DNA of 64,000 nucleotides, taken from NCBI RefSeq assembly GCF_002940665.1, contig NZ_MIGY01000001.1:1364001-1428000 (forward strand). The letters run 5' to 3'. This stretch comes from Xanthomonas arboricola (GTDB taxonomy: Bacteria; Pseudomonadota; Gammaproteobacteria; Xanthomonadales; Xanthomonadaceae). Each line of letters starts with the position of its first letter. Positions within the stretch are counted from its first letter, which is position 1. The notes below the pieces were generated by a model. It did no database searches. It saw only the letters and a list, made by a program, of their open reading frames with translations, and was not told the origin of the DNA. The position numbers and the translations under genes were made by a program. Below are positions 1 to 64,000 of this stretch, piece after piece.

Positions 1-2
1 AG

Positions 3-260
3 CGCTTCGCCGAAGGCAAGCCGATTGAATTGATTGATGGCGAACGGCTGCTGGAAATGATACGAGCGGCGCAGCAACAGGCAGCAGCACAACAGACGTC
101 TGCACGCGTCGAACCCGTCTTTGCGTCCACTATCTCGATGTCCGTTGTCACACCAAGCTGCCCGTACTGCGGCAGCGCCCTAGTACAGCGAAGGAACCGG
201 CGCACCAACGAAGACTTCCTCGGCTGCAGTCAATTCCCCAGCTGCAGAGGAACCGCGTAA
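3..260 (+). CDS. C-terminal part of Mrr-type restriction endonuclease with topoisomerase-like zinc ribbon (cut by window start)
   Basis: The reading frame is open from the first bases and ends with TAA at 258-260. The N-terminus lies outside the window. The visible start (FAEGKPIELIDGERLLEMI) matches the last helix of Mrr/restriction-endonuclease-like domains, where a conserved LIDG motif precedes the final helix. A four-cysteine zinc ribbon follows: CPYC, then about 20 residues later GCSQFPSC, in the style of the bacterial topoisomerase I C-terminal finger. Proteins with this pairing are usually DNA-cleaving restriction or defence nucleases. It sits just upstream of a ParA-like and a RelA/SpoT-like gene in an AT-richer stretch, which suggests an accessory or defence island. 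The family call rests on about 85 residues only, and the catalytic core is not visible. Confidence 0.7.
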   Translation, partial: RFAEGKPIELIDGERLLEMIRAAQQQAAAQQTSARVEPVFASTISMSVVTPSCPYCGSALVQRRNRRTNEDFLGCSQFPSCRGTA

Positions 261-427
261 GTGAACCTGACCCCGTTTCTTCCGACTCCGTTTCTTCCGT
301 TTCTCATTGGCAATTCCATCAGTTTAAACCGTCGGATGCCGAAATATTCAATCACAAAATGCTCACCGTCGGTAAATCAGTTCGAGCGACGCAGGCTTGT
401 CTCCCCAGAAAGTTTTAAGGTCAATAA

Positions 428-1528
428 ATGAAAACAATATCTATATTCAATAACAAGGGTGGAGTGGGGAAAACGACCCTAACTTATCACTTTGCACACG
501 CGCTAGCCAATTTAGGCCATCGCACGCTTGTTATTGACCTTGATCCACAATGCAACCTAACTATTCTTGGGATGGATGAAGATTTAATTCATTCCATTTG
601 GGAAGCAGAGGACGCGTTTGTTGAAGACTTCGATAAAGCAAGGTTAACGCGCAACCCTCAACAGTATAATGATTTATTGTCCACTCCGCGCTCGATCCAT
701 TTCCTCTTAAAACCAACGGAGGACGGCGTGGGAGACATTCCTTCATTGCCGCCTCCGCACGAGCTAGCCAATGGCCTTGGCCTTATTCCCGGCAGACTCA
801 CGATGCATATGTACGAGGACAAGATAAGCAAGCTTTGGAGTGAGGCTTTTCAAGGCGATCCACAGGCTATTCGCACAATCACCAAAATTAGAAGCCTTGC
901 GAAGGCATACGCTACCAAACACGGCTATGAATTTGTCATCATGGACACATCTCCGAGTCTTGGGGCGCTCAACAAGGTCATCATCTCCACAACAGATGGA
1001 TTTTTGATCCCTTGTATGCCAGACATGTTTTCGCTTTATGGCATACGAAACATTGGCGCTGCATTAGCAGGATGGAAAAAACAGTTTCACACGATGTATT
1101 CGTTATTATCCGATGAGAAACGGTCAGAGTTTCCTGAGAATTTTATTAAGCTCCTAGGCTTCACTATTTACAACGCAAAACGGTACACCGCAGTAAATCA
1201 TCCCTGGAATCTTGCCACCGCCCATTATCATTACGCGCTCCAAATACCGGAAGCGATAACCAAGTACATCCCAGACCAGGTAAGAGACCATCTTTCTACT
1301 GCACTACTCAACGCGCCCGTTGGTGGTGAGGCTGTAATGCACAGCCATAACACACTACCCGGCATGGCACAAAAATACCACACTCCGATTTGGAATGTTC
1401 CCAACTTAAACTCGCTTGAGACCGGCGACGCCTCAACGATACGAGGAAATCGAGAAATATACTTCGAAACCAGGCAAAGCTACCAAAAATTTGCAACATC
1501 CGTTTTAGCTCGAATCAACCTCATTTAA
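428..1528 (+). CDS. Stand-alone ParA-like ATPase (AAA_31/CbiA type)
   Basis: This is a 366-residue protein beginning MKTISIFNNKGGVGKTTL, which contains the deviant Walker A motif with signature lysine typical of ParA/MinD/Soj ATPases. Switch I/Walker A-prime is visible as LVIDLDPQCNLT, and Walker B as FVIMDTSPSLG near residue 170. It is longer than classical Soj (about 250 residues), with an insert after the first beta strands and a long C-terminal half. No ParB or parS-like repeats lie nearby, so chromosome or plasmid partitioning is unlikely. An AAGG ribosome-binding site precedes the ATG by about 8 bases. The RelA/SpoT-domain gene follows after 14 bp, so the two are almost certainly co-transcribed. 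Base composition is clearly AT-richer than the neighbouring core genes, which is consistent with horizontal acquisition. Confidence 0.85.
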   Translation: MKTISIFNNKGGVGKTTLTYHFAHALANLGHRTLVIDLDPQCNLTILGMDEDLIHSIWEAEDAFVEDFDKARLTRNPQQYNDLLSTPRSIHFLLKPTEDGVGDIPSLPPPHELANGLGLIPGRLTMHMYEDKISKLWSEAFQGDPQAIRTITKIRSLAKAYATKHGYEFVIMDTSPSLGALNKVIISTTDGFLIPCMPDMFSLYGIRNIGAALAGWKKQFHTMYSLLSDEKRSEFPENFIKLLGFTIYNAKRYTAVNHPWNLATAHYHYALQIPEAITKYIPDQVRDHLSTALLNAPVGGEAVMHSHNTLPGMAQKYHTPIWNVPNLNSLETGDASTIRGNREIYFETRQSYQKFATSVLARINLI

Positions 1529-1542
1529 GTATTGGACACACA

Positions 1543-2190
1543 ATGACTCCAGAACGAATGCAGGAGCTGATTGAGCTTTTTAAGTCAAATCGCAATGAAT
1601 TCGATGTCTTTGCTAGCGGCATACGGCAATGGTTTTTAGGACATGACGAACTAGTGTCTAAAGAGTCGGTCCATTCGATTAGGTATCGACTTAAAGATTT
1701 AGAGCATTTAAGAGACAAGCTGACTAGAAAGTTTGCCGATGTCGATCTTACCAACAGCGAATTCTTCTCTAGGATAACCGACCTTGCCGGAGTCAGAATT
1801 CTCCATCTCCATCAAGCTCAGTTCAATGAAATTCATAGTGCGATTACTAAAAAAATCAGTCAAAATGATTGGGTATTGGCCGAGCCAGCAAAAGCTTTTA
1901 CGTGGGATCCTGAATCCCAAGAGTTTTTCGCGGGGCATGGGTTGCACGTTGAACTACGGGACACCTACTACACCAGCGTTCACTACCTCGTAAAGCCTCG
2001 CGCCGATTCACCATTATGCTGTGAGATTCAAGTGCGAACTTTGTTCGAGGAGATTTGGGGTGAAGTAGACCATAAGCTCAACTATCCTAATCCAACGAGT
2101 AACATCGCCAGCAGGGAGCAGCTAAGAGTCCTTTCAAAACTTGTCGGCGCTGGAAGCCGCTTAGTTGACTCGATATTTAGGACCGCATGA
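1543..2190 (+). CDS. RelA/SpoT-domain protein (small alarmone synthetase-like)
   Basis: A 215-residue single-domain protein. A G-loop-like stretch (YRLKDLEHLRDKL) is followed by ITDLAGVRIL with the conserved Asp and Arg, YTSVHYLV, and CEIQVRTLFEEIWGEVDHK, which is the EIQxRT...W...(E/D)H signature of (p)ppGpp synthetase domains. No HD hydrolase, TGS or ACT domain is present, so it resembles small alarmone synthetases or toxSAS toxins. In the G-loop the usual serines are replaced by Asp and His, so the preferred nucleotide or the activity may differ. It lies 14 bp after the ParA-like ATPase and shares its AT-rich composition. Possible roles are an alarmone- or nucleotide-modifying toxin controlled by the ATPase, or a catalytically altered regulator. 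Function is inferred. Confidence 0.82.
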   Translation: MTPERMQELIELFKSNRNEFDVFASGIRQWFLGHDELVSKESVHSIRYRLKDLEHLRDKLTRKFADVDLTNSEFFSRITDLAGVRILHLHQAQFNEIHSAITKKISQNDWVLAEPAKAFTWDPESQEFFAGHGLHVELRDTYYTSVHYLVKPRADSPLCCEIQVRTLFEEIWGEVDHKLNYPNPTSNIASREQLRVLSKLVGAGSRLVDSIFRTA

Positions 2191-2348
2191 TGCTCGGCGT
2201 GGTCCATGCAATTGCAGTTAACGTGGTTCAAATCGAGTTCTCAGCGACATGAGCGGCTCTCACATTCAAGCCGCTGTTGCTAGGCCTTGACCTCCCATAC
2301 ATCCCCCACCCGCCATTCTCGGCTCCAGACTCAACTGGAGAACATACG

Positions 2349-2681
2349 ATGATGAAGTGGATGGGCACCGCGCTGGCCGCGGCATTGCTGGTGAGCGGTT
2401 GCGTCAAGGAGGAGGGCGAGAAGTTCGTCGGCCACTGGGTCAACGTGCAGACGCAGGAAGAGACGATGGACATCGAGCGCAATGGCGAGACCTTCATGGT
2501 CCGCAGCACCACGCCGAAATTCTTCAGCCGCAAGCCCAAGACCGAGAGCTACCCGGCGGTCTACAAGGACGGGGCGCTGCAGGTCACCAACGATGGCGAG
2601 ACGGTGAACTTCGCCATCGACGCGGCTAACGGCCACCTCAACACCGGTGGCGAGCAGTACCAGCGCGTGCCGGCCAAGTAA
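2349..2681 (+). CDS. Small lipoprotein of unknown function
   Basis: This 110-residue protein starts MMKWMGTALAAALLVSGCVK. The N-terminal hydrophobic segment ends in a lipobox (LVSGC), so it is predicted to be exported and lipidated at Cys. The mature part is small and polar (VGHWVNVQTQEETMDIERNG), suggesting a compact beta-rich fold like small periplasmic lipoproteins. No catalytic motif was recognised. The start was chosen because GGAG lies 8 bases upstream of the first of two consecutive ATGs; an upstream in-frame Met at 2277 lacks a signal peptide. A hairpin terminator follows. Composition is typical of the high-GC chromosome, so the foreign-looking stretch ends before this gene. Confidence 0.8.
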   Translation: MMKWMGTALAAALLVSGCVKEEGEKFVGHWVNVQTQEETMDIERNGETFMVRSTTPKFFSRKPKTESYPAVYKDGALQVTNDGETVNFAIDAANGHLNTGGEQYQRVPAK

Positions 2682-2699
2682 GCCCACCGCTGTCACCAG

Positions 2700-2745
2700 C
2701 GCCCGCGTGCAGACCTTGCCGGTCGCACGCGGGCGTTTGCGTTTG
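2700..2745 (+). terminator. Rho-independent-like terminator after the small lipoprotein gene
   Basis: An 11-bp inverted repeat (CGCCCGCGTGC and its complement) at 2700-2710 and 2725-2735 is followed by a T-rich TTTGCGTTTG tail. It starts about 19 bases after the lipoprotein stop codon. Confidence 0.7.
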
Positions 2746-2935
2746 TGGCCTAGCCGGCCACGCCGAAGGGGCTACTGGTGCACGCTGCGTCGCGCGGGCG
2801 CCGGGCCGGACACACCGCCCGTCGCCCGGCCTTGCGCTGCCGCTGCCATTCCACCCCGCGCAAGCCGTACAGTGCGCAGGCACGCCAGGGTCATGGCGCT
2901 GCCCGACCGATCAATCCAGCAACTACGAGGGTGTC

Positions 2936-3034
2936 ATGAGCAAGGGGATGGACCAGAAGAAGAGCCAGAAAAAAGAGCCGACCAAGACGCTGAAGGAAAA
3001 GCGCGCGGCCAAGCAGGAAAAGAAGGGCAAGTAA
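2936..3034 (+). CDS. Lysine-rich 32-residue microprotein
   Basis: A 32-codon reading frame from ATG 2936 to TAA 3034 encodes a very basic peptide with many Lys, Gln and Glu residues and no hydrophobic segment. It begins MSKGMDQKKSQKKEP and ends KQEKKGK. A GAGG ribosome-binding site lies just upstream and a hairpin with a T-run follows 27 bases after the stop. This gene-sized package between two terminators supports real expression. The composition would suit an RNA- or ribosome-associated disordered peptide, but no function is known to me. Confidence 0.6.
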   Translation: MSKGMDQKKSQKKEPTKTLKEKRAAKQEKKGK

Positions 3035-3060
3035 GCCGCCCGGCCTGCCAGACGGCAGAC

Positions 3061-3093
3061 GAGGTCAGGCGCAGGCCTGGCCTCGCGTTTTTT
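3061..3093 (+). terminator. Rho-independent terminator after the microprotein gene
   Basis: The inverted repeat GAGGTCAGG / CCTGGCCTC (one mismatch) with a short loop is followed within a few bases by a run of six T at 3088-3093. Confidence 0.8.
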
Positions 3094-3224
3094 GGATGAC
3101 ACCAAGCATCAGTGTGCGCGTTCCTGCCTGCGCACGATCACGCTGCGCTGCTCCGCGATCGACACGCCTTACAGGTCACTGGGCCTGCTCTGTTGTCAGA
3201 GTGACGTGCGAGACACCCTTCCCC

Positions 3225-3515
3225 TCAAGCCGCCAGCCGCTTGATCCGCGATGGCAGATCGCCCAGCGCGCGATGCGCCTGTTCCAGCTCGTAATCGGCT
3301 TGCAGGCTCAGCCAGAAGCGCTCGGTCGTGCCCAGCGCTGCGGCCAGGCGCACGGCGGTGTCGGCGGTGATACCGCGCTTGCCCAGCACGATCTCGTTGA
3401 TGCGGCGCGGCGGTACATCGGTAGCCCGCGCCAGTGCGTTCTGGCTGATGCCCATCGGCTCGAGGAACTCCTCAAGCAGGATTTCGCCAGGGTGGATGTT
3501 GGGTAGGACTGTCAT
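3225..3515 (-). CDS. higA: HigA-family antitoxin (XRE/addiction module antidote)
   Basis: A 96-residue protein beginning MTVLPNIHPGEILLEEFLEP, the canonical start of HigA antitoxins. A helix-turn-helix follows (ISQNALARATDVPPRRINEIVLGKR) and then TADTAVRLAAALGTTERFWLSLQ. It is expected to bind and neutralise the HigB toxin and to repress the operon by binding its palindromic operator. It starts 17 bases after the higB stop codon, in the toxin-first order characteristic of higBA. Upstream in-frame Met residues exist, but the family N-terminus matches the ATG at 3515. Confidence 0.93.
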   Translation of the reverse strand: MTVLPNIHPGEILLEEFLEPMGISQNALARATDVPPRRINEIVLGKRGITADTAVRLAAALGTTERFWLSLQADYELEQAHRALGDLPSRIKRLAA

Positions 3516-3532
3516 GGACAGATGCCTCGTGC

Positions 3533-3814
3533 TCAGTGGTAATCGACAATTTCGACCTCGGCGACATCGCCCTCCATCCATCGGAAGCAGATGCGCCACT
3601 GGTCGTTGATCCGGATGCTGTACTGCCCGCGCCGCTCGCCCTTCAACGCTTCCAGCCGGTTGGCGGGCGGAATGCGCAGATCGTCGAGGTGCGCGGCAGC
3701 GTTGAGCATGCGCAACTTGCGGCGCGCGACCGACTGGATGTCGGCCGGCAACCGGCGGGAGCGCTCACCCATCCAGATCTTTTCGGCTTCCTTGTCGACA
3801 AAGCTCCTGATCAT
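3533..3814 (-). CDS. higB: HigB/RelE-family mRNA interferase toxin
   Basis: A 93-residue RelE/HigB-like toxin beginning MIRSFVDKEAEKIWMGERSRRLP. It shows the family segments RKLRMLNAAAHLDDLRIPPANRLEALKG and QYSIRINDQWRICFRW. Homologues are ribosome-dependent endoribonucleases that cleave translated mRNA under stress. It is the first gene of the higBA operon, directly downstream of a palindromic promoter region. Length and motifs look intact, so the toxin should be functional. Confidence 0.92.
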   Translation of the reverse strand: MIRSFVDKEAEKIWMGERSRRLPADIQSVARRKLRMLNAAAHLDDLRIPPANRLEALKGERRGQYSIRINDQWRICFRWMEGDVAEVEIVDYH

Positions 3815-3834
3815 GCTGTAACCATAACGCGATC

Positions 3835-3857
3835 CGTCATATGACGCAAGCCGTCAT
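3835..3857. promoter_or_regulatory. Candidate HigA operator: palindrome plus a third half-site
   Basis: A perfect 12-bp palindrome, CGTCATATGACG (3835-3846), lies about 20 bases upstream of higB. A further CGTCAT half-site at 3852-3857 forms a second inverted pair with ATGACG. Clustered half-sites just before a toxin-antitoxin operon are typical of antitoxin binding sites. The assignment to HigA is inferred from position. Confidence 0.6.
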
Positions 3858-3953
3858 GGCTGAGTGGTCAGTCAGGTTCCGTAGGCAGCAGTCATCCGAA
3901 GATTTCGGATAACTGACGCTTGCTGTCACTCCACTTTCGTTGAACACCCTTAA

Positions 3954-6113
3954 TCAGAACAACGACCCCTGCACGGGCAACGCAGTGGATGGTTCTGTTG
4001 CTGGCTTGGCGGGTGCCGCCTGCTGCTGCGCCCCCAACCGCCACGCGAGACCCGAGATACGCGCGGCGTGCCGGGCGAGTGCGCTGCGGATGACCGCTTC
4101 GCTGCCGGCCAGGTGCAGGGCGCGGCGGGCGCGGGTGATGCCGGTGTAGAGCAGTTCGCGGCTGAGCACGCGGGCGTCGCGGGTGGGCAGTTGCAGCCAG
4201 ACGGTGTCGAATTCGCTGCCCTGGGCCTTGTGCACGGTCATGGCGAAGGCGCTTTCGTGCGCGGGCAGTGCGGCGGGGTGGAAGCCGCGCACCTGGCCGT
4301 CGCCGTCGCCTTCGAACCAGGCGACCAACGGGCCTTGGGCCCAGCTGTCGGTGCCTGGGTCGCGGCGGCTGGCGGTGCCAACGGGCTGGCCTGGCCCTGA
4401 AGAGGCGCCTTCGTCGCTGCGCCCCGGAGAGGGGCTCGCGTCGCTTCGCAGGCAGATGCCGACGTCGCCGTTGAACAGGCCGTGGCGGTAGCTGTTTTCG
4501 GTGATCAGCAGCAGGCGGCCCTGGAACCAGGGCGAGGCGGCGCCGAGGCGGCGCGCGCCGGAGCCGGTTTCGGCCAGCAGTTGTTCAATACGGGCGTTGA
4601 GGCCGCGTGCGCCCTGCGGGCCGGCGCGCACGGCGGTGAGCAGGCGCAGGCGCGCGGCATCGCGCAGGGCGGCGGCCGGGTCTTGCGCGTCGGCCAGCGC
4701 GCGCCAGTGCGCGAGCAGTGCGTCGCGGCCCAGGGTGAGCGGGTCTTCGCCATCTTCGTGGAAGTGCACGCCGGCCAGCTCGCCGCTGCGCAGCAGGGCC
4801 AGGGCGGTGTCGGCGTCGCCGGCGCGCACGGCGTCGGCCAATGGGGCCAGTGCGAAGTCGTCCGCCTGCCGGTAGCCGCGCAGCAGGTGCACGCGGTGGC
4901 CGGCCAGGCCGCCGCCGTGGCTGGCGCCGGGCGTGGTGTCGCCGGGCGCGTTGCCGAGCAGCGCTTGCAGCGCCTGTGCGTCCTGCGGCTGCAGGGCGTC
5001 GCCGGGGCCGGCAGCCTGCAGGATGGCGGCGAGCACGTCGCCGGCTTCCACCGAGGGCAGCTGGTCGGCGTCGCCGAGCAGGATCAGCTGGGTGCCATCG
5101 GCCACGGCTTCGACCAGCTTGCACATCAGCGGCAGGTCGACCATGGAGGCTTCGTCGACGACGATCAGGTCCAACGGCAGCGGGTTGTCGGCGTTGTGGC
5201 GGAAGTGCGGGGAATCCGGGATGACGCCGAGCAGGCGATGCAGGGTGCTGGCGCCGCTGGGCAGGGCATCGGCCAGGGCCGGGTCGATGCCGTTGGCGAT
5301 GGCGCGCGCGACTGCTAAGCGCAGGCTTTCGGCCATGCGCTCGGCGGCGCGGCCGGTGGGCGCGGCCAGGGCGATGCGCGGGGCCGGGGTGTTGGATGCG
5401 TGTGCCTGGGCGATGCGCAGCAGCAGCAGGCGGGCGATGGTGGTGGTCTTGCCGGTGCCGGGGCCGCCGGTGACCAGCAGCAGGGTGCGGCGCAGCGCCA
5501 GGGCGGCGGCCTGGGCCTGGCGGTCTGGGTGGTGGGATAGGGCCGGTGGGGCCGTACCTTCCTGGTCGACGGATGGCTCGGGCAGGCCCGTCCCCTCACC
5601 CGCCCTTCGGGCACCCTCTCCCGGGGGGAGAGGGGATGAGGCGGCTGCGTTCGGGAATAACTGCACGAACAGCGGTGCCAGCGTGGCGGCGTCGAAGGGC
5701 GGCGGCGACTGGGCGGCAATGCGTTGCAGGCCCAGCGCCAGGCGGCGTTCGTACTCGCGGTAGCGGCGCAGGTAGAGCAGACCGTGTTCCAGGACCAGCG
5801 GGCAGTCGGCGGCGGCGGGATCTTGCGGATTCGGTTGGTCGACCCAGCGCGAGGCGGCCAGGGTGCGTTGCCAATCGCCCGGGTCCGGGAGTGCGGGCGC
5901 TGGGCCCTCGCGCGCGTCCAGCAGCATGCCGGCGCGGCTGGGGTCCAGCCCTGCGTGGCCGCTGGTGACGGCCAGCGAGGCGAGTGCGGCGCCGGCCAAC
6001 ACCTGGGGGTCAGTGTCCGGGGCCAGGCGTTGCAGGCTCTGGGCGAAGGCCAGATCCAGCGGGCGCAGGGCGTCGGCCTTGATCAGGGCGTTGAAGAGGG
6101 TTGGGTGGTTCAT
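3954..6113 (-). CDS. recD: RecBCD exonuclease V, alpha subunit RecD
   Basis: A 719-residue RecD, a 5'-3' helicase motor of the RecBCD double-strand-break repair nuclease. Visible are Walker A GGPGTGKTTT (about residue 218), Walker B/motif II LIVVDEASMVDLP, and C-terminal motifs MTVHKAQGSEFDTVWL and LLYTGITRARRALHLAG. It is roughly 110 residues longer than E. coli RecD (608). Part of the excess is low-complexity sequence between the N-terminal domain and the motor, including SSPLPPGEGARRAGEGTGL, which is encoded by a palindromic repeat. There is a second proline/glycine/serine-rich insert near residue 580. It is the last gene of recC-recB-recD but is separated from recB by 353 bp of repeats, so it may depend on readthrough or its own promoter. 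Confidence 0.95.
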   Translation of the reverse strand: MNHPTLFNALIKADALRPLDLAFAQSLQRLAPDTDPQVLAGAALASLAVTSGHAGLDPSRAGMLLDAREGPAPALPDPGDWQRTLAASRWVDQPNPQDPAAADCPLVLEHGLLYLRRYREYERRLALGLQRIAAQSPPPFDAATLAPLFVQLFPNAAASSPLPPGEGARRAGEGTGLPEPSVDQEGTAPPALSHHPDRQAQAAALALRRTLLLVTGGPGTGKTTTIARLLLLRIAQAHASNTPAPRIALAAPTGRAAERMAESLRLAVARAIANGIDPALADALPSGASTLHRLLGVIPDSPHFRHNADNPLPLDLIVVDEASMVDLPLMCKLVEAVADGTQLILLGDADQLPSVEAGDVLAAILQAAGPGDALQPQDAQALQALLGNAPGDTTPGASHGGGLAGHRVHLLRGYRQADDFALAPLADAVRAGDADTALALLRSGELAGVHFHEDGEDPLTLGRDALLAHWRALADAQDPAAALRDAARLRLLTAVRAGPQGARGLNARIEQLLAETGSGARRLGAASPWFQGRLLLITENSYRHGLFNGDVGICLRSDASPSPGRSDEGASSGPGQPVGTASRRDPGTDSWAQGPLVAWFEGDGDGQVRGFHPAALPAHESAFAMTVHKAQGSEFDTVWLQLPTRDARVLSRELLYTGITRARRALHLAGSEAVIRSALARHAARISGLAWRLGAQQQAAPAKPATEPSTALPVQGSLF
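5591..5636. repeat. Palindromic repeat inserted in frame inside recD
   Basis: The segment contains CCCTCACCCGCCCTTCGGG and its partial inverse ending in CTCTCCCGGGGGGAGAGGGG. It is built like the intergenic CTCACCCC...GGGGAGAGGGG elements found at 6141, 6323, 33570 and 37131. In recD it is translated as part of SSPLPPGEGARRAGEGTGL without breaking the frame. Confidence 0.75.
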
Positions 6114-6140
6114 GGGGTGGACGCCTCCTGAGCGCAGGCG

Positions 6141-6256
6141 CCCTCACCCCAACCTCCGCTGCGCGCCCCGGCCCGCGCGGCGTGGCGCAGACACTGCCAG
6201 GCACGCGCGCCAGTGTGCGCAAGCGGGGTCTGCCCGCCCCGAGAGGAGCGGGGCGT
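6141..6256. repeat. CTCACCCC...GAGAGG(A/G)GCGGGGC element, copy 1
   Basis: Copy of a ~115-bp family starting CCCTCACCCCAACC, rich in GCGCGCC and ending GAGAGGAGCGGGGC. It lies between recB and recD, and shares its ends and internal GGCACGCGCGCCAGTG block with the copy at 6323-6438. It is more diverged than the other copies. Confidence 0.65.
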
Positions 6257-6322
6257 GTGCACAGCGCTGATCGGGCGTGCGGTCTGTTGGGTCATGGCTT
6301 GGATGCTTCGGCGGCGGACGTA

Positions 6323-6438
6323 CCCTCACCCCAACCCCCGCTCCGCGCCCCAGCCCGCGCCAGCGGCGCGGGCGCTCCAAGGCACGCGCGCCAGTGGCGC
6401 GCAACCAGTGCCTTATCGCCCCGGGGGGAGCGGGGCTT
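6323..6438. repeat. CTCACCCC...GGGGGGAGCGGGGC element, copy 2
   Basis: Second copy of the same family between recB and recD, starting CCCTCACCCCAACCCCCGCT and ending CCCCGGGGGGAGCGGGGC. It shares long identical blocks (GGCACGCGCGCCAGTGGCGC and CTTATCGCCCCGG) with the copy at 37131-37252. Both copies together fill most of the gene-free 6114-6466 interval, in which no reading frame was credible. Confidence 0.75.
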
Positions 6439-6466
6439 TGGTGCGTCAGCGGTAAGGGGTTGTGCG

Positions 6467-9400
6467 CTAGCGGGCATCGGGCGTGCCTGGGTTGCTGGAT
6501 GTCGGCTCCGGGGCGCTGCCGGCGAACAGGGCGTCCAGGGCTTGGACCAGCGCCGGGTCGAAGCGCCAGGCGTGGATGCCGGGTGCGGGCGTGGCGCGGT
6601 TGACGGCGTCGACGCCGGCGTCGGAGTCGAAACCCGAATCGGAGATGGAGCTGGCTCCATTGACGAGGTCGGAACCGGAGGCGGCGCTGGCGCTGGCGCC
6701 GTTGACGGAGTCGGAGTCGGAGTCGGAGTCGGAGTCGGAGTTGGAGTTGGAGTTGGAGTCGTAACCGGAGTCAAAACCGGAACCGAGGATGGAGCTGGAG
6801 TCGGCTGCGGGGTTGCGGGTGGCGTACAGGCCGCGGCAGAACAGGTAGCGCACGCCGCCGAAGTCGCGGGCGTAGTCGTAGCCATCGCCCAGGCGGAAAC
6901 GCAGCCAGCGGTGCAGGGCGACGGTGTAGATCAGCGCCTGCAACTCGTACTCGCTGTGCGCCATGGCGCGGGCCAGGGCGTCGGCGTCGTAGCAGGGCAG
7001 GCGGTTGGATTTGTAGTCGAGCACGTACCAGCGGCCGTCCATGGTGTAGGTGAGGTCGATCAGGCCGGTCATCAGGCCTTCCAGCCGCTGGCGCATACCG
7101 AACGCCTGGCGGTCGCCGACCACGCCGAAGCGATGCAGCAGTGCGAGCAGTGCATCGACGCGGGTGGGCCGCATGGCGAAGTGGAATTCCATCTCGTTGC
7201 GGCGCTGCGGCGCGGGCACGGCGGCCAGGGTGGTGCCTTCGGGCAGGGCCACGGTGAGGGTGTGGCCGATCAGCGCGGTGAGCATGGCCAGGCCGTCGTC
7301 CCATTCCTTCTCGACGTAGCCGCCGCGTTGCAGCGCCTCGAGGATGGCGGCGGCCTGGCCCTCGGGTGCGGGCAGGCCGGGGCGCCAGGCCTGCCAGGCG
7401 GCGAAGTCGCAGCGCTCGAACACGTCGTGCATCACCACGCCGAAGCGGTTGCCGGCAAAGCGCGGGTCGAAGGTGTCGACTTCGGCGGCCACCGCAACGG
7501 CCTCGCTGCCGGAGGGCTCGTCGCTGCCGCCACTGCCGACCACCGTGGCGCTGGCCATTGGGTCGGTGGCGGCGCCGGCATCGGCATTGGCCAGTTGGGT
7601 GAAGCTGTAGACCCACCACTCCGGTGCGATATGCCGCTGCGGGGCGCGCGCGGGCGGCACCTGCGCCTCGACCGGCGGCGGCAGGCGCGGCAGGTTGGCC
7701 GGTGGCGTGGAGGTGTCCACCACCACTGCGCCCTCGCCGGCCGCGCCCTGCAGCGCGTCCAGCGCGCGCAGCATGCCAGACAGTGCGGTGCGCTCGTGCT
7801 GGTGGAACGGGCCGCTGGCGATCCACAGCGCGTGCTCGGCACGGGTCAGGCCGACGTAGAGCAGGCGTGCGTCTTCGGCGCGTTGTTCCTGCTTCCAGGC
7901 CGCTTCGGCGGCGCTCCAGGTTGGGTCGTCTTTATCAGTCTTCCAGTGCAGCTGGCGGCCAAGCTCCGGCGCATGCACCACGCAATGGCGGCCGGCGCCC
8001 TTGTCGCTGCGGCCGATGCCGATGTACGGCAGGAACACCAGCGGATATTCCAGGCCCTTGCTCTTGTGCAGGGTGACGATCTGCACGCGGCGTGCGTCCG
8101 ACTCCAGCCGCAGTTGCTGGGCTTCGTCGTTGTCGTCGGCATTGGCGATGCGGCGCGACAACCAGTCGACCAGGCCATGCGGGCCGAGCGCGCGGGCGTC
8201 GGCCTCCTGCAGCAGTTCGGCCAGCTGCAGGTAGTTGGTGAGGCGGCGCTCGCCATCGACCAGGGCGAGCAGGCGTTGCCCGTGCGCGGCGCCCAGGTCG
8301 CCGATCAGGGCGAGCGGGCCACCGCGTTGCCAGCGCTCGCGCCAGTCCAGCGCCTGCTGCTGCCAGCGGCGGTGACGCTCGCCGTCGTGCGCGAGCGCGG
8401 CGATGGCGGCGGCGTCCGCGCCGATCAGCACGGTGGCCAGCGCGGCGCGCAGGCGGCTGTCGTCGCCCGGGTCGAGCAAGGCCTGCAGCAGGGCCAGCAG
8501 CTCCAGCGCCTCGTCGGTGGCGAACAGGCTCTGCTTGCCGGCCGCCACGGCGGGGATGCCCACCGCGCCCAGCGCCTGCTGCATGCGCGTGGCCTCGCCG
8601 TGGCTGCGTACCAGCACGGCGATATCGCCGGCCTGCACCGGGCGGCCAGTGACGGTGGCGGTGCCGTCGCGGCCACCGGCCAGCCAGCCGCGGATCGCCG
8701 CCGCGCAGGCGGCGGTGGCCAGCTCGCGGGCGCGGTTGGCGCTCCACGGTTTGGGCTTTCCTTTAATGGGCGGCGGCGGTTCCGGGGCGCGCCACAGCGT
8801 CAGCGCCGGGGCGGGGCCGCCATCGCGTTGCAGGTCGGCATCCGCCCGCTTGGTGCCGGGCCGCACCGGGTGGAAGGCGATGCCATCGGTGAGGAAGGCA
8901 TCGCCGTAGCCGGCCTGCGCGTACAAGGCGTCGATGGCCGCCAGCACGCCCGGGCGCGAGCGGAAGTTGTGGCTCAGCGGCGGGGCGAGTTCGGCAGTGA
9001 CGGCGGCGGCCAGATAGGTGCGCACGTCGCCGCCACGGAAGCCGTAGATGGCCTGCTTGGGGTCGCCGATCAGAAACAGCGCCGGCTCCAGGCCGGCCGC
9101 GCGTGCGCGCGGGCCTTCGCCGAACACGTTGGAGAAGATCGCCCACTGGCGGTCGTCGGTGTCCTGGAATTCGTCCACCAGCGCGATGGCGTATTGCCCG
9201 CGCAGCCGCGTGACCAGCGCCTGCGCCTGCGCGCCTTCCAGCGCGTGCGCGACACCATCGACCAGGTCGTCGTAGGTCTGCACGCGGCGCTGGCGCTTGA
9301 GCAGTGCCAGCCGTGCGATGGCATCGTCGCGCAGCGCGTGCAGCAGGTCGATGCGGCGACGTGTGCGCCATTCTTCGACACGGGCCAGCGCGGTGAGATA

Positions 9401-10552
9401 GCCGTCGATCGCGTGGCTCAGCGGCGAGGCCGGGGTGCGATCGACGAACTTCTTGTTGGTGCCGGCGGCCAGTTCAGCAGCGGTCAACTTGATCAGCTTG
9501 GCGTGCGGGGCGGTGGTGACCGATGGCGCGGCGGCGAAGCTGTCGAACCAATGCCACAGCGCTGCCAGCCACTCCGGTTTGTAGCTGACCTTGCTCAGCA
9601 TGCCGCCGTCGATGGCAGCCATGAGAGTGTCGAAAAACGCGGTGCCGTGGGTCTGGAATGCCGCGGCCAATGCGGCGCTGGCGGCTTGCACCGCTTGCAG
9701 CAGCGCAACGGAATCGTCGTGTGTTGTGGCGGGCGCCGGCAGCAGCGTTGGATGGCGCACCAGCGCGCGCAGATCGCTGGCCAATGCCTCCGGGCCGCCC
9801 GACCACAGCGCGATCAGGTCTTCGGCCATTGCCGCATCGGCGGCGCGCTGGCGCCAGAGATCGGCGGCAACTTCGCCCAGCAGTTCGCGGTCGTTGGCGA
9901 GCAGTTCCGGTGCGGCGAAGGCCTGGCCGCTTTCCAGCGCATGCTCGCGCAGCACGCGCGCGCAGAAGCCGTGGATGGTGAACACGGCGGCCAGGTCGAT
10001 TTCTTCCACCGCCTGCTGCAGGCGGCGGCGCAGGGCGGCGGGTGTTTCGGTGCCGGTGGCCAGGTGGGTGGCGAGGATGGCGCGCGTAAGCAGGACATCG
10101 GGCGCGTCCTGTAGGAGCGGCCCTGGCCGCGACGGGTCGTCGGCGAAGTCGGTCGCGGCCGGGGCCGCTCCTACGAGGGCGGTGGGTGTTTCGGTGCCAG
10201 GGGCCAGGTGCGTGGCGAGAAAGGCGTCTGGCGCGTCCTGTAGGAGCGGCCCTGGCCGCGACGGGTCGTTGGCGAGGTCGGTCGCGGCCCGGGCCGCTCC
10301 TACGGGGGCGTCGGGGACCAGGGTTGCGGCCAGCACCAGGCGCTCGCGGATGCGGCGGCGCAGTTCCTGGGTGGCGGCCTCGGTGAAGGTCACCGCCAGG
10401 ATCTGTCCGATGCGCAGCCCGCGCTCCACCACCAGCCGGGTGAACAGCGTGGCCAGGGTGAAGGTCTTGCCGGTGCCGGCGCTGGCCTCGATCAGGCGTA
10501 CGCCATGCAGCGGCAGGTGCAGATACGGGTCGGTGACCGGGCTGGCGCTCAT
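6467..10552 (-). CDS. recB: RecBCD exonuclease V, beta subunit RecB
   Basis: A 1361-residue RecB, the 3'-5' helicase and nuclease subunit. The start ATG at 10552 overlaps the recC stop (ATGA). Motifs seen are Walker A EASAGTGKTFT near residue 25, VFTIHGFCARVL, LVDEFQDTDDRQW, LIGDPKQAIYGFRGGD, VQIVTLHKSKGLEYPLVF, LLYVGLTRAEHALW, and the nuclease motif WYVLDYKSNRL with catalytic Asp and Lys. It is about 180 residues longer than E. coli RecB. Two additions explain much of this: a tandem duplication of about 43 residues encoded by REP palindromes (residues 82-168), and a Ser/Asp/Asn repeat tract close to the C-terminus after the nuclease motifs. Both keep the frame, so the enzyme is probably active. 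Confidence 0.95.
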   Translation of the reverse strand: MSASPVTDPYLHLPLHGVRLIEASAGTGKTFTLATLFTRLVVERGLRIGQILAVTFTEAATQELRRRIRERLVLAATLVPDAPVGAARAATDLANDPSRPGPLLQDAPDAFLATHLAPGTETPTALVGAAPAATDFADDPSRPGPLLQDAPDVLLTRAILATHLATGTETPAALRRRLQQAVEEIDLAAVFTIHGFCARVLREHALESGQAFAAPELLANDRELLGEVAADLWRQRAADAAMAEDLIALWSGGPEALASDLRALVRHPTLLPAPATTHDDSVALLQAVQAASAALAAAFQTHGTAFFDTLMAAIDGGMLSKVSYKPEWLAALWHWFDSFAAAPSVTTAPHAKLIKLTAAELAAGTNKKFVDRTPASPLSHAIDGYLTALARVEEWRTRRRIDLLHALRDDAIARLALLKRQRRVQTYDDLVDGVAHALEGAQAQALVTRLRGQYAIALVDEFQDTDDRQWAIFSNVFGEGPRARAAGLEPALFLIGDPKQAIYGFRGGDVRTYLAAAVTAELAPPLSHNFRSRPGVLAAIDALYAQAGYGDAFLTDGIAFHPVRPGTKRADADLQRDGGPAPALTLWRAPEPPPPIKGKPKPWSANRARELATAACAAAIRGWLAGGRDGTATVTGRPVQAGDIAVLVRSHGEATRMQQALGAVGIPAVAAGKQSLFATDEALELLALLQALLDPGDDSRLRAALATVLIGADAAAIAALAHDGERHRRWQQQALDWRERWQRGGPLALIGDLGAAHGQRLLALVDGERRLTNYLQLAELLQEADARALGPHGLVDWLSRRIANADDNDEAQQLRLESDARRVQIVTLHKSKGLEYPLVFLPYIGIGRSDKGAGRHCVVHAPELGRQLHWKTDKDDPTWSAAEAAWKQEQRAEDARLLYVGLTRAEHALWIASGPFHQHERTALSGMLRALDALQGAAGEGAVVVDTSTPPANLPRLPPPVEAQVPPARAPQRHIAPEWWVYSFTQLANADAGAATDPMASATVVGSGGSDEPSGSEAVAVAAEVDTFDPRFAGNRFGVVMHDVFERCDFAAWQAWRPGLPAPEGQAAAILEALQRGGYVEKEWDDGLAMLTALIGHTLTVALPEGTTLAAVPAPQRRNEMEFHFAMRPTRVDALLALLHRFGVVGDRQAFGMRQRLEGLMTGLIDLTYTMDGRWYVLDYKSNRLPCYDADALARAMAHSEYELQALIYTVALHRWLRFRLGDGYDYARDFGGVRYLFCRGLYATRNPAADSSSILGSGFDSGYDSNSNSNSDSDSDSDSDSVNGASASAASGSDLVNGASSISDSGFDSDAGVDAVNRATPAPGIHAWRFDPALVQALDALFAGSAPEPTSSNPGTPDAR
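6708..6761 (-). repeat. Hexanucleotide tandem repeat in recB encoding Ser-Asp/Ser-Asn
   Basis: Nine consecutive 6-bp units (plus strand GAGTCG or GAGTTG) encode alternating Asp-Ser and Asn-Ser in RecB near residues 1260-1285. Surrounding sequence is similarly Ser/Asp/Gly-rich. Unit changes would lengthen or shorten the linker in steps of two residues without altering the frame. Confidence 0.9.
10111..10174. repeat. GTAGGAGC REP-like palindrome inside recB, copy 1
   Basis: Begins GTAGGAGCGGCCCTGGCCGC and ends with the inverse GCGGCCGGGGCCGCTCCTAC, 64 bp in all. It is the classical paired-REP layout with GTAG tetranucleotides at both ends, translated in frame. Confidence 0.85.
10240..10303. 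repeat. GTAGGAGC REP-like palindrome inside recB, copy 2
   Basis: Second 64-bp copy, almost identical to 10111-10174, in the neighbouring unit of the recB duplication. Same GTAGGAGCGGCC start and GGCCGCTCCTAC end. Confidence 0.85.
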
Positions 10553-13500
10553 TCGGCCTCTTCCTGCGCGCCGTGCCAGTGGCGCCAGCTCTCGATCAGA
10601 CGCTCCGGATCCAGCGTCGCATCCGCATTGCCGTGCTCGAGCAGGCCGTACACGCGATGGCTGGTGGTGGCGAAATCGGCAAAGCGCTGCGCGTCGGCGA
10701 ACGGGTCGCGGCCGCGGTTGACCAGGCGCAGTTCCGGGCTGTGCGATTCGCTCCAGCCGAAGCTGGATTGCCACTGCCCGGCGGCGTCCTTGATGGCCTT
10801 GTCCAGGTCGTTGCTGCGCGCGGCCTGGTGATACTTCCAGCTGCTGTAGGGCGCGAACGCCAGCGGCGTCTGCAAGCCCTGCCGATACACCTGCAGCAGG
10901 GCGGCCAACGCGCCCTGCGCCTGCGTTTGCGACAGCGGCTCGGCGTCGATGGGATGCGGGCCTAAACCGTCTTCGTCTTCGAAGAAGCGCACATACGGCG
11001 CGTGCTCGCCGGCGGCGCGCAGCAGCAGCCATTCCAGGCCGTGGCGGATCGCGCTGCGGCCGCTGAGCGCGCCGACCTGCACCCGCCCCACCCCGCTCGC
11101 ATACCAGCCGGGCACGCGGCCGTGCACCTCGGTCTGGCCGATCTGCACCTGCAACCGGCGCGACTGCCCCGGCGCCTCCCCGCGCCAGTGCCGGAATGCC
11201 TCGGCATACGGGCGCAGTTGCGCCACCCGCTCGTCGAGCTGGCGGCGGCCCAGCGGCCCGGACGGCAGCAGCGCGCGCGCGCGCAGGCGCTCGTAGAGCC
11301 GCTCGGTGTCGCCGGCCAGCGCGGCGTCGAACACATGCTGCTGCAGGCCGTATTGCTCCAGCCCGCGCGTGGGCGCGAGCAGCGGTTCCAGATCGCTGTC
11401 TTCGCCGGCCGGATCGGGCAAGCGCATCCCCAGGCGGTGGCGCAGGAACTGCCCGGCCGGGTCGGCGAACAGGCGGCGCAGCGCATCGATCGAGACGCTG
11501 GTCGGCACTGCGATGTCATCGGCCGGCAACGCACCGGCCACCCACGGCGCCAGCGGCTGGCGCTGGCCGGTAAGGCTGTCCACCGCGGGGCGCCACTGCC
11601 GGCGATAACTGAAACGGCGCGGGTCGGCGCCGTGATCGCCCGGCGCACCGAAAGCGGCAGCGGCAAACGGCTGCAACGGGTGCTGCACCACCAGCGTGTC
11701 GATTGCCGCCGGGTCGGCGTGGTACTGCGCGGCACTGCCCAGCAGTTCGCTGACCAGCACCGACGGTTCGCGCGCGCTGCCATCGCGCGCATCGGCACCG
11801 AGATAGCTCAGGTAGAACACCTCCTGCGCGGAGGCGAACAACTGCAGGAACAGGAACCTGTCGTCCTCGCGGGTCGAACGGTCGCCGTGGCGGCGACGCT
11901 CGGTGCCCAACTCGACAGTGAGGCGATTGAGCCCGGCGGCCGGGTCGCGGCGCGGGAAGTCGCCATCGTTCATGCCGAGCAGGCAGATCGCGCGGAACGG
12001 CAGCAAGCGCATCGGCACCATGCGGCCGAAACTGATGCCGCCGGTGAGCAGCGGCGCACGCGTGTCCGACTCGCCCAGCACCGCGGCAAAATGCGCGCGC
12101 ACCACCTCGGCCGGCACATCGCCTGCGTAGTCGGCGCGCACCGCATCGCGGGCGAACTGGTCGATCAAGCTACGCAGGCGGTCCAGCGCGCGCTGCGCAC
12201 GCGGTGCCGAGGGCGCTTTTGGCATCAGCGCCTCCAGCAGGCCGAGCAGTCGCTCGCGCCACTGGACCGGCGTCATCGCCTCGGCCAACACGGACTGGTG
12301 GCGTTCGAGCACGCGCAGCAGCTTCAACAAGATATCCAGTGCGGCCAGCGCGCTACCTTCCAGCTGCGGCCATGGCGCCACGCCCTCGATATCGTCGTCG
12401 GCGCCGCTGGCATGGCCGAGCAGCAGCCGGTCCAGTGCGAAGCGCCAGGTGTAGGCGTCGTCGCCCGGTGCCTGATGCTGTCGCCGGTGCGCCGCATCCA
12501 GCCCCCAGCGCGCGCCGGCGGCATGCAGCCAGCCGCGTAGACGTTCCAGCCCGGCTTCGTCCAGGCCGGCGGCCTCGGCGATCGGCGCACTGGCGAGCAG
12601 GTCGAGGATCTCGTGCAGGCCGAAGCGTGCGATCGGCAGGCCGAGCAAGCTCAGGAACACTTCGGCCAGCGGCTCGCTGGCCAACGGGCTGGCGTCGGCC
12701 AGCGCGTACGGCAAGGCATCGTCGTTGCCGTGGCTGCCGAACACCGCATCCAGATACGGCACGTACGGGTCGATATTTGGCGACAGCACCGCGATCTCGC
12801 GCGGCTGCAGCGGTGGGTCGAAGCGCGCATCGTCGAGCAAGGCGCGCAGCTGGTCGTGCAGCACCTGCAGCTCGCGCAGACGGGTGTGGCAGGCGTGCAC
12901 CTGCAGGCTGGGGTCGTGCAGATTCACCGCCGGCAACGCGGCAGGCACGCTGGGCGCGCGGCGATGGAACAGGTCGCTCTGCATGCGCCGCAGCAGGCTG
13001 TCGCCCAGGCCGCCGTCAGCCAGTGCGCGGCGGCCGGATTCCAGCGGATCGGCGTAGGCGGCGATCTCGGCCAGCGGGTGCACCACCTCGTAGTCGCCGA
13101 CCAACGCCATGAAGTCGCGCCCGGCCGCGCCCCAGGCCTGCAGCAGCGGGTTCTCCTGCACCTGCTCGGCAAACAGCTGCACCGCACCGTCTTCGCGACG
13201 GCGCTGCCACAGGGTCTGCAGGTCGCCCCAGTAACCTTGCGTGGGAGTGGGCAGATAGAAATGCAGCGTGCCCACGCGCGCCTGCGTGGCCAGCACGCGC
13301 AGCACGTCGGGCGAGATATTCAAGATGGCGAAGGCGAACAGGCGCCTGGGCAGGCCCTGCGGCAGCGGACCGTCCGGGCGTGCGTAGCGGTCCAGATACT
13401 GGCCGATGCGGCGCGCGCGGTATTGCCGGCCGGCGGCGATGCTGCGCCACAGGCGCGCCTGCGGATCATCGGGGTCGGCGCCGCCTTCCCAGCGCAGCAA

Positions 13501-13965
13501 CCAGTCGCGTCGCCAGGCCTGGTACTTCTCGAACACGTTGCCCAGCTCGCCGGCCAGCGCCCAGGGCTTGAGCGCATCGCCATCGGACAGATAACCGGCC
13601 AGGGGCGCCAACGCCGCATCGCTGCCCAGATCGGCCTGCAACGCGGCATACAGGCGCCACTGCGTGGTGGCCATGTCCAGATCGTCGTCGGCCGGGCCGA
13701 GATTGCATTCCAGCGCGCGCGCGACGAATTCGCCGGGAGTGAGGAATTCCAGATTGGCCGCCACCCCGTGCTCGGCCGCCAGCGTGGACTGCAACCAGCG
13801 CCGCATCGCCACCTGCGGAATCAGCACCACCTCCGGCTGCAGCAACGGCTGCTCCGGCACCGGCCGGCGCAGCTCCTGTGCGAGCAAGGCAGCCAGCGTA
13901 TCCAGCGCATTGGAGGGATAGAGGCGGAAATCGGGCGCGGAAGTGGCGTGCATGCGTGCGTGCAT
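10549..13965 (-). CDS. recC: RecBCD exonuclease V, gamma subunit RecC
   Basis: A 1138-residue RecC (E. coli 1122). The N-terminus FRLYPSNALDTLAALLAQEL and the segments VLIPQVAMRRWLQ, LFAFAILNISPDVLRVL, REIAVLSPNIDPYVPYLDAVFG, ARFGLHEILDLL and RAICLLGMNDGDFPRRDPA are characteristic. RecC recognises Chi in single-stranded DNA and scaffolds the complex. It is first in the operon, and its TGA overlaps the recB ATG. Two candidate starts exist (13965 and 13953), four residues apart. The longer was taken because both fit and neither has a convincing Shine-Dalgarno sequence. Confidence 0.95.
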   Translation of the reverse strand: MHARMHATSAPDFRLYPSNALDTLAALLAQELRRPVPEQPLLQPEVVLIPQVAMRRWLQSTLAAEHGVAANLEFLTPGEFVARALECNLGPADDDLDMATTQWRLYAALQADLGSDAALAPLAGYLSDGDALKPWALAGELGNVFEKYQAWRRDWLLRWEGGADPDDPQARLWRSIAAGRQYRARRIGQYLDRYARPDGPLPQGLPRRLFAFAILNISPDVLRVLATQARVGTLHFYLPTPTQGYWGDLQTLWQRRREDGAVQLFAEQVQENPLLQAWGAAGRDFMALVGDYEVVHPLAEIAAYADPLESGRRALADGGLGDSLLRRMQSDLFHRRAPSVPAALPAVNLHDPSLQVHACHTRLRELQVLHDQLRALLDDARFDPPLQPREIAVLSPNIDPYVPYLDAVFGSHGNDDALPYALADASPLASEPLAEVFLSLLGLPIARFGLHEILDLLASAPIAEAAGLDEAGLERLRGWLHAAGARWGLDAAHRRQHQAPGDDAYTWRFALDRLLLGHASGADDDIEGVAPWPQLEGSALAALDILLKLLRVLERHQSVLAEAMTPVQWRERLLGLLEALMPKAPSAPRAQRALDRLRSLIDQFARDAVRADYAGDVPAEVVRAHFAAVLGESDTRAPLLTGGISFGRMVPMRLLPFRAICLLGMNDGDFPRRDPAAGLNRLTVELGTERRRHGDRSTREDDRFLFLQLFASAQEVFYLSYLGADARDGSAREPSVLVSELLGSAAQYHADPAAIDTLVVQHPLQPFAAAAFGAPGDHGADPRRFSYRRQWRPAVDSLTGQRQPLAPWVAGALPADDIAVPTSVSIDALRRLFADPAGQFLRHRLGMRLPDPAGEDSDLEPLLAPTRGLEQYGLQQHVFDAALAGDTERLYERLRARALLPSGPLGRRQLDERVAQLRPYAEAFRHWRGEAPGQSRRLQVQIGQTEVHGRVPGWYASGVGRVQVGALSGRSAIRHGLEWLLLRAAGEHAPYVRFFEDEDGLGPHPIDAEPLSQTQAQGALAALLQVYRQGLQTPLAFAPYSSWKYHQAARSNDLDKAIKDAAGQWQSSFGWSESHSPELRLVNRGRDPFADAQRFADFATTSHRVYGLLEHGNADATLDPERLIESWRHWHGAQEEAE

Positions 13966-14263
13966 TGTGCCGGATGCGGCCGTGCTGCGCTGTTGGCCCA
14001 GGGCCGGCGCGCAGCGAGTGGCGCCACTGTTCGGCCGTACTGGAATGGGCAGACGCGCGGCCGAACTCGGCGATCGACCGCCGACACGCTGCGGAGCTAC
14101 TGCACCCGAACGCAGCAGGCGCGAGCGGATTGCGGGTTGCCTTTGATGCAGTACTGCCTGCGATGCCGTGCGGCCGCGGCGCTCGGCGATATCGCTGCAA
14201 GCCACCGTCGACCAACGCGCCTCCAGGCGCCGGCACCGCCATGCAATACCCCTGCGGCGGCAT
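13966..14263. other. Gene-free interval upstream of recC
   Basis: GC-rich sequence between the recC start and the autotransporter terminator. Apparent frames here are antisense or compositional. I see no repeat of the window families and no conserved small gene. The recCBD promoter should lie here but no confident -35/-10 pair could be read. Confidence 0.5.
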
Positions 14264-14304
14264 CACAAAAAGCGATGGGCCGGGATGTTCGCCCGGCCCA
14301 TCGC
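14264..14304 (-). terminator. Rho-independent terminator after the autotransporter gene
   Basis: A perfect 13-bp stem (GCGATGGGCCGGG at 14272-14284 with its complement at 14292-14304), a 7-base loop and, read on the minus strand, a TTTTTGTG tail. It lies about 30 bases beyond the autotransporter stop codon. Confidence 0.9.
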
Positions 14305-14333
14305 ATTGGCCTGATGCAGGACGCTGGAGACGA

Positions 14334-17300
14334 TCAGTATTTCTTTTCCAGGTTGATCATCCAGGTCTGGTCGTTGTTGCTGTCGCCATCGGTGATGCCG
14401 CGGTATTCCAGCCGCGTCGACAGGCCCTGCTCGGTCAGCAACGCCGCGCCGATGCCGACCATCAGGCGGTTGCGATCGAACGCGCTCTGGCCTGCGCGGT
14501 AGAACGGCCCGCCGTTCAGATCGGCATAGCTCAGCGTGGCATCGCCGCGGCCCTGGAAGTCGCGCTGATATTCCACGCGCAACTGCGGGGTCAGCCGGCC
14601 CCAGGCCACTTCGCGGCGCCATTCCAGGCGCAGACCCAGGTTCCCGGTGGTGGTGGCCACGTCCATGTCGTCATAGCGCAGCGCGAACGGCGCCACGCCG
14701 TCTTCGACATAGCCATCCAGCGTGGCGCGCGCCACATCCACACGCGCATACGGGGTGATCTGCAGCTCGCCGCGTTGCAGGTCCGCACCGGTGGACAGCG
14801 AGGCGATCCACTGCTTGCCGTCGCGGCTGCCTTCGGCCATCGAGGCGTCGTCGGTGACATAGCGGCGCAGGTCGTAGGACAGCAGCTGGTAGCCGACCAG
14901 GGTGTCGAAGAAGAACGCCTTGCCCGGATGGAAGCTGGCATACAACGCCATGGTGTAGGCGGCGGCCTTGGAGTGGCTGCCGTTCCTGCCCACATCGCTG
15001 TCGTCGCGGCCCCACCCCAGGCCCGCACCGATCGCCAGCGACTGCGCCACCCGGTAATCGGCGCCCACGCTCAGGCCGTCGGTCTGGAAGTCCACCCCGT
15101 TGCTGTTGGACTGCTTGTCCAGGCTGCCCGAGCGGATCGCACCGCCCACCCACAGCCCCAGATCGCCCTGGCCCTGCGCAGCGCTGTTGCCGCTGCTGGC
15201 CACTGCCGGCGCATCGCGGAAGTCGTTGTCGGCCTCCTGCGTGTCCGGGCTGCAGGGCTGCGCACTGATGCCGCGGTCGGCCTGACGGCAATGCGAGGTC
15301 GGCTGGAAGCTCACCGCGTTGCTGAAGGTGCCGCCGCCGCGATGGGTGGCTTCCAGACGGCGCTGGAAGTTGTCGATCTGCGCCCGCGCAAAACGCCGCG
15401 TGGACTCGGACTGCGCATCGATCAGGCCACGCACTTCCGCATCCACGCTGGGGTCGCGACGCGGTGCGATGGTGAACACCACGTTGGCCGGCACCGAGGT
15501 GGCATACGCATTGGACAAGGTGAACTGCACCGTGGCCTGGCCGACAAAGGCCGGGTTGGGCGTAAAGGTCAGGGTGAAGGTGGGTCCGTCGACAACCGCC
15601 GCCGGCGATGGGCCGGACGCACGGGCCGCTGCCGAGGCACCGCCGACACGGGTGATGGTGGCGGTACCGGCCGACGCAGGCAGCACCGCGACCACGGCCG
15701 CCGCCACGAACGGCCCGCCAGTGGCATTGCGGGTCAGGTCGACCTGTTGCGCCTCGCCCGGCACTGCCGCAGCAGCGACCGACACCGCGACCGGCCGCGC
15801 ATTGACCGCAATGGTCAACGTGGCCGCCGCCGAGGTGCCGCCGCTACCGGTGACCGTGTAGCTCACCACATCGGTGCCGACGAAACCGGCGGCCGGCGTG
15901 TAGACCAGCTCCAGCCCGTTGACCACGGCGGTGCCGTTCGTGGGCGCAGCGGCAATGGCGATCGCCGTGATGTTGCCGGTGTCGTTGGCGGTCACCGCCA
16001 CCGTCACCGCAGCATCGCTCATGGTGGCCGCCACATCCGCCACCGCCACCGGCGCCGCATCGTTCACCGTGAAGCTGTAGGCCTGGGTGGCGCTGGCATT
16101 GCCGGCATCGGCCACCGCGATGGTGAAGGCCGAGGTGCCCTGCGTCGTCGGCGTGCCCGACAGCGTGCCGTCGCTGGCCAGCGTCAGGCCGGCCGGCAGC
16201 GTGCCGCTGGCGATGCTGTAGCGATAGGGCGCAATGCCGCCACTGGCCGTGAGCACCTGGTTGTACGCGCTGCCGCGCACCGCCGGTGGCAGGGTCGGTT
16301 GCGCCAGCACCAGCGTCGCCGCTGCAATGGTGACCGCATAGCGCTGGCTGGCCTGGGCGGCGGGGCTGGGCGTGCTGTCGGTCGCGGTCAGGGTGAAGTT
16401 GAACGTGCCGGACAAGGTCGGCGTGCCGCTGAGCCCGCCGGTCGCAGCGTCGAGCACAACGCCATTGGGTAATGCGCCTGCTGTCAGTGCGTAGCTGTAA
16501 GGCGCTGTGCCGCCGGCGGCCGGGGCAATCGTCGCCGCATACGCCTGCCCGGCCGTGCCTGCCGGCAAGGTGCTGGCCGGCAGCACCAGGTTCGGGCCGG
16601 CCACCGTCAGTGCATAGGCCTGCGCAGCGGTGAAGGCGTTCGCGTCGGTCGCGGTCACGGTGACGTTGAAGCTGCCTTCCACCGTGGCGGTGCCCGACAG
16701 CGTGCCGTTGCTGGCCAGCGTGATGCCGGCCGGCAACGTGCCGCTGGCGAGCGTGTAGGTGTACGGGGCGGTGCCGCCGCTGGCGCTCAGCACCTGGCTG
16801 TAGGCCGTGCCACGCGTGGCGGCCGGCAGCGCGGTGGGCGCGATCACGACCACAGGTGCAGCGATGGTCAGCGTGTAGCTGCGGCTGGCCTGCGCCGCCG
16901 GGCTTGGCGTGCTGTCGGACACGGTCAGGGTGAAGTTGAACGTGCCCGCCACGGTCGGCGTGCCGCTGAGGGCGCCGGTCGCCGCATCCACGACCACACC
17001 CGCCGGCAGGACGCCGCCGGTCAATGCGTAGCTGTAGGGCGCAGTGCCGCCGGTGGCCGGCGTGATCGCCGCGGAGTACCCCTGCCCGGCCGTGCCTGCC
17101 GGCAAGGTGCTGGCCGGCAGCGCCAGGTTCGGGCCGGCCACGGTCAGTGCATAGGCCTGATTGCCGGTGAAGCTGCCCGCATCGGTCGCGGTCACGGTGA
17201 AGTTGAAGCTGCCTTCCACCGTGGCGGTGCCCGACAGCGTGCCGTTGCTGGCCAGGGTGATACCGGCCGGCAACGTGCCGCTGGCGAGCGCGTAGGTGTA

Positions 17301-19671
17301 CGGCGCGGTGCCGCCGCTGGCGCTCAGCACCTGGCTGTAGGCCGTGCCGCGCGTGGCGGCCGGCAGCGTGGACGGCGCGACCACGATCGGCGGCGCGGCG
17401 ATGGTCAACGTGTAGCCGCGCGTGGCCTGCGACGGCGTGCCTGTGGTGCTGTCGGTGGCGGTCACGCTGAAGGTGAAGCTGCCCACGCTGCCGGGGGTGC
17501 CGGTCAGGGCGCCGCTGCTGCCGTTGAGCGTGATGCCCGCCGGCAGGGCACCGGCGGTGACGGCGTAGGTGTAAGGCGTAACGCCGCCGGTCGCCGGATT
17601 GAGCGCGCTCGAATAGGCCTGGCCTGCGGTGCCGGCCGGCAGGTTGGTCGCCGGCAAGGTCGTCGTCGCCACGGCCACGGTCAGCGTGTAGGCACGGTTG
17701 CCGCTGGTGGGGCTACCGCCGCTATCGGTGGCGGTCGCGGTGAAATTGAAGCTGCCACTGGCGGTGGGCGTGCCGGACAGCACGCCGGCAGCGCTCAGGG
17801 TCAACCCGGCCGGCAACGCACCGGCGGTGATGGCAAAGGTGTACGGCGCGGTGCCGCCGCTGGCGCTCAGGGTCTGGCTGTAGGCGCTGCCCGCGGTCGC
17901 CGCCGGCAGCGATGCCGGCCCAACCGTCACCACCACGTCGTCGTTGACGATGGTGCCGGTGCCGGTGGCGCGCGCGATGCTCGCGTTGCTGGCGCCGGAC
18001 AGGCCGACGCTGAAGGTCTCGTTGGATTCGACCGCAGTGTCGCCATTGACGGTGATCGCCACGCCCTGCGCGGTGACGCCCGGCGCGAAGGTCAGCGTAC
18101 CGGAGCGGGCGACGTAGTCGCTGCCGGCGGTGGCGGTGCCATCGGCGGTGGCGTAATTGACCGACACGGTCTGGCCGCTGGCCATACTCAGGCTCACCGT
18201 GAAGGTGGCCGTGGTGGTGCCGCTGTTGCCTTCGTTGACGCTGACGTCGTCGATCGACAGTGCAGGCAGCGCATCGTCGTTGACGATCGTGCCCTGGCCC
18301 TGGCTGTCGCCCACGCTCGCCCCGGTGACGTTGCTGACGTTGACGAAGAAGGTCTCGTCGGGCTCGCTGAGCGTGTCGCCGTTGATCAGTACGGTGAAGG
18401 TGGCGCTGCTGCTGCCGGCGGGGATGGTCTGCCCGGTCAGGCTGGAGGCAACGTAGTCCACACCGGCGGTGGCGGTGCCATCGGCGGTGGCGATATCGAA
18501 GCTGACGCCGCCGGTGGCGGCCGGCTGGTTGAGTGAGACGGTGAAGGTGGCATTGGTGGTGCCGGCATTGCCCTCGTTCACCGAGACGTCGTTGATCGAC
18601 AGCGTCGGCTGGTCGTCGTTGAGGATGGTGCCGGTGGCGCTGTTGGGCGAACCCACGTTGTAGCCGGTGCCGCTCGCAAGGGTCAGCACCACGGTCTCGT
18701 CCGGTTCGATGGTGGCATCGGCGGTGGGATTGATGGTGATGGTGCCGCTGGTCTGGCCGGCGGCGATCACCAGCGGCGAACTCACAGCCGCGTAATCAGT
18801 GCCCGAGGTCGCCGTGCCGCCAACGCTGAAGACAACCGACACCGCGCTCGACGCGGCCTGGTCGAGCGTGACGGTGTAGATCAGATTGGCCGCACCGTCC
18901 TCGGCCACGCTGGACGGAGACACGGCGATCGATGCGGTCGGAAAGTCGTCATTGACGATGGTGGCGGTGGCGCTGGACGGACTGCCGATGCCATAGCCGC
19001 TGCCGCTGGCCACGCTGATCACGACCGTCTCGTCGGCCTCTACAGTGGTGTCGGCGACCGGGGTGACGGCAAAGCTGGCCGAGGTGGCGTTGGCGGGTAC
19101 CACGATGCTGGTCGGCGCGCCCGTGTAGTCGGTGCCGCTGGTGGCCGTGCCGCTGCTGCTGAGGTTGACCGTGGTGGCCGAGCTGCTGGTCTGGCTCAGG
19201 GTCACCGTGTAGGTAAATGACGCGCCGCTGTCTTCGTTGCGGCTGGAAGGACTCACCGCGATGCTGGCCGACAGCGCCGGGGTAATGGTGATGTTGACGG
19301 TGATGGTGTCGCCGTCTTCGTCTGCCAGCGGAAAGGAGTCGCTGGTGGCCGAATCGCCATTGTGCGTATTAGGTGACGGTCTGCGTGCCTGACCCGCTCT
19401 GCGAACTGATCACGATCGTGCCGTGCGCCGGTTGTACGCCGTCCCAGCCGATGCCGAAATTGTTCGGGCCGTCGCAGTTGGTCACGTCGATGACCACAGA
19501 GCCGCCCTGAACCACGGTCGCATTCAACGTCGGGCAATACGGCGACGTCGCTGCCATGGCCCAGGCCGGTAACAGCATTGCCACCGCGAGCACCACCAAC
19601 GTGATGGCAAGACGGATCAGGCCACCGGTGGCGTCCGTTACAGAATTCCGCTGCTTGATCACAATCCGCAC
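14334..19671 (-). pseudogene. Giant Calx-beta/Ig-like autotransporter, split by a one-base frameshift
   Basis: The locus encodes about 1770 residues in two frames. The 5' part (19671-19369) gives a signal peptide (LVVLAVAMLLPAWAMA) and SGSGTQTVT, then stops. The remainder (open from about 19370 to 14334) continues the same protein: four Calx-beta repeats (TATSGTDY..., EPDETVVL...NDD), seven putative-Ig repeats (LPAATRGTAYSQVLSASGG type), one cadherin-like repeat, a linker (RRFARAQIDNFQRRLE), and a C-terminal type V autotransporter beta-barrel ending in WMINLEKKY with the terminal aromatic. Without the signal peptide the long fragment could not be exported, so the gene is inactive unless the extra base is an assembly error or is bypassed. 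The intact product would be a surface adhesin. It is divergent from the tail-collar genes. Confidence 0.85.
19369..19370 (-). other. Frameshift site in the autotransporter gene
   Basis: On the minus strand the sequence reads ACC TAA TAC GCA; deleting one A gives ACC TAT ACG CAC AAT GGC (TYTHNG), which joins GTQTV smoothly to DSATSDSF...DEDGDTITVNITITP. One extra base (a T in the plus-strand TT at 19369-19370) therefore explains the break. Confidence 0.85.
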
Positions 19672-19914
19672 CCCTGGAGAGCGCCCCCCGGCGCCGGCAC
19701 GATCCTCGTGCCTGAAGGCAATGCCGCCCTAGAGGGTCTCCCCTTCGGCATTGCGAGCGTATTTGAACAGGAACTGACTGCAGAATAAAGAACGAAAAAT
19801 TAATACTTCATTCCAGTTCTGAATGATCGAGGCTTGCCGAATCCGGGCCCGACGAGTATCTGTACGGCAGCCCCGACGCGCGGTCGGTGTTGCACTCACG
19901 GGAAGGAAATCCGC

Positions 19915-20460
19915 ATGAGCGAGTTTTTTGTCGGCCAGATCATGATGACCGGTTTCGTTTTCGCTCCAAAGTATTTCGCGCAGTGCAACGGCCAGCTACT
20001 GCCGGTCAACCAGAACCAGGCGCTCTTCAGCCTGCTTGGCACCCGCTTCGGTGGCAATGGCAGCACCAACTTCGCGTTGCCGGACATGCGCGGGCGTACC
20101 CCGATCGGATTCGCGCCGTCGGCCGACCCGAATTGGCAACCCGCGCCCCCGGCGCTGGGCCAGAGCGGCGGCGCCGAGAATGTCTCACTGCTGCCCAGCA
20201 ATCTGCCAACACACAACCACCTGCTGGAATCCACAGCCACCGCGGGCAACAACCGCAATCCCGCCGGCCGCAGCTTTGCAAACAACGCAAGCGTCACCGG
20301 CCCTGCCACGGCGCTGTATGCGGCGCCGGGTGCGTTGGTGGCAATGAACCAGGCGACGGTAGGCAATGCGGGCGGCAGCCAGCCGCATCCGAACCTGCAG
20401 CCATACACCACGCTCAATTTCTGCATTGCGCTGTCCGGCATCTTTCCCTCGCGTAGCTAG
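19915..20460 (+). CDS. Tail-collar (microcystin-dependent MdpB-like) protein 1
   Basis: A 181-residue protein starting MSEFFVGQIMMTGFVFAPKYFAQCNGQLLP. The N-terminal phage tail-collar domain is clear (ALFSLLGTRFGGNGSTNFALPDMRGRTPIG), followed by SLLPSNLPTHNH and a C-terminal NFCIALSGIFPS. Proteins of this type are annotated as microcystin-dependent protein or tail fibre protein. In phages the domain lies at the tail or fibre tip, but no other virion genes occur here. GGAAGGAA lies before the ATG. It is the first of three paralogues in a row, with a GNAT gene behind. No signal peptide is visible, so localisation is unknown. Confidence 0.88.
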   Translation: MSEFFVGQIMMTGFVFAPKYFAQCNGQLLPVNQNQALFSLLGTRFGGNGSTNFALPDMRGRTPIGFAPSADPNWQPAPPALGQSGGAENVSLLPSNLPTHNHLLESTATAGNNRNPAGRSFANNASVTGPATALYAAPGALVAMNQATVGNAGGSQPHPNLQPYTTLNFCIALSGIFPSRS

Positions 20461-20525
20461 TTCGCCGGCACTTCTACACGCTGCCTGCCGATGACGGCGC
20501 GGCATCACAGACCAGGAAGGACACC

Positions 20526-21053
20526 ATGGCCACTCCATTCATCGGCGAGATCCGCATGTTCGGCTTCGGCCGCACCCCGCAGGGCTGGCAGGCCTGCGAT
20601 GGCAGCCTGCTATCGATCTCCGAGTACGAGACCCTGTACGTACTGATCGGCACGCTCTATGGCGGCGACGGGCAGAACACATTCGCAGTGCCCGACCTGC
20701 GCGGCCGCGTGCCGCTCCACCAAGGCCAGGGACCGGGGCTGAGCAACTACGTCATCGCCCAGCGCGCAGGCACCGAAGCGGTGACTTTGAGCGAAATGCA
20801 GATGCCGGCGCACACGCACACGCTGGTCGCCACCACGGCCGCTGCGACGGCGACCGCGCCGTCCGGACTATTGCCCGCCGCGGTCAGTGGCGACGTGTTC
20901 TATGTGACCGACACCACTGGCGCCACTGCGGTGCCGATGGCCACGCAATCGACCACGTTTAGCGGCGGCGGCCAGGCGCACGACAACACCATGCCCACGT
21001 TGACGGTGCAGTACTGCATCGCCACCACCGGCATCTTCCCGCAACAGGCCTGA
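20526..21053 (+). CDS. Tail-collar (MdpB-like) protein 2
   Basis: A 175-residue paralogue beginning MATPFIGEIRMFGFGRTPQGWQACDG, with the collar core YVLIGTLYGGDGQNTFAVPDLRGRVPLHQGQGPG and the conserved EMQMPAHTHTL. The C-terminus QYCIATTGIFPQQ matches the other two copies. AGGAAGGACACC precedes the ATG. It lies 65 bp after copy 1 and 60 bp before copy 3, as an apparent operon. Sequence identity among the three is limited to the collar core and C-terminal strand, so they may form a hetero-oligomer rather than a recent triplication. Confidence 0.88.
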   Translation: MATPFIGEIRMFGFGRTPQGWQACDGSLLSISEYETLYVLIGTLYGGDGQNTFAVPDLRGRVPLHQGQGPGLSNYVIAQRAGTEAVTLSEMQMPAHTHTLVATTAAATATAPSGLLPAAVSGDVFYVTDTTGATAVPMATQSTTFSGGGQAHDNTMPTLTVQYCIATTGIFPQQA

Positions 21054-21113
21054 TCCCATGCGCCGCGACGGAATCGCTGCGGCACGCATTCGCCCCATCG
21101 AAGGAATCCGCTC

Positions 21114-21653
21114 ATGACCGAACCCTACATCGGCGAAATCCAGCTGTTCGGCTTCGATTTCAATCCCGTCGGCTGGGCGCTGTGCAACGGCGCAACATTG
21201 CCGATTACGCAGAACACCGTGCTGTACTCGCTGCTGGGTGTTGCCTATGGCGGCAACGGCTCCAGTACGTTCCAGTTGCCCAACTTCTGCGCGCGCGCCG
21301 GCTGCGAGCAAGGCCTGGGTGGCGGATTGAGCAACCGGCAGCGTGGCAACACGTTCGGCACTGCCGGGGTGAGCCTGCTGAGCTCGCAGATCCCATCGCA
21401 CCAGCACAGCATCAGCGCGTTCTCGCAATCGGATCAGACCAAGAAGAGCGGCACGCCCGCCAATGGTGCAGCGCTGTCGTCGCTGGGCAGCACCACCGCA
21501 CGTCCATTTGCCACCGTGCAGCAGCCCGAGACGCAATTCTCGCCGACGGCATTGCTGCCGACCGGCAATGGGCTGGCGCATGAAAACCAGCAGCCCTATC
21601 TTGCGGTGAACTTCTGCATCGCCCTGTCCGGAGATTACCCGGCATTCGGCTGA
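21114..21653 (+). CDS. Tail-collar (MdpB-like) protein 3
   Basis: A 179-residue paralogue beginning MTEPYIGEIQLFGFDFNPVGWALCNGATLP, with YSLLGVAYGGNGSSTFQLPNF. Then CARAGCEQGLGGGL occurs where the others have DLRGRVPLHQGQG, so the loop has gained two cysteines. It keeps SSQIPSHQHSI and the C-terminal NFCIALSGDYP. The GNAT gene starts 12 bp after its stop, implying co-transcription. Confidence 0.87.
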   Translation: MTEPYIGEIQLFGFDFNPVGWALCNGATLPITQNTVLYSLLGVAYGGNGSSTFQLPNFCARAGCEQGLGGGLSNRQRGNTFGTAGVSLLSSQIPSHQHSISAFSQSDQTKKSGTPANGAALSSLGSTTARPFATVQQPETQFSPTALLPTGNGLAHENQQPYLAVNFCIALSGDYPAFG

Positions 21654-21665
21654 GGCGAGAAGGGC

Positions 21666-22244
21666 ATGTCCGCCGCCGTCGGCTTTCCCGCGCTGCCCTT
21701 TCCGCAACGGCATGCGCCCATCGCACAACCGCCGGTCCTGCACGCGCGCGGCGTCCGGCTACGCGCAGCGAACGCTGCCGACCTGCCATGGCTGCGCGAT
21801 CTGTATGCGTGCACCCGCAGCGCTGAACTGGCGGCAGCGCCATGGCCGGACGCGACCAAACGCACATTTGTCGACCAACAGTTTGCGCTGCAGCACGCGC
21901 ACTACCTGACCCACTTTGCCGATGCAGACTTCCTGGTCGTGGAAACCGCGCAGGCGCCGCTGGGCAGGTTCTACCTACAGCGCGCCACGCCGCAGCACGT
22001 GCTGGTCGATATCAGCCTGCTGCCGGCCTGGCGCGGCCAGGGCATCGGCACTGCGTTGGTGGCGCATGCGCAGACGTTGGCGCGTGCAGCCGGGTGTCCA
22101 TTATCGCTGCATGTGCTGCATACCAATCTTGCGGCGCGGCGCCTGTATCAGCGTCTGGGATTTATTGCCGGCGAGTCCAGCGACATGCATCTTGCGATGC
22201 AGTGGCGTTGTGCCGAATCCGCAGCTGCGGATGAGTTCAGTTGA
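21666..22244 (+). CDS. GNAT-family N-acetyltransferase
   Basis: A 192-residue GNAT protein. After a short N-terminal extension comes VRLRAANAADLPWLRDLYACTR, then FLVVETAQAPLGRFYLQ, and the acetyl-CoA motif A VLVDISLLPAWRGQGIGTALVAHAQ, with LHVLHTNLAARRLYQRLGF at the end. The substrate is unknown. Its place as the fourth gene of the tail-collar operon suggests it modifies those proteins or their ligand. The 3' end overlaps the convergent DUF6916 gene by 8 bp. Confidence 0.88.
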   Translation: MSAAVGFPALPFPQRHAPIAQPPVLHARGVRLRAANAADLPWLRDLYACTRSAELAAAPWPDATKRTFVDQQFALQHAHYLTHFADADFLVVETAQAPLGRFYLQRATPQHVLVDISLLPAWRGQGIGTALVAHAQTLARAAGCPLSLHVLHTNLAARRLYQRLGFIAGESSDMHLAMQWRCAESAAADEFS

Positions 22245-22524
22245 AAACCGCCTGATACAGAAAACCATCGCGCTCACGCGCCACTGGCACCAGAAACACT
22301 CCAACTTCGCCCAGCCGCGTGTGCCGCAGCTGATAGATCTGTTGCGGAAACAGAAATGCCGAGCTGTTGCGGAACAACAGCGAAAACGGCGCGCGATGTA
22401 CCGCGTGCGTGGTGGGCAGCGCGCGCGCCTCGACCAGCACGAATGGAACCTCGCCTTCGTTCAATGCGGCCGAGAACGTGTCGTTGACGCTGCCTGCAAA
22501 GTGCTCCAGGGTCAGTAAGTCCAT
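22237..22524 (-). CDS. DUF6916-like protein
   Basis: A 95-residue protein from the ATG at 22524, beginning MDLLTLEHFAGSVNDTFSAAL, with FVLVEARALP, APFSLLFRNSS and PQQIYQLRHTRLGEVGVFLVPV. This pattern resembles the small DUF6916 family, which I know from neighbourhoods of tail-collar genes; the family call is from memory of motifs. No signal peptide or membrane segment. It is convergent with and slightly overlaps the GNAT gene. Longer upstream frame rejected because the family start is MDLL. Confidence 0.72.
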   Translation of the reverse strand: MDLLTLEHFAGSVNDTFSAALNEGEVPFVLVEARALPTTHAVHRAPFSLLFRNSSAFLFPQQIYQLRHTRLGEVGVFLVPVARERDGFLYQAVFN

Positions 22525-22759
22525 TTTGTGCTCATGGTCGGCAGGGAATCCGATCATCCACATAGGGCATACCTGCCACAACACCCATGCGTTCGAAGAT
22601 TGCGTTGCGTCATGCATGAGACGGCTTGTTGCACACGTATCAGCCGTACTGCGTCTGCTGCAGTACAGGCGTCATGCGACAATACTGCACGCGCCGGTTC
22701 GGTTATGTTCAGCCGTGTGACGGTTACTCTATCGCGTTGGAATTCTGTTAAAGGCTTCG

Positions 22760-23554
22760 ATGACGGCGTCCGCATCCCCTGTCGTGCAGTTGTCCGGTGT
22801 CCGCATCGATCGCGGCGGTCGCACGATCCTGCGCGACGTCTCGCTTGAGGTGCCACGCGGCAGCATCACGGCCGTGCTCGGTCCTTCCGGTAGCGGCAAG
22901 TCCACCTTGCTGGCCGCGCTGACCGGCGAGCTGCGTCCGGTCGCCGGCACGGTCACCCTGTTCGGCGAGGAAATTCCGCATGGCAACCGTGCATTGCTGG
23001 AGATGCGTCGCAATGTCGGCGTACTGCTGCAGGGCAATGGCCTGCTGACCGACCTGAGCGTGGCCGACAATGTCGCGCTGCCGCTACGTACGCATACGCG
23101 CCTGCCGGCGCCGGTGCTGCAGCGCCTGGTACAGATGAAGCTGCATGCGGTGGGCCTGCTCGCTGCCGCCGATGCTTGGCCGCGCGAGTTGTCCGGCGGC
23201 ATGGCGCGGCGTGTGGCGTTGGCGCGTGCGCTGGCACTGGACCCGCCGCTGATGATCTACGACGAACCGTTGACCGGGCTGGACCCGATCGCTTCGGGCG
23301 TGATCATGAGCCTGATCCAGCGCCTCAACGACAGCCTTGGTCTGACCAGCATCATCGTCAGTCACCATGTGCACGAAACCCTGCCGATCAGCGACCAGGC
23401 GGTGGTGATCGCCAATGGCGGCATCGTGTTCGCCGGCACGCCCGAGCAATTGCAGGACAGCACCGATCCGCTGGTGCAGCAGTTCCTGCATGGCCAGCCG
23501 GATGGCCCGATCGCCTTCGATGCGGCGCCGCGGCGCGACCGGAGTGCTGCCTGA
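22760..23554 (+). CDS. mlaF: Phospholipid ABC transporter ATP-binding protein MlaF
   Basis: A 264-residue ABC ATPase: Walker A GPSGSGKST, Q-loop LLQGNGLL, signature LSGGMARR, Walker B LMIYDEPLTGLDP, switch IVSHH. It powers the Mla system, which moves glycerophospholipids between the periplasmic carrier MlaC and the inner membrane to maintain outer-membrane asymmetry. First gene of mlaFEDCB-mlaA; its TGA overlaps the mlaE ATG by one base (TGATG). Confidence 0.95.
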   Translation: MTASASPVVQLSGVRIDRGGRTILRDVSLEVPRGSITAVLGPSGSGKSTLLAALTGELRPVAGTVTLFGEEIPHGNRALLEMRRNVGVLLQGNGLLTDLSVADNVALPLRTHTRLPAPVLQRLVQMKLHAVGLLAAADAWPRELSGGMARRVALARALALDPPLMIYDEPLTGLDPIASGVIMSLIQRLNDSLGLTSIIVSHHVHETLPISDQAVVIANGGIVFAGTPEQLQDSTDPLVQQFLHGQPDGPIAFDAAPRRDRSAA

Positions 23555-24303
23555 TGGGCATGGTCGAGTCGATCCGCGCCTTCGGCCGCGCCGGGCTGTT
23601 CTCGCTGACCGTGCTGCGCGGCTCGGTGCCCACGCGCGACTTCATCGCCGAGCTGGTGCGCGAGATCTACAAGGTCGGCGCGCGCTCACTGCCGATCATC
23701 GCCGTTGGCGGTGCCTTCGTCGGCCTGGTGCTGACCCTGCAGGGCTACCGCACGCTGACCACCTACGGTGCGTCGGATGCGCTGTCCACCTTGCTGGGAC
23801 TGTCGCTGTACCGCGAGCTGGCACCGGTGCTGACCGCGCTGTTGTTCATTGGCCGCGCCGGCAGTTCGATCGCGGCCGAGCTTGGCTTGATGCGCGCCAC
23901 CGACCAGATCAAGGCGCTGGAGCTGATGGCCATCGACCCGGTCGCCAAGGCGGTGGCACCGCGCTTCTGGGCGGCGGTGCTGACGGTGCCGTTGCTGACC
24001 GGCGTGTTCTGCTCGCTGGCCATCACCGGCGGCTACTTCGAGGCCGTACACGTGTTGGGCATCGACAACGGCACATTCTGGTCGGGGTTGAGCAACAGCG
24101 TGGACTTCTGGGACGACTTCGGTGTGGCGATGCTCAAGTCGGCGATCTTCGGCGGCACGGCCGCATTGGTCGCCGCCTACGTGGGCTTCCACGCCGAGCC
24201 GACCATCGAGGGCACCTCGATCGCCACTACCCGTGCGGTGGTGAACGCCTCGCTGCTGGTGCTGATGTTCAACTTCGTCCTTTCTGCAATGTTGTTTAGG
24301 TGA
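23554..24303 (+). CDS. mlaE: Phospholipid ABC transporter permease MlaE
   Basis: A 249-residue inner-membrane permease with several hydrophobic segments. Family hallmarks are IIAVGGAFVGLVLTLQGY, LYRELAPVLTALLFIGRAGSSIAAELG and the ALELMAIDPV coupling region. The start is the ATG overlapping the mlaF stop. It forms the MlaFEDB complex in the inner membrane. Confidence 0.95.
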   Translation: MGMVESIRAFGRAGLFSLTVLRGSVPTRDFIAELVREIYKVGARSLPIIAVGGAFVGLVLTLQGYRTLTTYGASDALSTLLGLSLYRELAPVLTALLFIGRAGSSIAAELGLMRATDQIKALELMAIDPVAKAVAPRFWAAVLTVPLLTGVFCSLAITGGYFEAVHVLGIDNGTFWSGLSNSVDFWDDFGVAMLKSAIFGGTAALVAAYVGFHAEPTIEGTSIATTRAVVNASLLVLMFNFVLSAMLFR

Positions 24304-24314
24304 GTGGAATAACT

Positions 24315-24860
24315 ATGGCCATGCGTGGACCACGACTCGAATTCGCCGTCGGCGCCTTTCTGCTGCTGACCCTGGCCTCGCTGCTGGTGCTGGCGGTGGC
24401 TTCGACCAACCAGCGCTGGGGCTTCGGGTCCAGCCAGTACACCTTGACCGCGCGCTTCAGCCAGATCGGCCAGCTGCGTGCGCAGGCGCCGGTGAAGATC
24501 GGCGGCGTCACCATCGGCAAGGTGTCCGACATCAGCCTGGACCCGACCAAGTTCGACTCGGTGGTCACCCTATCGCTGGACAACAAGTACAAGGATCTGC
24601 CCGCCGACACCTCGGCCGGGATCTTCACCAGCGGCCTGCTGGGCGAGAGCTATATCGGGCTGCAGCCGGGCGGCGACCCGCAGACGCTCAAGCCGGGCGA
24701 AGAAATCGGCTTCACCCAGCCGGCGGTGGATCTGCTGCAGCTGGTCGGCAAGTACATGTTCAGTGGTGGCGGTGGTGGCAGCAACGCCCCGGCCGCCACC
24801 GACGGCCAGGCCCCCGCGCCGGCTCAGACCGCTTCTCCCTCTACGGAATCACACCAATGA
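24315..24860 (+). CDS. mlaD: MCE-domain lipid transport protein MlaD
   Basis: A 181-residue protein with one N-terminal transmembrane helix (FAVGAFLLLTLASLLVLAVA) and an MCE domain (YTLTARFSQIGQLRAQAPVKIGGVTIGKV ... GIFTSGLLGESYIGLQPGG). MlaD forms a hexameric ring that passes lipids between MlaC and MlaE. The C-terminus is a Gly/Ala/Pro tail after LLQLVGKYMFSGG. ATG 24315 was preferred; a GTG at 24300 overlapping the mlaE stop would add five residues. Its TGA overlaps the mlaC ATG (ATGA). Confidence 0.94.
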   Translation: MAMRGPRLEFAVGAFLLLTLASLLVLAVASTNQRWGFGSSQYTLTARFSQIGQLRAQAPVKIGGVTIGKVSDISLDPTKFDSVVTLSLDNKYKDLPADTSAGIFTSGLLGESYIGLQPGGDPQTLKPGEEIGFTQPAVDLLQLVGKYMFSGGGGGSNAPAATDGQAPAPAQTASPSTESHQ

Positions 24861-25519
24861 AAACCACCCTGCTTTCCGCCATCCTGGCCTCGACCCTGCT
24901 GGTGTGCGCACCGGCCACCGTGCTGGCCCAGCCGGCCGCCGCCAGCACGCCCGCGCAGGGCGCTGCCACCAAGACCGTCATCGACAGCAGCACCCGCATC
25001 CTGGGCACGCTGGATCAGCGCCGCGCCGAGTTCCGCAGCAACCCGGCCGCCCTGCGTCAGTACATCAACGGCGAATTGAACAAGGCCTTCGACCGCGACT
25101 ACTCGGCCCGCCTGGTGCTGGGCGTCAACGGCCGTGGTGCTTCCGATGCGGACGTCAAGCTGTTCGCCGATGCGCTGGCCGACAACCTAATGCAGCGTTA
25201 CGGCACCGCGTTGCTGAACTTCGAAGGCAAGCCGACCTTCCGTGCCAAGTCCGAGAGCCCGTTGCCGGGCAACCGCGGCGTCAAGGTGTCCACCGACCTG
25301 CTGCGCGCCGGCAATGACCCGACCCCGGTCGATTACATGATGCGTAACGTCGGTGGCCAGTGGAAGATCTTCGATGTGATGATCGAAGGCATCTCCTACG
25401 TGCAGACCTTCAAGACCCAGTTCGACGGTCCGCTGCGCGAGAAGGGCATCGCCAAGGTTGCCGCAGAGTTGCGTAGCGGCAATCTGCAGGTCGGTGCGGC
25501 ACCGGCCAATGGCAAGTAA
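24857..25519 (+). CDS. mlaC: Periplasmic phospholipid-binding protein MlaC
   Basis: A 220-residue exported protein with signal peptide ending PATVLAQPA. The family pattern includes NGELNKAFDRDYSARLVLG, the YMMRNVGGQWKIFDVMIEGISYVQTFKTQF block and a short variable tail. It shuttles phospholipids across the periplasm between the MlaA complex and MlaFEDB. Translationally coupled to mlaD by ATGA overlap. Confidence 0.95.
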   Translation: MKTTLLSAILASTLLVCAPATVLAQPAAASTPAQGAATKTVIDSSTRILGTLDQRRAEFRSNPAALRQYINGELNKAFDRDYSARLVLGVNGRGASDADVKLFADALADNLMQRYGTALLNFEGKPTFRAKSESPLPGNRGVKVSTDLLRAGNDPTPVDYMMRNVGGQWKIFDVMIEGISYVQTFKTQFDGPLREKGIAKVAAELRSGNLQVGAAPANGK

Positions 25520-25808
25520 CAGCTCCATGCAACGCAAGGGCGAGACGCTGGTCCTCACCGGCGTGCTCGACCGCGACGCGGTCACTGCGGCATGGCCGCA
25601 GGCGATCGCACAGCTGGACGGCATTCGCACGCTGGACCTGTCGGGTGTACAACGCCTGGACAGCGCTGGCGTTGCGATGCTGGCCGAACTGGCTGCGCGT
25701 CTGCGTAGCACCGCAGCCAGCCCTGTCACGGTGGTGGGAGAAGCGTCCGGTCTGGAAGAATTGCGTGCCGCCTACCGTTTGTCCCCTACTTTCGATTTCC
25801 AGGCCTGA
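25509..25808 (+). CDS. mlaB: STAS-domain protein MlaB
   Basis: A 99-residue STAS domain (LVLTGVLDRDAVTAAWPQ ... RTLDLSGVQRLDSAGVAMLAELAARL). The conserved LDSAGVAML helix start contains the Ser/Thr position of STAS proteins. MlaB binds MlaF and stabilises the transporter. ATG 25509 overlaps the mlaC end by 11 bases; an alternative ATG at 25527 would remove six residues and avoid the overlap. Confidence 0.9.
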   Translation: MASNSSMQRKGETLVLTGVLDRDAVTAAWPQAIAQLDGIRTLDLSGVQRLDSAGVAMLAELAARLRSTAASPVTVVGEASGLEELRAAYRLSPTFDFQA

Positions 25809-25818
25809 GTGCCACCCC

Positions 25819-26874
25819 ATGACCCAGCTTCGCCCCCTTTCCTTGTTGGCCTGCCTGCTGCTTGGCGCCTGCGCCGGCCAAGCTCCGAAGTCCGCGCCGC
25901 CGGTGGCCGCTGCCGAGACCGTCCCGGATGCGACCCCAGCGCCGGTGCGCGACGATGCCGGCGTGACCGCACAGCCGGCCGCCGCCGGCTTTGCCGCACC
26001 CGACGCCGTGCCGGCCACCGCAGCGGCGTCCACCGACCAGACCAGGGCCGATGCTAGCGCCGGTACGCCCGGTGCACCTACCTCGGCCGAGGACGACTTC
26101 GCTGCGCTCTACGGCCCCACCACCCCGCAGGCCGGCGCCAACGGTGCACCGGTACAGCCCGGTGACGCGTCGTCCTATGATCCGTGGGAGCGCTATAACC
26201 GCGGCATGCACCGCTTCAACCTGGCAGTGGACCGCGGCGTGGCGCGTCCGTTGGCCACCGGCTACACCAAGGTCGTGCCGCGTCCGGCCCGCCTGGGCGT
26301 GACCAACTTCTTCGACAATCTGGGCACGCCGCTGACCATGGTCAATCAGCTGCTGCAGGGCCACCCGGTGTATGCGGTGCAGTCGCTGGGCCGCTTCGTG
26401 ATGAATTCCACGCTGGGCGTGGCCGGCCTGTTCGATCCGGCCTCGGCAGCGGGCATTCCGCGCCGTAGCGAAGACTTCGGCCAGACCCTGGGTGTGTGGG
26501 GCTGGCGCAATTCGCGCTACTTCGAGCTGCCGTTGTTCGGCCCACGCACCGTGCGCGATACCTTCGGGCTGGGCGGCGACATTCCGCTCTCGCCGTTGCG
26601 CCAGGTCGACGACAGCGGTGCGCGCTTCGCCCTGCAGGGTTTGCAGCTGGTGGATACGCGCGCGCAACTGATGTCGCTGGATTCGCTGCGCGACCAGGCA
26701 CCGGACGAATACGCGCTGACCCGCGATGCGTGGATGCAACGCCGCAACTACCAGATCGTGCGCGATCTGCGCAGCCATCGCGAAAAGAACAACGAGCTGC
26801 CCGACTACCTGCGCGAAGACAAGGACAGCACCGTTCCGGTGGATGCGATGCCGATCCCGCAGTGGATTCGTTGA
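25819..26874 (+). CDS. mlaA: Outer-membrane lipoprotein MlaA (VacJ)
   Basis: A 351-residue lipoprotein with signal and lipobox LLACLLLGAC, then about 110 residues of Ala/Pro/Thr-rich linker, then the VacJ domain: DPWERYNRGMHRFNLAVDRGVARPLATGY, FFDNLGTPLTMVNQLLQG, RFVMNSTLGVAGLFDPAS, DFGQTLGVWGW, YFELPLFGPRTVRDTFG. It removes misplaced phospholipids from the outer leaflet. The long low-complexity linker is larger than in E. coli MlaA. Last gene of the operon, ended by a strong terminator. Confidence 0.95.
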   Translation: MTQLRPLSLLACLLLGACAGQAPKSAPPVAAAETVPDATPAPVRDDAGVTAQPAAAGFAAPDAVPATAAASTDQTRADASAGTPGAPTSAEDDFAALYGPTTPQAGANGAPVQPGDASSYDPWERYNRGMHRFNLAVDRGVARPLATGYTKVVPRPARLGVTNFFDNLGTPLTMVNQLLQGHPVYAVQSLGRFVMNSTLGVAGLFDPASAAGIPRRSEDFGQTLGVWGWRNSRYFELPLFGPRTVRDTFGLGGDIPLSPLRQVDDSGARFALQGLQLVDTRAQLMSLDSLRDQAPDEYALTRDAWMQRRNYQIVRDLRSHREKNNELPDYLREDKDSTVPVDAMPIPQWIR

Positions 26875-26905
26875 TCGGTCGAGCTTGCGGTTTGGAGTCA
26901 GTACG

Positions 26906-26935
26906 AAAAGCCCGGGAGCGATCCCGGGCTTTTTT
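26906..26935 (+). terminator. Rho-independent terminator of the mla operon
   Basis: AAAGCCCGGG and CCCGGGCTTT form a perfect 10-bp stem with a six-base loop, directly followed by T residues. It starts about 32 bases after the mlaA stop codon. Confidence 0.95.
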
Positions 26936-27020
26936 GTGCGCCGGTCTTTTACGGCCCTGCCGGCAATGTCTCGCGGAGAAAGCTCTGAAGAAAAAAACCG
27001 ATCCACGCCACCGGCCTGGA

Positions 27021-27420
27021 TCACGTTGGTCGTTGTAGGTCAGCCGCGACATACGCTGCCAGAATCGCCTGCTGAAGATCCGTCGGCAGCTTCGCATAGT
27101 CGTCAGCACGGTCCTGGAACTTGTCCAGAAGTGCAGTGGACAAATCAAAACCGTCCGCCACCGCAGCGATCACCAGTAGCGTGCACATCGCAAACTCACG
27201 GACATGGCCTGACACAAGGGTGTGGGCGCCCAACTCGACAACCTCGTACGGATATCAATCCTCACCCGGCTCGAACCGACCACCGCGCGCAACCACGGCT
27301 GCGAGCGCCAGTGAATGCCGCTCTACGTCCTGACCATAATCGCGCTGGGCAATGAAGCGCAATTCGTCAGGCGTTAGCGAATGCAGCAGCACGGGTAACG
27401 TTGGCGTGTACTCCGCCACG
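27021..27420 (-). pseudogene. Small unknown gene interrupted by an in-frame TGA
   Basis: Reading the minus strand from GTG 27420 gives VAEYTPTLPVLLHSLTPDEL...RGGRFEPGED, then TGA at 27257-27255, then in the same frame YPYEVVELGAHTLVSGHVRE...AYVAADLQRPT to 27021. A TGG-to-TGA change would explain the break and give a protein of about 130 residues. The family was not recognised. The frame is also the one used by the glutathione peroxidase gene directly upstream, whose TAG lies two codons before the GTG. An alternative is that only the 3' part (about 70 residues) is a real small gene. Confidence 0.6.
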
Positions 27421-27422
27421 CA

Positions 27423-27968
27423 CTACGCAGCCAGCGCCGCATCCACCGCTGCACGCAGGCGCGCATCGTCTGCTGGCACGTCGGGGGCGAAGCGGTCGAT
27501 GACATGGCCGTCGCGGCCGATCAGGAATTTCTCGAAGTTCCACAGCACGCCCGGTGCCGGGTTGGGTGCGATGCCGTAGCCGGCCAGTTTTTCGCGCATC
27601 GGGCCGTCGCCGGTGGCCTGCGGGCGGGCGCTGGTCAACTGCTGATACAGCGGATGGGTTTCGGCGCCGGTGACGGCGATCTTGGAAAACATCGGAAAGC
27701 TCACGTCATAGGTGAGCTGGCAGAACTGCGCGATCTCCGCCTCGCTGCCGGGCTCCTGTCCCTTGAAGTCGTTGGCCGGAAAGCCCAGCACTTCCAGTCC
27801 CTGTGCCTGCTTGTCGCGATACAGCGCTTGCAGGCCTTCGTACTGCGGGGTCAGCCCGCATTTGGAGGCGACATTGACCACCAGCAACACCTTGCCGCGA
27901 TAGTCGGCCAGCGTGGCGGGCGCACCGTCGATGCGCGCCACGGGGATGTCGTAAAGCGTCTGGCTCAT
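27423..27968 (-). CDS. gpx: Glutathione peroxidase family thiol peroxidase
   Basis: A 181-residue GPx-family protein: VLLVVNVASKCGLTPQYEGLQ with the catalytic Cys, the Gln/Trp-context motifs FPANDFKGQEPG and VLWNFEKFLIGRDG. It detoxifies peroxides, in bacteria generally with thioredoxin as reductant. No signal peptide with the chosen start MSQTLYDIPVARIDG at 27968; the upstream extension has no family similarity. The C-terminus is immediately followed in frame by a pseudogene. Confidence 0.94.
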   Translation of the reverse strand: MSQTLYDIPVARIDGAPATLADYRGKVLLVVNVASKCGLTPQYEGLQALYRDKQAQGLEVLGFPANDFKGQEPGSEAEIAQFCQLTYDVSFPMFSKIAVTGAETHPLYQQLTSARPQATGDGPMREKLAGYGIAPNPAPGVLWNFEKFLIGRDGHVIDRFAPDVPADDARLRAAVDAALAA

Positions 27969-28121
27969 CGGTGCGTCCTGGACAGGTGGAGCCGAGAGCA
28001 TAAACCGCCAGGGTGGAGCGAGCGATGCCGCTGGCTCACGCTGCCGGCAGATGTCTGCAGCGACGCGCACGGGCCGATCGGCTGACCGGCCAGTGCAAGC
28101 GCTTGGCCATATTCGAAGCCC

Positions 28122-28502
28122 TCAATCGATGCACAACGCGGCCTGGCCCATGCCGCCGACCACTTCCTGGCGGCAGCCGAAGCGGTCGCTGTCGCGCTGG
28201 CAGGTGCCGGAGGTCGCGGTGCCGGTCGGCACGATACTGGTGGCCAGGCAATCGCCGCTGCAGTCGGCGTTGTCGCTGCAGGTCTTGCCGGCGTCGGCAT
28301 ACGGCACCACGCAACGCACCGTCTGCATGCGGCCGACAGGACGCAGTTGCCCGCCCTTTGCCGTGCAGTCGGCAGCGTCGGCGGAGACGGCGCGCGGTGG
28401 CTGCGGAGCGCTTGCCGCAGCGCCCGACCTGGCCGCCGGGGTATTGCTGCATGCGGTCAGCAGCAGCGCGCAGAGCACTGCGTGGATCGATCGGGTCGCC
28501 AT
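28122..28502 (-). CDS. Cysteine-rich exported lipoprotein, unknown function
   Basis: A 126-residue protein beginning MATRSIHAVLCALLLTACSN, a lipoprotein signal with lipobox LLTAC. After an Ala/Pro-rich linker the mature part has about eight cysteines (DCTAKGG, RCVVPYADAGKTCSDNADCSGDC, GTCQRDSDRFGCRQ, ALCID), suggesting a small disulphide-bonded periplasmic or outer-membrane fold. Function unknown. The start at 28502 was chosen because the signal peptide begins there. Confidence 0.8.
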   Translation of the reverse strand: MATRSIHAVLCALLLTACSNTPAARSGAAASAPQPPRAVSADAADCTAKGGQLRPVGRMQTVRCVVPYADAGKTCSDNADCSGDCLATSIVPTGTATSGTCQRDSDRFGCRQEVVGGMGQAALCID

Positions 28503-28609
28503 CGGGGAAAACCTCTTCTTGAACCAGGTGACGCAAGCATCGCGGCGGCGATGTCTGCGTGGCGTGCTCGCCATCGGGCGCAAGAAGGGCACGCCGGAGA
28601 CCTGCGTTC

Positions 28610-28677
28610 GTAGGAGCGCACCCGGGCGCGATGAGGCGTTATCGGTAATGCCCGGTCGCGCCCGGGTGCGCTCCTAC
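28610..28677. repeat. GTAGGAGC REP-like inverted pair between the Cys-rich lipoprotein gene and rmuC
   Basis: Starts GTAGGAGCGCACCCGGGCGC and ends with its inverse GCGCCCGGGTGCGCTCCTAC around a central GATGAGGCGTTATCGG segment. Same family as 55965-56031, which shares the GATGAGGCGTTATCG core. Confidence 0.85.
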
Positions 28678-28711
28678 GTCATGGCTTGTGGCATCGCCTG
28701 ACGCAGCCGGA

Positions 28712-30295
28712 TCACTCCTGCTCGTCGTTGCTGTCGTCTTCGCTGCTGCTTCCGGTGTCGTCGCTGCCGGCATCGTCCAGCAGCGCCTGGGAGTGTTCGC
28801 TGGCCAGGGTTTCCACGCCACGCAGGCGGCGTTCGATGGTGCGGGTCTTGCGGCTGGCTTCGCCCAGGCTCTTGCCGACCGTGCTGATCTGGCGCTCGGC
28901 CTTTTCGAGAATGCCGGCGAATTTGCCGAACTCGCTCTTCACCGCGCCCAGCACCTGCCAGACCTCGCTGGAGCGCTTTTCGATCGCCAGCGTGCGGAAG
29001 CCCATCTGCAGGCTGTTGAGCAGGGCGGTGAACGTGGTCGGGCCGGCCAGCACCACGCGATGTTCGCGCTGCAGCAGGTCGACCAGGCCGGCGCGACGGA
29101 TCACTTCGGCGTACAGGCCCTCGGTGGGCAGAAACATCACCGCGAAGTCGGTGGTCTGCGGCGGGCACACGTACTTGTCGCTGATCGACTTGGCCTGGAT
29201 GCGGATGGCGCGTTCCAGCTGCGCGGTCGAAGTCTTGATCGCGTCCAGCTCGCCCTTTTCCTGCGCATCGATCAGGCGCTCGTAGTCCTCGCGCGGGAAC
29301 TTGGCATCGACCGGTAGCCACACCACGGTGTCGTCGCCACGCCCCGGCAAGCGGATCGCAAAATCCACCGCTTCGGCGCTGTCGGGCCTGACCCGCACGC
29401 TGCGCGCGTACTGCTCCATCGTCAGCGTCTGCTCGAGGATGTTCTCCAGCTGCACCTCGCCCCAGCCGCCGCGGTCCTTGACGTTGGTCAGCACGCGCTT
29501 GAGATCGCCCACGCCGGTGGCCAGCTGCTGCATTTCGCCCAGGCCGCGCTGCACCTGCTCCAGGCGCTCGGAAACCAGCTTGAAAGAGGCATCCAGGCGC
29601 GTGTTGAGCGTGGTCTGCAGCTTTTCGTCGACGGTGGCGCGCATCAATTCGAGCTTGCTGGCGTTGTCGTTCTGCAGGTTAGCCAGCTGTTGTTCCAGCG
29701 TGGCGCGCATCTCGCCGATGCGCAGCTCGTTGCGTTGGGTGAGTTCGGTCAGACGTTGGCCCAAGGCCTCGGTGAAGCGCTGCTGCGACTGTCCGGCCTC
29801 TTGCCGGCCCTTGCGGGAATCTTCGGCCAGCGCGTCGCGTAGGGCGGCCATATGGGTGTCGGTGCGTGCGATCAGCTCGGTCAGTTGCAGGCCGAACACC
29901 TGGATGCGGGTTTCCTGCTGCTGGCCGAAGCCGTCGAGCTGGGTGCGCAATTCGGTCAGCCGCAGCGTCAGCAGTTCGCCGGTGCGTTGTTGCGCAAGGC
30001 CACTTTCTTCGCGGGCCTTGCGGGCGTCTTCGCCGAGTGCGTCGCGCAACAGGTCCAGGCGCTGATCGGTGCGCGTGGACAGCTCGGTGAGATTGCGCGC
30101 GAAGGTTTCCAGGCGCCCATCCTGTTGCCGCGCCAGGCCTTCGAGTTGCTCGCGCAGTTCGCCGCGGCCGTCGCGTTGCTCGGCGCGCAGCGCCAGCTCC
30201 AGGCCGCTGGTGGAAGGACGTCGCAGCAGCGCGATCAGCTGCAGCACCAGGACTGCGACGAGCAGTCCGAGAAGGATCAGGGATTGGGATGACAT
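28712..30295 (-). CDS. rmuC: DNA recombination protein RmuC homologue
   Basis: A 527-residue protein with an N-terminal membrane anchor (LILLGLLVAVLVLQLIAL), about 220 residues of coiled coil rich in Leu/Glu/Gln/Arg heptads, then the RmuC nuclease-like domain: RGGWGEVQLENILEQ, AVDFAIRLPGRG, VWLPVDAKFPREDYERL, DFAVMFLPTEGLYAEV, VVLAGPTTFTALLNSLQMGFRTL. RmuC limits inversions at short repeats and is related to restriction-endonuclease folds. The C-terminus is an acidic Asp/Ser tail. Full length for the family (E. coli 475). Confidence 0.95.
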   Translation of the reverse strand: MSSQSLILLGLLVAVLVLQLIALLRRPSTSGLELALRAEQRDGRGELREQLEGLARQQDGRLETFARNLTELSTRTDQRLDLLRDALGEDARKAREESGLAQQRTGELLTLRLTELRTQLDGFGQQQETRIQVFGLQLTELIARTDTHMAALRDALAEDSRKGRQEAGQSQQRFTEALGQRLTELTQRNELRIGEMRATLEQQLANLQNDNASKLELMRATVDEKLQTTLNTRLDASFKLVSERLEQVQRGLGEMQQLATGVGDLKRVLTNVKDRGGWGEVQLENILEQTLTMEQYARSVRVRPDSAEAVDFAIRLPGRGDDTVVWLPVDAKFPREDYERLIDAQEKGELDAIKTSTAQLERAIRIQAKSISDKYVCPPQTTDFAVMFLPTEGLYAEVIRRAGLVDLLQREHRVVLAGPTTFTALLNSLQMGFRTLAIEKRSSEVWQVLGAVKSEFGKFAGILEKAERQISTVGKSLGEASRKTRTIERRLRGVETLASEHSQALLDDAGSDDTGSSSEDDSNDEQE

Positions 30296-30498
30296 GTGCG
30301 CAGTGTAGCCGGGCCGGTCGCAGGGGCTGCGTCAGTGACTTGCCGGCCGGAGGTGTCGGCGCGGCTGCAGGGCGCAGCGTACGGCCGGTTGGCGCGCACT
30401 GCGTCCGATGCAGATGGGCGACCCCTGCGATGTGCCTGGCGGAGGTGCGAAGCGGCCTGGCATCGCGCCGAGGTCTGGGCTGCTGCGCAGATGCAGGC

Positions 30499-31161
30499 AT
30501 GCGCGCTAAGGTGAGCGACCTGCCCAAGCCGTTGCCGACCGTGCTCGAACTTTACGGAAAACCGACCTCCATCAATGTGCGCAAGGTGCTGTGGCTGTGC
30601 GAGGAACTGGCGCTGGACTACACGCTGCACACCTATGGCAGTGGGTTTGCATCGGTGGACACGCCGGCGTTCCGCGCGCTCAACCCCAATGCGCTGGTGC
30701 CGGTGATCCGCGATGGCGATCTGGTGCTGCGGGAGTCGAACACGATCTGCCGATATCTGGCCGCACATGCGGGTCGCACCGACCTGTTGCCGACGGCTCC
30801 CGCCGCACGTGCGCTGGTCGAGCAATGGATGGATTGGCAGGCCACCGAGCTCAACACCGCCTGGCGGTACGCGTTCATGGCCACGGTGCGTGGCAGCGCG
30901 GCGCATGCCGATGCGCAGGCGATTGCGGCGAGCGTGCGCGAGTGGAATCGGCACATGACCATCCTCGAGGCACAGCTGCAACGCGGCGGCCCGTTCGTGC
31001 TCGGCGCGGATTTCACCCTGGCCGATATCGTGCTGGGGCTATCGACGCAGCGCTGGTTCGCCAGCCCGATCGCGCGGCCGGCGTTGCCGGCGGTGGCGGC
31101 GTATCACGCACACTTGAAGACGCGTGCCGGGTTTCAACGTCATGGCTGCAACGCGCCGTAG
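30499..31161 (+). CDS. Glutathione S-transferase family protein
   Basis: A 220-residue protein with a thioredoxin-like N-terminal half (LELYGKPTSINVRKVLWLCEEL, NPNALVPVIRDGDLVLRESNTICRYLA, with the cis-Pro VP and Glu-Ser glutathione-binding pair) and an all-helical C-terminal half (FVLGADFTLADIVLGLSTQRWF with the N-capping ADF/TLADI motif). Likely a cytosolic glutathione transferase of unknown substrate. ATG 30499 was taken; a GTG at 30511 is possible because the domain starts only at PTVLELYG. Confidence 0.9.
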   Translation: MRAKVSDLPKPLPTVLELYGKPTSINVRKVLWLCEELALDYTLHTYGSGFASVDTPAFRALNPNALVPVIRDGDLVLRESNTICRYLAAHAGRTDLLPTAPAARALVEQWMDWQATELNTAWRYAFMATVRGSAAHADAQAIAASVREWNRHMTILEAQLQRGGPFVLGADFTLADIVLGLSTQRWFASPIARPALPAVAAYHAHLKTRAGFQRHGCNAP

Positions 31162-31296
31162 ACGCTGCGTGCGGCGCCGGCGTGCAGCGAACGAGACAGC
31201 GCAGTGGTGATGGATTTGCAGACTGCTCGGACCACATTGACCTCAACGTGACCTGCGCATGGCTAGGGTGAGGCTTCGTTCCTGCCAGGCCAGCTG

Positions 31297-31677
31297 ATGA
31301 CCACCGCCACCAACCAAACCCGTCTGTTCGCGCTGGGCCTGTTCGCGTTTCTGGGCAGCTTTGCGGCGATCGTGTGGTACCTGATGCGGCCGTACGGTAC
31401 GGCGTATTTCTTCCCGGTGCACTTTTTGATCGGGGCAGCCTTGCCATTCGGGTTCTATGCGATCGGCGGCACGCGGCTGTGGTTCTGGATCGGGATCGGG
31501 GTCACCGCACTGGTGCTGCTGTGGTTCAACTTCTGGGGGCATGACGCCAACGGTGCGGCGCCACGCCTACTCGACTGGACCCACTTTGCCGCTGGTGCGG
31601 TGGGTCTGATTGGCGCATGGGCGGTGCAGTTGGTCTATCGCAATGTGCGCCCACCGCATCGCCCGTCTGTTGAGTGA
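31297..31677 (+). CDS. Small integral membrane protein, unknown
   Basis: A 126-residue protein with four hydrophobic segments (LFALGLFAFLGSFAAIVWYL, FFPVHFLIGAALPFGFYAI, LWFWIGIGVTALVLLWFNF, FAAGAVGLIGAWAVQLVY). No family recognised. The ATG is preceded by a weak ribosome-binding site. It is between the GST gene and the APC permease, transcribed in the same direction but not tightly spaced. Confidence 0.75.
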   Translation: MTTATNQTRLFALGLFAFLGSFAAIVWYLMRPYGTAYFFPVHFLIGAALPFGFYAIGGTRLWFWIGIGVTALVLLWFNFWGHDANGAAPRLLDWTHFAAGAVGLIGAWAVQLVYRNVRPPHRPSVE

Positions 31678-31680
31678 GCG

Positions 31681-31700
31681 GGGATTGGGATTGCGGATTC
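31681..31700. repeat. GGGATTG-type short repeat after a stop codon
   Basis: GGGATTGGGATTGCGGATTC directly follows the membrane protein gene. Comparable GGGAATC/GGGGATT runs follow stop codons at 42594, 54825 and 57379. Confidence 0.6.
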
Positions 31701-31885
31701 ATGAAAGCCGGGATGTCGGTGGCGGTCATTCCGCGCCAAGCACCGGCGAGGTGCGGTGCGCGCCCAGTAAGGCGGTGGGCGTGCGTGCACTGACACGCCT
31801 ACGCCGACGCATGACCTTGGACCGATAGCTTTGCTGCGGCGCGTTGGGCGACACTCGGGAATTCTTTGATTCCCGCGAGGTCCGC

Positions 31886-33301
31886 ATGTCGTCTTGGCTC
31901 AGGCGCAAATCCATCGATCAGGTCACCGTGCACGAGGCCGGCCGGCAACTGGTCCGCAGCCTGAGTTGGCCGCACCTGATCGCGCTGGGTATCGGCGCAA
32001 TCGTCGGCACCGGCATCTACACGTTGATCGGCGTAGGCGCGGACAAGGCCGGCCCGGCGGTGCTGCTGTCGTTCGTGGCCGCCGGCATTGTATGCGCCTG
32101 CGCGGCGCTGGCGTATGCGGAGATGGCCACGATGATGCCGGCCGCCGGCAGCGCCTACACCTACAGCTACACCGCACTCGGCGAGAGCATTGCCTGGGTG
32201 GTGGGCTGGAGCCTGGTGCTGGAATACTCGCTGGTGGTCAGTACGGTGGCGGTGGGCTGGTCCGGCTACTTCGTCGGCTTCCTGCAGTGGCTGGGGGTCA
32301 ACCTGCCGCATGCCCTGGTGGCCGGGCCGCATGCCGGCGGCATCGTCAACCTGCCGGCGGTGGTGATCACCTTCCTGGTGGCCGGCATGCTGATGGCCGG
32401 CACCAAGGAAAGCGCCACGCTCAATGCGGTGCTGGTGGTACTGAAGATCGTGGCGCTGGGCGTGTTTGTGGCGATCGCCCTGCCGGCCTTCGACAGCGCC
32501 AACCTGCAGCCGTTCATGCCGTATGGCTTCCCCAAGACCGCAGGCCCGGATGGCGTGGAGCGCGGGGTGATGGCGGCGGCGGCGATCATCTTCTTCGCGT
32601 TCTATGGCTTCGATGCGATCTCCACCGCAGCCGAAGAGACCAAGAACCCCGGCCGCGATCTGTCGATCGGCATCGTCGGTTCGATGATCGGCTGCACGCT
32701 GATCTATGTGCTGGTGGCGTTGTCGGCGGTGGGCGCGATGAGCTTCACCGTGTTCGGCAAGAGCCCCGAGCCGCTGGCGCTGATCATGCGCGAACTCGGC
32801 CACGGCAAGGCGGCGTTGGTGATCGGCGCGGTGGCGATCATCGCGCTGCCGACGGTGCTGCTGGCATTCCTGTACGGGCAGAGCCGCATCTTCTTCGTGA
32901 TGTCGCGCGATGGCCTGTTGCCGCGCGGTTTGTCCAAGGTCAACGCACGCACCGGTACGCCGGTGGCGATCACGTTGTTTACGGCCGTGTTGGTGGCCGC
33001 GTTGGCCGGCGTGGCGCGGCTGGATGAAATTGCCGCCTTGGCCAATGCCGGGACGTTGGCGGCGTTCACCGCGGTGGCGGCGTGCCTGCTGGTGCTGCGC
33101 GTGCGCGAACCGACGCGTGCGCGCTCCTTCCGTACGCCGCTGGCGTGGGTGGTGGGTCCGGTGGCGATCCTGGGCTGCCTGTACCTGTTCTGGAGCCTGC
33201 CGAGCACCACGCAGGGCTGGTTCCTGGTGTGGAACGTGCTGGGTGTGGTGGTGTATGTGGCGTATGGGCGGCGGAATAGCCGGTTGGGGAAGGTCGGTTG
33301 A
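31886..33301 (+). CDS. APC-family amino acid permease
   Basis: A 471-residue cationic-amino-acid-transporter-like permease with about 12 transmembrane segments. The family signature LIALGIGAIVGTGIYTLIG, PAAGSAYTYSYTALGE, FFAFYGFDAISTAAEETKNPGRDLSIGI and FVMSRDGLLPRGLSKVNARTGTPV are clear. It resembles YfnA/CAT-type amino acid permeases; the substrate cannot be assigned. GCGAGG precedes ATG 31886 and an upstream Met was rejected because it adds a polar, unrelated leader. Confidence 0.93.
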   Translation: MSSWLRRKSIDQVTVHEAGRQLVRSLSWPHLIALGIGAIVGTGIYTLIGVGADKAGPAVLLSFVAAGIVCACAALAYAEMATMMPAAGSAYTYSYTALGESIAWVVGWSLVLEYSLVVSTVAVGWSGYFVGFLQWLGVNLPHALVAGPHAGGIVNLPAVVITFLVAGMLMAGTKESATLNAVLVVLKIVALGVFVAIALPAFDSANLQPFMPYGFPKTAGPDGVERGVMAAAAIIFFAFYGFDAISTAAEETKNPGRDLSIGIVGSMIGCTLIYVLVALSAVGAMSFTVFGKSPEPLALIMRELGHGKAALVIGAVAIIALPTVLLAFLYGQSRIFFVMSRDGLLPRGLSKVNARTGTPVAITLFTAVLVAALAGVARLDEIAALANAGTLAAFTAVAACLLVLRVREPTRARSFRTPLAWVVGPVAILGCLYLFWSLPSTTQGWFLVWNVLGVVVYVAYGRRNSRLGKVG

Positions 33302-33698
33302 GGTGGCTTCCTTCTTCCACCGGTAGAAGGCGCCCGCAGGGCGGATGAGGGGCGCCTCGGATATCCACCAATGACCAGCGATGACGCACGCGCCGCCACG
33401 CGCCTTCAGGGTTGAATCGTTGATGGGAAAGTCTTGGCGGTAGCCGTCCTGTGCTGCACGGCTGCTTGCGGATGCGCGCTGATCACTCCCTTCTTCCGCC
33501 CGAAGGGCCGGACGAGGGTACGGGCGAAGCCTGGTGTTATCCAACTTGGTCAGGGGCTTCGCTCCGTACTCTCACCCCAACCCCCGGCCCGCGCCAGCGG
33601 CGCCCTTATCGCCCCGCAGGAGAGGGGCTTGAGCACGTGCGCCGGCAGCGTTAGCCCTTTCCCTCGCACTCCCCCGCAACCAGGAGAGGAGCTTTCGC
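33302..33698. other. Gene-free convergent interval with repeat remnants
   Basis: Lies between the APC permease and the GH92 stop codon. It holds a diverged CCCGCAGGGCGGATGAGGGG segment near 33335 and an abbreviated CTCACCCC element at 33570-33630. Short frames here look compositional; no credible gene seen. Confidence 0.55.
33570..33630. repeat. CTCACCCC...GAGAGGGGC element, short copy
   Basis: CTCACCCCAACCCCCGGCCC then GCGCCAGCGGCGCCCTTATC and CAGGAGAGGGGC. It has the ends of the 6323 and 37131 copies but lacks the central GGCACGCGCGCCAG block, so it is an internally deleted member. Confidence 0.7.
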
Positions 33699-36176
33699 TC
33701 AACGCGCGGTTGCAGGCGTGGCGCAGAACGAGGTCGGGAGTGCGTCTGGTTGGGTGCCCCAGCCCTGGGTCGGCGCCTGCCTGGTCAGCGCGAACGACAG
33801 CGTGCCGCCCTGCTGCAACTGGGCCCAATCCAGGAACACCTGCCGCTGCGGCGCGCCGTTCAGATGCACGCTGTCCACGTATTGCAGCGCGCGGCCATCG
33901 GCGCCGGGGGCGTCGATGCGCAGGCGCTTGCCGTTGCCCAGGTTTAGCGTCACCCGCTTGAAGCGCGGGGCGTGCAGCAGGAACTGTCCGCTGCCCGGTA
34001 CCGCCGGATACAGGCCCAGGGCGCTGAACAGGTACCAGGCCGACATCGTGCCGAGGTCGTCGTTGCCGGTGACGCCGTTGGGCGCGTTGGTGAACAGCTG
34101 CTGCGCAGCGCGCACCACGGTGGCGGTCTTCCACGGCTGGCCGATCAACGTATACATCCACGGTGCGTGCAGATCTGGTTCGTTGTTGGGGTTGTAGCGG
34201 TACTGGTTGTAATAGCTGTACGGGCCGACCACCCAGTGCGTGCGCGCGGCGTTGAGCGGGTCCTTCAGCAGGTCGTCGTAGGCGAAGAAGGCATCCAGGC
34301 GTTTGCCGGCCTGCTCGCTGCCGTGCATGGCCTGCAGCATGCCGGGAATGTCCTGCTGCACCAGCCACTGGTATTGCCAGGCGGTGCCTTCGTGGAAGCC
34401 GTGCTGCGAGCGCGGGCTGTAGCGATCGTCCGAGGGTGCGTACCAGCTGCCATCTTCCAGCCGGGGCCGTGGAAACCCGCTGAAGCCGGTATCGGTATCG
34501 CGCACGTTGGCGTCCCAGACGCTGCGCCAGTTGCCGCCGCGTTTGCGTAGCAACGCGCTGTCGTCGGGGTGGCCTAGCGCTTGCGCCATCTGCGCCAACG
34601 CGCAGTCGGCCAGCGCGTACTCCAGCGTGGCCGAGCCGCCGTGGTGCGGGTCCACGTCCATGCCCTTGGACGGGAACGCGCGGTCGTACTGCACGAAGCC
34701 GTTGGCCAGATAGCTGGCGTTGCCGGAGCGGCCGGCGTGGCGCGAGTTGATCGGCGGTTGCTCGAAGGCGTTCTGGCGCAGCGCTGCGTACGCCTGCGCC
34801 TGGTTGTCCTGCAGCGCGCCGAAGCGCCACAGGTCGACCAGGAACGGGGTCACCGGATCGCCGGTCATGATGTTGGTATCGAAGTTGGCATAGCCCCAGC
34901 GCGGCAGCCAGCCGCCTTGCTGATGGATCGCCAGCAGCGAGCGGCCGATGTCGCGCGCGCGCGTCGGCTGCAGCAACGCCAGCAGCTGGTTCTGCGAGCG
35001 ATAGGTGTCCCACAGCGAGAAATACTCGTAATAGGTCCAGCCATCGGCGCGGTGGATCGCATCGTCGAAGCCGCGATAGCGGCCATCGACATCGCTGCCG
35101 GTCAGCGGCTGCAGCAGGGCGTGATACAGCGCGGTGTAGGCCACGCTGCGGTCGTCGGCGCTGGCGCCATCCAGCTGCAGGCTGGCCAGCTCCTTGCGCC
35201 ACGCCTGCTGCGCGCGTTGGCGCATCTGCTCCAGGCCCAGCAGCTTGCCGCCGAGCATGCCGTCGGCGCGCAGGTTGTTGCGTGCACCTTCGGCATCCAC
35301 GTGCGAGATGGCGCTGACCACGGTCACTGCGCGCGCGTTCTTGTTGTTGCCCAGCGGGAAACTGAGCCAGGCGCCATTGGGCTTGAGTTCGCCGCCCATG
35401 CCGTGGCGCGCATCGGGCACGCCGCCGTCTTCGCCCCACACGCCGTGCGCGGTGAACGGGCGGTCGAATTCCAGCCGGAACCAGGTGGTGTATTCGTGGC
35501 CGCCACAGAAACTGCGCGTGGTCAGTTTGCCTTCGACCACGCGGTCGCCGACCACCTGCAACTGGCTGCCGATCACCACGTGGCGGTCGTTGGCCTGGCC
35601 CAGATTGACCAGCACATGGCCGGTGTCGGCGCCGGGAGCGAAGGTGTAACGCTCGGCCGCGGCGCGGGTGAGCGCGGTGGCTTCGGCGTCGATGCCGCCG
35701 TAGTCGGTCAGCCGCACCTTGTAGTAGCCGGCCTGGCCGACTTCGCCGTCATGGGTGTAGCGGGCGGCGTAGCGCTTCTGGTCGAAGGCCTTGGCGTCGC
35801 CGGTGTCGAAGTCGCCGCCAGGGCCGATGCGGCCGGTGACCGGCAGCACCGAGACCTGCCCGCCCTGCTCCCAGCAGCCGGCCCCGGACAGGAATGAATG
35901 GCCGAAGCCGCGGATGCTGGGGTCGTCGTAGCGCCAGCCGGCGTAGTGCGCGCCGATCGGGCTGACCTGGACCAGGCCGAACGGCGCCGAGGCACCGGGG
36001 AAGGTGTTGCCGTCGTCCTTGCTGCCGATGAAGGTGTTGACCTGCGCCGGGTCCTGCGCGGCCAGCGGCGCGGACACCGCCATGCCGAGCAGGCACAGGC
36101 CGGCGGCAGCGCGGCGCCAGAACGGCAGCGCAGCGCCGCGGAAGACGGAACGGTCGAACGAAACTGCGCAGAGCAT
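33699..36176 (-). CDS. Exported GH92 alpha-1,2-mannosidase
   Basis: An 825-residue glycoside hydrolase family 92 enzyme. A signal peptide (AAAGLCLLGMAVSAPLAAQ) is followed by VNTFIGSKDDGNTFPGASAPFGLVQVSP, GFGHSFLSGAGCW, the catalytic-domain motifs YYEYFSLWDTYRSQNQLLALLQP, GYANFDTNIMTGDPVTPFLVDLW, GTAWQYQWLVQQDIPGML and GNDDLGTMSAWYLFSALGLYP. These calcium-dependent exo-mannosidases trim mannose from N-glycans or mannans, which fits a plant-associated lifestyle. Start at 36176 chosen for the signal peptide. A TonB-dependent receptor remnant lies upstream in the same orientation. Confidence 0.94.
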   Translation of the reverse strand: MLCAVSFDRSVFRGAALPFWRRAAAGLCLLGMAVSAPLAAQDPAQVNTFIGSKDDGNTFPGASAPFGLVQVSPIGAHYAGWRYDDPSIRGFGHSFLSGAGCWEQGGQVSVLPVTGRIGPGGDFDTGDAKAFDQKRYAARYTHDGEVGQAGYYKVRLTDYGGIDAEATALTRAAAERYTFAPGADTGHVLVNLGQANDRHVVIGSQLQVVGDRVVEGKLTTRSFCGGHEYTTWFRLEFDRPFTAHGVWGEDGGVPDARHGMGGELKPNGAWLSFPLGNNKNARAVTVVSAISHVDAEGARNNLRADGMLGGKLLGLEQMRQRAQQAWRKELASLQLDGASADDRSVAYTALYHALLQPLTGSDVDGRYRGFDDAIHRADGWTYYEYFSLWDTYRSQNQLLALLQPTRARDIGRSLLAIHQQGGWLPRWGYANFDTNIMTGDPVTPFLVDLWRFGALQDNQAQAYAALRQNAFEQPPINSRHAGRSGNASYLANGFVQYDRAFPSKGMDVDPHHGGSATLEYALADCALAQMAQALGHPDDSALLRKRGGNWRSVWDANVRDTDTGFSGFPRPRLEDGSWYAPSDDRYSPRSQHGFHEGTAWQYQWLVQQDIPGMLQAMHGSEQAGKRLDAFFAYDDLLKDPLNAARTHWVVGPYSYYNQYRYNPNNEPDLHAPWMYTLIGQPWKTATVVRAAQQLFTNAPNGVTGNDDLGTMSAWYLFSALGLYPAVPGSGQFLLHAPRFKRVTLNLGNGKRLRIDAPGADGRALQYVDSVHLNGAPQRQVFLDWAQLQQGGTLSFALTRQAPTQGWGTQPDALPTSFCATPATAR

Positions 36177-36373
36177 GCAAGACACCTCGGGGGAGCGGGC
36201 GACCGAAGCCGCAGGTGGAGGATCCCTGCCGAGCGCTGCACCACGCAGCGTTCGGCTTACAACGACCGCGTTTGAACGAGCGGCGGCCCGAGACCGGCCG
36301 GCACTCGCGTGCAGTGCCGGCGCCCGCACGGCCACCCGCTGCCGTCTGACGATCTCACCGGGCGTTGGTCGCC

Positions 36374-36826
36374 TCAGAAATCGAACACGTATTCTGCCGC
36401 GATCTCGCGCCCCACCGGACTGAACAGGCGGCTGTTGTAGAACTCGTAATCGAGCTTGTATGGATCCTTGTGGTTGTAGCCGGTGCTGTTGAAGACGTTG
36501 TTGACGTAGAGGTTGAGCTTCATCGCCGGAGTGATGCGATAGCCGAGATTGACGTTCCAGGTGATCGCCGGGCCGACGCGGCCGAAGTATTTGCGGGTGC
36601 TCTGGCCGAAGGTGGGGCTGGCCGGATCGGTGTCGGTGCAGTTGGCGCGGTCGTCGGGCACGCCGCCATCGGCAAACGGCACGCAACCGCCTGGGTTGTC
36701 GAGCCGGTCCAGGCCCCAGTGCGAGCGCACGCCGGGCACCGCGCCGACACGGTCGCCGTAGACGGTGGCGTTCCAAGCGTCGTCGAGGACGATGGTACGA
36801 CGGAAAGACTTCGTCTTTTCAAACAC
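36374..36826 (-). pseudogene. C-terminal remnant of a TonB-dependent receptor
   Basis: About 150 residues ending in AAEYVFDF with the outer-membrane terminal Phe. It contains WNATVYGDRVGAVPGVRSHWGLDRLDNPGGCVPFAD and the barrel strands ITWNVNLGYRITPAMKLNLYVNNVFNSTGYNHKDPY typical of the last strands of Xanthomonas TonB-dependent receptors. The plug and most of the barrel are missing; homology stops near 36826 where AT-richer, unrelated sequence begins. It lies about 200 bp upstream of the GH92 gene and was probably its cognate receptor. Confidence 0.8.
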
Positions 36827-37130
36827 TTGCGGGGGAATGGGGTACTTGGATCGATCTAAATTCGGTACCGTCGTGTGTCATGGGTTGGCAAAGATTAAGC
36901 ATTCTCGCCCACCTGCTGCACACCGCGGTGCAGCAAAGTGTGCGGCGTCTGGCAGTTTTTCCGATGCTTAGGTGTTTTGAATCAATCTGTTGCGACTGCT
37001 CGGGTACTGCGTTTCCGGCGCGTGTCAGCTACGCTGACGGATGAGCCGGCTTGGGGTCCGATTGGGCTGCGTTGCGCGCGGTCGGTTGAGAGAGCTGCGC
37101 TTGGGCGTGTTGCGTATCGGTGGGCCGGAC
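36827..37130. other. Gene-free sequence upstream of the receptor remnant
   Basis: Unrelated to TonB receptors and partly AT-richer. Contains the short inverted repeat CTGCACACCGCGGTGCAG near 36917. No gene, no insertion-sequence ends recognised. The likely deletion junction of the receptor lies at its left edge. Confidence 0.45.
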
Positions 37131-37252
37131 CCGCACCCCAACACCCGCTCCGCGCCCCGGCCCGCGCTAGCAGCGCGGGCGCTCCCAGGCACGCGCGCCA
37201 GTGGCGCGCACGCTGCGCCTTATCGCCCCGGGGGGAGAGGGGCCTGGTCCCC
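37131..37252. repeat. CTCACCCC-family element, copy near the DUF2628 gene
   Basis: Starts CCGCACCCCAACACCCGCTC, contains GGCACGCGCGCCAGTGGCGC and CCTTATCGCCCCGG, ends GGGGAGAGGGGCCTGG. Closest to the copy at 6323-6438. Confidence 0.75.
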
Positions 37253-37270
37253 GGGGCTTGGTTCGCCCAT

Positions 37271-37299
37271 AAAAAAGCCCGGTCAGTGACCGGGCTTGG
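37271..37299 (-). terminator. Rho-independent terminator of the DUF2628 gene
   Basis: GCCCGGTC and GACCGGGC form the stem. Read on the minus strand it is followed by a run of six T (the plus-strand A run at 37271-37276). It lies about 50 bases after the gene. Confidence 0.9.
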
Positions 37300-37350
37300 C
37301 GACGCTGGCATGGCGGCGGGAGGGGCCGACGCGCCGGTGACGCAGTTGCT

Positions 37351-37743
37351 TCAGATCCAGCGCATGCCTTCGAACGGGTTCCAGCTGGTGCTGCCCTTCG
37401 CCTTGTCCAGGTAATAGGCGTAGTTGGCGATCATGCCGGTCAACAACGACAACGGCAGCCACAGCACGTTCTGAAACGCGGCGGGCAGGAACGAGGCCAC
37501 GATGCTGACCACGATGCTGATGCCGATCAGGCTCAACGCCTTGCGCCACAGGCCGATGATGAAGAAATAGATGACGCCGAAGAAGAAGGCATAGAAGTTC
37601 ATGCCGACCTTGACCTTCTCGCCAAAACTCAAGGTCTTCAGTGCGTTCTTGTAACTGGGGTCTTTGGGGCCACCGTGACGGTCGAAGAAATCGAAACGGA
37701 ACTGCCACTTGGGACTGAGCTGGGTGCGATCGAAGGTGTCCAT
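37351..37743 (-). CDS. DUF2628 membrane protein
   Basis: A 130-residue protein with an N-terminal cytoplasmic segment (WQFRFDFFDRHGGPKDPSYKNALKTLSFGEKVKVGMNFYAFFFGVIYFF) and three hydrophobic segments, ending NYAYYLDKAKGSTSWNPFEGMRW. This is the DUF2628 pattern (transmembrane segments followed by an NxxYYxxK-type tail). Function unknown. An imperfect palindrome of the form TGTAACC..N..CTACA lies just upstream of the start. Confidence 0.85.
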   Translation of the reverse strand: MDTFDRTQLSPKWQFRFDFFDRHGGPKDPSYKNALKTLSFGEKVKVGMNFYAFFFGVIYFFIIGLWRKALSLIGISIVVSIVASFLPAAFQNVLWLPLSLLTGMIANYAYYLDKAKGSTSWNPFEGMRWI

Positions 37744-37750
37744 TCCAAAC

Positions 37751-37774
37751 CATGTAGTTGAAAACGGTTACATG
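37751..37774. promoter_or_regulatory. Candidate operator upstream of DUF2628 gene
   Basis: CATGTA and TACATG are separated by 12 bases, directly upstream of the DUF2628 start. The symmetry suggests a repressor site, but no regulator can be named. Confidence 0.3.
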
Positions 37775-37876
37775 ATAGGCGATCGCGTATTCATCGGCAC
37801 GTTCGCGGGCGCCGGCAAGACGTAAGGGTCAGCCGCCGATCAGCTTCGGCAGTGGCTGCCTGCAGGACGCAGCACG

Positions 37877-39607
37877 TTATTCGCGCCCGTCGCTGACGCT
37901 GGTGCCGCGGCGCGCCCGGCGCAGCGCATACAGCGAGCGGTCGGCGCGATCGACCACCGCCGCCAGCGCCTCGCCGTCGTTGCGCAGGGCGGTGCCCAGG
38001 GTGAACTGGATCGGCGCGTCGTCGGTGGCGGCCATGTAGTGGCGCGCCAATGCCGCCAGCTGCGGCTGGGTGGGTTGATGCAGCAGCACCAGGAACTCGT
38101 CGCCACCCAGACGGACCAGCCGGTCCTGGGTGCGCAGCGGTTGATTGAGGAACCAGGCCATCTGCACCAGTACCTCGTCGCCGCGCTGGTGGCCATGGGT
38201 GTCGTTGACCAGTTTGAACTTGTCCAGATCCACCACGATGCAGCCCCAGCGCACGCTGGGGTCGCGCTTGTCGAGCTCGTCCAGGAAGCGGCGGTTGTAG
38301 CAGTTGGTGAGCGGGTCGGTGAACGACCATTCCAGCAGCTGTTTCTCCTGCTGGTACTGGTTGGTGATGTCCTGGGCGTGCGCCAGTACGATGGTGGCGT
38401 CGGACTCCACGTCCAGCACGTTGCTGTACTGCCAGTGGCGCAGGCTGCCGTCGCTGGCGACCAGCTCGATCACCCCGGCGTCCTGACCGTCGAGCACCAT
38501 GCGCGACAGATAGCCCTGCAGGGCGGCATGCCGCTCGGGGCGGACGAATTCCAACAACGAGCGGCCTTCCACACCGTCCACGCTGCGGCCCAACGAGCGC
38601 GCGGCGGCCGGATTGACGCTGATCAGGCGGCCATCCATGTCGTGGGTGCAGATCAGGCCCAGGCTGTATTGGAACATGTTGCGGAACTTGCGCTCGCTGG
38701 CGGCCAGCGCATCCACCGCACGATGGCGGTCGGTGACGTCCTGGATCGCGCCGATCAGGCGGGTGCGTCCGTCCACATGCTCCATCGAGCCGGTGGCGTG
38801 CACCCATAGCTGCCGGCCGGTGGCGCTGACCAGCGGCAGTTCCAGATCCCAGGGCGTGCCATCGTGCACGCAGGCCTCGACCGCCTCGGTGATCACCGCG
38901 CGCGCATCGAGCGGATAGAAGCCGATTCCCTCGGCCAGGGTCGGCCGGTAGCCCGCCGGCAGATCGTGCAGGCGGCAGGTCTGGTCCGACCAGGTCAGGG
39001 TGCCGCTGGCGACGTCCACTTCCCAGCCGCCGACGCCGGCAACCCGGCCGGTGCGTTCCAGGAACGCCTCGCTCTCGCGCAGGCGTTGCTGCAGTTGCGC
39101 ATTGGCGTCTTCGCGCTCCAGCATCAGCCGGCGCTGCTCCAGGCCTTCGGCGGCAACCCTGGCCAGGTGCTGCAAGGCGGCCAGTTGCGCCGGCTCCAGC
39201 GCGCGCGGGCGCTGGTCGATCACGCAGACGGTGCCCATGCGCAACCCGTCGGACAACACGATCGGCGCGCCGGCGTAGTAACGGATCCCCGGCGCCTCGG
39301 TGACCAGCGTATTGTCGCAAAAGCGCGGATCGGCCGGCGCATCGCGTACTTCCATCACCGCATCGTTCTGGATGGCGTGGGCGCAGAATGCGAGTTCGCG
39401 TGGACTTTCGCCGGCGTCGGGCAAGCCGATATTGGCCTTGCACCATTGACGATGCTCATCCACCAACGACACCAGCGCGATCGGCGTGCCCGCGATCGCC
39501 TGCGCGGCGGCCGCCAGCGCATCGAAGAACGGCTCGGTATCGGTATCGACGACCTGCAACAGCGCCAGACGCGACAGCCGCTCGGTCTCACGGGAGGTGG
39601 ATGACAC
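37877..39607 (-). CDS. GAF-PAS-PAS-GGDEF diguanylate cyclase
   Basis: About 576 residues. An N-terminal GAF domain (LALLQVVDTDTEPFFDALAAAAQ, VSLVDEHRQWCKANIGLP, FCDNTLVTEAPGIRYYAGAPI), two PAS segments (GWEVDVASGTLTWSDQTCRLH and MFQYSLGLICTHDMDGRLISVNPAAARSLG), and a GGDEF domain with intact active site LVRLGGDEFLVLLH and FTDPLTNCYNRRFLDEL. It should synthesise cyclic di-GMP in response to a small ligand or redox cue. No EAL domain is present. The start is uncertain: no ATG fits, and GTG 39607 or a nearby TTG is likely. An upstream minisatellite lies in the putative leader. Confidence 0.88.
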   Translation of the reverse strand: MSSTSRETERLSRLALLQVVDTDTEPFFDALAAAAQAIAGTPIALVSLVDEHRQWCKANIGLPDAGESPRELAFCAHAIQNDAVMEVRDAPADPRFCDNTLVTEAPGIRYYAGAPIVLSDGLRMGTVCVIDQRPRALEPAQLAALQHLARVAAEGLEQRRLMLEREDANAQLQQRLRESEAFLERTGRVAGVGGWEVDVASGTLTWSDQTCRLHDLPAGYRPTLAEGIGFYPLDARAVITEAVEACVHDGTPWDLELPLVSATGRQLWVHATGSMEHVDGRTRLIGAIQDVTDRHRAVDALAASERKFRNMFQYSLGLICTHDMDGRLISVNPAAARSLGRSVDGVEGRSLLEFVRPERHAALQGYLSRMVLDGQDAGVIELVASDGSLRHWQYSNVLDVESDATIVLAHAQDITNQYQQEKQLLEWSFTDPLTNCYNRRFLDELDKRDPSVRWGCIVVDLDKFKLVNDTHGHQRGDEVLVQMAWFLNQPLRTQDRLVRLGGDEFLVLLHQPTQPQLAALARHYMAATDDAPIQFTLGTALRNDGEALAAVVDRADRSLYALRRARRGTSVSDGRE

Positions 39608-39757
39608 AAAGGCGTCGCAGTGGCTCAATGGAATGCTCGCTTGTTCGCCGGGCAATCTGCTCAGTCTAGCGGACCGGACATACCTGCTAACGCAGCGTTG
39701 CGTGCGCCATCGCACAGAAGATACGCTGTGCGCGGCCCGCGCGCCACGTGGCGACCG

Positions 39758-39801
39758 CATGGGCACGGCATGGGCACGGCATGGGCACGGCATGGGCACG
39801 G
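39758..39801 (-). repeat. 11-bp minisatellite (four perfect copies) upstream of the diguanylate cyclase gene
   Basis: The unit CATGGGCACGG is repeated four times without mismatch between glycerate kinase and the diguanylate cyclase, about 150 bases before the likely cyclase start. Copy number may vary between strains. Confidence 0.95.
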
Positions 39802-39829
39802 CCTGCGCGAGGCATCCCGCGCGCTGCCG

Positions 39830-40999
39830 TCAGCGCATGTCTGCACTCGCAGGCAGCTGCGCCAAGCCCTGGCCCACCTGCAGCGCGGCGGCCACATTGC
39901 GCGCAGCGATGCGCACGTTGCTGGCGGCGTCGGCCAGTGCCTGCTCCACCGTGCAGGCGCGATGCACCACCGCAAACATCGCGTCGATGCCATGGCCATG
40001 CAGCAGCGCGGCGCCGTTGCCCAGGCAACCGGCGATGGCGAGCACCGGCTTGCCGTGCCGCTGCGCCACGCGCGCCACGCCCACCGGGGTCTTGCCGTGC
40101 AGGCTCTGGCCGTCCAGACGGCCTTCGCCGGTGATGACCAGATCGGCCTGGGCGACCAACGCATCCAGCCCGAGCGCCTGCGCCACGATCTCCACGCCGG
40201 GCCGCAACTGCGCGCCCAGGTACGCCACCAGCGCCGCGCCCAGGCCGCCGGCCGCGCCGCCGCCGGGCAGGTCGTGCAGGCGCACACCCAGGTCGCGTTG
40301 CAGCACATCGGCGTAGTGCTGCAGGTTGCTGTCGAGCTGGCGCACCATGCCGGGGGTGGCGCCCTTCTGCGGGCCGAACACCGCCGAGGCGCCGGTCGGG
40401 CCGATCAGCGGGTTGTCCACGTCGCAGGCCACTTCGAACTGGCAGTCCTGCAGCCGCACGTCCAGGCCCTGCGTGTCGATGCGGGCCAGCGTCGCCAGCG
40501 CGCCGCCGCCAGGGCCGATCGACTCGCCCTGCGCATCCAGCAGCCGCACGCCCAGGGCCTGCGCCAGACCGGCGCCGCCGTCGTTGGTGGCGCTGCCGCC
40601 GATGCCGATGACGAAGCGCCGCGCGCCGGCATCCAGCGCGGCCAGGATCAACTCGCCCACGCCCGCAGTGCTGGTGCGCAGCGGCGCGCGCTCGGCCGGC
40701 GGCACCAGCGCCAGGCCGCTGGCGGCGGCCATTTCGATCACCGCGGTGCGGCCGTCGCCGGTCAGGCCGAAGAATGCCTGCACCGGGATGCCGAGCGGGC
40801 CGCTGACCGTGCAGTCGATCACCCGCCCGTCGGTGGCCGCCACCAGCGCGTCGACCGTGCCTTCGCCGCCATCGGCCACCGGCACCTTGCGGTACTGCCA
40901 GTCGGGGAACACCTCGCGGAAGCCGGCCTCGATCTGGGTGGCCACCTCCAGCGCAGACAGGCTTTCCTTGTAGGAATCGGGCGCGATGACGATCTTCAT
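39830..40999 (-). CDS. Glycerate kinase (GarK/GlxK family)
   Basis: A 389-residue enzyme phosphorylating D-glycerate to 2- or 3-phosphoglycerate. Motifs are MKIVIAPDSYKESLSALEVA, VPVADGGEGTVDALV, IGIGGSATNDGGAG, GPTGASAVFGPQKGA, DLPGGGAAGGLGAAL and ITGEGRLDGQSLHGKTPVGVA. Together with the MFS carrier 25 bp upstream it looks like a sugar-acid/glycerate uptake and use operon. The ATG at 40999 was chosen; a GTG two codons upstream is possible. Confidence 0.95.
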   Translation of the reverse strand: MKIVIAPDSYKESLSALEVATQIEAGFREVFPDWQYRKVPVADGGEGTVDALVAATDGRVIDCTVSGPLGIPVQAFFGLTGDGRTAVIEMAAASGLALVPPAERAPLRTSTAGVGELILAALDAGARRFVIGIGGSATNDGGAGLAQALGVRLLDAQGESIGPGGGALATLARIDTQGLDVRLQDCQFEVACDVDNPLIGPTGASAVFGPQKGATPGMVRQLDSNLQHYADVLQRDLGVRLHDLPGGGAAGGLGAALVAYLGAQLRPGVEIVAQALGLDALVAQADLVITGEGRLDGQSLHGKTPVGVARVAQRHGKPVLAIAGCLGNGAALLHGHGIDAMFAVVHRACTVEQALADAASNVRIAARNVAAALQVGQGLAQLPASADMR

Positions 41000-41024
41000 G
41001 GGCACACTCGCTGGGACGGATGCA

Positions 41025-42335
41025 TCACTGGTTCACCGCGCGTGCCGGCACCCGCAGCACCAGCGCGGCGCCCAGCAGCATGGCCCCGGCCAGCACGTAC
41101 AGCGCCAGCTCGGTGCTGTGGGTGGCGTCCTTGATCCAGCCCACCAGGTACGGGCTGACGAAGCCGGCGACCTGGCCGGTGGAGTTGATCAGCGCCAGCC
41201 CACCGGCCGCAGCGGCGGCAGTGAGGAAGCCGTTGGTCAGCGGCCAGAACAGCGGCAAGCCACTGACCGCGCCCATCGTGGCCAGGGTCATGCCGAACAG
41301 GGCCAGGCCCAGGTTGTCGGTGACGCTGGCGGCGATGCACAGCCCGGCCGCCCCCATCAGCAGCGGCATCACCAGATGCCAGCGGCGCTCGCGGCGGCGG
41401 TCGGCCGAGCGGCCCATCAGCACCATGAACACCGCCGCGGCCAGGTACGGAATGGCGCTCATCAGGCCGATCCGCATGGGGTCGGTGACGCCGCTGCCCT
41501 GGATGATCGAGGGCAGCCAGAAGTTGATCGCATACACCCCGCTCTGGATGCAAAAGTACACCGTGCCCAGCATCCACACCGCCGGGTTGCGCAGCACCGC
41601 GCCCAGCGAGCTGGAGGCACCGGCCGGCTTGCCGGCTTCGTCGGCGGCCAGCGCGCGGGTCAATGCCTGCTTCTCCTGCGTGTCCAGCCAGCTCGCCTGC
41701 TGCACGCCATCGCTGAGCAGGAACCACACCCCGATGCCCAGCAACACCGTGGGCAGGCCCTGCAGCAGGAACATCCATTGCCAGCCGGCCAGGCCACCCT
41801 GCCCGGCCGAAAAATGGCCGAGGATCCAGCCCGACAACGGCCCGCCCAGCACGCCGGAGATCGGGATGGCCGACATGAAGACGGTCATGACCCGGCCGTG
41901 CTGGGCGCGCGGAAACCAGCGCGTCAGGTACAGCACGATGCCGGGGAAGAAGCCGGCCTCGGCCGCGCCGGTGAGCAGGCGCAGGGTGTAGAAACCGGCC
42001 GGGGTGCGCACGAACATCAGGCAGGTCGACAGCAGGCCCCAGCTGACCATCATGATCGCCACCCAGCGGCGCGCGCCGATGCGCTGCAGGATCAGGTTGC
42101 TCGGCACCCCGCAGGCCAGATAGCCGATGAAGAAGATGCCCGCGCCCAGCCCGTACACGGTTTCGCTCATGCCCAGATCGCCCAGCATCTGCAGCTTGGC
42201 GAAGCCGACATTGACCCGGTCCAGGTAATTGAACAGGTAACAGACGAACAGGAACGGGATCAGCCGCCACAGGATCTTGCGGTAGGTCGGGGCCATGCCG
42301 TCGGGGGGCGGCAGGGGCCGGGAGGCTTGGGTCAT
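41025..42335 (-). CDS. MFS transporter, sugar-acid (ACS) family
   Basis: A 436-residue major facilitator with 12 predicted helices. The anion:cation symporter family signature is present (FLFVCYLFNYLDRVNVGFAKLQM, LGAGIFFIGYLACGVPSNLILQRIGARRW, LTGAAEAGFFPGIVLYLTRWFP, GPLSGWIL). Relatives carry galactonate, tartrate, hexuronates or phthalates. Coupling to glycerate kinase suggests tartronate, glycerate or an aldarate breakdown chain, but the substrate is inferred. Confidence 0.92.
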   Translation of the reverse strand: MTQASRPLPPPDGMAPTYRKILWRLIPFLFVCYLFNYLDRVNVGFAKLQMLGDLGMSETVYGLGAGIFFIGYLACGVPSNLILQRIGARRWVAIMMVSWGLLSTCLMFVRTPAGFYTLRLLTGAAEAGFFPGIVLYLTRWFPRAQHGRVMTVFMSAIPISGVLGGPLSGWILGHFSAGQGGLAGWQWMFLLQGLPTVLLGIGVWFLLSDGVQQASWLDTQEKQALTRALAADEAGKPAGASSSLGAVLRNPAVWMLGTVYFCIQSGVYAINFWLPSIIQGSGVTDPMRIGLMSAIPYLAAAVFMVLMGRSADRRRERRWHLVMPLLMGAAGLCIAASVTDNLGLALFGMTLATMGAVSGLPLFWPLTNGFLTAAAAAGGLALINSTGQVAGFVSPYLVGWIKDATHSTELALYVLAGAMLLGAALVLRVPARAVNQ

Positions 42336-42593
42336 CGCACGCTCCAGCAGTCGGTGGGCCCACCGGCGCACAGTGCCCTGGCACTGGCACCGCACAGGGG
42401 TCGGCGCATTCTAGTTGGCGCTTGTTCCAGGAAGCATCGTCAGCCTGCTGCCTGGCTGTGGGCAGGTAAACGCCAGTTTTTGTGCAAATGCCCAAATCCA
42501 CATTTACTCCAGCCCTGCACCAACAACCAAGCCAGCTCCCCACCGCCAGGCGCTATGCAGGACCAGCCCCGCACGACAGACCGCCTCGGCTTT
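42336..42593. other. Interval between MFS gene and dipeptidase gene
   Basis: Promoter region of the minus-strand MFS-glycerate kinase operon. No additional gene, no recognised repressor site. Confidence 0.4.
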
Positions 42594-42660
42594 GCGAATC
42601 CCGAATCCCGACTGCCCAATTCCAGCACTACCTCCCTACTCCCGATTCCCCACTCCCCAC
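42594..42660. repeat. CGAATCCC/GATTCCCC short repeat at the 3' end of the dipeptidase gene
   Basis: Clustered CGAATCCC, GATTCCCC and CACTCCCC units overlap the last codons of the dipeptidase (YAVGSGESGVGR tail), showing that repeat expansion reached the coding end. Confidence 0.65.
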
Positions 42661-43881
42661 CGCATACGCCTGCGCCTGCCCCATCACCCGCAGCAGATTG
42701 CCGCCCCAGATGCCGGCGATCTGCTGTTCGGTGTAACCCTTGCGCAGCAGCCAGGCGGTGATGCGCGGCAGGTCGGAGACATCTTCCAGGCCGACCACGC
42801 CACCGCCGCCGTCCCAGTCCATGCCGATGCCGACGTGCTCGGGCCCGACCACCTTGAGCACATGCTCCAGATGGGCGAAGAAATCCTCCTCGGTGGCGCG
42901 CTTGATCGGGTAACGCGCATCCAGGTCCTTGAGCGCGGCGCTCAGGGCCGTGCCGTCGGCGATCTTGATGTGCTCCCAGCCGCCGTATTGCTCGGTCAGC
43001 GCCTTCTCGGCGGCCTTGCGCTCGGGGCTGGCGCCGCTGTCGACCAGATAGCCGCCGTAGGAATTCACCTGAATCACCCCGCCGTGCCGGGCCAGCACCT
43101 TCAGCCGCGCGTCGTCGATATTGCGCGGATGGTCGAAGACCGCACGCGCGCCACTGTGCGAGAGCACGATCGGCACCGGCGACAATGCGATCAGCTGGTC
43201 GAACACCGCATCGGAGGCATGCGATTGATCGATCACGATGCCCAGCGCCTGCGCCTGTTGCACCAGTTGCCGGCCGGCCGGGCTCAGGCCCTTCCACTCC
43301 GGGCCCTTGGGGTCGGTGGCCGAGTCGGCGAACTCGTTGTTGAGAAAATGCACGGTGCTCATCAGGCGCAGGCCTTGCGCGTAATAGAAGCGCAGCAGGG
43401 TGGGGTCGGCCACCAGCGGGCTGGCGTTTTCCATGCTGATGTACACCACGCGCTTGCCATCGGCCTTGATGCGCGCGGCATCGGCGGGCGTGCTGGCGAA
43501 GGCGAAGCGCTGCGGTTGCGCGGCCACCAGCGTGTGGATCTTCAACAGCCGCTGCAGGCCGGCATCGCGATCGTCCAGGTGCGCGGCCGCACTGCGATTG
43601 CCCTGCCCGGTATAGACCGCCCAGAAGCCCCCATCCAGCGCGCCTTCGACCATGCGCGGGTAATCCACCTGCGACAGCCGGTTGCCGGCATGCGCCTGCA
43701 ACACGTCGAAGTCGGGGCGCTCCAGGTTGGCCGGCGTGTCCAGATGCGAGTCCAGCGTGACCAGCCGCTGTTGCAGCGCCGTGGCGCGCGCCAGCTCGGC
43801 CTTGGAAAACTCCAGCGCGTGGCCGGATGCGGCCACGGCCAGACTGAGCAGGATGGCGGTGCACAGGCGATGCAGGGTCAT
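42628..43881 (-). CDS. Membrane-type dipeptidase, peptidase family M19
   Basis: A 417-residue exported metallo-dipeptidase with signal peptide (LCTAILLSLAVAASGHA). Zinc-binding and substrate motifs are VTLDSHLDTPANL, the bridging-Glu region MVEGALDGGFWAVYTGQ, IDQSHASDAVF, PIVLSHSGARAVFDHPRNIDD and HVGIGMDWDGGGGV. M19 enzymes cleave dipeptides, often with D-residues, and some beta-lactams. It is downstream of a TonB receptor/acylase set in the same direction, which would fit stepwise processing of an imported peptide. Start at 43881 chosen for the signal peptide; the last dozen residues come from a repeat. Confidence 0.93.
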   Translation of the reverse strand: MTLHRLCTAILLSLAVAASGHALEFSKAELARATALQQRLVTLDSHLDTPANLERPDFDVLQAHAGNRLSQVDYPRMVEGALDGGFWAVYTGQGNRSAAAHLDDRDAGLQRLLKIHTLVAAQPQRFAFASTPADAARIKADGKRVVYISMENASPLVADPTLLRFYYAQGLRLMSTVHFLNNEFADSATDPKGPEWKGLSPAGRQLVQQAQALGIVIDQSHASDAVFDQLIALSPVPIVLSHSGARAVFDHPRNIDDARLKVLARHGGVIQVNSYGGYLVDSGASPERKAAEKALTEQYGGWEHIKIADGTALSAALKDLDARYPIKRATEEDFFAHLEHVLKVVGPEHVGIGMDWDGGGGVVGLEDVSDLPRITAWLLRKGYTEQQIAGIWGGNLLRVMGQAQAYAVGSGESGVGR

Positions 43882-43989
43882 GGCAGCTCGCAGAAGAATG
43901 GGGGATGCATCGATCATAGCCGCGCTTGCCTCAGCCGCTGCACGATCCGGGGATGTCGCGTGCGTGATCCACTGACCACGCGCCAGCAC

Positions 43990-44466
43990 TCACTTGCGTT
44001 CGAAGAACTCGTGATACGCCTTGGATTTGCCTTCCGGCGACTTGCCCACGCCATTGCGGATCAGCGTCTTGCCGTCTGCAGAGAACGTCCAGAACTCGCC
44101 GACGATCACGTCGTCGTCCTTCATCTTGAGGATCTGGTAGGTGTCGGCGCCGGTCTTGCTCACCGCGATCTGGTTGAAGCGCGCCTGCTCGTCGAGCGGG
44201 CTGGGCTTGCCATCCAGCGTGGTGACGTAATCGACATTGTACGGTGCCTGCGGCCGGGTGGTGTTGATGGAGTGGTATTCGATGCGGTTGTCGGAGAACT
44301 GCACGTTGATGGTCAGCCGCATGCCCTTGGGAAACTTGCCGTCGCTCCAGTTGGATTTGGATTCCACCAACGTCCAGGCGCCGTCGTGCGGATCGGCAGC
44401 GAATGCGGTGGAGGTAGCAGTTAACGCCGAAACGGCGAACAAGACGGTGGTCAGGAAGGTGCGCAT
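43990..44466 (-). CDS. Exported 158-residue protein of unknown function
   Basis: Signal peptide MRTFLTTVLFAVSALTATSTAFA followed by a mature beta-rich domain (GAWTLVESKSNWSDGKFPKG, FSDNRIEYHSINTTRP, DTYQILKMKDDDVIVGEFWTFSADGKTLIRNGVG), like lipocalin-type or DUF4488-like periplasmic proteins, though no family could be assigned. It lies 54 bp after the acylase gene and 108 bp before the dipeptidase, in the same orientation, suggesting a shared role in handling the imported ligand. Confidence 0.8.
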   Translation of the reverse strand: MRTFLTTVLFAVSALTATSTAFAADPHDGAWTLVESKSNWSDGKFPKGMRLTINVQFSDNRIEYHSINTTRPQAPYNVDYVTTLDGKPSPLDEQARFNQIAVSKTGADTYQILKMKDDDVIVGEFWTFSADGKTLIRNGVGKSPEGKSKAYHEFFERK

Positions 44467-44520
44467 GGGCGATGTCCTTGGATGCAGGGATGTGCTGTGG
44501 GTGATGTCGAGATGGCGACG

Positions 44521-46653
44521 TCAAAAGTCGGTGCGCGATTCCAGGTGCTGCTCGACCTGCGCGCGTGTTGTCCACAAGGTGCGGAACTCGCCTTTGGACA
44601 GCAATGGCAGCTGGTCGCTGATGTGCGCCGAGCCAGGTTGGCTGGCATTGCCGTAGCTCATCAGGCCCTTGGCCTTGATGGGCGTGGAAAACTCCACCAG
44701 CGAGACCCAGGTTTCGCCGTGCTGCGGCAGGCGTTGGCCATCGGCATTGGGCGGGTTCCAGGTGATCACGTCGAACGCGCCGAGATTGCCGAAGCCGCCG
44801 CGGCCAGGCACATCCACATCGCCCAGGTGGAAGCGCGACACCTCGCCGTACGGCCGGTCGATGGCGCCATAGGCCTGCCTGGTAATGGCAACGGCCTGCT
44901 TGAGTTGACGCAGCGCCAGCGCCGGGTCCTTCAGGCCGCTGGGCGTGGTCAGCGCAGCGTCCAGCGACCACGGCGTGGCATAGCCGGCCTGCGAGAGATA
45001 GCGCGCATCGCCGGTGAACAAGCGCGCCCATTGCTCGAACAACAACGCGCCGCGACTGTCGGCTTCGAAGTGGCGGTCCCAGGCCTTAAGCACGTTGACG
45101 GCGGCGAGAATATCCGGATCGGTGCTGTCTGCGGCGGCAGCGTACAGCTGTGGCAATGTGCGATCGGCCGCCAGCGCCTGCGCGGTACGCTTGAGCGCAA
45201 CCAGCTGGTCGAAGTCGATGCTGTCGTGCTCGGCCAGCATCTTCACCGAGTTCTGCGCGCGCAGTGACATTGGTCCCAATGGCGCGACATAGGCCGGAAA
45301 TGCACTGGGGTCCAGCACCCGCGGCCAGCTCGCCAGCCACGGCGGGTCGTTGGTGTTCTGCACGAAACCGCCGGCCGGGTTGATCACCTTGGGCAGCTCG
45401 TCGTAGCTGTGTACCTCGCGCCACAACGTGGCCGCGGTATCGCCCGGTACCAGCCCGCTCCAGTATTTCAGATCGCCCTGCGCATGCCTGGGCAGGATGC
45501 CGTTGTCCAGGAACAGCACGTTGCCGGCGTTGTCGGCGTAGACGATGTTGAACATCGGCACCTGCAGTTGCTTGAGCGCGCGCTGGAACTGGGCAAAATT
45601 TTGCGCCTTGCCCATGTCCCAGTACTGCTTGAGCATGTCGGGGCGATCCAGGCCGGCCACACGCAGCGCCACGGTGCTGCCGTCGTAACGTTCGAACACC
45701 GGGCCGTGCACCGACTGCCGCAGCTGCAAGGTCTGTTCTTTCAGCGCGCCATCGGCCTGGCGGATCTTCAGCGTTCTGGTTTCCCGCTTGAACGGCAGCA
45801 GCTTGCCGTCCAGCAGATAGCCATCGCCCGACAACGTCAGTTTGTAGGTGGTCTGGCCCAGCAGCGTGTTCACCGTATTGGTGAAACCCAGTTGCTTGTT
45901 GAAGCCGAAGCGCAGGATCGGCAGGCCCACCTGGGTGGCGCCGTAGAGATCGACACCGGGGCCGTTGAGATGCGCTTCGTAATAGGTGAAAAAGCCGCTG
46001 CCCCAGGGCAGATGCGGGTTGGCCAGCAGCATGGCGTGGCCGTCGCGGGTCTTACTCGGCATCAGCGCCCAGGCGTTGGAACCATCGCGGGCCTGGCCGT
46101 CCTTGGGCGGCTCGCCCAGCACCTTGGCCGGCGAGGCGATGTAGACGTAATTCATCAGCCGGTGCGCGTGCGCCACCACGTCCACGCCGGTGATCGGCAG
46201 CACCGCCTTGACCTCTGCATCCAGGGCCTGCGGGTGTGCGGCCGCGTAGTCGTTGATGCCTTGCGCGAATGCGTCCAGGTCGGCACGAAAGCCCGGGGCC
46301 TGTTGTCGGTACCACTGCTGCGCGCGTGGGTAGACATCGTTGCTGGCCAGCCAGCGATCCTGTTCGGCGTACTGCTCGCCCCAGTATTCGGCGGCGCGGC
46401 CGCGTGCTTCGCCATAGAGATGCAGCAGCAGATTGCCGTGGCTGTGGGTCTGCGCCCAGCCGAAGCCGTAGAAGGTGCCGGCTTCGGTCCTGGCATAGAT
46501 ATGCGGCACGCCGTAGCGGTCCCACAGGATTTCGCCGCTGTCCTTGCCGGCGCCGGCCAGCGCCGCCAGCGGGGCGCAGAACAATGCGATCAACAGCCCT
46601 GCGCAGAGGGAAGCGCTGCGCGCATGCGCCCGCATCGAAGAAAGTCGCGGCAC
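44521..46653 (-). CDS. Penicillin acylase (Ntn-hydrolase) family protein
   Basis: About 710 residues with a signal peptide and the penicillin-acylase plan. The alpha region ILWDRYGVPHIYARTEAGTFYGFGWAQTHSHGNLLLHLYGEARGRAAEYWG is followed by a linker and the new N-terminal nucleophile GSNAWALMPSKT (Ser about residue 190), with PHLPWGSGFFTYYEAHL and TNTVNTLLGQ downstream. Such enzymes remove acyl chains from beta-lactams, homoserine lactones, or acylated siderophore precursors. GTG 46653 is the best start because AGGAG lies 7 bases before it. It begins 11 bases after the TonB receptor stop, so substrate import and deacylation are coupled. Confidence 0.92.
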   Translation of the reverse strand: MPRLSSMRAHARSASLCAGLLIALFCAPLAALAGAGKDSGEILWDRYGVPHIYARTEAGTFYGFGWAQTHSHGNLLLHLYGEARGRAAEYWGEQYAEQDRWLASNDVYPRAQQWYRQQAPGFRADLDAFAQGINDYAAAHPQALDAEVKAVLPITGVDVVAHAHRLMNYVYIASPAKVLGEPPKDGQARDGSNAWALMPSKTRDGHAMLLANPHLPWGSGFFTYYEAHLNGPGVDLYGATQVGLPILRFGFNKQLGFTNTVNTLLGQTTYKLTLSGDGYLLDGKLLPFKRETRTLKIRQADGALKEQTLQLRQSVHGPVFERYDGSTVALRVAGLDRPDMLKQYWDMGKAQNFAQFQRALKQLQVPMFNIVYADNAGNVLFLDNGILPRHAQGDLKYWSGLVPGDTAATLWREVHSYDELPKVINPAGGFVQNTNDPPWLASWPRVLDPSAFPAYVAPLGPMSLRAQNSVKMLAEHDSIDFDQLVALKRTAQALAADRTLPQLYAAAADSTDPDILAAVNVLKAWDRHFEADSRGALLFEQWARLFTGDARYLSQAGYATPWSLDAALTTPSGLKDPALALRQLKQAVAITRQAYGAIDRPYGEVSRFHLGDVDVPGRGGFGNLGAFDVITWNPPNADGQRLPQHGETWVSLVEFSTPIKAKGLMSYGNASQPGSAHISDQLPLLSKGEFRTLWTTRAQVEQHLESRTDF

Positions 46654-46664
46654 TGGATCACTCC

Positions 46665-49451
46665 TCAAAAGGTGTAGGTCAACTTGGTGTAATAGGACCC
46701 GCCGGTGAAGCCGTACGGCACGCTGGTGACGTAGAAACCGCTGCCGGTGCTGGCGACCGCGCCGATGTTCTTCGGGTATTGGTTAAACAGGTTGTTGGCA
46801 CCCAGCGTCCAGGTGATGCGCTCGGACAGTGCGTAGGACGCTTCCAGATCGGTGATCCATTTGGCCGGCACGTGTTCGTCGTTGGCCGGGTTGTTCTCCA
46901 GCACATCGAAACTGCCGAAGCGGTTGACACGCACGTTGAGCGCGAAGTCGCCGAGCACCCAGTTGCCGCCCAGCAACACCTTGCTGCGCGGGGTACGCGA
47001 CAAATAGCCGCGCGAGGCGCGGTCGAACAGTTCGTAGCCGGCGCCCAGCGAGTCCAACGCGGCCGGGTTGTCGGCGATGCGGGTGATCTCGGTGGTGTTG
47101 TAGTTGTAGCCCAGGTTCCAGTTGATCCGGCCCCAGTCGCCGGCCTCCATGCGCCAGGTGGCCACTACGTCCACGCCTTCGGTGCGGGTGTCGATGGCGT
47201 TGGTGAAGTACTGCGCGCTGTCGACCCCGGACACGCCGGCGCGGGTCAGCAGGTCGGTGACCGCCGCACCGGTGATGTAGCCGGTCATGCCGATGCGATC
47301 GTCCAGATCGATGCGGTAGGCATCCACGGTGAGGCTGAGCGCGCGCGAGGGGTTGTAGGTGAAGCCGATGCTGGCGTTGGTGGATTCCTCCGGCTTCAGC
47401 GGCTCGGCGCCCAGTGCCAGCGCGGCGGGGGAATCCACCGGCAGCGTCTTGGCCAGGAACAGCTCGCGATCGCCGTTGTCCAGCGTGCGCCAGCTGCTGT
47501 TGGTGGCCGCATACAAGGCCTGCGCCAGGGCGGGCGCGCGGAAGCCGGTGCTGACCGCGCCACGCAGCGCCAAGCTGGGCGTCATGGCCCAGCGCGCGGT
47601 GAACTTGCCCACCGCGGTGTCGCCGGCCGAATCGTCGAAGCGCTCGTAGCGCCCGGCCAGGCCCAGCGACACGCTGTCGGCCACGTCCCAGGTCAGGTCG
47701 ACATAGGCCGCGCCGCTGTTGCGATCCAGGCTGCCGGCCTCGTCGGGCTGGAAGGTGATCGCGCCCTGCGCGCCGGGCGGCGGCGCCTGCCCGGCGCGCG
47801 GATGGCTAGCCGGAAACACGTAGTCGCCGGCCGCATACGCCGCCTGCTCGCCGGCCTGGATCTGGTATTTTTCGTAGCGGTACTGTGCCCCCAGCGATAC
47901 CTGCAGCGGGCGCTCGGCCAGTTGCAGGCCACGGGTGATGTCCAGGCTGGTGGTCCAGTCGGTGGAGGTCAGCTGGCCGAGATAGAACGCGGTGGGGCTG
48001 GTCGGCCCCAGGCTGGCGTTGAGCGTGTGCAGGCCGTCGCGTTCTGAGGCGTTGCGGCCGTAGCTGGTGGCCAGGTCCCAGTCCCACTGGCCCCACAGGC
48101 CCTTGATGCCGGCAGTGAACTCGTAATCGGTTTCGTCGATGCGCAGGCGCGGGCTGTAACCGTCCGGATAGATCTCCTGCAGGGTGTTGTTGGCGTTGGG
48201 ATTGCGGAACGACCATTCCAGGTCGCTCAGGCGGCGGCTGTAGGTCGCATAGGAATAACCGCGCAACTCGCCACCCAGGCCGAGTTCGGCGTTGTAGGAC
48301 AGGTTGGCGCCCTTCTGCCAGGGCTGGCCGAAGTTGCGTGTGATCAGGCGGTCGGCGGTGGCCTCGCGCGGGTCCGGCTGGCCGTTGACCGGGTAGTACA
48401 GCCGGTAATCGTCGGCCACCGGCACTGCGCGATTGGAGGTTTGCTGATACCTGGCGTCGGCGGCCAGATAGACGAAGCCGTCGCTGCCCAGTGCCAGGCC
48501 CTTGCCGATGCTGGCGCTGCTGCTGTCGCCATCGGCGCGGTCGATGTTCTGGCCCCACAGCAGGTCGGCCTTGCCGCCATCGGCGTCGGATTTGAGGAGG
48601 ATGTTGATGACGCCGGCGATCGCATCGGAACCGTATTGTGCGGCGGCGCCATCGCGCAGCACCTCGATGTGGTCCACCGCCGAGACCGGGACCAGGCTCA
48701 TGTCCACCGGCACCGAGCCGCGCCCGACGATGCCGGCGATGTTGATGCTGGCGGTGCGATGACGGCGCTTGCCGTTGACCAGCACCAGGGTGTGATCCGG
48801 ATTGAGCCCGCGCAGCCCGCCGGTGGCGATCACATACGAGGTGCCATTGCCGGATTTGGCCGGTGCATTGAACGACGGCACCAGATCGTTGAGCGCCGCC
48901 AGCAGGCCCGGGCGACCGGTCTTTTCCAGTTCCGCCGCGCCGATCACATCGATCGGGGTGGGACTTTCGGTGACGGTGCGCTGCACGCCGCGCGCGCCGG
49001 TGACCACCACCGCATCCAGATTGCCGACGGCGGCATCTGCGGGCGGCGTGGACGCTGCCGGCGTGGCTGCGGGTGCGTCCACTTGTGCGTAGCCCACACC
49101 CGGGTGGCCGTGCAACGCGGCCGTCAGCGGCTGCGCCGAGGCCAGCGTGATGCGCTCGCCGTCGTCTTCGACCACGCTCAATCCGGTGCCGGCCAGCAAC
49201 TGCCGCAACGCCACGCGCGATTCCAGCGTGCCCTGCACGGCCGGCGTGCGTACCTGTTGCAGATATTCGCCCGGTGCCACGATCTGCACGCCGGCCTGCC
49301 GGGCAAACTCCGGCAACGCCACCACCGCATTGCTCTCGGGGAGCGAGAAGGTGCGCCCCTGCGCTGACGCTGCCACGGCATGTCCCGCTGCCATCATCGC
49401 CACGGCCGTGCCGATGGCCTTGCTCAAACGCCTGCTTGCTGCCTGCATCAC
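46665..49451 (-). CDS. TonB-dependent receptor with N-terminal STN signalling domain
   Basis: A 928-residue transducer. Signal peptide (AVAMMAAGHAVAASAQ), then the STN domain (LPEFARQAGVQIVAPGEYLQQVRTPAVQGTLESRVALRQLLAGTGLSVV), the plug (LDAVVVTGARGVQRTVTESPTPIDVI, GLRGLNPDHTLVLVNGKRRH, VPVDMSLVPVSAVDHIEVLRDGAAAQYGSDAIAGVINI) and a 22-strand barrel ending YYTKLTYTF. STN domains signal occupancy to a FecR anti-sigma factor, and the FecR and ECF genes lie directly upstream. Probable ligand: an acylated or peptide compound, judging by the downstream acylase and dipeptidase. Confidence 0.94.
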   Translation of the reverse strand: MMQAASRRLSKAIGTAVAMMAAGHAVAASAQGRTFSLPESNAVVALPEFARQAGVQIVAPGEYLQQVRTPAVQGTLESRVALRQLLAGTGLSVVEDDGERITLASAQPLTAALHGHPGVGYAQVDAPAATPAASTPPADAAVGNLDAVVVTGARGVQRTVTESPTPIDVIGAAELEKTGRPGLLAALNDLVPSFNAPAKSGNGTSYVIATGGLRGLNPDHTLVLVNGKRRHRTASINIAGIVGRGSVPVDMSLVPVSAVDHIEVLRDGAAAQYGSDAIAGVINILLKSDADGGKADLLWGQNIDRADGDSSSASIGKGLALGSDGFVYLAADARYQQTSNRAVPVADDYRLYYPVNGQPDPREATADRLITRNFGQPWQKGANLSYNAELGLGGELRGYSYATYSRRLSDLEWSFRNPNANNTLQEIYPDGYSPRLRIDETDYEFTAGIKGLWGQWDWDLATSYGRNASERDGLHTLNASLGPTSPTAFYLGQLTSTDWTTSLDITRGLQLAERPLQVSLGAQYRYEKYQIQAGEQAAYAAGDYVFPASHPRAGQAPPPGAQGAITFQPDEAGSLDRNSGAAYVDLTWDVADSVSLGLAGRYERFDDSAGDTAVGKFTARWAMTPSLALRGAVSTGFRAPALAQALYAATNSSWRTLDNGDRELFLAKTLPVDSPAALALGAEPLKPEESTNASIGFTYNPSRALSLTVDAYRIDLDDRIGMTGYITGAAVTDLLTRAGVSGVDSAQYFTNAIDTRTEGVDVVATWRMEAGDWGRINWNLGYNYNTTEITRIADNPAALDSLGAGYELFDRASRGYLSRTPRSKVLLGGNWVLGDFALNVRVNRFGSFDVLENNPANDEHVPAKWITDLEASYALSERITWTLGANNLFNQYPKNIGAVASTGSGFYVTSVPYGFTGGSYYTKLTYTF

Positions 49452-49583
49452 TGCTCTCCGCTGGCGCGCGTGCGCCGCTGTCCGGTCGTTGTCACCATTG
49501 CTGTGTGGCCCCCTGTCTATTGGATGCGTGGCCGTCGCTTTTCCGCCATCGACATCGCTGGTGGTGACGTGCAGTGGGGCACA

Positions 49584-50552
49584 TCACTGCGCGAGTGCGC
49601 CGCGCAGGTGTATGCCGCCACGGGTGTGTTCGATCTGCAGGCCCATGCTCAGCGCGACGGAGCGTGCAAAGCCTTCCGGATCGTTGGCCGAGTACAGGCC
49701 GACCACGGTGCGCCGCGCCACCGCGGGGTCGTCGATCAGGATGCGGATGTCGTTGTAGCGGGCGAATTCGGCTGCGGCCTGCGCCAAGGTGTCGCCGTCG
49801 AAGGCGATCATGCCCTCGCGCCAGACCAGCAGCTGCTGCACGCGCCGTGCTGGCAGCGGTTGCACCTGCACCGCCCGCGTCGGGCTGACCATGGCCAGCA
49901 TGTTGGCTGTCACCCGCTGCGGTGCGCGCTGTTCGGCTTCCACGTCGACGGTACCTTCGCGCACGACCACCTTGACCGCATCGTCCTGCCGCCGGCGCAC
50001 GCTGAAACTGGTGCCAACCGCGCGCACTTCCGCGCCGGCCGCCATCACCACGAACGGGCGGTGACGGTCCTTGGCCACGTCGAACAAGGCCTCGCCGCGC
50101 AGCAACTGGACCTGGCGACGGGCGGCGCTGAACTCCACCACCACCTCCGAGCCGGAGTTCAGCGTGACCGCCGAGCCGTCTGCCAACGGCAGGCGCAACA
50201 CCTCGCCGATGCGGGTGAGGTGATGGCCGCTGGCGGGCACGCCGTTGTCGGGCACGGCCTGCTGCACTGCCAGCATGCCGGTGGCCGCAGCGACCACACA
50301 GGCGGCCAGTGCGGCCAGCCACCTGCCGCGTCGATGCGTGCGCCGCGAACGCGTCGTTTCCGCGCCAAAGCGCTGCCCCAAGGCACGCGCGCGGTCGAAA
50401 TGCAGGTGCACCGCGTGCGCACGTGCATAGGCGCCGCGATGGCGCACGTCTTCGGCCAGCCAGCGGTCGCGCTGCATGCGCTCGGCCGGCGTCAGCCGGT
50501 CGCCGTCTTCGCGGCCCACCCAGGCGGCGGCAATGTCGTCGATGCTGCGCAT
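49584..50552 (-). CDS. FecR-family anti-sigma factor
   Basis: About 322 residues. N-terminal DUF4880-like helix (IDDIAAAWVGREDGDRLTPAERMQRDRWLAEDVRHRGAYARA), a transmembrane segment (LAALAACVVAAATGMLAV), and a periplasmic FecR domain (IGEVLRLPLADGSAVTLNSGSEVVVEFSAARRQVQLLRGEALFDVA, FVVMAAGAEVRAVGTSFSVR). The C-terminal STN-like part would contact the receptor. Start ATG 50552 lies two bases after the ECF stop; the tightly coupled pair is the usual FecI-FecR layout. Confidence 0.94.
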   Translation of the reverse strand: MRSIDDIAAAWVGREDGDRLTPAERMQRDRWLAEDVRHRGAYARAHAVHLHFDRARALGQRFGAETTRSRRTHRRGRWLAALAACVVAAATGMLAVQQAVPDNGVPASGHHLTRIGEVLRLPLADGSAVTLNSGSEVVVEFSAARRQVQLLRGEALFDVAKDRHRPFVVMAAGAEVRAVGTSFSVRRRQDDAVKVVVREGTVDVEAEQRAPQRVTANMLAMVSPTRAVQVQPLPARRVQQLLVWREGMIAFDGDTLAQAAAEFARYNDIRILIDDPAVARRTVVGLYSANDPEGFARSVALSMGLQIEHTRGGIHLRGALAQ

Positions 50553-50554
50553 GC

Positions 50555-51142
50555 TCAGCTGCCGCGCTGCGGATCGGCCAGGCGCGTGGCCGGCGCGGCC
50601 TGGCCGGCGGCCGATGCGGGTGCGGGGGTGCGGCCCATCCGCGCCATCAGCAGCCGCAATCCCTTCACGATGTGTTTTTCCACGGTGTTCTCGCTGATTC
50701 CGAGCCGCGCGGCGATCTCGCGCTGCGACAGGCCGTCGACCTTGCGCAGCAGAAACACCTGGCGGCATTTGTCCGGCAGTGCCGCCAGCGCTTCGCCGAT
50801 GCGGCGCAGCTCCTGACCGGCAATGGCGTGGCGCTCGGGTGAACGCTCGTCCTGTGTGATGTCCAGGCGCTCGATTTCCGCCACGCTCTCGATCGAAACA
50901 ATTCTGGCGCGGCGCACCTGCTGCAGCAGCACCGACTGCGCGGCGGTGAACAGATAGGCGCGCGGATTGGCGATATGGCCCACCTCGCCCAACCCGGCCA
51001 GGATGGCGTAGGTCTCCTGGATGACATCGTCGCAATCGACGTTGCCGGGGGCGTGCTTGCGCAGCCAGCGCCGCAGCGCCGGCTCGTGCGGCAGGACCTG
51101 CGTCGCCAGCCAGGCGGCGCGCTGGGAATCGATGGCCGGCAT
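50555..51142 (-). CDS. ECF sigma factor, FecI/iron-type
   Basis: A 195-residue ECF sigma factor. Region 2 is DCDDVIQETYAILAGLGEVGHIANPRAYLFTAAQSVLLQQVRRARIV and region 4 is ALPDKCRQVFLLRKVDGLSQREIAARLGISENTVEKHIVKGLRLL. It is expected to direct RNA polymerase to the TonB-receptor promoter after signalling from the outer membrane through FecR. It is the first gene of the cluster; its own promoter was not located. Confidence 0.95.
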   Translation of the reverse strand: MPAIDSQRAAWLATQVLPHEPALRRWLRKHAPGNVDCDDVIQETYAILAGLGEVGHIANPRAYLFTAAQSVLLQQVRRARIVSIESVAEIERLDITQDERSPERHAIAGQELRRIGEALAALPDKCRQVFLLRKVDGLSQREIAARLGISENTVEKHIVKGLRLLMARMGRTPAPASAAGQAAPATRLADPQRGS

Positions 51143-51520
51143 CTAGGACGCGGCCGCTGACGTGCCCGCACGTCGAAGTGAGCAAGTCATTGCGTTCTCC
51201 GGGGGATTCGAGCGAATGACCTGCTCTTGAAATCACGATGCGTCAGCGACGCAACTCCGCCATGCCATCTGACGGGTGGTTCGCTGCGATGGCACTACCC
51301 GCGCAGCGCGCGCTGCACGTCACCAGCGTGGGCAGCGATTGGTTGCTTTCGCCGACCAGGCCGATCACATCGCGACATCGATCGCGATCGATGCGGATGT
51401 TTCCAGCCTGGTGACCGCCGCCGTGCAGATCGCGCCGGACATCGACAATGCCCGGTCAGATGCGACCAACGAAATGGCCGTTGGCAATGACCTGACTGCT
51501 TTGGGTTATGCAGGTGCGCC
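51143..51520. other. Gene-free upstream region of the ECF gene
   Basis: Contains the presumed ECF promoter. Reading frames here are mixed and none is convincing; parts may be decayed coding sequence of the neighbouring 51521 frame. Confidence 0.45.
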
Positions 51521-51862
51521 ATGCACCAGAGCGCGCTGCCACGCGAATGGCCACGCCACGGTGATGGGCGGCCCGTGCAGGGCAATGCGGTACCTGGCGG
51601 TCTGAACGTGTGGCATCCGGGCACGACGATGGGCGCCAATGCGCAAGCGGGGTCCGTCTTCATGGGGCCGGGCGGCTTCGGTACGGGCAACAGTGCCGGC
51701 ACCACGCAGGTGCGTGGCGATATCGAATTGCGCGAAGGCACCCCGCCTACCCAATGCGTGTTCTACGGCTACGCCGATGGCGCGACGATGCGCCATCCCA
51801 AGTGCGGTGCCGACCTGCGCCAGGCCGTGCCGGAGATCACCGCGCGCCCGGCGGCTTGGTGA
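51521..51862 (+). CDS. Uncertain small or degraded protein
   Basis: A 113-codon frame encoding GGLNVWHPGTTMGANAQAGSVFMGPGGFGTGNSAGTTQVRGDIELREG, then PTQCVFYGYADGATMRHPKC near the C-terminus. Glycine-rich beta-like sequence with two C-terminal cysteines. The first 25 residues (HQSALPREWPRHGDG) look like a different frame, suggesting a 5' truncation or frameshift in a once longer exported protein. No signal peptide or ribosome-binding site was found. It may be a pseudogene. Confidence 0.35.
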   Translation: MHQSALPREWPRHGDGRPVQGNAVPGGLNVWHPGTTMGANAQAGSVFMGPGGFGTGNSAGTTQVRGDIELREGTPPTQCVFYGYADGATMRHPKCGADLRQAVPEITARPAAW

Positions 51863-52035
51863 TCGGTTGCCGCTGCAGCTGCAACTCACCGCAGGTCATC
51901 GCCTGATGTGACCGATATGCGCAGGCCGGGTATGGCCTGCGACACGCGGTATGTCGCGCGGCTGGCAGAAGCGATCGGATGTTCGCAATGGGCTGCACAC
52001 AGCGCGCAGCATGCAAGCGATTTGATCTGGCCTGC

Positions 52036-52080
52036 GCGCAATACCACTGCGCGCCCGATCGGCGCGCAGTGGTATTGCGC
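52036..52080. repeat. 20-bp-stem inverted repeat next to a membrane protein gene
   Basis: GCGCAATACCACTGCGCGCC at 52036-52055 and its complement at 52061-52080 flank a 5-base loop. It is immediately beyond the stop of the minus-strand gene at 52088, but lacks a T-run on that strand. May act as a transcript-stabilising or factor-assisted terminating hairpin. Confidence 0.8.
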
Positions 52081-52087
52081 GTCGTGT

Positions 52088-52405
52088 TCAGTCGCCCAGT
52101 TCGTCCAGGCGCGCGCGCACGCTCTCGACATCGACGTGCTCGCGCACATGCAGCCACTGCCGCGCCCATACCGAGCGCAGCACGATCCACGCACCGAGCA
52201 CGCCCAGGCAGGTCGAGCCCAGCGCCAGCAGCAACGGATGCAACGGCGAGCCGCTGCCGGTCTGGAACAGATACATGAAGGCGCCGGCGAACAGCAGCCA
52301 CACGCCGAACACCGGCCAGTTGCTGGCCAGCAGACTGGCATGGGGCCGCTCGATCTCGCCCAGCAACCGGGTCAGCGCCTTGCGTTCCTCATCGTCCGGT
52401 GTCAT
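52088..52405 (-). CDS. Small membrane protein, unknown
   Basis: A 105-residue protein: polar start MTPDDEERKALTRLLGEIERPH, two hydrophobic helices (WPVFGVWLLFAGAFMYLF and LLLALGSTCLGVLGAWIVL), then a cytoplasmic helical tail (REHVDVESVRARLDELGD). No family recognised. It follows rlmI by 31 bp on the same strand and may be co-transcribed. Confidence 0.75.
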   Translation of the reverse strand: MTPDDEERKALTRLLGEIERPHASLLASNWPVFGVWLLFAGAFMYLFQTGSGSPLHPLLLALGSTCLGVLGAWIVLRSVWARQWLHVREHVDVESVRARLDELGD

Positions 52406-52436
52406 CGACTGGCCGCTCCACGGGGTGATCGCCGCG

Positions 52437-53603
52437 CTAGACCACGCGGCAGAAAACAGCCTTCAGATAGCGCGATTCCTGCACGTGCGCCATGAACGGA
52501 TGGTCCGGACCGGCACCGGCCACCTTCAGGATCTGGATGGTGCGCCCGGAGAAATACGAGGCGCGCCGCAGCATGTCCAGAAATTCCTGCTCGGCCACCA
52601 GCCCGGTGCACGAGAAGGTGGCGAACAGGCCACCGGGCTTGACCACGCCCAGCGCCAGCTTGTTCATGTCCAGGTACTTCTTCAGCGCCGGAATCACCTG
52701 CTCGCGGTCGCGGGTCATCTTGGCCGGGTCCAGGATCACCACATCGAACTGCTCGCCGCGGTTGGCCGCATCGCGCAGCCAGGGGAAGATGTCGGCCTGC
52801 ACGAACTTGGGCCGCACGTTGTTGAGCTTGGCGTTGCCCTTGGCGATGGCGATCACGTCCTCGTCGATGTCCACCCCCAGCACCTCGGACGCACCGCGCG
52901 CGGCCGCATACACCGCAAAGCCGCCGGTATTGCAGCACAGGTCCAGCACGCTCTTGCCTTGGACCTGTTCGCTCAGCCACTGGCGGTTCTCGCGCTGGTC
53001 GGCGAAGAAGCCGGTCTTGTGCGCACCGGCCGGATCGGCGCGGAACTTGATGCCGTATTCGGTGATCACCGACGCGTCGGTGGTGGTGTTGCCGTGGAAG
53101 TCGAAGCTTTCCTGCTTTTGCACGTGCTCGTCGGCAAAGCTGTGGAAGCGGCAGCCCGGGAACTGCTCGCGCAGCGCCTCGTAGATCCATTCGCGGTGGC
53201 GGAACATGCCGGCGGCGAAGAACTCCACCACCACCAGGTCGCCGTAGCGGTCCACCACCAGGCCGGACAGGCCGTCGCCTTCGCTGTGCACCACGCGCCA
53301 GGCATCGGACACCGCGTCGAGCTTGAGCCAGTCGCGGCGCAGACTCACTGCCGCGGCGATCTTGCGCGAGAACCAGCCCGCATCCACCGGCACCGCCTGG
53401 TCGGTCTCCAGGATGCGCACGGCGATGCGCGAGTGGCCGTTGTAGAAGCCGCGGCCGACCCACTCCCCGTCCACGCCGACCACATCGACGATGGTGCCGG
53501 GTTTGGGCTTGGCGGCGGGCTTTTCCACCAGCTTCTGGAAGATCCACGGGTGGCTGGAGCGCCACGCATTCTTGAGTCGGACGACGGGGACTGGAATATT
53601 CAT
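52437..53603 (-). CDS. rlmI: RlmI-type 23S rRNA (cytosine-C5) methyltransferase
   Basis: A 388-residue enzyme: N-terminal PUA-like part (VRLKNAWRSSHPWIFQKLVE, VGRGFYNGHSRIAVRIL), a central RlmI-specific domain, and a Rossmann methyltransferase with SAM motif VLDLCCNTGGFAVYAAARG, VLGVDIDEDV, VVILDPAKMTRDRE and catalytic-cysteine motif FSCTGLV. E. coli RlmI methylates C1962 of 23S rRNA. ATG 53603 fits the family N-terminus MNIPVPVVRLKN. Confidence 0.92.
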   Translation of the reverse strand: MNIPVPVVRLKNAWRSSHPWIFQKLVEKPAAKPKPGTIVDVVGVDGEWVGRGFYNGHSRIAVRILETDQAVPVDAGWFSRKIAAAVSLRRDWLKLDAVSDAWRVVHSEGDGLSGLVVDRYGDLVVVEFFAAGMFRHREWIYEALREQFPGCRFHSFADEHVQKQESFDFHGNTTTDASVITEYGIKFRADPAGAHKTGFFADQRENRQWLSEQVQGKSVLDLCCNTGGFAVYAAARGASEVLGVDIDEDVIAIAKGNAKLNNVRPKFVQADIFPWLRDAANRGEQFDVVILDPAKMTRDREQVIPALKKYLDMNKLALGVVKPGGLFATFSCTGLVAEQEFLDMLRRASYFSGRTIQILKVAGAGPDHPFMAHVQESRYLKAVFCRVV

Positions 53604-53659
53604 CCGCCCATTGTATCCGGCTGGATTGACGTGCCTGCCCCGGGCACGCAGAATCGGGC

Positions 53660-53795
53660 ACAGAAGGGGAGTAGCTCCCAGCGTTGTCGCCGTCATGACG
53701 AGTCCTGCCAGCCAGGCTCCGGTGCAACGGCAACCGGCCCGGCCGGTTGTGAGCGAGACCTTCGCCGCGCAGGCGAAGGTCCGTCACCCGGAATC
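53660..53795 (+). promoter_or_regulatory. yybP-ykoY manganese riboswitch
   Basis: The sequence between rlmI and the TerC/Alx gene carries both conserved loops of the yybP-ykoY aptamer: AAGGGGAGTAGCTCCC at 53664 (L1) and GCGAGACCTTCGCC at about 53753 (L3), with the GGCGAAGGTC pairing strand after it. The family senses Mn2+ and commonly precedes TerC/Alx-like transporters. The expression platform is probably in the 70 bases before the ATG. The structure was not folded computationally. Confidence 0.88.
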
Positions 53796-53863
53796 CACGA
53801 TTTCCGTGTCACAAGGCCTCAGCCTACCGGCTGTCCAGGTCGTTTCACTTTCGGGATTCTTGT

Positions 53864-54820
53864 ATGCAAACCATTGGCAATGTCTGGTTATGGGGCGGCT
53901 TCGCGATCGTGGTGATCGTGGCGCTGTTGGTCGATCTGGTGCTGATGCGCCATGGCGGTGCCCACAAGGTCACCTTCAAGGAAGCCACCTGGTGGAGCAT
54001 CGGCTGGGTGCTGCTGGCGCTGGCCTTCAACGCGGGCCTGTGGTGGTACCTGCAAGGCAGCATGGGCGATGCGGCGGCCGATCGCATCGGGCTGGAGTTC
54101 CTGACCGGCTACCTGGTCGAGAAATCGCTGGCGGTCGACAACATCTTCGTGTTCCTGATGGTGATGACCTACTTCGGCGTACCCGAGGAGCAGCGCCAGC
54201 GCGTGCTGATCATCGGCGTGCTGGGCGCGATCGTGCTGCGCGCGATCATGATCTTCGCCGGCTCGGTGCTGCTGACCAAGTTCCATTGGCTGCTGTACGT
54301 ATTCGGTGCGTTCCTGCTGCTGACCGGCATCAAGATGTGGTTTTCCGCCGGCAAGGAGCCGGATCTGGAAGCCAACCCGGTGCTGCGCTGGATGCGTGGG
54401 CACCTGCGCCTGAGCCCGCAATATGACGGCCATGCGCTGAGCGTGATCAAGGACGGCAAGCGCTGGTTCACCCCGTTGTTCGTGGTGCTGATCCTGATTG
54501 CGGTGATCGATGTGATCTTCGCGGTGGACAGCATTCCGGCGATCTTCGCGATCACCACCGACCCGTTCATCGTGCTGACCTCCAACGTGTTCGCGGTGCT
54601 GGGCCTGCGCGCGATGTTCTTCCTGCTGGCCGGCATGGCCGACCGCTTCCACCTGCTGCCGTATGGCCTGGCGGTGATCCTGGTGTTCATCGGCACCAAG
54701 ATGATGATCATCGATCTGTACAAGATCCCGGTGCTGGTCTCGCTGGCGGCGGTAATCGTGATCCTGGTCTTCACCATCGTGCTGAGCCTGCTGCGGCCGC
54801 CCAAGCCGGCTCGGCACTGA
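53864..54820 (+). CDS. TerC/Alx-family membrane protein (manganese exporter type)
   Basis: A 318-residue TerC-family protein with about eight hydrophobic segments. Hallmark motifs are FLTGYLVEKSLAVDNIFVFLMVMTYFGVP and VVLILIAVIDVIFAVDSIPAIFAITTDPFIVLTSNVFAVLGLRAMFFLL; the acidic residues within these helices are thought to bind metal. Alx and relatives export Mn2+ and support alkaline or Mn tolerance. Control by the upstream Mn2+ riboswitch supports this. Confidence 0.92.
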   Translation: MQTIGNVWLWGGFAIVVIVALLVDLVLMRHGGAHKVTFKEATWWSIGWVLLALAFNAGLWWYLQGSMGDAAADRIGLEFLTGYLVEKSLAVDNIFVFLMVMTYFGVPEEQRQRVLIIGVLGAIVLRAIMIFAGSVLLTKFHWLLYVFGAFLLLTGIKMWFSAGKEPDLEANPVLRWMRGHLRLSPQYDGHALSVIKDGKRWFTPLFVVLILIAVIDVIFAVDSIPAIFAITTDPFIVLTSNVFAVLGLRAMFFLLAGMADRFHLLPYGLAVILVFIGTKMMIIDLYKIPVLVSLAAVIVILVFTIVLSLLRPPKPARH

Positions 54821-54824
54821 GGGA

Positions 54825-54852
54825 CTGGGAATCGGGAATCGGGATTCGGGAA
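54825..54852. repeat. GGGAATC tandem repeat directly after the terC stop codon
   Basis: CTGGGAATCGGGAATCGGGA and a following GGATTCGGGAA occur within 4 bases of the TGA. Confidence 0.7.
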
Positions 54853-54918
54853 CAGCAGCGCCGCGTGCGCTGCTCGCATCCATGCGCACCGACCAACGCG
54901 AGGGGTCCTTGCGCTCAC

Positions 54919-54966
54919 CGTCGTAGGCGCTTACGCGGCATGGATGCCGCGTAAGCGCCTACGACG
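54919..54966. repeat. Perfect 23-bp-arm palindrome, GTAGGCGC type
   Basis: Arms CGTCGTAGGCGCTTACGCGG(CAT) and the exact complement surround a 2-base centre. Carries the GTAG motif near both ends, so it is probably a REP variant. Confidence 0.85.
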
Positions 54967-55165
54967 TGTTTGCGGCGTGTCCCGCGATAGTGGGCGGGCA
55001 AGGGCCCTGCAGCCAATCGGTGTCGCGCCTCAGCCACCTGCGTGATGCCACGCGAGCCGCTGCGCCAATCACCGGTGGCGGAACTGGATTATCCCGTCGC
55101 CGGGCCTGCTTATCCCGCGTTCGGCGGGCTTGTAAAAAAACCCGCGCGACGCCATCCGTGAAGGC

Positions 55166-55954
55166 ATGACACCGCATCCTGTTGCCGCCGCCGACGCCAC
55201 CTTGCAAGATCGCCTGGATCGTTCCCGGGTCTTGCGTGCCTTCAACTTCAGCCTGGCCGCGGTGCTGCTGCTGGTGGCGGTGTTCACCGCCCAGGGCATG
55301 TTCGACTGGCGCGCCTGGGCAGTGGCGCCGCTACAGGCCGACGGCCTGCTCGGCATCCTCACCGCACCGCTGCTGCACGGCTCGCTCGCGCATCTGGGCG
55401 CCAACGCCGCCGCCTTGTTGATCCTGGGCACGCTGGCCGGCAGCGTGTATCCGCGTGCCACCGCCCTGGCGCTGCCGTTGCTGTGGCTGGGCGCGGGGCT
55501 GGGCGCGTGGTTGCTGGGCGAGCCCGGCAGCCGGCATCTGGGCGCCAGCGGCGTCACCCACGGGCTGATGTTCCTGGTGTTCGTGCTGGGCCTGCTGCGC
55601 CGCGACCGCCCGGCGATTGCCACCAGCATGATCGCCTTCCTGTTCTACGGCGGCATGGTGCTGACCATCCTGCCGCACGAGGCCGGCGTGTCATGGCAAT
55701 CGCATCTGGGCGGTGCGGTGGCCGGCCTGATCGCCGCGCTGCTGCTGCGCCTGCGCGACCCGCAACAGGCCAGGCCGCGCTACAGCTGGGAAGACGAGGA
55801 CGAAGACGCCGCCTGGGAAATCAGCAACGCCGAACGCGACGTGCTGGAACCGCCGCCGCCACGCCAGGTGCCGGTGCTGTGGCAACGCCAGGAAGACGGC
55901 TCGCACGACGTGGTGCTGCACTTCCCGCCGCGCGAGCGGCCACCGGGGGCGTAG
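55166..55954 (+). CDS. Rhomboid-family intramembrane serine protease
   Basis: A 262-residue membrane protein with six or so helices. Rhomboid catalytic geometry is visible: APLLHGSLAHLGANAAALLILG (His/Asn helix), HLGASGVTHGLMFLVFVLGLL (GxSG serine) and SWQSHLGGAVAGLIAALLL (catalytic His). The C-terminal 70 residues are a hydrophilic acidic and proline-rich tail. Cleaves membrane proteins within the bilayer; targets unknown. Confidence 0.9.
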   Translation: MTPHPVAAADATLQDRLDRSRVLRAFNFSLAAVLLLVAVFTAQGMFDWRAWAVAPLQADGLLGILTAPLLHGSLAHLGANAAALLILGTLAGSVYPRATALALPLLWLGAGLGAWLLGEPGSRHLGASGVTHGLMFLVFVLGLLRRDRPAIATSMIAFLFYGGMVLTILPHEAGVSWQSHLGGAVAGLIAALLLRLRDPQQARPRYSWEDEDEDAAWEISNAERDVLEPPPPRQVPVLWQRQEDGSHDVVLHFPPRERPPGA

Positions 55955-55964
55955 CGCCCTATTC

Positions 55965-56031
55965 GTAGGAGCGTGCCTGCGCGCGATGAGGCGTTATCGA
56001 TACGCCTCATCGCGCGCAGGCACGCTCCTAC
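55965..56031. repeat. GTAGGAGC REP-like inverted pair between rhomboid and glpQ-like genes
   Basis: Starts GTAGGAGCGTGCCTGCGCGC and ends with its inverse, with central GATGAGGCGTTATCGATACG. Same layout as 28610-28677. Confidence 0.88.
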
Positions 56032-56099
56032 AACGGCCGATCGCAAGGGGCGCGCCATTGCCAGCGTCGTTACAGAGCGCTTGGCAGCCGGCATCGGCG

Positions 56100-57194
56100 C
56101 TACTTGCGCTCGCTCAACGCACGCCGCGCCAGGCCCGGATCGTCGGCAAAGAACGCATCGATACCGGCATCCAGATAGGCCTTCAACTCGGCCAATGCAC
56201 CGGCCTCGTTACGCTCGGTCACCGCAGCACTGCTGCGGTTGTTGGCGGACAGGAAATAATTTTCCGGGCGGAAGGTATACGGCTGCACCTGCAATCCTGC
56301 CGCATGCGCGTCGTGCACCAGGCGGGTCGGCGTGCCCAGGCGTTGCTGCGCATCCAGCGGAATGATGCTGCGGATGTCCGGGCCGATCGCATCGGCATAG
56401 CCGGCAACCTGTTTCAGCCCCTCGGGCGTGATCATTTGACCGTAGGTACGCGGCGCGTTGCCCACGCCCGCATCGGGCAGCGCCATCTGCGCGCCGCCGA
56501 GCAACTGCAGCAGGCGGATGTTGCTGCTGCGCCCGATCTTGCCGCGCAAATAACGCAGGTTGCCGGTCTCGAACGACTGGATCACCACCGGCGCGGTCTG
56601 CGTGTAGGCATGCGCACGCAGGCTCGCCAGCACCTTGTCTTCCATCGCCAGATGCAGCCGGCTGAAATAGCTCGGGTGCTTGATCTCCGGAATCAGCCCG
56701 ATGCTGCGCCCGGTTGCCGCCGATTCGGCTGCGACAAAATCGATGATCTCGTCGAAGGTGACGATCTGAAACTGCCCGTCCCAACGCGTGCCGCGCAACT
56801 GCGGCAGACGCTCGCGCGCGCGCAAGGTCTTCAATTCGGCCAGGCTAAAATCTTCGGTGAACCAGCCTTCCATCGCCTGGCCATCGATGGTCTTGCGGGT
56901 CCTGCGCGCGGCGAACTCCGGGTGGCTGTCCACATCGGTGGTGCCGCCGATCTCGTTTTCGTGGCGCGCCACCAGCACGCCATCCTTGGTGGACACCAGA
57001 TCCGGCTCGACAAAATCGGCGCCATCGACGATCGCCTTGGCATACGAGGCCAAGGTATGTTCCGGGCGCAATGCGCTGGCGCCACGGTGCGCAAAGATCT
57101 GCACCGTCTTCGCCAATGGCGCCTGTGCCAACACCGGTCCGCTCATGCCGACCATCATCGCTCCCAACACCAACGCACGGTGGAACTGCATCAT
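56100..57194 (-). CDS. glpQ: Periplasmic glycerophosphodiester phosphodiesterase
   Basis: A 364-residue exported GDPD enzyme with signal peptide (ALVLGAMMVGMSGPVLAQ). The active site is visible as IFAHRGASALRPEHTLASYAKAIVDGADFVEPDLVSTKDGVLVARHENEIGG, and later IGLIPEIKHPSYF and AYLDAGIDAFFADDPGLA. It hydrolyses glycerophosphodiesters to glycerol-3-phosphate and an alcohol. Two consecutive ATGs at 57194 and 57191 follow GGAG. It lies downstream of a TonB receptor and near an acid phosphatase, matching phosphate scavenging. Confidence 0.93.
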   Translation of the reverse strand: MMQFHRALVLGAMMVGMSGPVLAQAPLAKTVQIFAHRGASALRPEHTLASYAKAIVDGADFVEPDLVSTKDGVLVARHENEIGGTTDVDSHPEFAARRTRKTIDGQAMEGWFTEDFSLAELKTLRARERLPQLRGTRWDGQFQIVTFDEIIDFVAAESAATGRSIGLIPEIKHPSYFSRLHLAMEDKVLASLRAHAYTQTAPVVIQSFETGNLRYLRGKIGRSSNIRLLQLLGGAQMALPDAGVGNAPRTYGQMITPEGLKQVAGYADAIGPDIRSIIPLDAQQRLGTPTRLVHDAHAAGLQVQPYTFRPENYFLSANNRSSAAVTERNEAGALAELKAYLDAGIDAFFADDPGLARRALSERK

Positions 57195-57378
57195 GCCGTT
57201 CTCCAACCAAAAAGCAGCCATAAAAACGCGGCCTCATCGCCAGGCGAGCTTGTCCGATGAGCGAGGCACATCATCCGCGCCGCCCGACAATCACTCGCCA
57301 GGTCTTGCCAACCACTCTAAAACCATCCACGTCGATCGCCACCGGAAATCACTAAGCAGCCACCAGACCCGCTGTTAC

Positions 57379-57409
57379 CAATCCCCAATCCCCACTCCCC
57401 AATCCCTAA
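57379..57409. repeat. AATCCCC short repeat next to the TonB receptor stop
   Basis: AATCCCCAATCCCCACTCCC and another CCAATCCC unit end about 2 bases from the minus-strand stop codon at 57411, as in the other members of this short-repeat class. Confidence 0.6.
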
Positions 57410-57410
57410 C

Positions 57411-59711
57411 TCAGAACTTCGCATCCAAGGTCAAGAACACCTGCCGCGGCGCGCTGGCATGGAACGCCAGCTGACGGCCATTCGGATCGCTGTTGGCGAA
57501 GGCGGTAAGGTTGGACGCATAGCGCTTGTCGGTGAGGTTGGTCACGTTGAGCGAGAGCTTGAGCCCCTGCAGCACGCCGGCCTGGCCGAAGTCGTACCCG
57601 GCGCCCGCATCGAACGAGGTGTAGCCGCCGAAGCCCTGGTCGTTGGTGTAGGTGTAGTAGCGCTGGCCGGTGTACTTGCCGCGCAGGTTGACGTTCCAGT
57701 TGGCGTAGGTGAAGGCAATTTCGCTGGCGAACATGCGCTTGGGCGTATCGACGGTGGTCTTGCCGGCAGTCGGAATGATGGCGCCGTTCTGCACGTAGTT
57801 GTCGTCGTAGGTCGAGCGGTTGATCGAGGCCGAGTTGTACCACTGCAGGTAGCTGGTCGGCTTCCAGATCACGGTCAGTTCGCCGCCGCGGCTGCTCACC
57901 GAGCCCACGTTGAAGAAGCGCGTGGTGCACGCCGGCGTGGTGCCCTGCTGGATGCTGGCGCAGGGATTGAGCGAGAGCAGGCGGTTGTCGAAAGTCACGT
58001 CGTAGCCGACCAGCGAGGCTTCGAAATGGTCGCGCACGAAGCGGTAACCGGCCTCCACGGTGCGCGACTTCTCCGGCTCCAGCGCGCCGACGCTGGCATC
58101 GAACGAGGCCTGGGTCACCAGCAACGGACCACCGGCGCCACCGCCCTGGAATGCAGCGATGTTTTCCGCGTACGAGGCGAACACTTCCTGCCCTTCGGCC
58201 AGACGATAGCCCAGACCGACCTGCGGCAGCACCGACTCGCTGGCCTTGATCGAGCCGGTCGCCACCGGCGCTTCCACCGCCAGCCCCGGCGTTTCACGCG
58301 CGGTCATTTCGGTGCTCGGGCTCTTGATGCCCAGATCCACGCTCAGGCGCTCGTCGAGGAACTTGAGGTTGCCCTGCACGTAGAACTGCCGCGTGGTGAT
58401 GATGTAGTTCTGCGAGAACAGCCGGCGATCGGGATCCTGCAGGAACTTATCGTCGTTGACCGGCCCGTCGATCCAGTAGAAATTGCGCTCCACATCGTGG
58501 TGATTGCGCTCGTACCACAGCCCGGCTTCGAGGTGATGCGGGCCCAGGTTCCATCCGAGCGAAGCGATGCCGCCGGTGCGGTTGATCCAGTAATTGGTGC
58601 TGCGGATGGAGATCGGCAGTGCCTGCGGCGTGCCCGGATTGGACGCTTGCCCCGGCGACCACCAATGGCCCTGACCCTTGTTTTCGTGGTGATAGACCTG
58701 GGTGTGCAGGTTGATCGCATCGTTGGGCTGGAAGTCGCCGGCCACATAGAACAGATCGTCGTCGCGCAACGCGCGGCTCTGGTAATAGGCATCGTCGACA
58801 TTGTCCACGCCGCCGCTGAAACCGCAGCGCGCCGCATTGCGCGTGGCCGGTGCGCAGTACGCCGCGGCCAACGCACGGTTCCAGTCCGGTGCGTACAGGT
58901 TCCAGTCCCAGCCCAGGCCACGCGCCATGCCGCTCTTGGACAGATAGGAATAATCGGCCTGCGAGGTCCGCGAAGTGTCGGCGAATGCGGTCAGCTTGCC
59001 GCCGTCGAACTGGTACACGCCCTTGGCATTGAACTGCCGCGTGGTGGTCGGCGAGCCCGGACGCGCCCACATGTCGGCTTCGGCATTGATACCGGACAGA
59101 GACGCCGAAAAACCGTTGTAGTCGCCGGTGTCCACGCGCAGGAAGGTGCGGCGATTGGCATCGGAGCCCACCGTCTGCGACAGCTGCCCGCCGAACACGC
59201 TGGACGGGTCGGCCGAGTAATACTGGATGGTGCCGCCCAGATTGCTGGTGGACGCGGTGCCCAGTGCGCCGATGCCCGAGGCCAGCTCCACGCCGCCGAA
59301 GTTTTCCGCGATCAGGGCGCGGCTGATATTGAGGCCGTTGTAGTTGCCGTAGGCGTTGTCACCCAGCGGCAGGCCGTCGAGCGTATAGCCCAGGCGCGTG
59401 CCGTTGAAGCCGCGCAGGCTGATCGTCTGCGACTCCTCGTTGGCACCGAAGGCATCGTTGGATTGCACGTTGACGCCCGGCATGCGGTTGAGCAGTTTCT
59501 GGATGCTGGTGCCCGGCGGCAACACCGGAATGTCCTGCTGGGTGATGCGCTGCACCTGACGCGTTTCGCCCTGGCCGATCACCGAGACCGCGTCGAGTTG
59601 CTGCACGGTCGTGCCGGTGTCGGCAGTCAGCTCGGGATCGGCGGCGTGGGCGGCCGGCGACAGCACGAGCGCGGTAAGGACGGCGGCACTTAACAGATGG
59701 GTCTTGGGCAT
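57411..59711 (-). CDS. TonB-dependent receptor, putative phosphate-ester uptake
   Basis: A 766-residue receptor with signal peptide (LTALVLSPAAHAA), a TonB-box-like start, plug (RITQQDIPVLPPGTSIQKLLNRMPGVNV, ESQTISLRGFNGTRLGYTLDGLPLG, GGVELASGIGALGTASTSNLGGTIQYY) and a barrel ending FLTLDAKF. No STN domain. The gene is divergent from the class A acid phosphatase, with a Pho-box-like site between them, and is followed by a glycerophosphodiesterase. The ligand is therefore probably a phosphorylated organic compound, though this is inferred. Confidence 0.93.
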   Translation of the reverse strand: MPKTHLLSAAVLTALVLSPAAHAADPELTADTGTTVQQLDAVSVIGQGETRQVQRITQQDIPVLPPGTSIQKLLNRMPGVNVQSNDAFGANEESQTISLRGFNGTRLGYTLDGLPLGDNAYGNYNGLNISRALIAENFGGVELASGIGALGTASTSNLGGTIQYYSADPSSVFGGQLSQTVGSDANRRTFLRVDTGDYNGFSASLSGINAEADMWARPGSPTTTRQFNAKGVYQFDGGKLTAFADTSRTSQADYSYLSKSGMARGLGWDWNLYAPDWNRALAAAYCAPATRNAARCGFSGGVDNVDDAYYQSRALRDDDLFYVAGDFQPNDAINLHTQVYHHENKGQGHWWSPGQASNPGTPQALPISIRSTNYWINRTGGIASLGWNLGPHHLEAGLWYERNHHDVERNFYWIDGPVNDDKFLQDPDRRLFSQNYIITTRQFYVQGNLKFLDERLSVDLGIKSPSTEMTARETPGLAVEAPVATGSIKASESVLPQVGLGYRLAEGQEVFASYAENIAAFQGGGAGGPLLVTQASFDASVGALEPEKSRTVEAGYRFVRDHFEASLVGYDVTFDNRLLSLNPCASIQQGTTPACTTRFFNVGSVSSRGGELTVIWKPTSYLQWYNSASINRSTYDDNYVQNGAIIPTAGKTTVDTPKRMFASEIAFTYANWNVNLRGKYTGQRYYTYTNDQGFGGYTSFDAGAGYDFGQAGVLQGLKLSLNVTNLTDKRYASNLTAFANSDPNGRQLAFHASAPRQVFLTLDAKF

Positions 59712-59783
59712 GAGCGGCAGGGGAACGAGTCAAAAGATGACGGCAAGCGTGCGACAGCTGTCTTGCGTCGATGCGACCGGGGC

Positions 59784-59801
59784 ATGACAGTGCTGCGACA
59801 G
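59784..59801. promoter_or_regulatory. Pho-box-like site between TonB receptor and acid phosphatase
   Basis: On the minus strand CTGTCGCAGCACTGTCAT has the PhoB spacing of two 7-mers separated by four bases. The second repeat is a perfect CTGTCAT and the first matches five of seven. It lies about 73 bases before the receptor ATG and 105 before the phosphatase ATG. Confidence 0.55.
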
Positions 59802-59905
59802 CAGCTGCGCATTGCGCGCCGCAGCTGCGTTGCGCTGGCATGCAGATGTCATCTGCGCGTCGTAATCTGCGCACTCATCCATCCGTGTTGTCCGAGGGTT
59901 GCTCC

Positions 59906-60766
59906 ATGTCCGATCGCATTGCGCGCGCTTGTTCCCGGACGCTGACCAGCGTCGCCATCGCGATGTTGGCAGTGGGATGCGGCAGTGCAGGCGCGCGCGA
60001 CAAGGTGGCCCCGGCAGGCTCGGTGATCGCCACCGATGCACACGGCTACCTGGAAAAAGCACAGGTGCCCGACAGCCTGCGCCTGGTACCGCCGCCGCCG
60101 CAGGACGGCAGCGCCGCGCTCGCCAACGATCAAGCCATCGCCACCTCCATGCTCGCTCTGCGCAATACACCGCGCTGGGACCTGGCCAGGCAAGACGCTG
60201 CACTGACTTTCCCGGCGGCCGCCAATCACTTCAGTTGCGCGCTCGGCATCCAGATCGACCAGGCGCACACCCCGCACCTGCTGCGCCTGCTCGAACGCAG
60301 CATGCGCGACGCCAGCACCAGCACCAGCGCAGCCAAGGCCCGTTACCAGCGGCCACGCCCGTTCATGCGCAACGATCAGCCGATGTGCACGCCCGACGAC
60401 GACGCGGCGCTGCGCAAGAACGGCTCCTACCCCTCCGGCCACACCGCCATCGGCTGGAGCTGGGCACTGATTCTGGCCGAGCTGGCCCCCGCACAACGCG
60501 ACGCCCTGCTCGCCCGCGGCCGCGCCTTCGGCGACAGCCGCCTGGTCTGCAACGTGCACTGGCAGAGCGATGTCCTGCAGGGCCGCATCATGGGCGCCGC
60601 CACCGTCGCCGCCCTGCACGACAACCCCGAGTTCCAGAAGGATCTAGCCGCTGCACGCCGCGAGATCGACAAGGCACGTGCAAAGCAACCTGCCACTACC
60701 GCTGCATCGCCAGCATGCGATGCCGAGAACGCGGCATTGCAGACGGTGTTGCCGGGTGTGATGTAG
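59906..60766 (+). CDS. Class A (PhoC-like) acid phosphatase, PAP2 fold
   Basis: A 286-residue exported protein starting MSDRIARACSRTLTSVAIAML, with a lipoprotein-like AVGCGS. The PAP2/vanadium haloperoxidase phosphatase signature is complete: KARYQRPRPF, GSYPSGHTAIGWSWALILAE and GDSRLVCNVHWQSDV. It should release inorganic phosphate from many phosphomonoesters. ATG 59906 chosen from the signal; a farther upstream Met adds an unrelated segment. Its position next to the TonB receptor and glycerophosphodiesterase supports the phosphate-starvation role. Confidence 0.92.
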   Translation: MSDRIARACSRTLTSVAIAMLAVGCGSAGARDKVAPAGSVIATDAHGYLEKAQVPDSLRLVPPPPQDGSAALANDQAIATSMLALRNTPRWDLARQDAALTFPAAANHFSCALGIQIDQAHTPHLLRLLERSMRDASTSTSAAKARYQRPRPFMRNDQPMCTPDDDAALRKNGSYPSGHTAIGWSWALILAELAPAQRDALLARGRAFGDSRLVCNVHWQSDVLQGRIMGAATVAALHDNPEFQKDLAAARREIDKARAKQPATTAASPACDAENAALQTVLPGVM

Positions 60767-61451
60767 CAGCAGGACGGCTCCGCCTCCGGGCTGTTGCTGA
60801 CCTCGCGCAGTACAGAGAGTGTCGGACGTGCATCCGCGCTCTGTTGTCCAGCTTCACCGGATTTTTGTCTGATCCCGGATGCATGTCGTTCCACCGACAC
60901 AGACTGGCCGCAGGCGCAACAGCCAAATCAACCACGCGCTGATCGAGACCACTTGGCCTCGCTCATTCTGCGCGCACGCCGCCGACCGCTTGCACGAGTT
61001 CCGCAGGATCAATGCAGCACATCGCTGCCGACCGGGATCCGGCGTAGCGCTGGCACGTTCACGGCAATCGCCGTCTCACTGCCGCCCGCACTGTTAAGAC
61101 CCTTCGCAACTTAGCTGCGCCTCGCTGATCGGTCAGCTCATGACTATTGGGAGAGCGAGTACCTGTTGTCTATACAGACTCGGGACGCGGACGACACCCG
61201 TATTCAACAGGGCCAGCAGCCGCTACACGAAACGGATCAGCAAGTCCTGGTCCGTAAGCCCTGTTTCACTAAAAAGTTCCCGAGAAATGACACAGCCGTA
61301 AATCTTGGGTTAATCTTCAGACACCCTTCAGGAAGGTGACGAGCTGGGCTGGTCGGCGTCCTTTGAAGGGGCTCCCCCCTCAACTGCGGCAATGCAGTTG
61401 GGTTCTACGGTTTGCAGTCGTTGTGGCGGTACTTCATCAGGAGAGAGAGGA
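60767..61451. other. Long gene-free leader region before the last TonB receptor
   Basis: 685 bases without a convincing gene. Frames are short and compositional; AT-richer around 61260-61320. A promoter and long leader for the 61452 gene is the likeliest content. None of the window's repeat families occurs here. Confidence 0.5.
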
Positions 61452-64000
61452 ATGACACGTCCAGGGGTTCGTAGGTCTTTGTCGAAGAACATCGCACGCA
61501 GTGCCTTGAGCATTGCACTAAGCATGTGCGTTGCCGGCGGTGTGCAAGCACAGAGCGCGGTTGGCTCCATTTTTGGTAGCGGGCAGCCAGGCAGCACCAT
61601 TGCCATCCAAAGCCCCCAGACGGGTGTAAGCCGCTCGGCCACCGCCGCTGCCGATGGCCGATTCACCTTCAGCCAGCTGCCTCCGGGCAAGTACGTCATC
61701 ACCTCGGATGGCGTAACCCGCGAGGTCGAGGTCAAGGTCGGTAGCGGCTCGCAAGTGCTTCTGAACAATGACGCGACGACCCTGGACAGGGTCGAAGTGT
61801 TAGGCCAACGTGCGTTCAACCCGATCGACGTGTCCTCGGTTGAATCCACCACGGTATTCACGGCCGAACAGATGATCTCGCTGCCCGTGGCCAGCGATGT
61901 CTCCTCGGTCGCCTTGTTAGCGCCTGGCGCAGTCAGAGGCGACAGCGGTCTGGGCGCAGGAAATCTCGCCTCGTTCGGCGGTTCGTCGGTGGCCGAGAAC
62001 GGCTATTACATCAACGGCTTCGACGTGACCAACATGCGCACGTTCCTGTCCTTCGCCAACGTGCCCTTCCAGGGCATTGGCCAGCTGCAGGTCAAAACCG
62101 GCGGTTATGGTGCTGAGTATGGGCGCTCGCTGGGTGGCATTATCAGCATCGTGACCAAGTCCGGTTCCAACGACTGGCATTATGGCGGTAGCGTCGAATG
62201 GGAGCCGGATTGGGGACGGGCTTCCGGGAAGAACGTGCGTGAGCGCGATCCAGATGCGGCAGACCCGTTGTACCAGTACCGCAGCGACAATCAATTCGAC
62301 AGTACCATTTATTCGGCGTATGCCAGTGGCCCGCTTATCAAAGACAGGCTGTTCTTCTTCGCCTTGGCCGAAGGCCGTAGCGAAACCGACGACACGTTCG
62401 GAGCATTGACGAGCCAACGGACTCGCGACAGCACACCGCAAGGATTGGTCAAGCTGGACTGGTACATCAACGACAGCAATCTGGTCGAGTTCACCGGCAT
62501 CTATAACCAGGCCAAGACCAAGTACAGCACCTATGAATACAATCTCGATGCCAACGGCGAAAACCGTTACAACGTCGGCCGGCACGAAGCGCCAATCGAA
62601 CGGTATGAGATGGAAAATGGCGGCAAGGTCGGCATCCTTAAATACACTGGCTATTTCACCGACAACTTCACCCTGTCCGCGCAATACGGCTATTTGAGCA
62701 ACCTCATCAACTCGCGCCTGCCAGCCAACCCAGCCGGCGGGGAATGCCCATGGGCGTATAGCTTCGGACTGACCACCAGCGTGGTGGACCGCTACATCGG
62801 CTGCAACCCGGGAACCATCTCGACCATCGCCGATTTGAATGCCGAACCGGACGAAGACATCCGTAAGGCATTCCGTGTCGACGGTGAATGGGTGTTGGGC
62901 GACCATCGCATACGCTTCGGTGCCGATCAGGAAAAATACGAATCCAGCCACCGCGGTCAGACCTACGCTGGCGGCATCAACTGGGCGTACTACACGGTCC
63001 CCGGCAGTTCGGTGGCAACTGGTGCATTTGCCGGGCAGCCAGGCCGGACAGTCAACGGTCAATTGGTCCCACGTGGGGCCCTCTACGCCCGTTCGCGCGT
63101 TTATCAGACCAGCAGTTCCAGTTACGAAAATATCAATAGCGCGTTCTATGTCGAAGATAATTGGCAAGTGACAGAAAACTTCCTCGCGGTGCTCGGTCTG
63201 CGCGGAGAGAAGTTCGAAAACAAGAATGGCGACGGTATTGCCTGGGTAGAATCGGATTACAAACTGGCGCCACGGCTTGGTTTCTCGTGGGACGTGCTGG
63301 GCGATGCCAGCCTGAAGCTGTTCGGAACCGCCGGTCGGTACTACATTCCGGTCGCCACGAACTCAAGCATCCGTGCAACGGGTGCGGAATCCACGGTCTC
63401 CAACTGGTACTTCGTCAACGGCTGGAGTGAAGCAGACGGCACGCCGGTCGGCCAGGGCGCGCAGATCGGTGCGACCCAGACCAACGGCTCGCTGGTTGCG
63501 CCAAATCCGGCTTCAGTTGCATCCACCAATCTTTCGCCCATGTATCAGGACGAAGTGATTCTGGGCGGGCAGCTGCAACTGACAGAAAACTGGATGGCGG
63601 GTGTGCGAATGATCCGTCGCGAAGTGAAGTCCGGCATGGACGATACCTGCACGACCAATCCGTGGATCGATTGGGCAGCAGATAATGGCTTTACCGACTT
63701 CGATCCGAGCTCGGTCCCGAGCTGCTACTTCCTGAATCCGGGTAGTGATGTCACCATCAATGTCGACTTGAACGGCGATGGCGAACTTGAACTCGCGACG
63801 TTGCCAGCTTCTTATCTTGGCCTGCCCGAATACCGCCGCCTCCACACTGCATTGGAGTTCTTCTGGGAGCGCACCGGCGAGAAGTTCAACTTCCAGGGTT
63901 CCTACACGTTTGCCAGAACGCGCGGCAATGTGGAGGGCTACGTCAATTCCACCCTGGAACAAGAAGATCCCGGCCTGACACAGGACTTCGACCACCGTCT
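61452..64000 (+). CDS. Oar-like TonB-dependent receptor with N-terminal carboxypeptidase-regulatory domain (cut by window end)
   Basis: An open frame of about 849 codons to the window end. GAGAGAGAGG precedes ATG 61452. A signal peptide (SIALSMCVAGGVQAQ) is followed by a carboxypeptidase-regulatory-like beta domain (GSIFGSGQPGSTIAIQSPQTG, DGRFTFSQLPPGKYVITSDG), then the plug (LDRVEVLGQRAFNPIDVSS, VALLAPGAVRGDSGLG, GYYINGFDVTNMRTF, GGYGAEYGRSLGGIISIVTKSGSNDWHYGG) and much of the barrel. This is the Oar/SusC-like architecture common in Xanthomonas. The last strands lie beyond the window, and the substrate is unknown. Confidence 0.93.
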   Translation, partial: MTRPGVRRSLSKNIARSALSIALSMCVAGGVQAQSAVGSIFGSGQPGSTIAIQSPQTGVSRSATAAADGRFTFSQLPPGKYVITSDGVTREVEVKVGSGSQVLLNNDATTLDRVEVLGQRAFNPIDVSSVESTTVFTAEQMISLPVASDVSSVALLAPGAVRGDSGLGAGNLASFGGSSVAENGYYINGFDVTNMRTFLSFANVPFQGIGQLQVKTGGYGAEYGRSLGGIISIVTKSGSNDWHYGGSVEWEPDWGRASGKNVRERDPDAADPLYQYRSDNQFDSTIYSAYASGPLIKDRLFFFALAEGRSETDDTFGALTSQRTRDSTPQGLVKLDWYINDSNLVEFTGIYNQAKTKYSTYEYNLDANGENRYNVGRHEAPIERYEMENGGKVGILKYTGYFTDNFTLSAQYGYLSNLINSRLPANPAGGECPWAYSFGLTTSVVDRYIGCNPGTISTIADLNAEPDEDIRKAFRVDGEWVLGDHRIRFGADQEKYESSHRGQTYAGGINWAYYTVPGSSVATGAFAGQPGRTVNGQLVPRGALYARSRVYQTSSSSYENINSAFYVEDNWQVTENFLAVLGLRGEKFENKNGDGIAWVESDYKLAPRLGFSWDVLGDASLKLFGTAGRYYIPVATNSSIRATGAESTVSNWYFVNGWSEADGTPVGQGAQIGATQTNGSLVAPNPASVASTNLSPMYQDEVILGGQLQLTENWMAGVRMIRREVKSGMDDTCTTNPWIDWAADNGFTDFDPSSVPSCYFLNPGSDVTINVDLNGDGELELATLPASYLGLPEYRRLHTALEFFWERTGEKFNFQGSYTFARTRGNVEGYVNSTLEQEDPGLTQDFDHR

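What the first reader, a model, noticed from the sequence alone, without database searches (positions are those of the whole stretch)
1..2190. ParA-like ATPase paired with a RelA/SpoT-domain protein next to an Mrr-type nuclease
Two adjacent AT-rich genes encode a 366-residue stand-alone ParA-like ATPase and a 215-residue single-domain RelA/SpoT protein, 14 bp apart, directly after a nuclease with a zinc ribbon. There is no ParB, HD hydrolase or usual small antitoxin. Known toxSAS toxins pair with small antitoxins, so an ATPase partner suggests a different control logic, possibly a phage-sensing module.
Basis: partly seen in the sequence, partly recalled or inferred. Interest (0 to 1): 0.78.

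Follow-up and report, generated by a model that had tools for sequence, protein, structure and literature searches.

The report
ParA-like switch with swappable killer enzyme
Two neighbouring genes, an ATPase of the kind that normally moves DNA around and a small alarmone-synthetase-like enzyme, travel together across bacteria and prophages and look like an undescribed anti-virus defence module in which the second gene can be exchanged for other enzymes.

Summary
In detail: an intact 366-aa ParA-like ATPase (428-1528) and a 215-aa RelA/SpoT-domain protein (1543-2190), 14 bp apart, in a cassette of about 45% GC behind an Mrr-type nuclease. The pair is conserved: 29 of 29 RelA/SpoT loci found in other genomes, and 18 of 18 on viral contigs, have this ParA or a remnant upstream, and the two proteins diverge together (Mantel r 0.81). 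ParAs of the same superfamily are paired in the same way with SIR2, HEPN or cyclase-like proteins. Location argues for defence: in the window's genus the site behind Mrr otherwise holds GmrSD, ThsB, OLD-like and other defence genes, and some P2-like prophages carry the module in the gpA-portal hotspot. Best reading: a two-gene abortive-infection-type system with a ParA-class switch and an exchangeable effector. Flanking genes in general showed no clear defence enrichment, many relatives of the ParA have no recognised partner, and no activity was tested. My literature searches found no description of the pair.

The parts
3..260 (+). 3' end of an Mrr-type restriction endonuclease with C-terminal zinc ribbon (match G000:C1:1363439-1364257, stop follows). 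Left boundary of a variable insertion site; not part of the module
261..427 (.). intergenic start of the AT-rich cassette, presumed to hold the promoter of the pair (inferred)
428..1528 (+). ParA-like deviant-Walker-A ATPase (366 aa), proposed sensor/switch. KGGVGKT invariant in 24 of 24 aligned relatives; AlphaFold2 pLDDT 91.6; nearest solved structure DIP2308 (3pg5)
1543..2190 (+). single-domain RelA/SpoT (small-alarmone-synthetase-like) protein (215 aa), proposed effector. Putative catalytic residues invariant in 38 of 38 aligned sequences; AlphaFold2 pLDDT 93.6; nearest folds RelP/RelQ
2349..2681 (+). small lipoprotein-like gene (110 aa), right boundary of the variable site in the genus; not part of the module

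Best explanation
The two genes are a two-component anti-phage module of abortive-infection type. Gene 1 is a ParA-class ATPase that acts as sensor and switch. Gene 2 is a nucleotide pyrophosphokinase effector that, once released or switched on during infection, shuts the cell down by making (pp)pGpp or (pp)pApp or by pyrophosphorylating tRNA CCA ends. The module is one branch of a larger family in which the same kind of ParA is coupled, through overlapping or nearly touching genes, to other enzymes: a SIR2 (predicted NADase), a HEPN (predicted RNase) or a cyclase-like protein. Shown here: conserved pairing and joint divergence, exchange of partners between ParA clades, conserved putative active-site residues, and location in two kinds of defence hotspot. 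Inferred: that the pair protects against phage, that the second protein is toxic, that the ATPase controls it, and the trigger. Whether the ATPase normally holds the effector off or is needed to turn it on is not decided; I lean slightly to the second.
For: (1) Pairing: 29 of 29 genome loci found with the RelA/SpoT protein have ParA or its remnant upstream on the same strand, 25 of them intact and adjacent; 18 of 18 viral loci likewise, one with only a fragment at the record's end. All 52 tagged RelA/SpoT partners start within -8 to +15 bp of the ParA stop (starts picked near the stop by my script). (2) Joint divergence: Mantel r 0.81, n 50, 0 of 2000 permutations; this shows linked inheritance, not contact. 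(3) Partner exchange: among 158 ParA rows the partner was RelA/SpoT in 52, SIR2 in 30, HEPN in 8, cyclase-like in 5 (46, 26, 8 and 5 clusters at 90% ParA identity among those aligned). The one SIR2 partner run on Pfam matches PF13289 and two run on PADLOC resemble ThsA and LmuA; their profile hits DSR2 and ThsA in the PDB. HEPN partners match PF18735 (4 of 4 tested). In L006/L026 the RelA/SpoT protein groups with the window's (support 0.83) while its ParA belongs to another clade. (4) Site in the genus: of 14 Mrr-to-lipoprotein sites, 3 hold ParA-RelA/SpoT and 6 hold GmrSD, ThsB, an Mrr-type nuclease, an OLD/NsnB-like ATPase or PADLOC candidate S46. (5) P2-like prophages: module between gpA and portal in 5 of 17 RelA/SpoT records and 3 of 19 SIR2 records, the antiviral hotspot of PMC9122126 (passages read).
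Against: No activity was measured. PADLOC names among the nearest flanking ORFs (13 names, 132 ORFs) are not clearly above those further out (6 names covering up to 9 members, 100 ORFs), and Pfam shows mostly metabolic neighbours. Most of the viral records do not place the module in the P2 hotspot. 63 of 158 ParA rows have no recognised partner, so such a ParA can apparently work alone. The RelA/SpoT protein is structurally nearer to ordinary RelP/RelQ than to CapRel, so toxicity is not given by similarity.
Confidence: 0.72

Rival explanations
1. A type II-like toxin-antitoxin module: ParA is an unusually large antitoxin that binds and silences the RelA/SpoT toxin all the time. Its role is addiction or stabilisation of the element, with or without phage defence.
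For: Two-gene operon with the putative neutraliser first and the enzyme second, tight spacing, joint divergence. toxSAS enzymes are known toxins neutralised in trans (PMC11782079, passages read). ATPases can be antitoxins: an AAA ATPase of another class (node D29) is reported as one (PMC10440598, passages read).
Against: The ParA is damaged while the RelA/SpoT ORF is intact in L037 (5' half missing), L053 (one in-frame stop), L030, L035 and L008 (split frames), against one case of the reverse, L095. A constant antitoxin should not be lost first. Weaknesses: four of the five loci came from searches anchored on the RelA/SpoT protein, assembly errors are possible, and loss of the upstream gene may also silence the enzyme.
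Confidence: 0.35
2. A plasmid or prophage partition/maintenance operon with an accessory alarmone enzyme.
For: The ATPase matches ParA families, and PHROG phrog_164 is named ParA-like partition protein.
Against: No ParB in the pair; bit score far below the curated partition model (70.8 against a cut-off of 180 for ParA_partition); many of the loci are on chromosomes or in contigs with metabolic neighbours. The one downstream gene that I read as ParB (L118) follows a ParA that scored only 60-74 bits against my profiles.
Confidence: 0.06
3. A housekeeping or stress-response small alarmone synthetase whose ATPase neighbour senses starvation or energy state, unrelated to phage.
For: Closest solved relatives are stress alarmone synthetases such as RelP and RelQ; the putative catalytic residues are conserved.
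Against: Patchy distribution: RelA/SpoT relatives in 6 of 150 related genomes, own genome included, and a strong main-clade ParA in 4 of 398 genomes of the phylum. The host already has two other RelA_SpoT genes. Prophage carriage, the variable site, and exchange with SIR2 or HEPN do not fit.
Confidence: 0.12

Closest known systems
toxSAS toxin-antitoxin modules (FaRel2/ATfaRel2, CapRel, PhRel)
   Same: RelA/SpoT-domain enzyme in a two-gene operon or defence protein
   Different: Partner is a 366-aa ParA-class ATPase, not a pZFD, Tis1-like or PanA antitoxin or a hydrolase; predicted fold is nearer to RelP/RelQ than to CapRel
PARIS (AriA ATPase + AriB TOPRIM effector)
   Same: Works like: two-gene ATPase plus effector of P4/P2-type hotspots; in PARIS deletion of either gene was non-toxic and abolished defence (PMC9122126, passages read)
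   Different: AriA is an AAA_15/AAA_21 ATPase; here the ATPase is of the ParA/MinD type and the effector is a RelA/SpoT protein
AAA-ATPase antitoxins of the NetFlax network (node D29)
   Same: An ATPase hub with exchangeable partners, reported there as antitoxin (PMC10440598, passages read)
   Different: That domain is the one of AriA, GajA and PtuA; the word ParA does not occur in the main text of that paper
MinD/ParA-like domains in vWA-MoxR/VMAP conflict systems
   Same: Earlier report of ParA-like domains in conflict systems (PMC7159879, passages read)
   Different: There they are listed as effector-side domains predicted to be inactive, within multi-gene systems; here an intact Walker motif in a two-gene pair
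Thoeris ThsA, DSR2, Lamassu LmuA (SIR2 immune proteins)
   Same: The SIR2 partners of sister modules match these families
   Different: Here the SIR2 is a protein of about 285-290 aa paired with a ParA-like ATPase
PADLOC candidates PDC-S33 (matches the RelA/SpoT protein) and PDC-M28B (matches the ParA)
   Same: Weak similarity to the two proteins (E 4.5e-5 and 2.1e-8)
   Different: The PDC-M28B match covers only residues 3-39; neither match shows that the models describe this pair
DIP2308 (3pg5), an uncharacterised ParA-like structure
   Same: Closest solved sequence and fold (E 6e-28; first four Foldseek hits)
   Different: 23-26% identity; its gene neighbours were not examined here

Membership tests
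toxSAS toxin-antitoxin system | RelA/SpoT-type synthetase domain with conserved catalytic residues | tested here: met
   PF04607 match; R49, K51, K59, D80, R85, Y143, H147, E161, Q163 invariant in 38 of 38. Which of them are catalytic is recalled from RelQ/RelP work
toxSAS toxin-antitoxin system | cognate antitoxin of a known kind (pZFD, Tis1-like, PanA) or alarmone hydrolase encoded next to it | tested here: not met
   The upstream partner is a ParA-like ATPase or its remnant in 29 of 29 genome loci; no such Pfam domain in the window pair
toxSAS toxin-antitoxin system | growth toxicity of the synthetase and neutralisation by its partner | not testable with these tools
   needs an expression assay
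ParABS partition system | ParA-type ATPase with deviant Walker A motif | tested here: met
   KGGVGKT invariant in 24 of 24
ParABS partition system | cognate ParB next to ParA | tested here: not met
   The partner is RelA/SpoT in the loci examined
ParABS partition system | centromere site | not tested
   no call was made for it
PARIS | AAA_15/AAA_21 ATPase AriA and TOPRIM AriB | tested here: not met
   ATPase is AAA_31/CbiA; no AriA or AriB match listed at E up to 1
anti-phage defence system (broad sense) | location in defence hotspots | tested here: met
   Variable site in the genus; P2 gpA-portal hotspot in 5 of 17 RelA/SpoT records
anti-phage defence system (broad sense) | enrichment of defence genes in general flanks | tested here: inconclusive
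   132 near ORFs against 100 far ORFs, no clear difference
anti-phage defence system (broad sense) | protection against phage | not testable with these tools
   needs plating assays

The most novel reading that the evidence does not exclude
Bacteria and their prophages carry a family of immune systems built on a ParA/MinD-class ATPase, a class best known for positioning DNA and division sites, which works as an infection-sensing switch and has been fitted with at least four interchangeable effectors (RelA/SpoT pyrophosphokinase, SIR2 NADase, HEPN RNase, cyclase-like protein). Partner exchange has occurred at a single chromosomal site within one genus.
Probability: 0.6. Interest if true: 0.87.

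Novelty: new variant of a known kind. Interest (0 to 1): 0.75.

Why it matters
If true, it adds a class of ATPase to the cores of bacterial immunity and gives many stand-alone ParA genes, now named partition proteins by default (phrog_164, 'ParA family protein'), a testable function. It also gives a natural series of exchanged effectors (RelA/SpoT, SIR2, HEPN, cyclase-like) with which one can ask what the ParA senses, apart from what the effector does.

Tried and rejected
Mrr as a third component: rejected. Mrr-tail matches occurred only in loci of the window's genus; 23 of 35 genomes of the genus have the gene and the pair was seen behind it in 3.

Defence enrichment in ordinary flanks: 132 nearest ORFs against 100 ORFs further out, taken from 28 of the 29 genome loci. 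Gene calls were my own GC-position heuristic; five ORFs of L026 were left out of each set, and an earlier set was replaced. At E up to 1e-10, 24 PADLOC models under 13 names matched near, one member each; 12 models under 6 names matched far, up to 9 members by name, some of them generic ATPases or regulators. The tables do not say which member matched. No clear difference; not used as support. Pfam on the near set showed mostly metabolic families.

Identity of the cyclase-like partner: no Pfam match for 3 of 5 tested and no meaningful PDB match. The name rests on a motif that I recall from class III cyclases, so it is tentative. A reverse search found only the same five contigs.

Unpaired ParA relatives: 63 of 158 rows. 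Eleven have under 700 bp of sequence after the ParA; four are disrupted RelA/SpoT pairs (L008, L026, L053, L095); L118 is followed by what I read as a ParB and L148 by a PglZ-like protein. 18 loci from this group were listed ORF by ORF (output cut in the middle); I saw no recurrent partner.

Partner labels: RelA/SpoT and SIR2 by my own profiles, HEPN and cyclase-like clusters by all-against-all BLAST. Pfam was run on 4 of 8 HEPN, 3 of 5 cyclase-like, one SIR2 and, besides the window's own protein, one RelA/SpoT partner.

Literature: searches (20 of 43 papers listed) returned no paper that, by title and start of abstract, describes a ParA plus RelA/SpoT or ParA plus SIR2 immune pair; one search was for P2 hotspots. 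Passages were read in PMC11782079, PMC12691689, PMC9122126, PMC9519451, PMC7159879, PMC8832971 and PMC10440598. The paper I recall as the founding toxSAS paper was not held. Preprints and most subscription papers are outside this library, and supplementary tables were not open to me.
Full report
What is there. The window begins inside an Mrr-type nuclease gene (Mrr_cat 107 bits in the host genome; zinc ribbon PF01396). Behind it lies a cassette of about 45% GC in a window that is otherwise 57-75% GC in 2-kb steps, with two genes: a ParA-like ATPase of 366 aa at 428-1528 and a RelA/SpoT-domain protein of 215 aa at 1543-2190. The host genome has two other RelA_SpoT matches, in open frames of 835 and 726 codons, so this one is an accessory third. 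I take the genus to be Xanthomonas because a genome placed in the same genus (G025, contig of 5,443,372 bases) has the length of the Xanthomonas hortorum record NZ_CP101417.1.

The pair is a unit. A scan of the genome collection with the RelA/SpoT protein returned 29 loci, from Rhodanobacter, Methylibium, Burkholderia, Pseudomonas, Rhodobacter, Paracoccus, Agrobacterium, Acidobacteriaceae, Bryobacterales, Magnetococcales and Poribacteria among others. All 29 carry the ParA or a remnant upstream on the same strand. In 25 it is intact and adjacent; L026 has an insertion-sequence-like gene between the two, L030 and L035 have the ParA split into two frames, and L037 keeps only its 3' part. On viral contigs 18 of 18 RelA/SpoT loci have the ParA directly upstream, one of them as a fragment at the record's end; some of these records are near-identical. 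Over 50 pairs of the main clade, ParA and RelA/SpoT distances correlate with r 0.81, reached by 0 of 2000 permutations; this shows linked inheritance and is not evidence of contact. Four longer RelA/SpoT relatives (336-389 aa: L009, L211, L212, L213) have no ParA match or annotation beside them; three of them served as outgroup of the RelA/SpoT tree.

Anatomy. The ATPase keeps the deviant Walker A motif KGGVGKT in 24 of 24 relatives; its model has pLDDT 91.6, and the closest solved structure is the uncharacterised DIP2308, followed by Soj and pNOB8 ParA. The RelA/SpoT alignment is invariant in 38 of 38 at R49, K51, K59, D80, G83, R85, Y143, S145, H147, E161, Q163, R165 and H177; the model has pLDDT 93.6 and matches RelP and RelQ best (query TM about 0.5-0.65), CapRel less well (0.43-0.45). 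It aligns with RelP through the EIQxRT region. That these are the catalytic residues is recalled from the SAS literature. W121-D122-P123 is invariant in this group. The enzyme is predicted to be active; its acceptor substrate (GTP, ATP or tRNA) cannot be told from this.

One kind of ATPase, several partners. Of 11 plasmid hits of the ParA that I opened, six are followed by a SIR2 gene (Salmonella, Spirosoma, Vibrio ponticus, Photobacterium, Neorhizobium, Burkholderia), one by a RelA/SpoT gene (Caballeronia) and four by neither. Phylum-wide and viral searches brought the set to 158 ParA rows after removal of identical ends. The directly downstream partner was RelA/SpoT in 52, SIR2 in 30, HEPN in 8 and cyclase-like in 5; 63 had none by this rule. 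At 90% ParA identity the aligned ones are 46, 26, 8 and 5 clusters. In a tree of 154 ParAs (340 columns) the main RelA/SpoT-paired ParAs form a clade of 53 tips (support 0.87), the SIR2-paired ones a clade of 32 of which two end at a contig end (support 1.0), the cyclase-like ones a clade of 5 (support 1.0), and the 8 HEPN ones fall in a clade of 9 (support 0.97). The SIR2 partner tested on Pfam matches PF13289, two tested on PADLOC resemble ThsA and LmuA, and their profile finds DSR2 and ThsA among solved structures. HEPN partners match PF18735 at E 4e-7 to 9e-13 in 4 of 4 tested and share an invariant RN-x3-H. From the SIR2 side, 18 of 22 viral loci have the ParA directly upstream; of the other four, one has a ParA ORF that ends 280 bp away, one starts 201 bp into its record, and two weak matches have none.

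Partner exchange. L006 and L026, from the window's genus, carry at the same chromosomal site a RelA/SpoT protein that groups with that of the window and L010 (55-56% to L010, support 0.83), but their ParA is at most 32% identical to any ParA of the main clade and belongs to another clade (support 0.99). For comparison, main-clade pairs with RelA/SpoT identity of 46-56% have ParA identities of 44-69% (669 comparisons). I read this as replacement of one partner rather than ordinary divergence. L064 is a second, more distant case. G026 of the same genus has a further diverged pair elsewhere in its genome, with a split ParA (L008).

Location in the genus. 23 of 35 genomes of the genus have the Mrr gene. 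I fetched 20 regions behind it. Counting the window, 14 sites show both the Mrr gene and the lipoprotein gene that follows the cassette in the window. Three hold ParA-RelA/SpoT (the window, G018, G025). Six hold other defence or candidate genes: GmrSD in G002, ThsB-TIR in G028, an Mrr_cat nuclease in G005, an OLD/NsnB-like ATPase in G033, and the PADLOC candidate S46 in G021 and, by similarity to it, in G016. G031 has another ParA-like gene with two companions. In G001 (weak HNH match), G015, G034 and G023 I could assign nothing. Of the seven sites without the right flank, G026 has a retron II-A type reverse transcriptase, G010 a HEC-04-like ATPase, G019 a Zeta_toxin domain protein, G008 (two sites) an S46-like gene by similarity, G030 a dCTPase-like defence protein behind a diverged Mrr, and G003 no defence gene that I could see. 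The site is therefore a hotspot that often holds defence genes.

Location in prophages. PHROG matches around 17 viral pairs were led by portal, terminase and the gpA-type replication protein (127 ORFs). On the contigs, the RelA/SpoT module lies between gpA and portal in 5 of 17 records (L085, L088, L090, L092, L097) and 84 bp from a portal in a sixth (L084); in L083, L091 and L099 a portal is present but the module lies elsewhere, and 8 records show no portal match. The SIR2 module lies between them in 3 of 19 records (L111, L126, and L133 at 3.6 kb from the portal), 212 bp from a portal in L129, and elsewhere in L134; of the 11 HEPN and cyclase-like records none has both flanks, and two lie 0.6-0.7 kb from a portal. 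Rousset and colleagues describe this cos-proximal stretch between gpA and gpQ, the place of old and tin, as an antiviral hotspot (PMC9122126, passages read); the word ParA does not occur in its main text.

Mechanism. I propose that the ATPase is the sensor and switch and the second gene a growth-stopping effector, as in other ATPase-plus-effector systems such as PARIS. The alternative that the ATPase is a constant antitoxin has a precedent in another ATPase class (PMC10440598, passages). It is weakened by five loci in which the ParA is damaged and the RelA/SpoT ORF intact (L037, L053, L030, L035, L008) against one with the reverse (L095), but four of the five came from searches anchored on the RelA/SpoT protein, and damage may also abolish expression. 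What is shown is pairing, joint divergence, exchange and location. Protection, toxicity, control and trigger are inferred.

Against the reading. General flanks show no clear excess of defence genes and mostly metabolic neighbours. Most of the viral records do not place the module in the P2 hotspot. Many ParA relatives have no partner. The module is rare: 4 of 398 genomes of the phylum have a strong main-clade ParA, with at most five candidates scored per genome.

Novelty. PADLOC-DB 2023 gives only weak matches, the ParA one limited to the Walker A stretch. ParA-like domains have been noted in multi-gene conflict systems, where they were predicted to be inactive (PMC7159879, passages). The searches listed under Tried and rejected found no description of this pair. 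The kind, a two-gene ATPase plus exchangeable effector, is known; the class of ATPase in this role appears new. I rate it a new variant of a known kind.

Noticed in passing
window 3225-3814, - strand: A HigB-like (3533-3814) and HigA-like (3225-3599) pair lies downstream of the lipoprotein gene; the HigA-like gene is found near the site in several other genomes of the genus. Labels from the sequence, recalled.
   Followed up: no
L002 9552-11204 and 2095-3027 (upstream of the window): Proteins with the look of bacteria-killing secretion effectors (XVIPCD-like end, recalled) precede the Mrr gene.
   Followed up: no
L240 (G031) behind Mrr: A three-gene cassette with a different ParA-like protein (279 aa, AAA_31 E 2e-33) and proteins of 185 and 303 aa occupies the same hotspot; it may be another ParA-based system.
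   Followed up: partly
L244, L246, L250, L258 behind Mrr: A 590-720 aa protein that matches PADLOC candidate PDC-S46 (tested in L244 only, E 7e-220) recurs at this hotspot in three genomes of the genus.
   Followed up: partly
L148 4001-7293: A ParA-like gene overlaps by 4 bp a 771-aa protein with a PglZ match just under its cut-off (E 2.8e-5); possibly a further partner class, single case.
   Followed up: no
L107, L110, L112, L143, L149, L152, L184, L187, L189: Phage-borne ParA-like genes of about 330-370 aa with no recognisable partner, some near integrase, regulator or tail genes by my reading; function unexplained.
   Followed up: partly
L026 (Xanthomonas hortorum): An insertion-sequence-like gene sits between ParA and RelA/SpoT, and this gene and the lipoprotein gene are repeated nearby, so this copy may be out of use.
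   Followed up: no
L213, L210 (Vibrio phages): RelA/SpoT-like sequence without a ParA annotated beside it is carried by a filamentous and a tectivirus-like phage of Vibrio.
   Followed up: no
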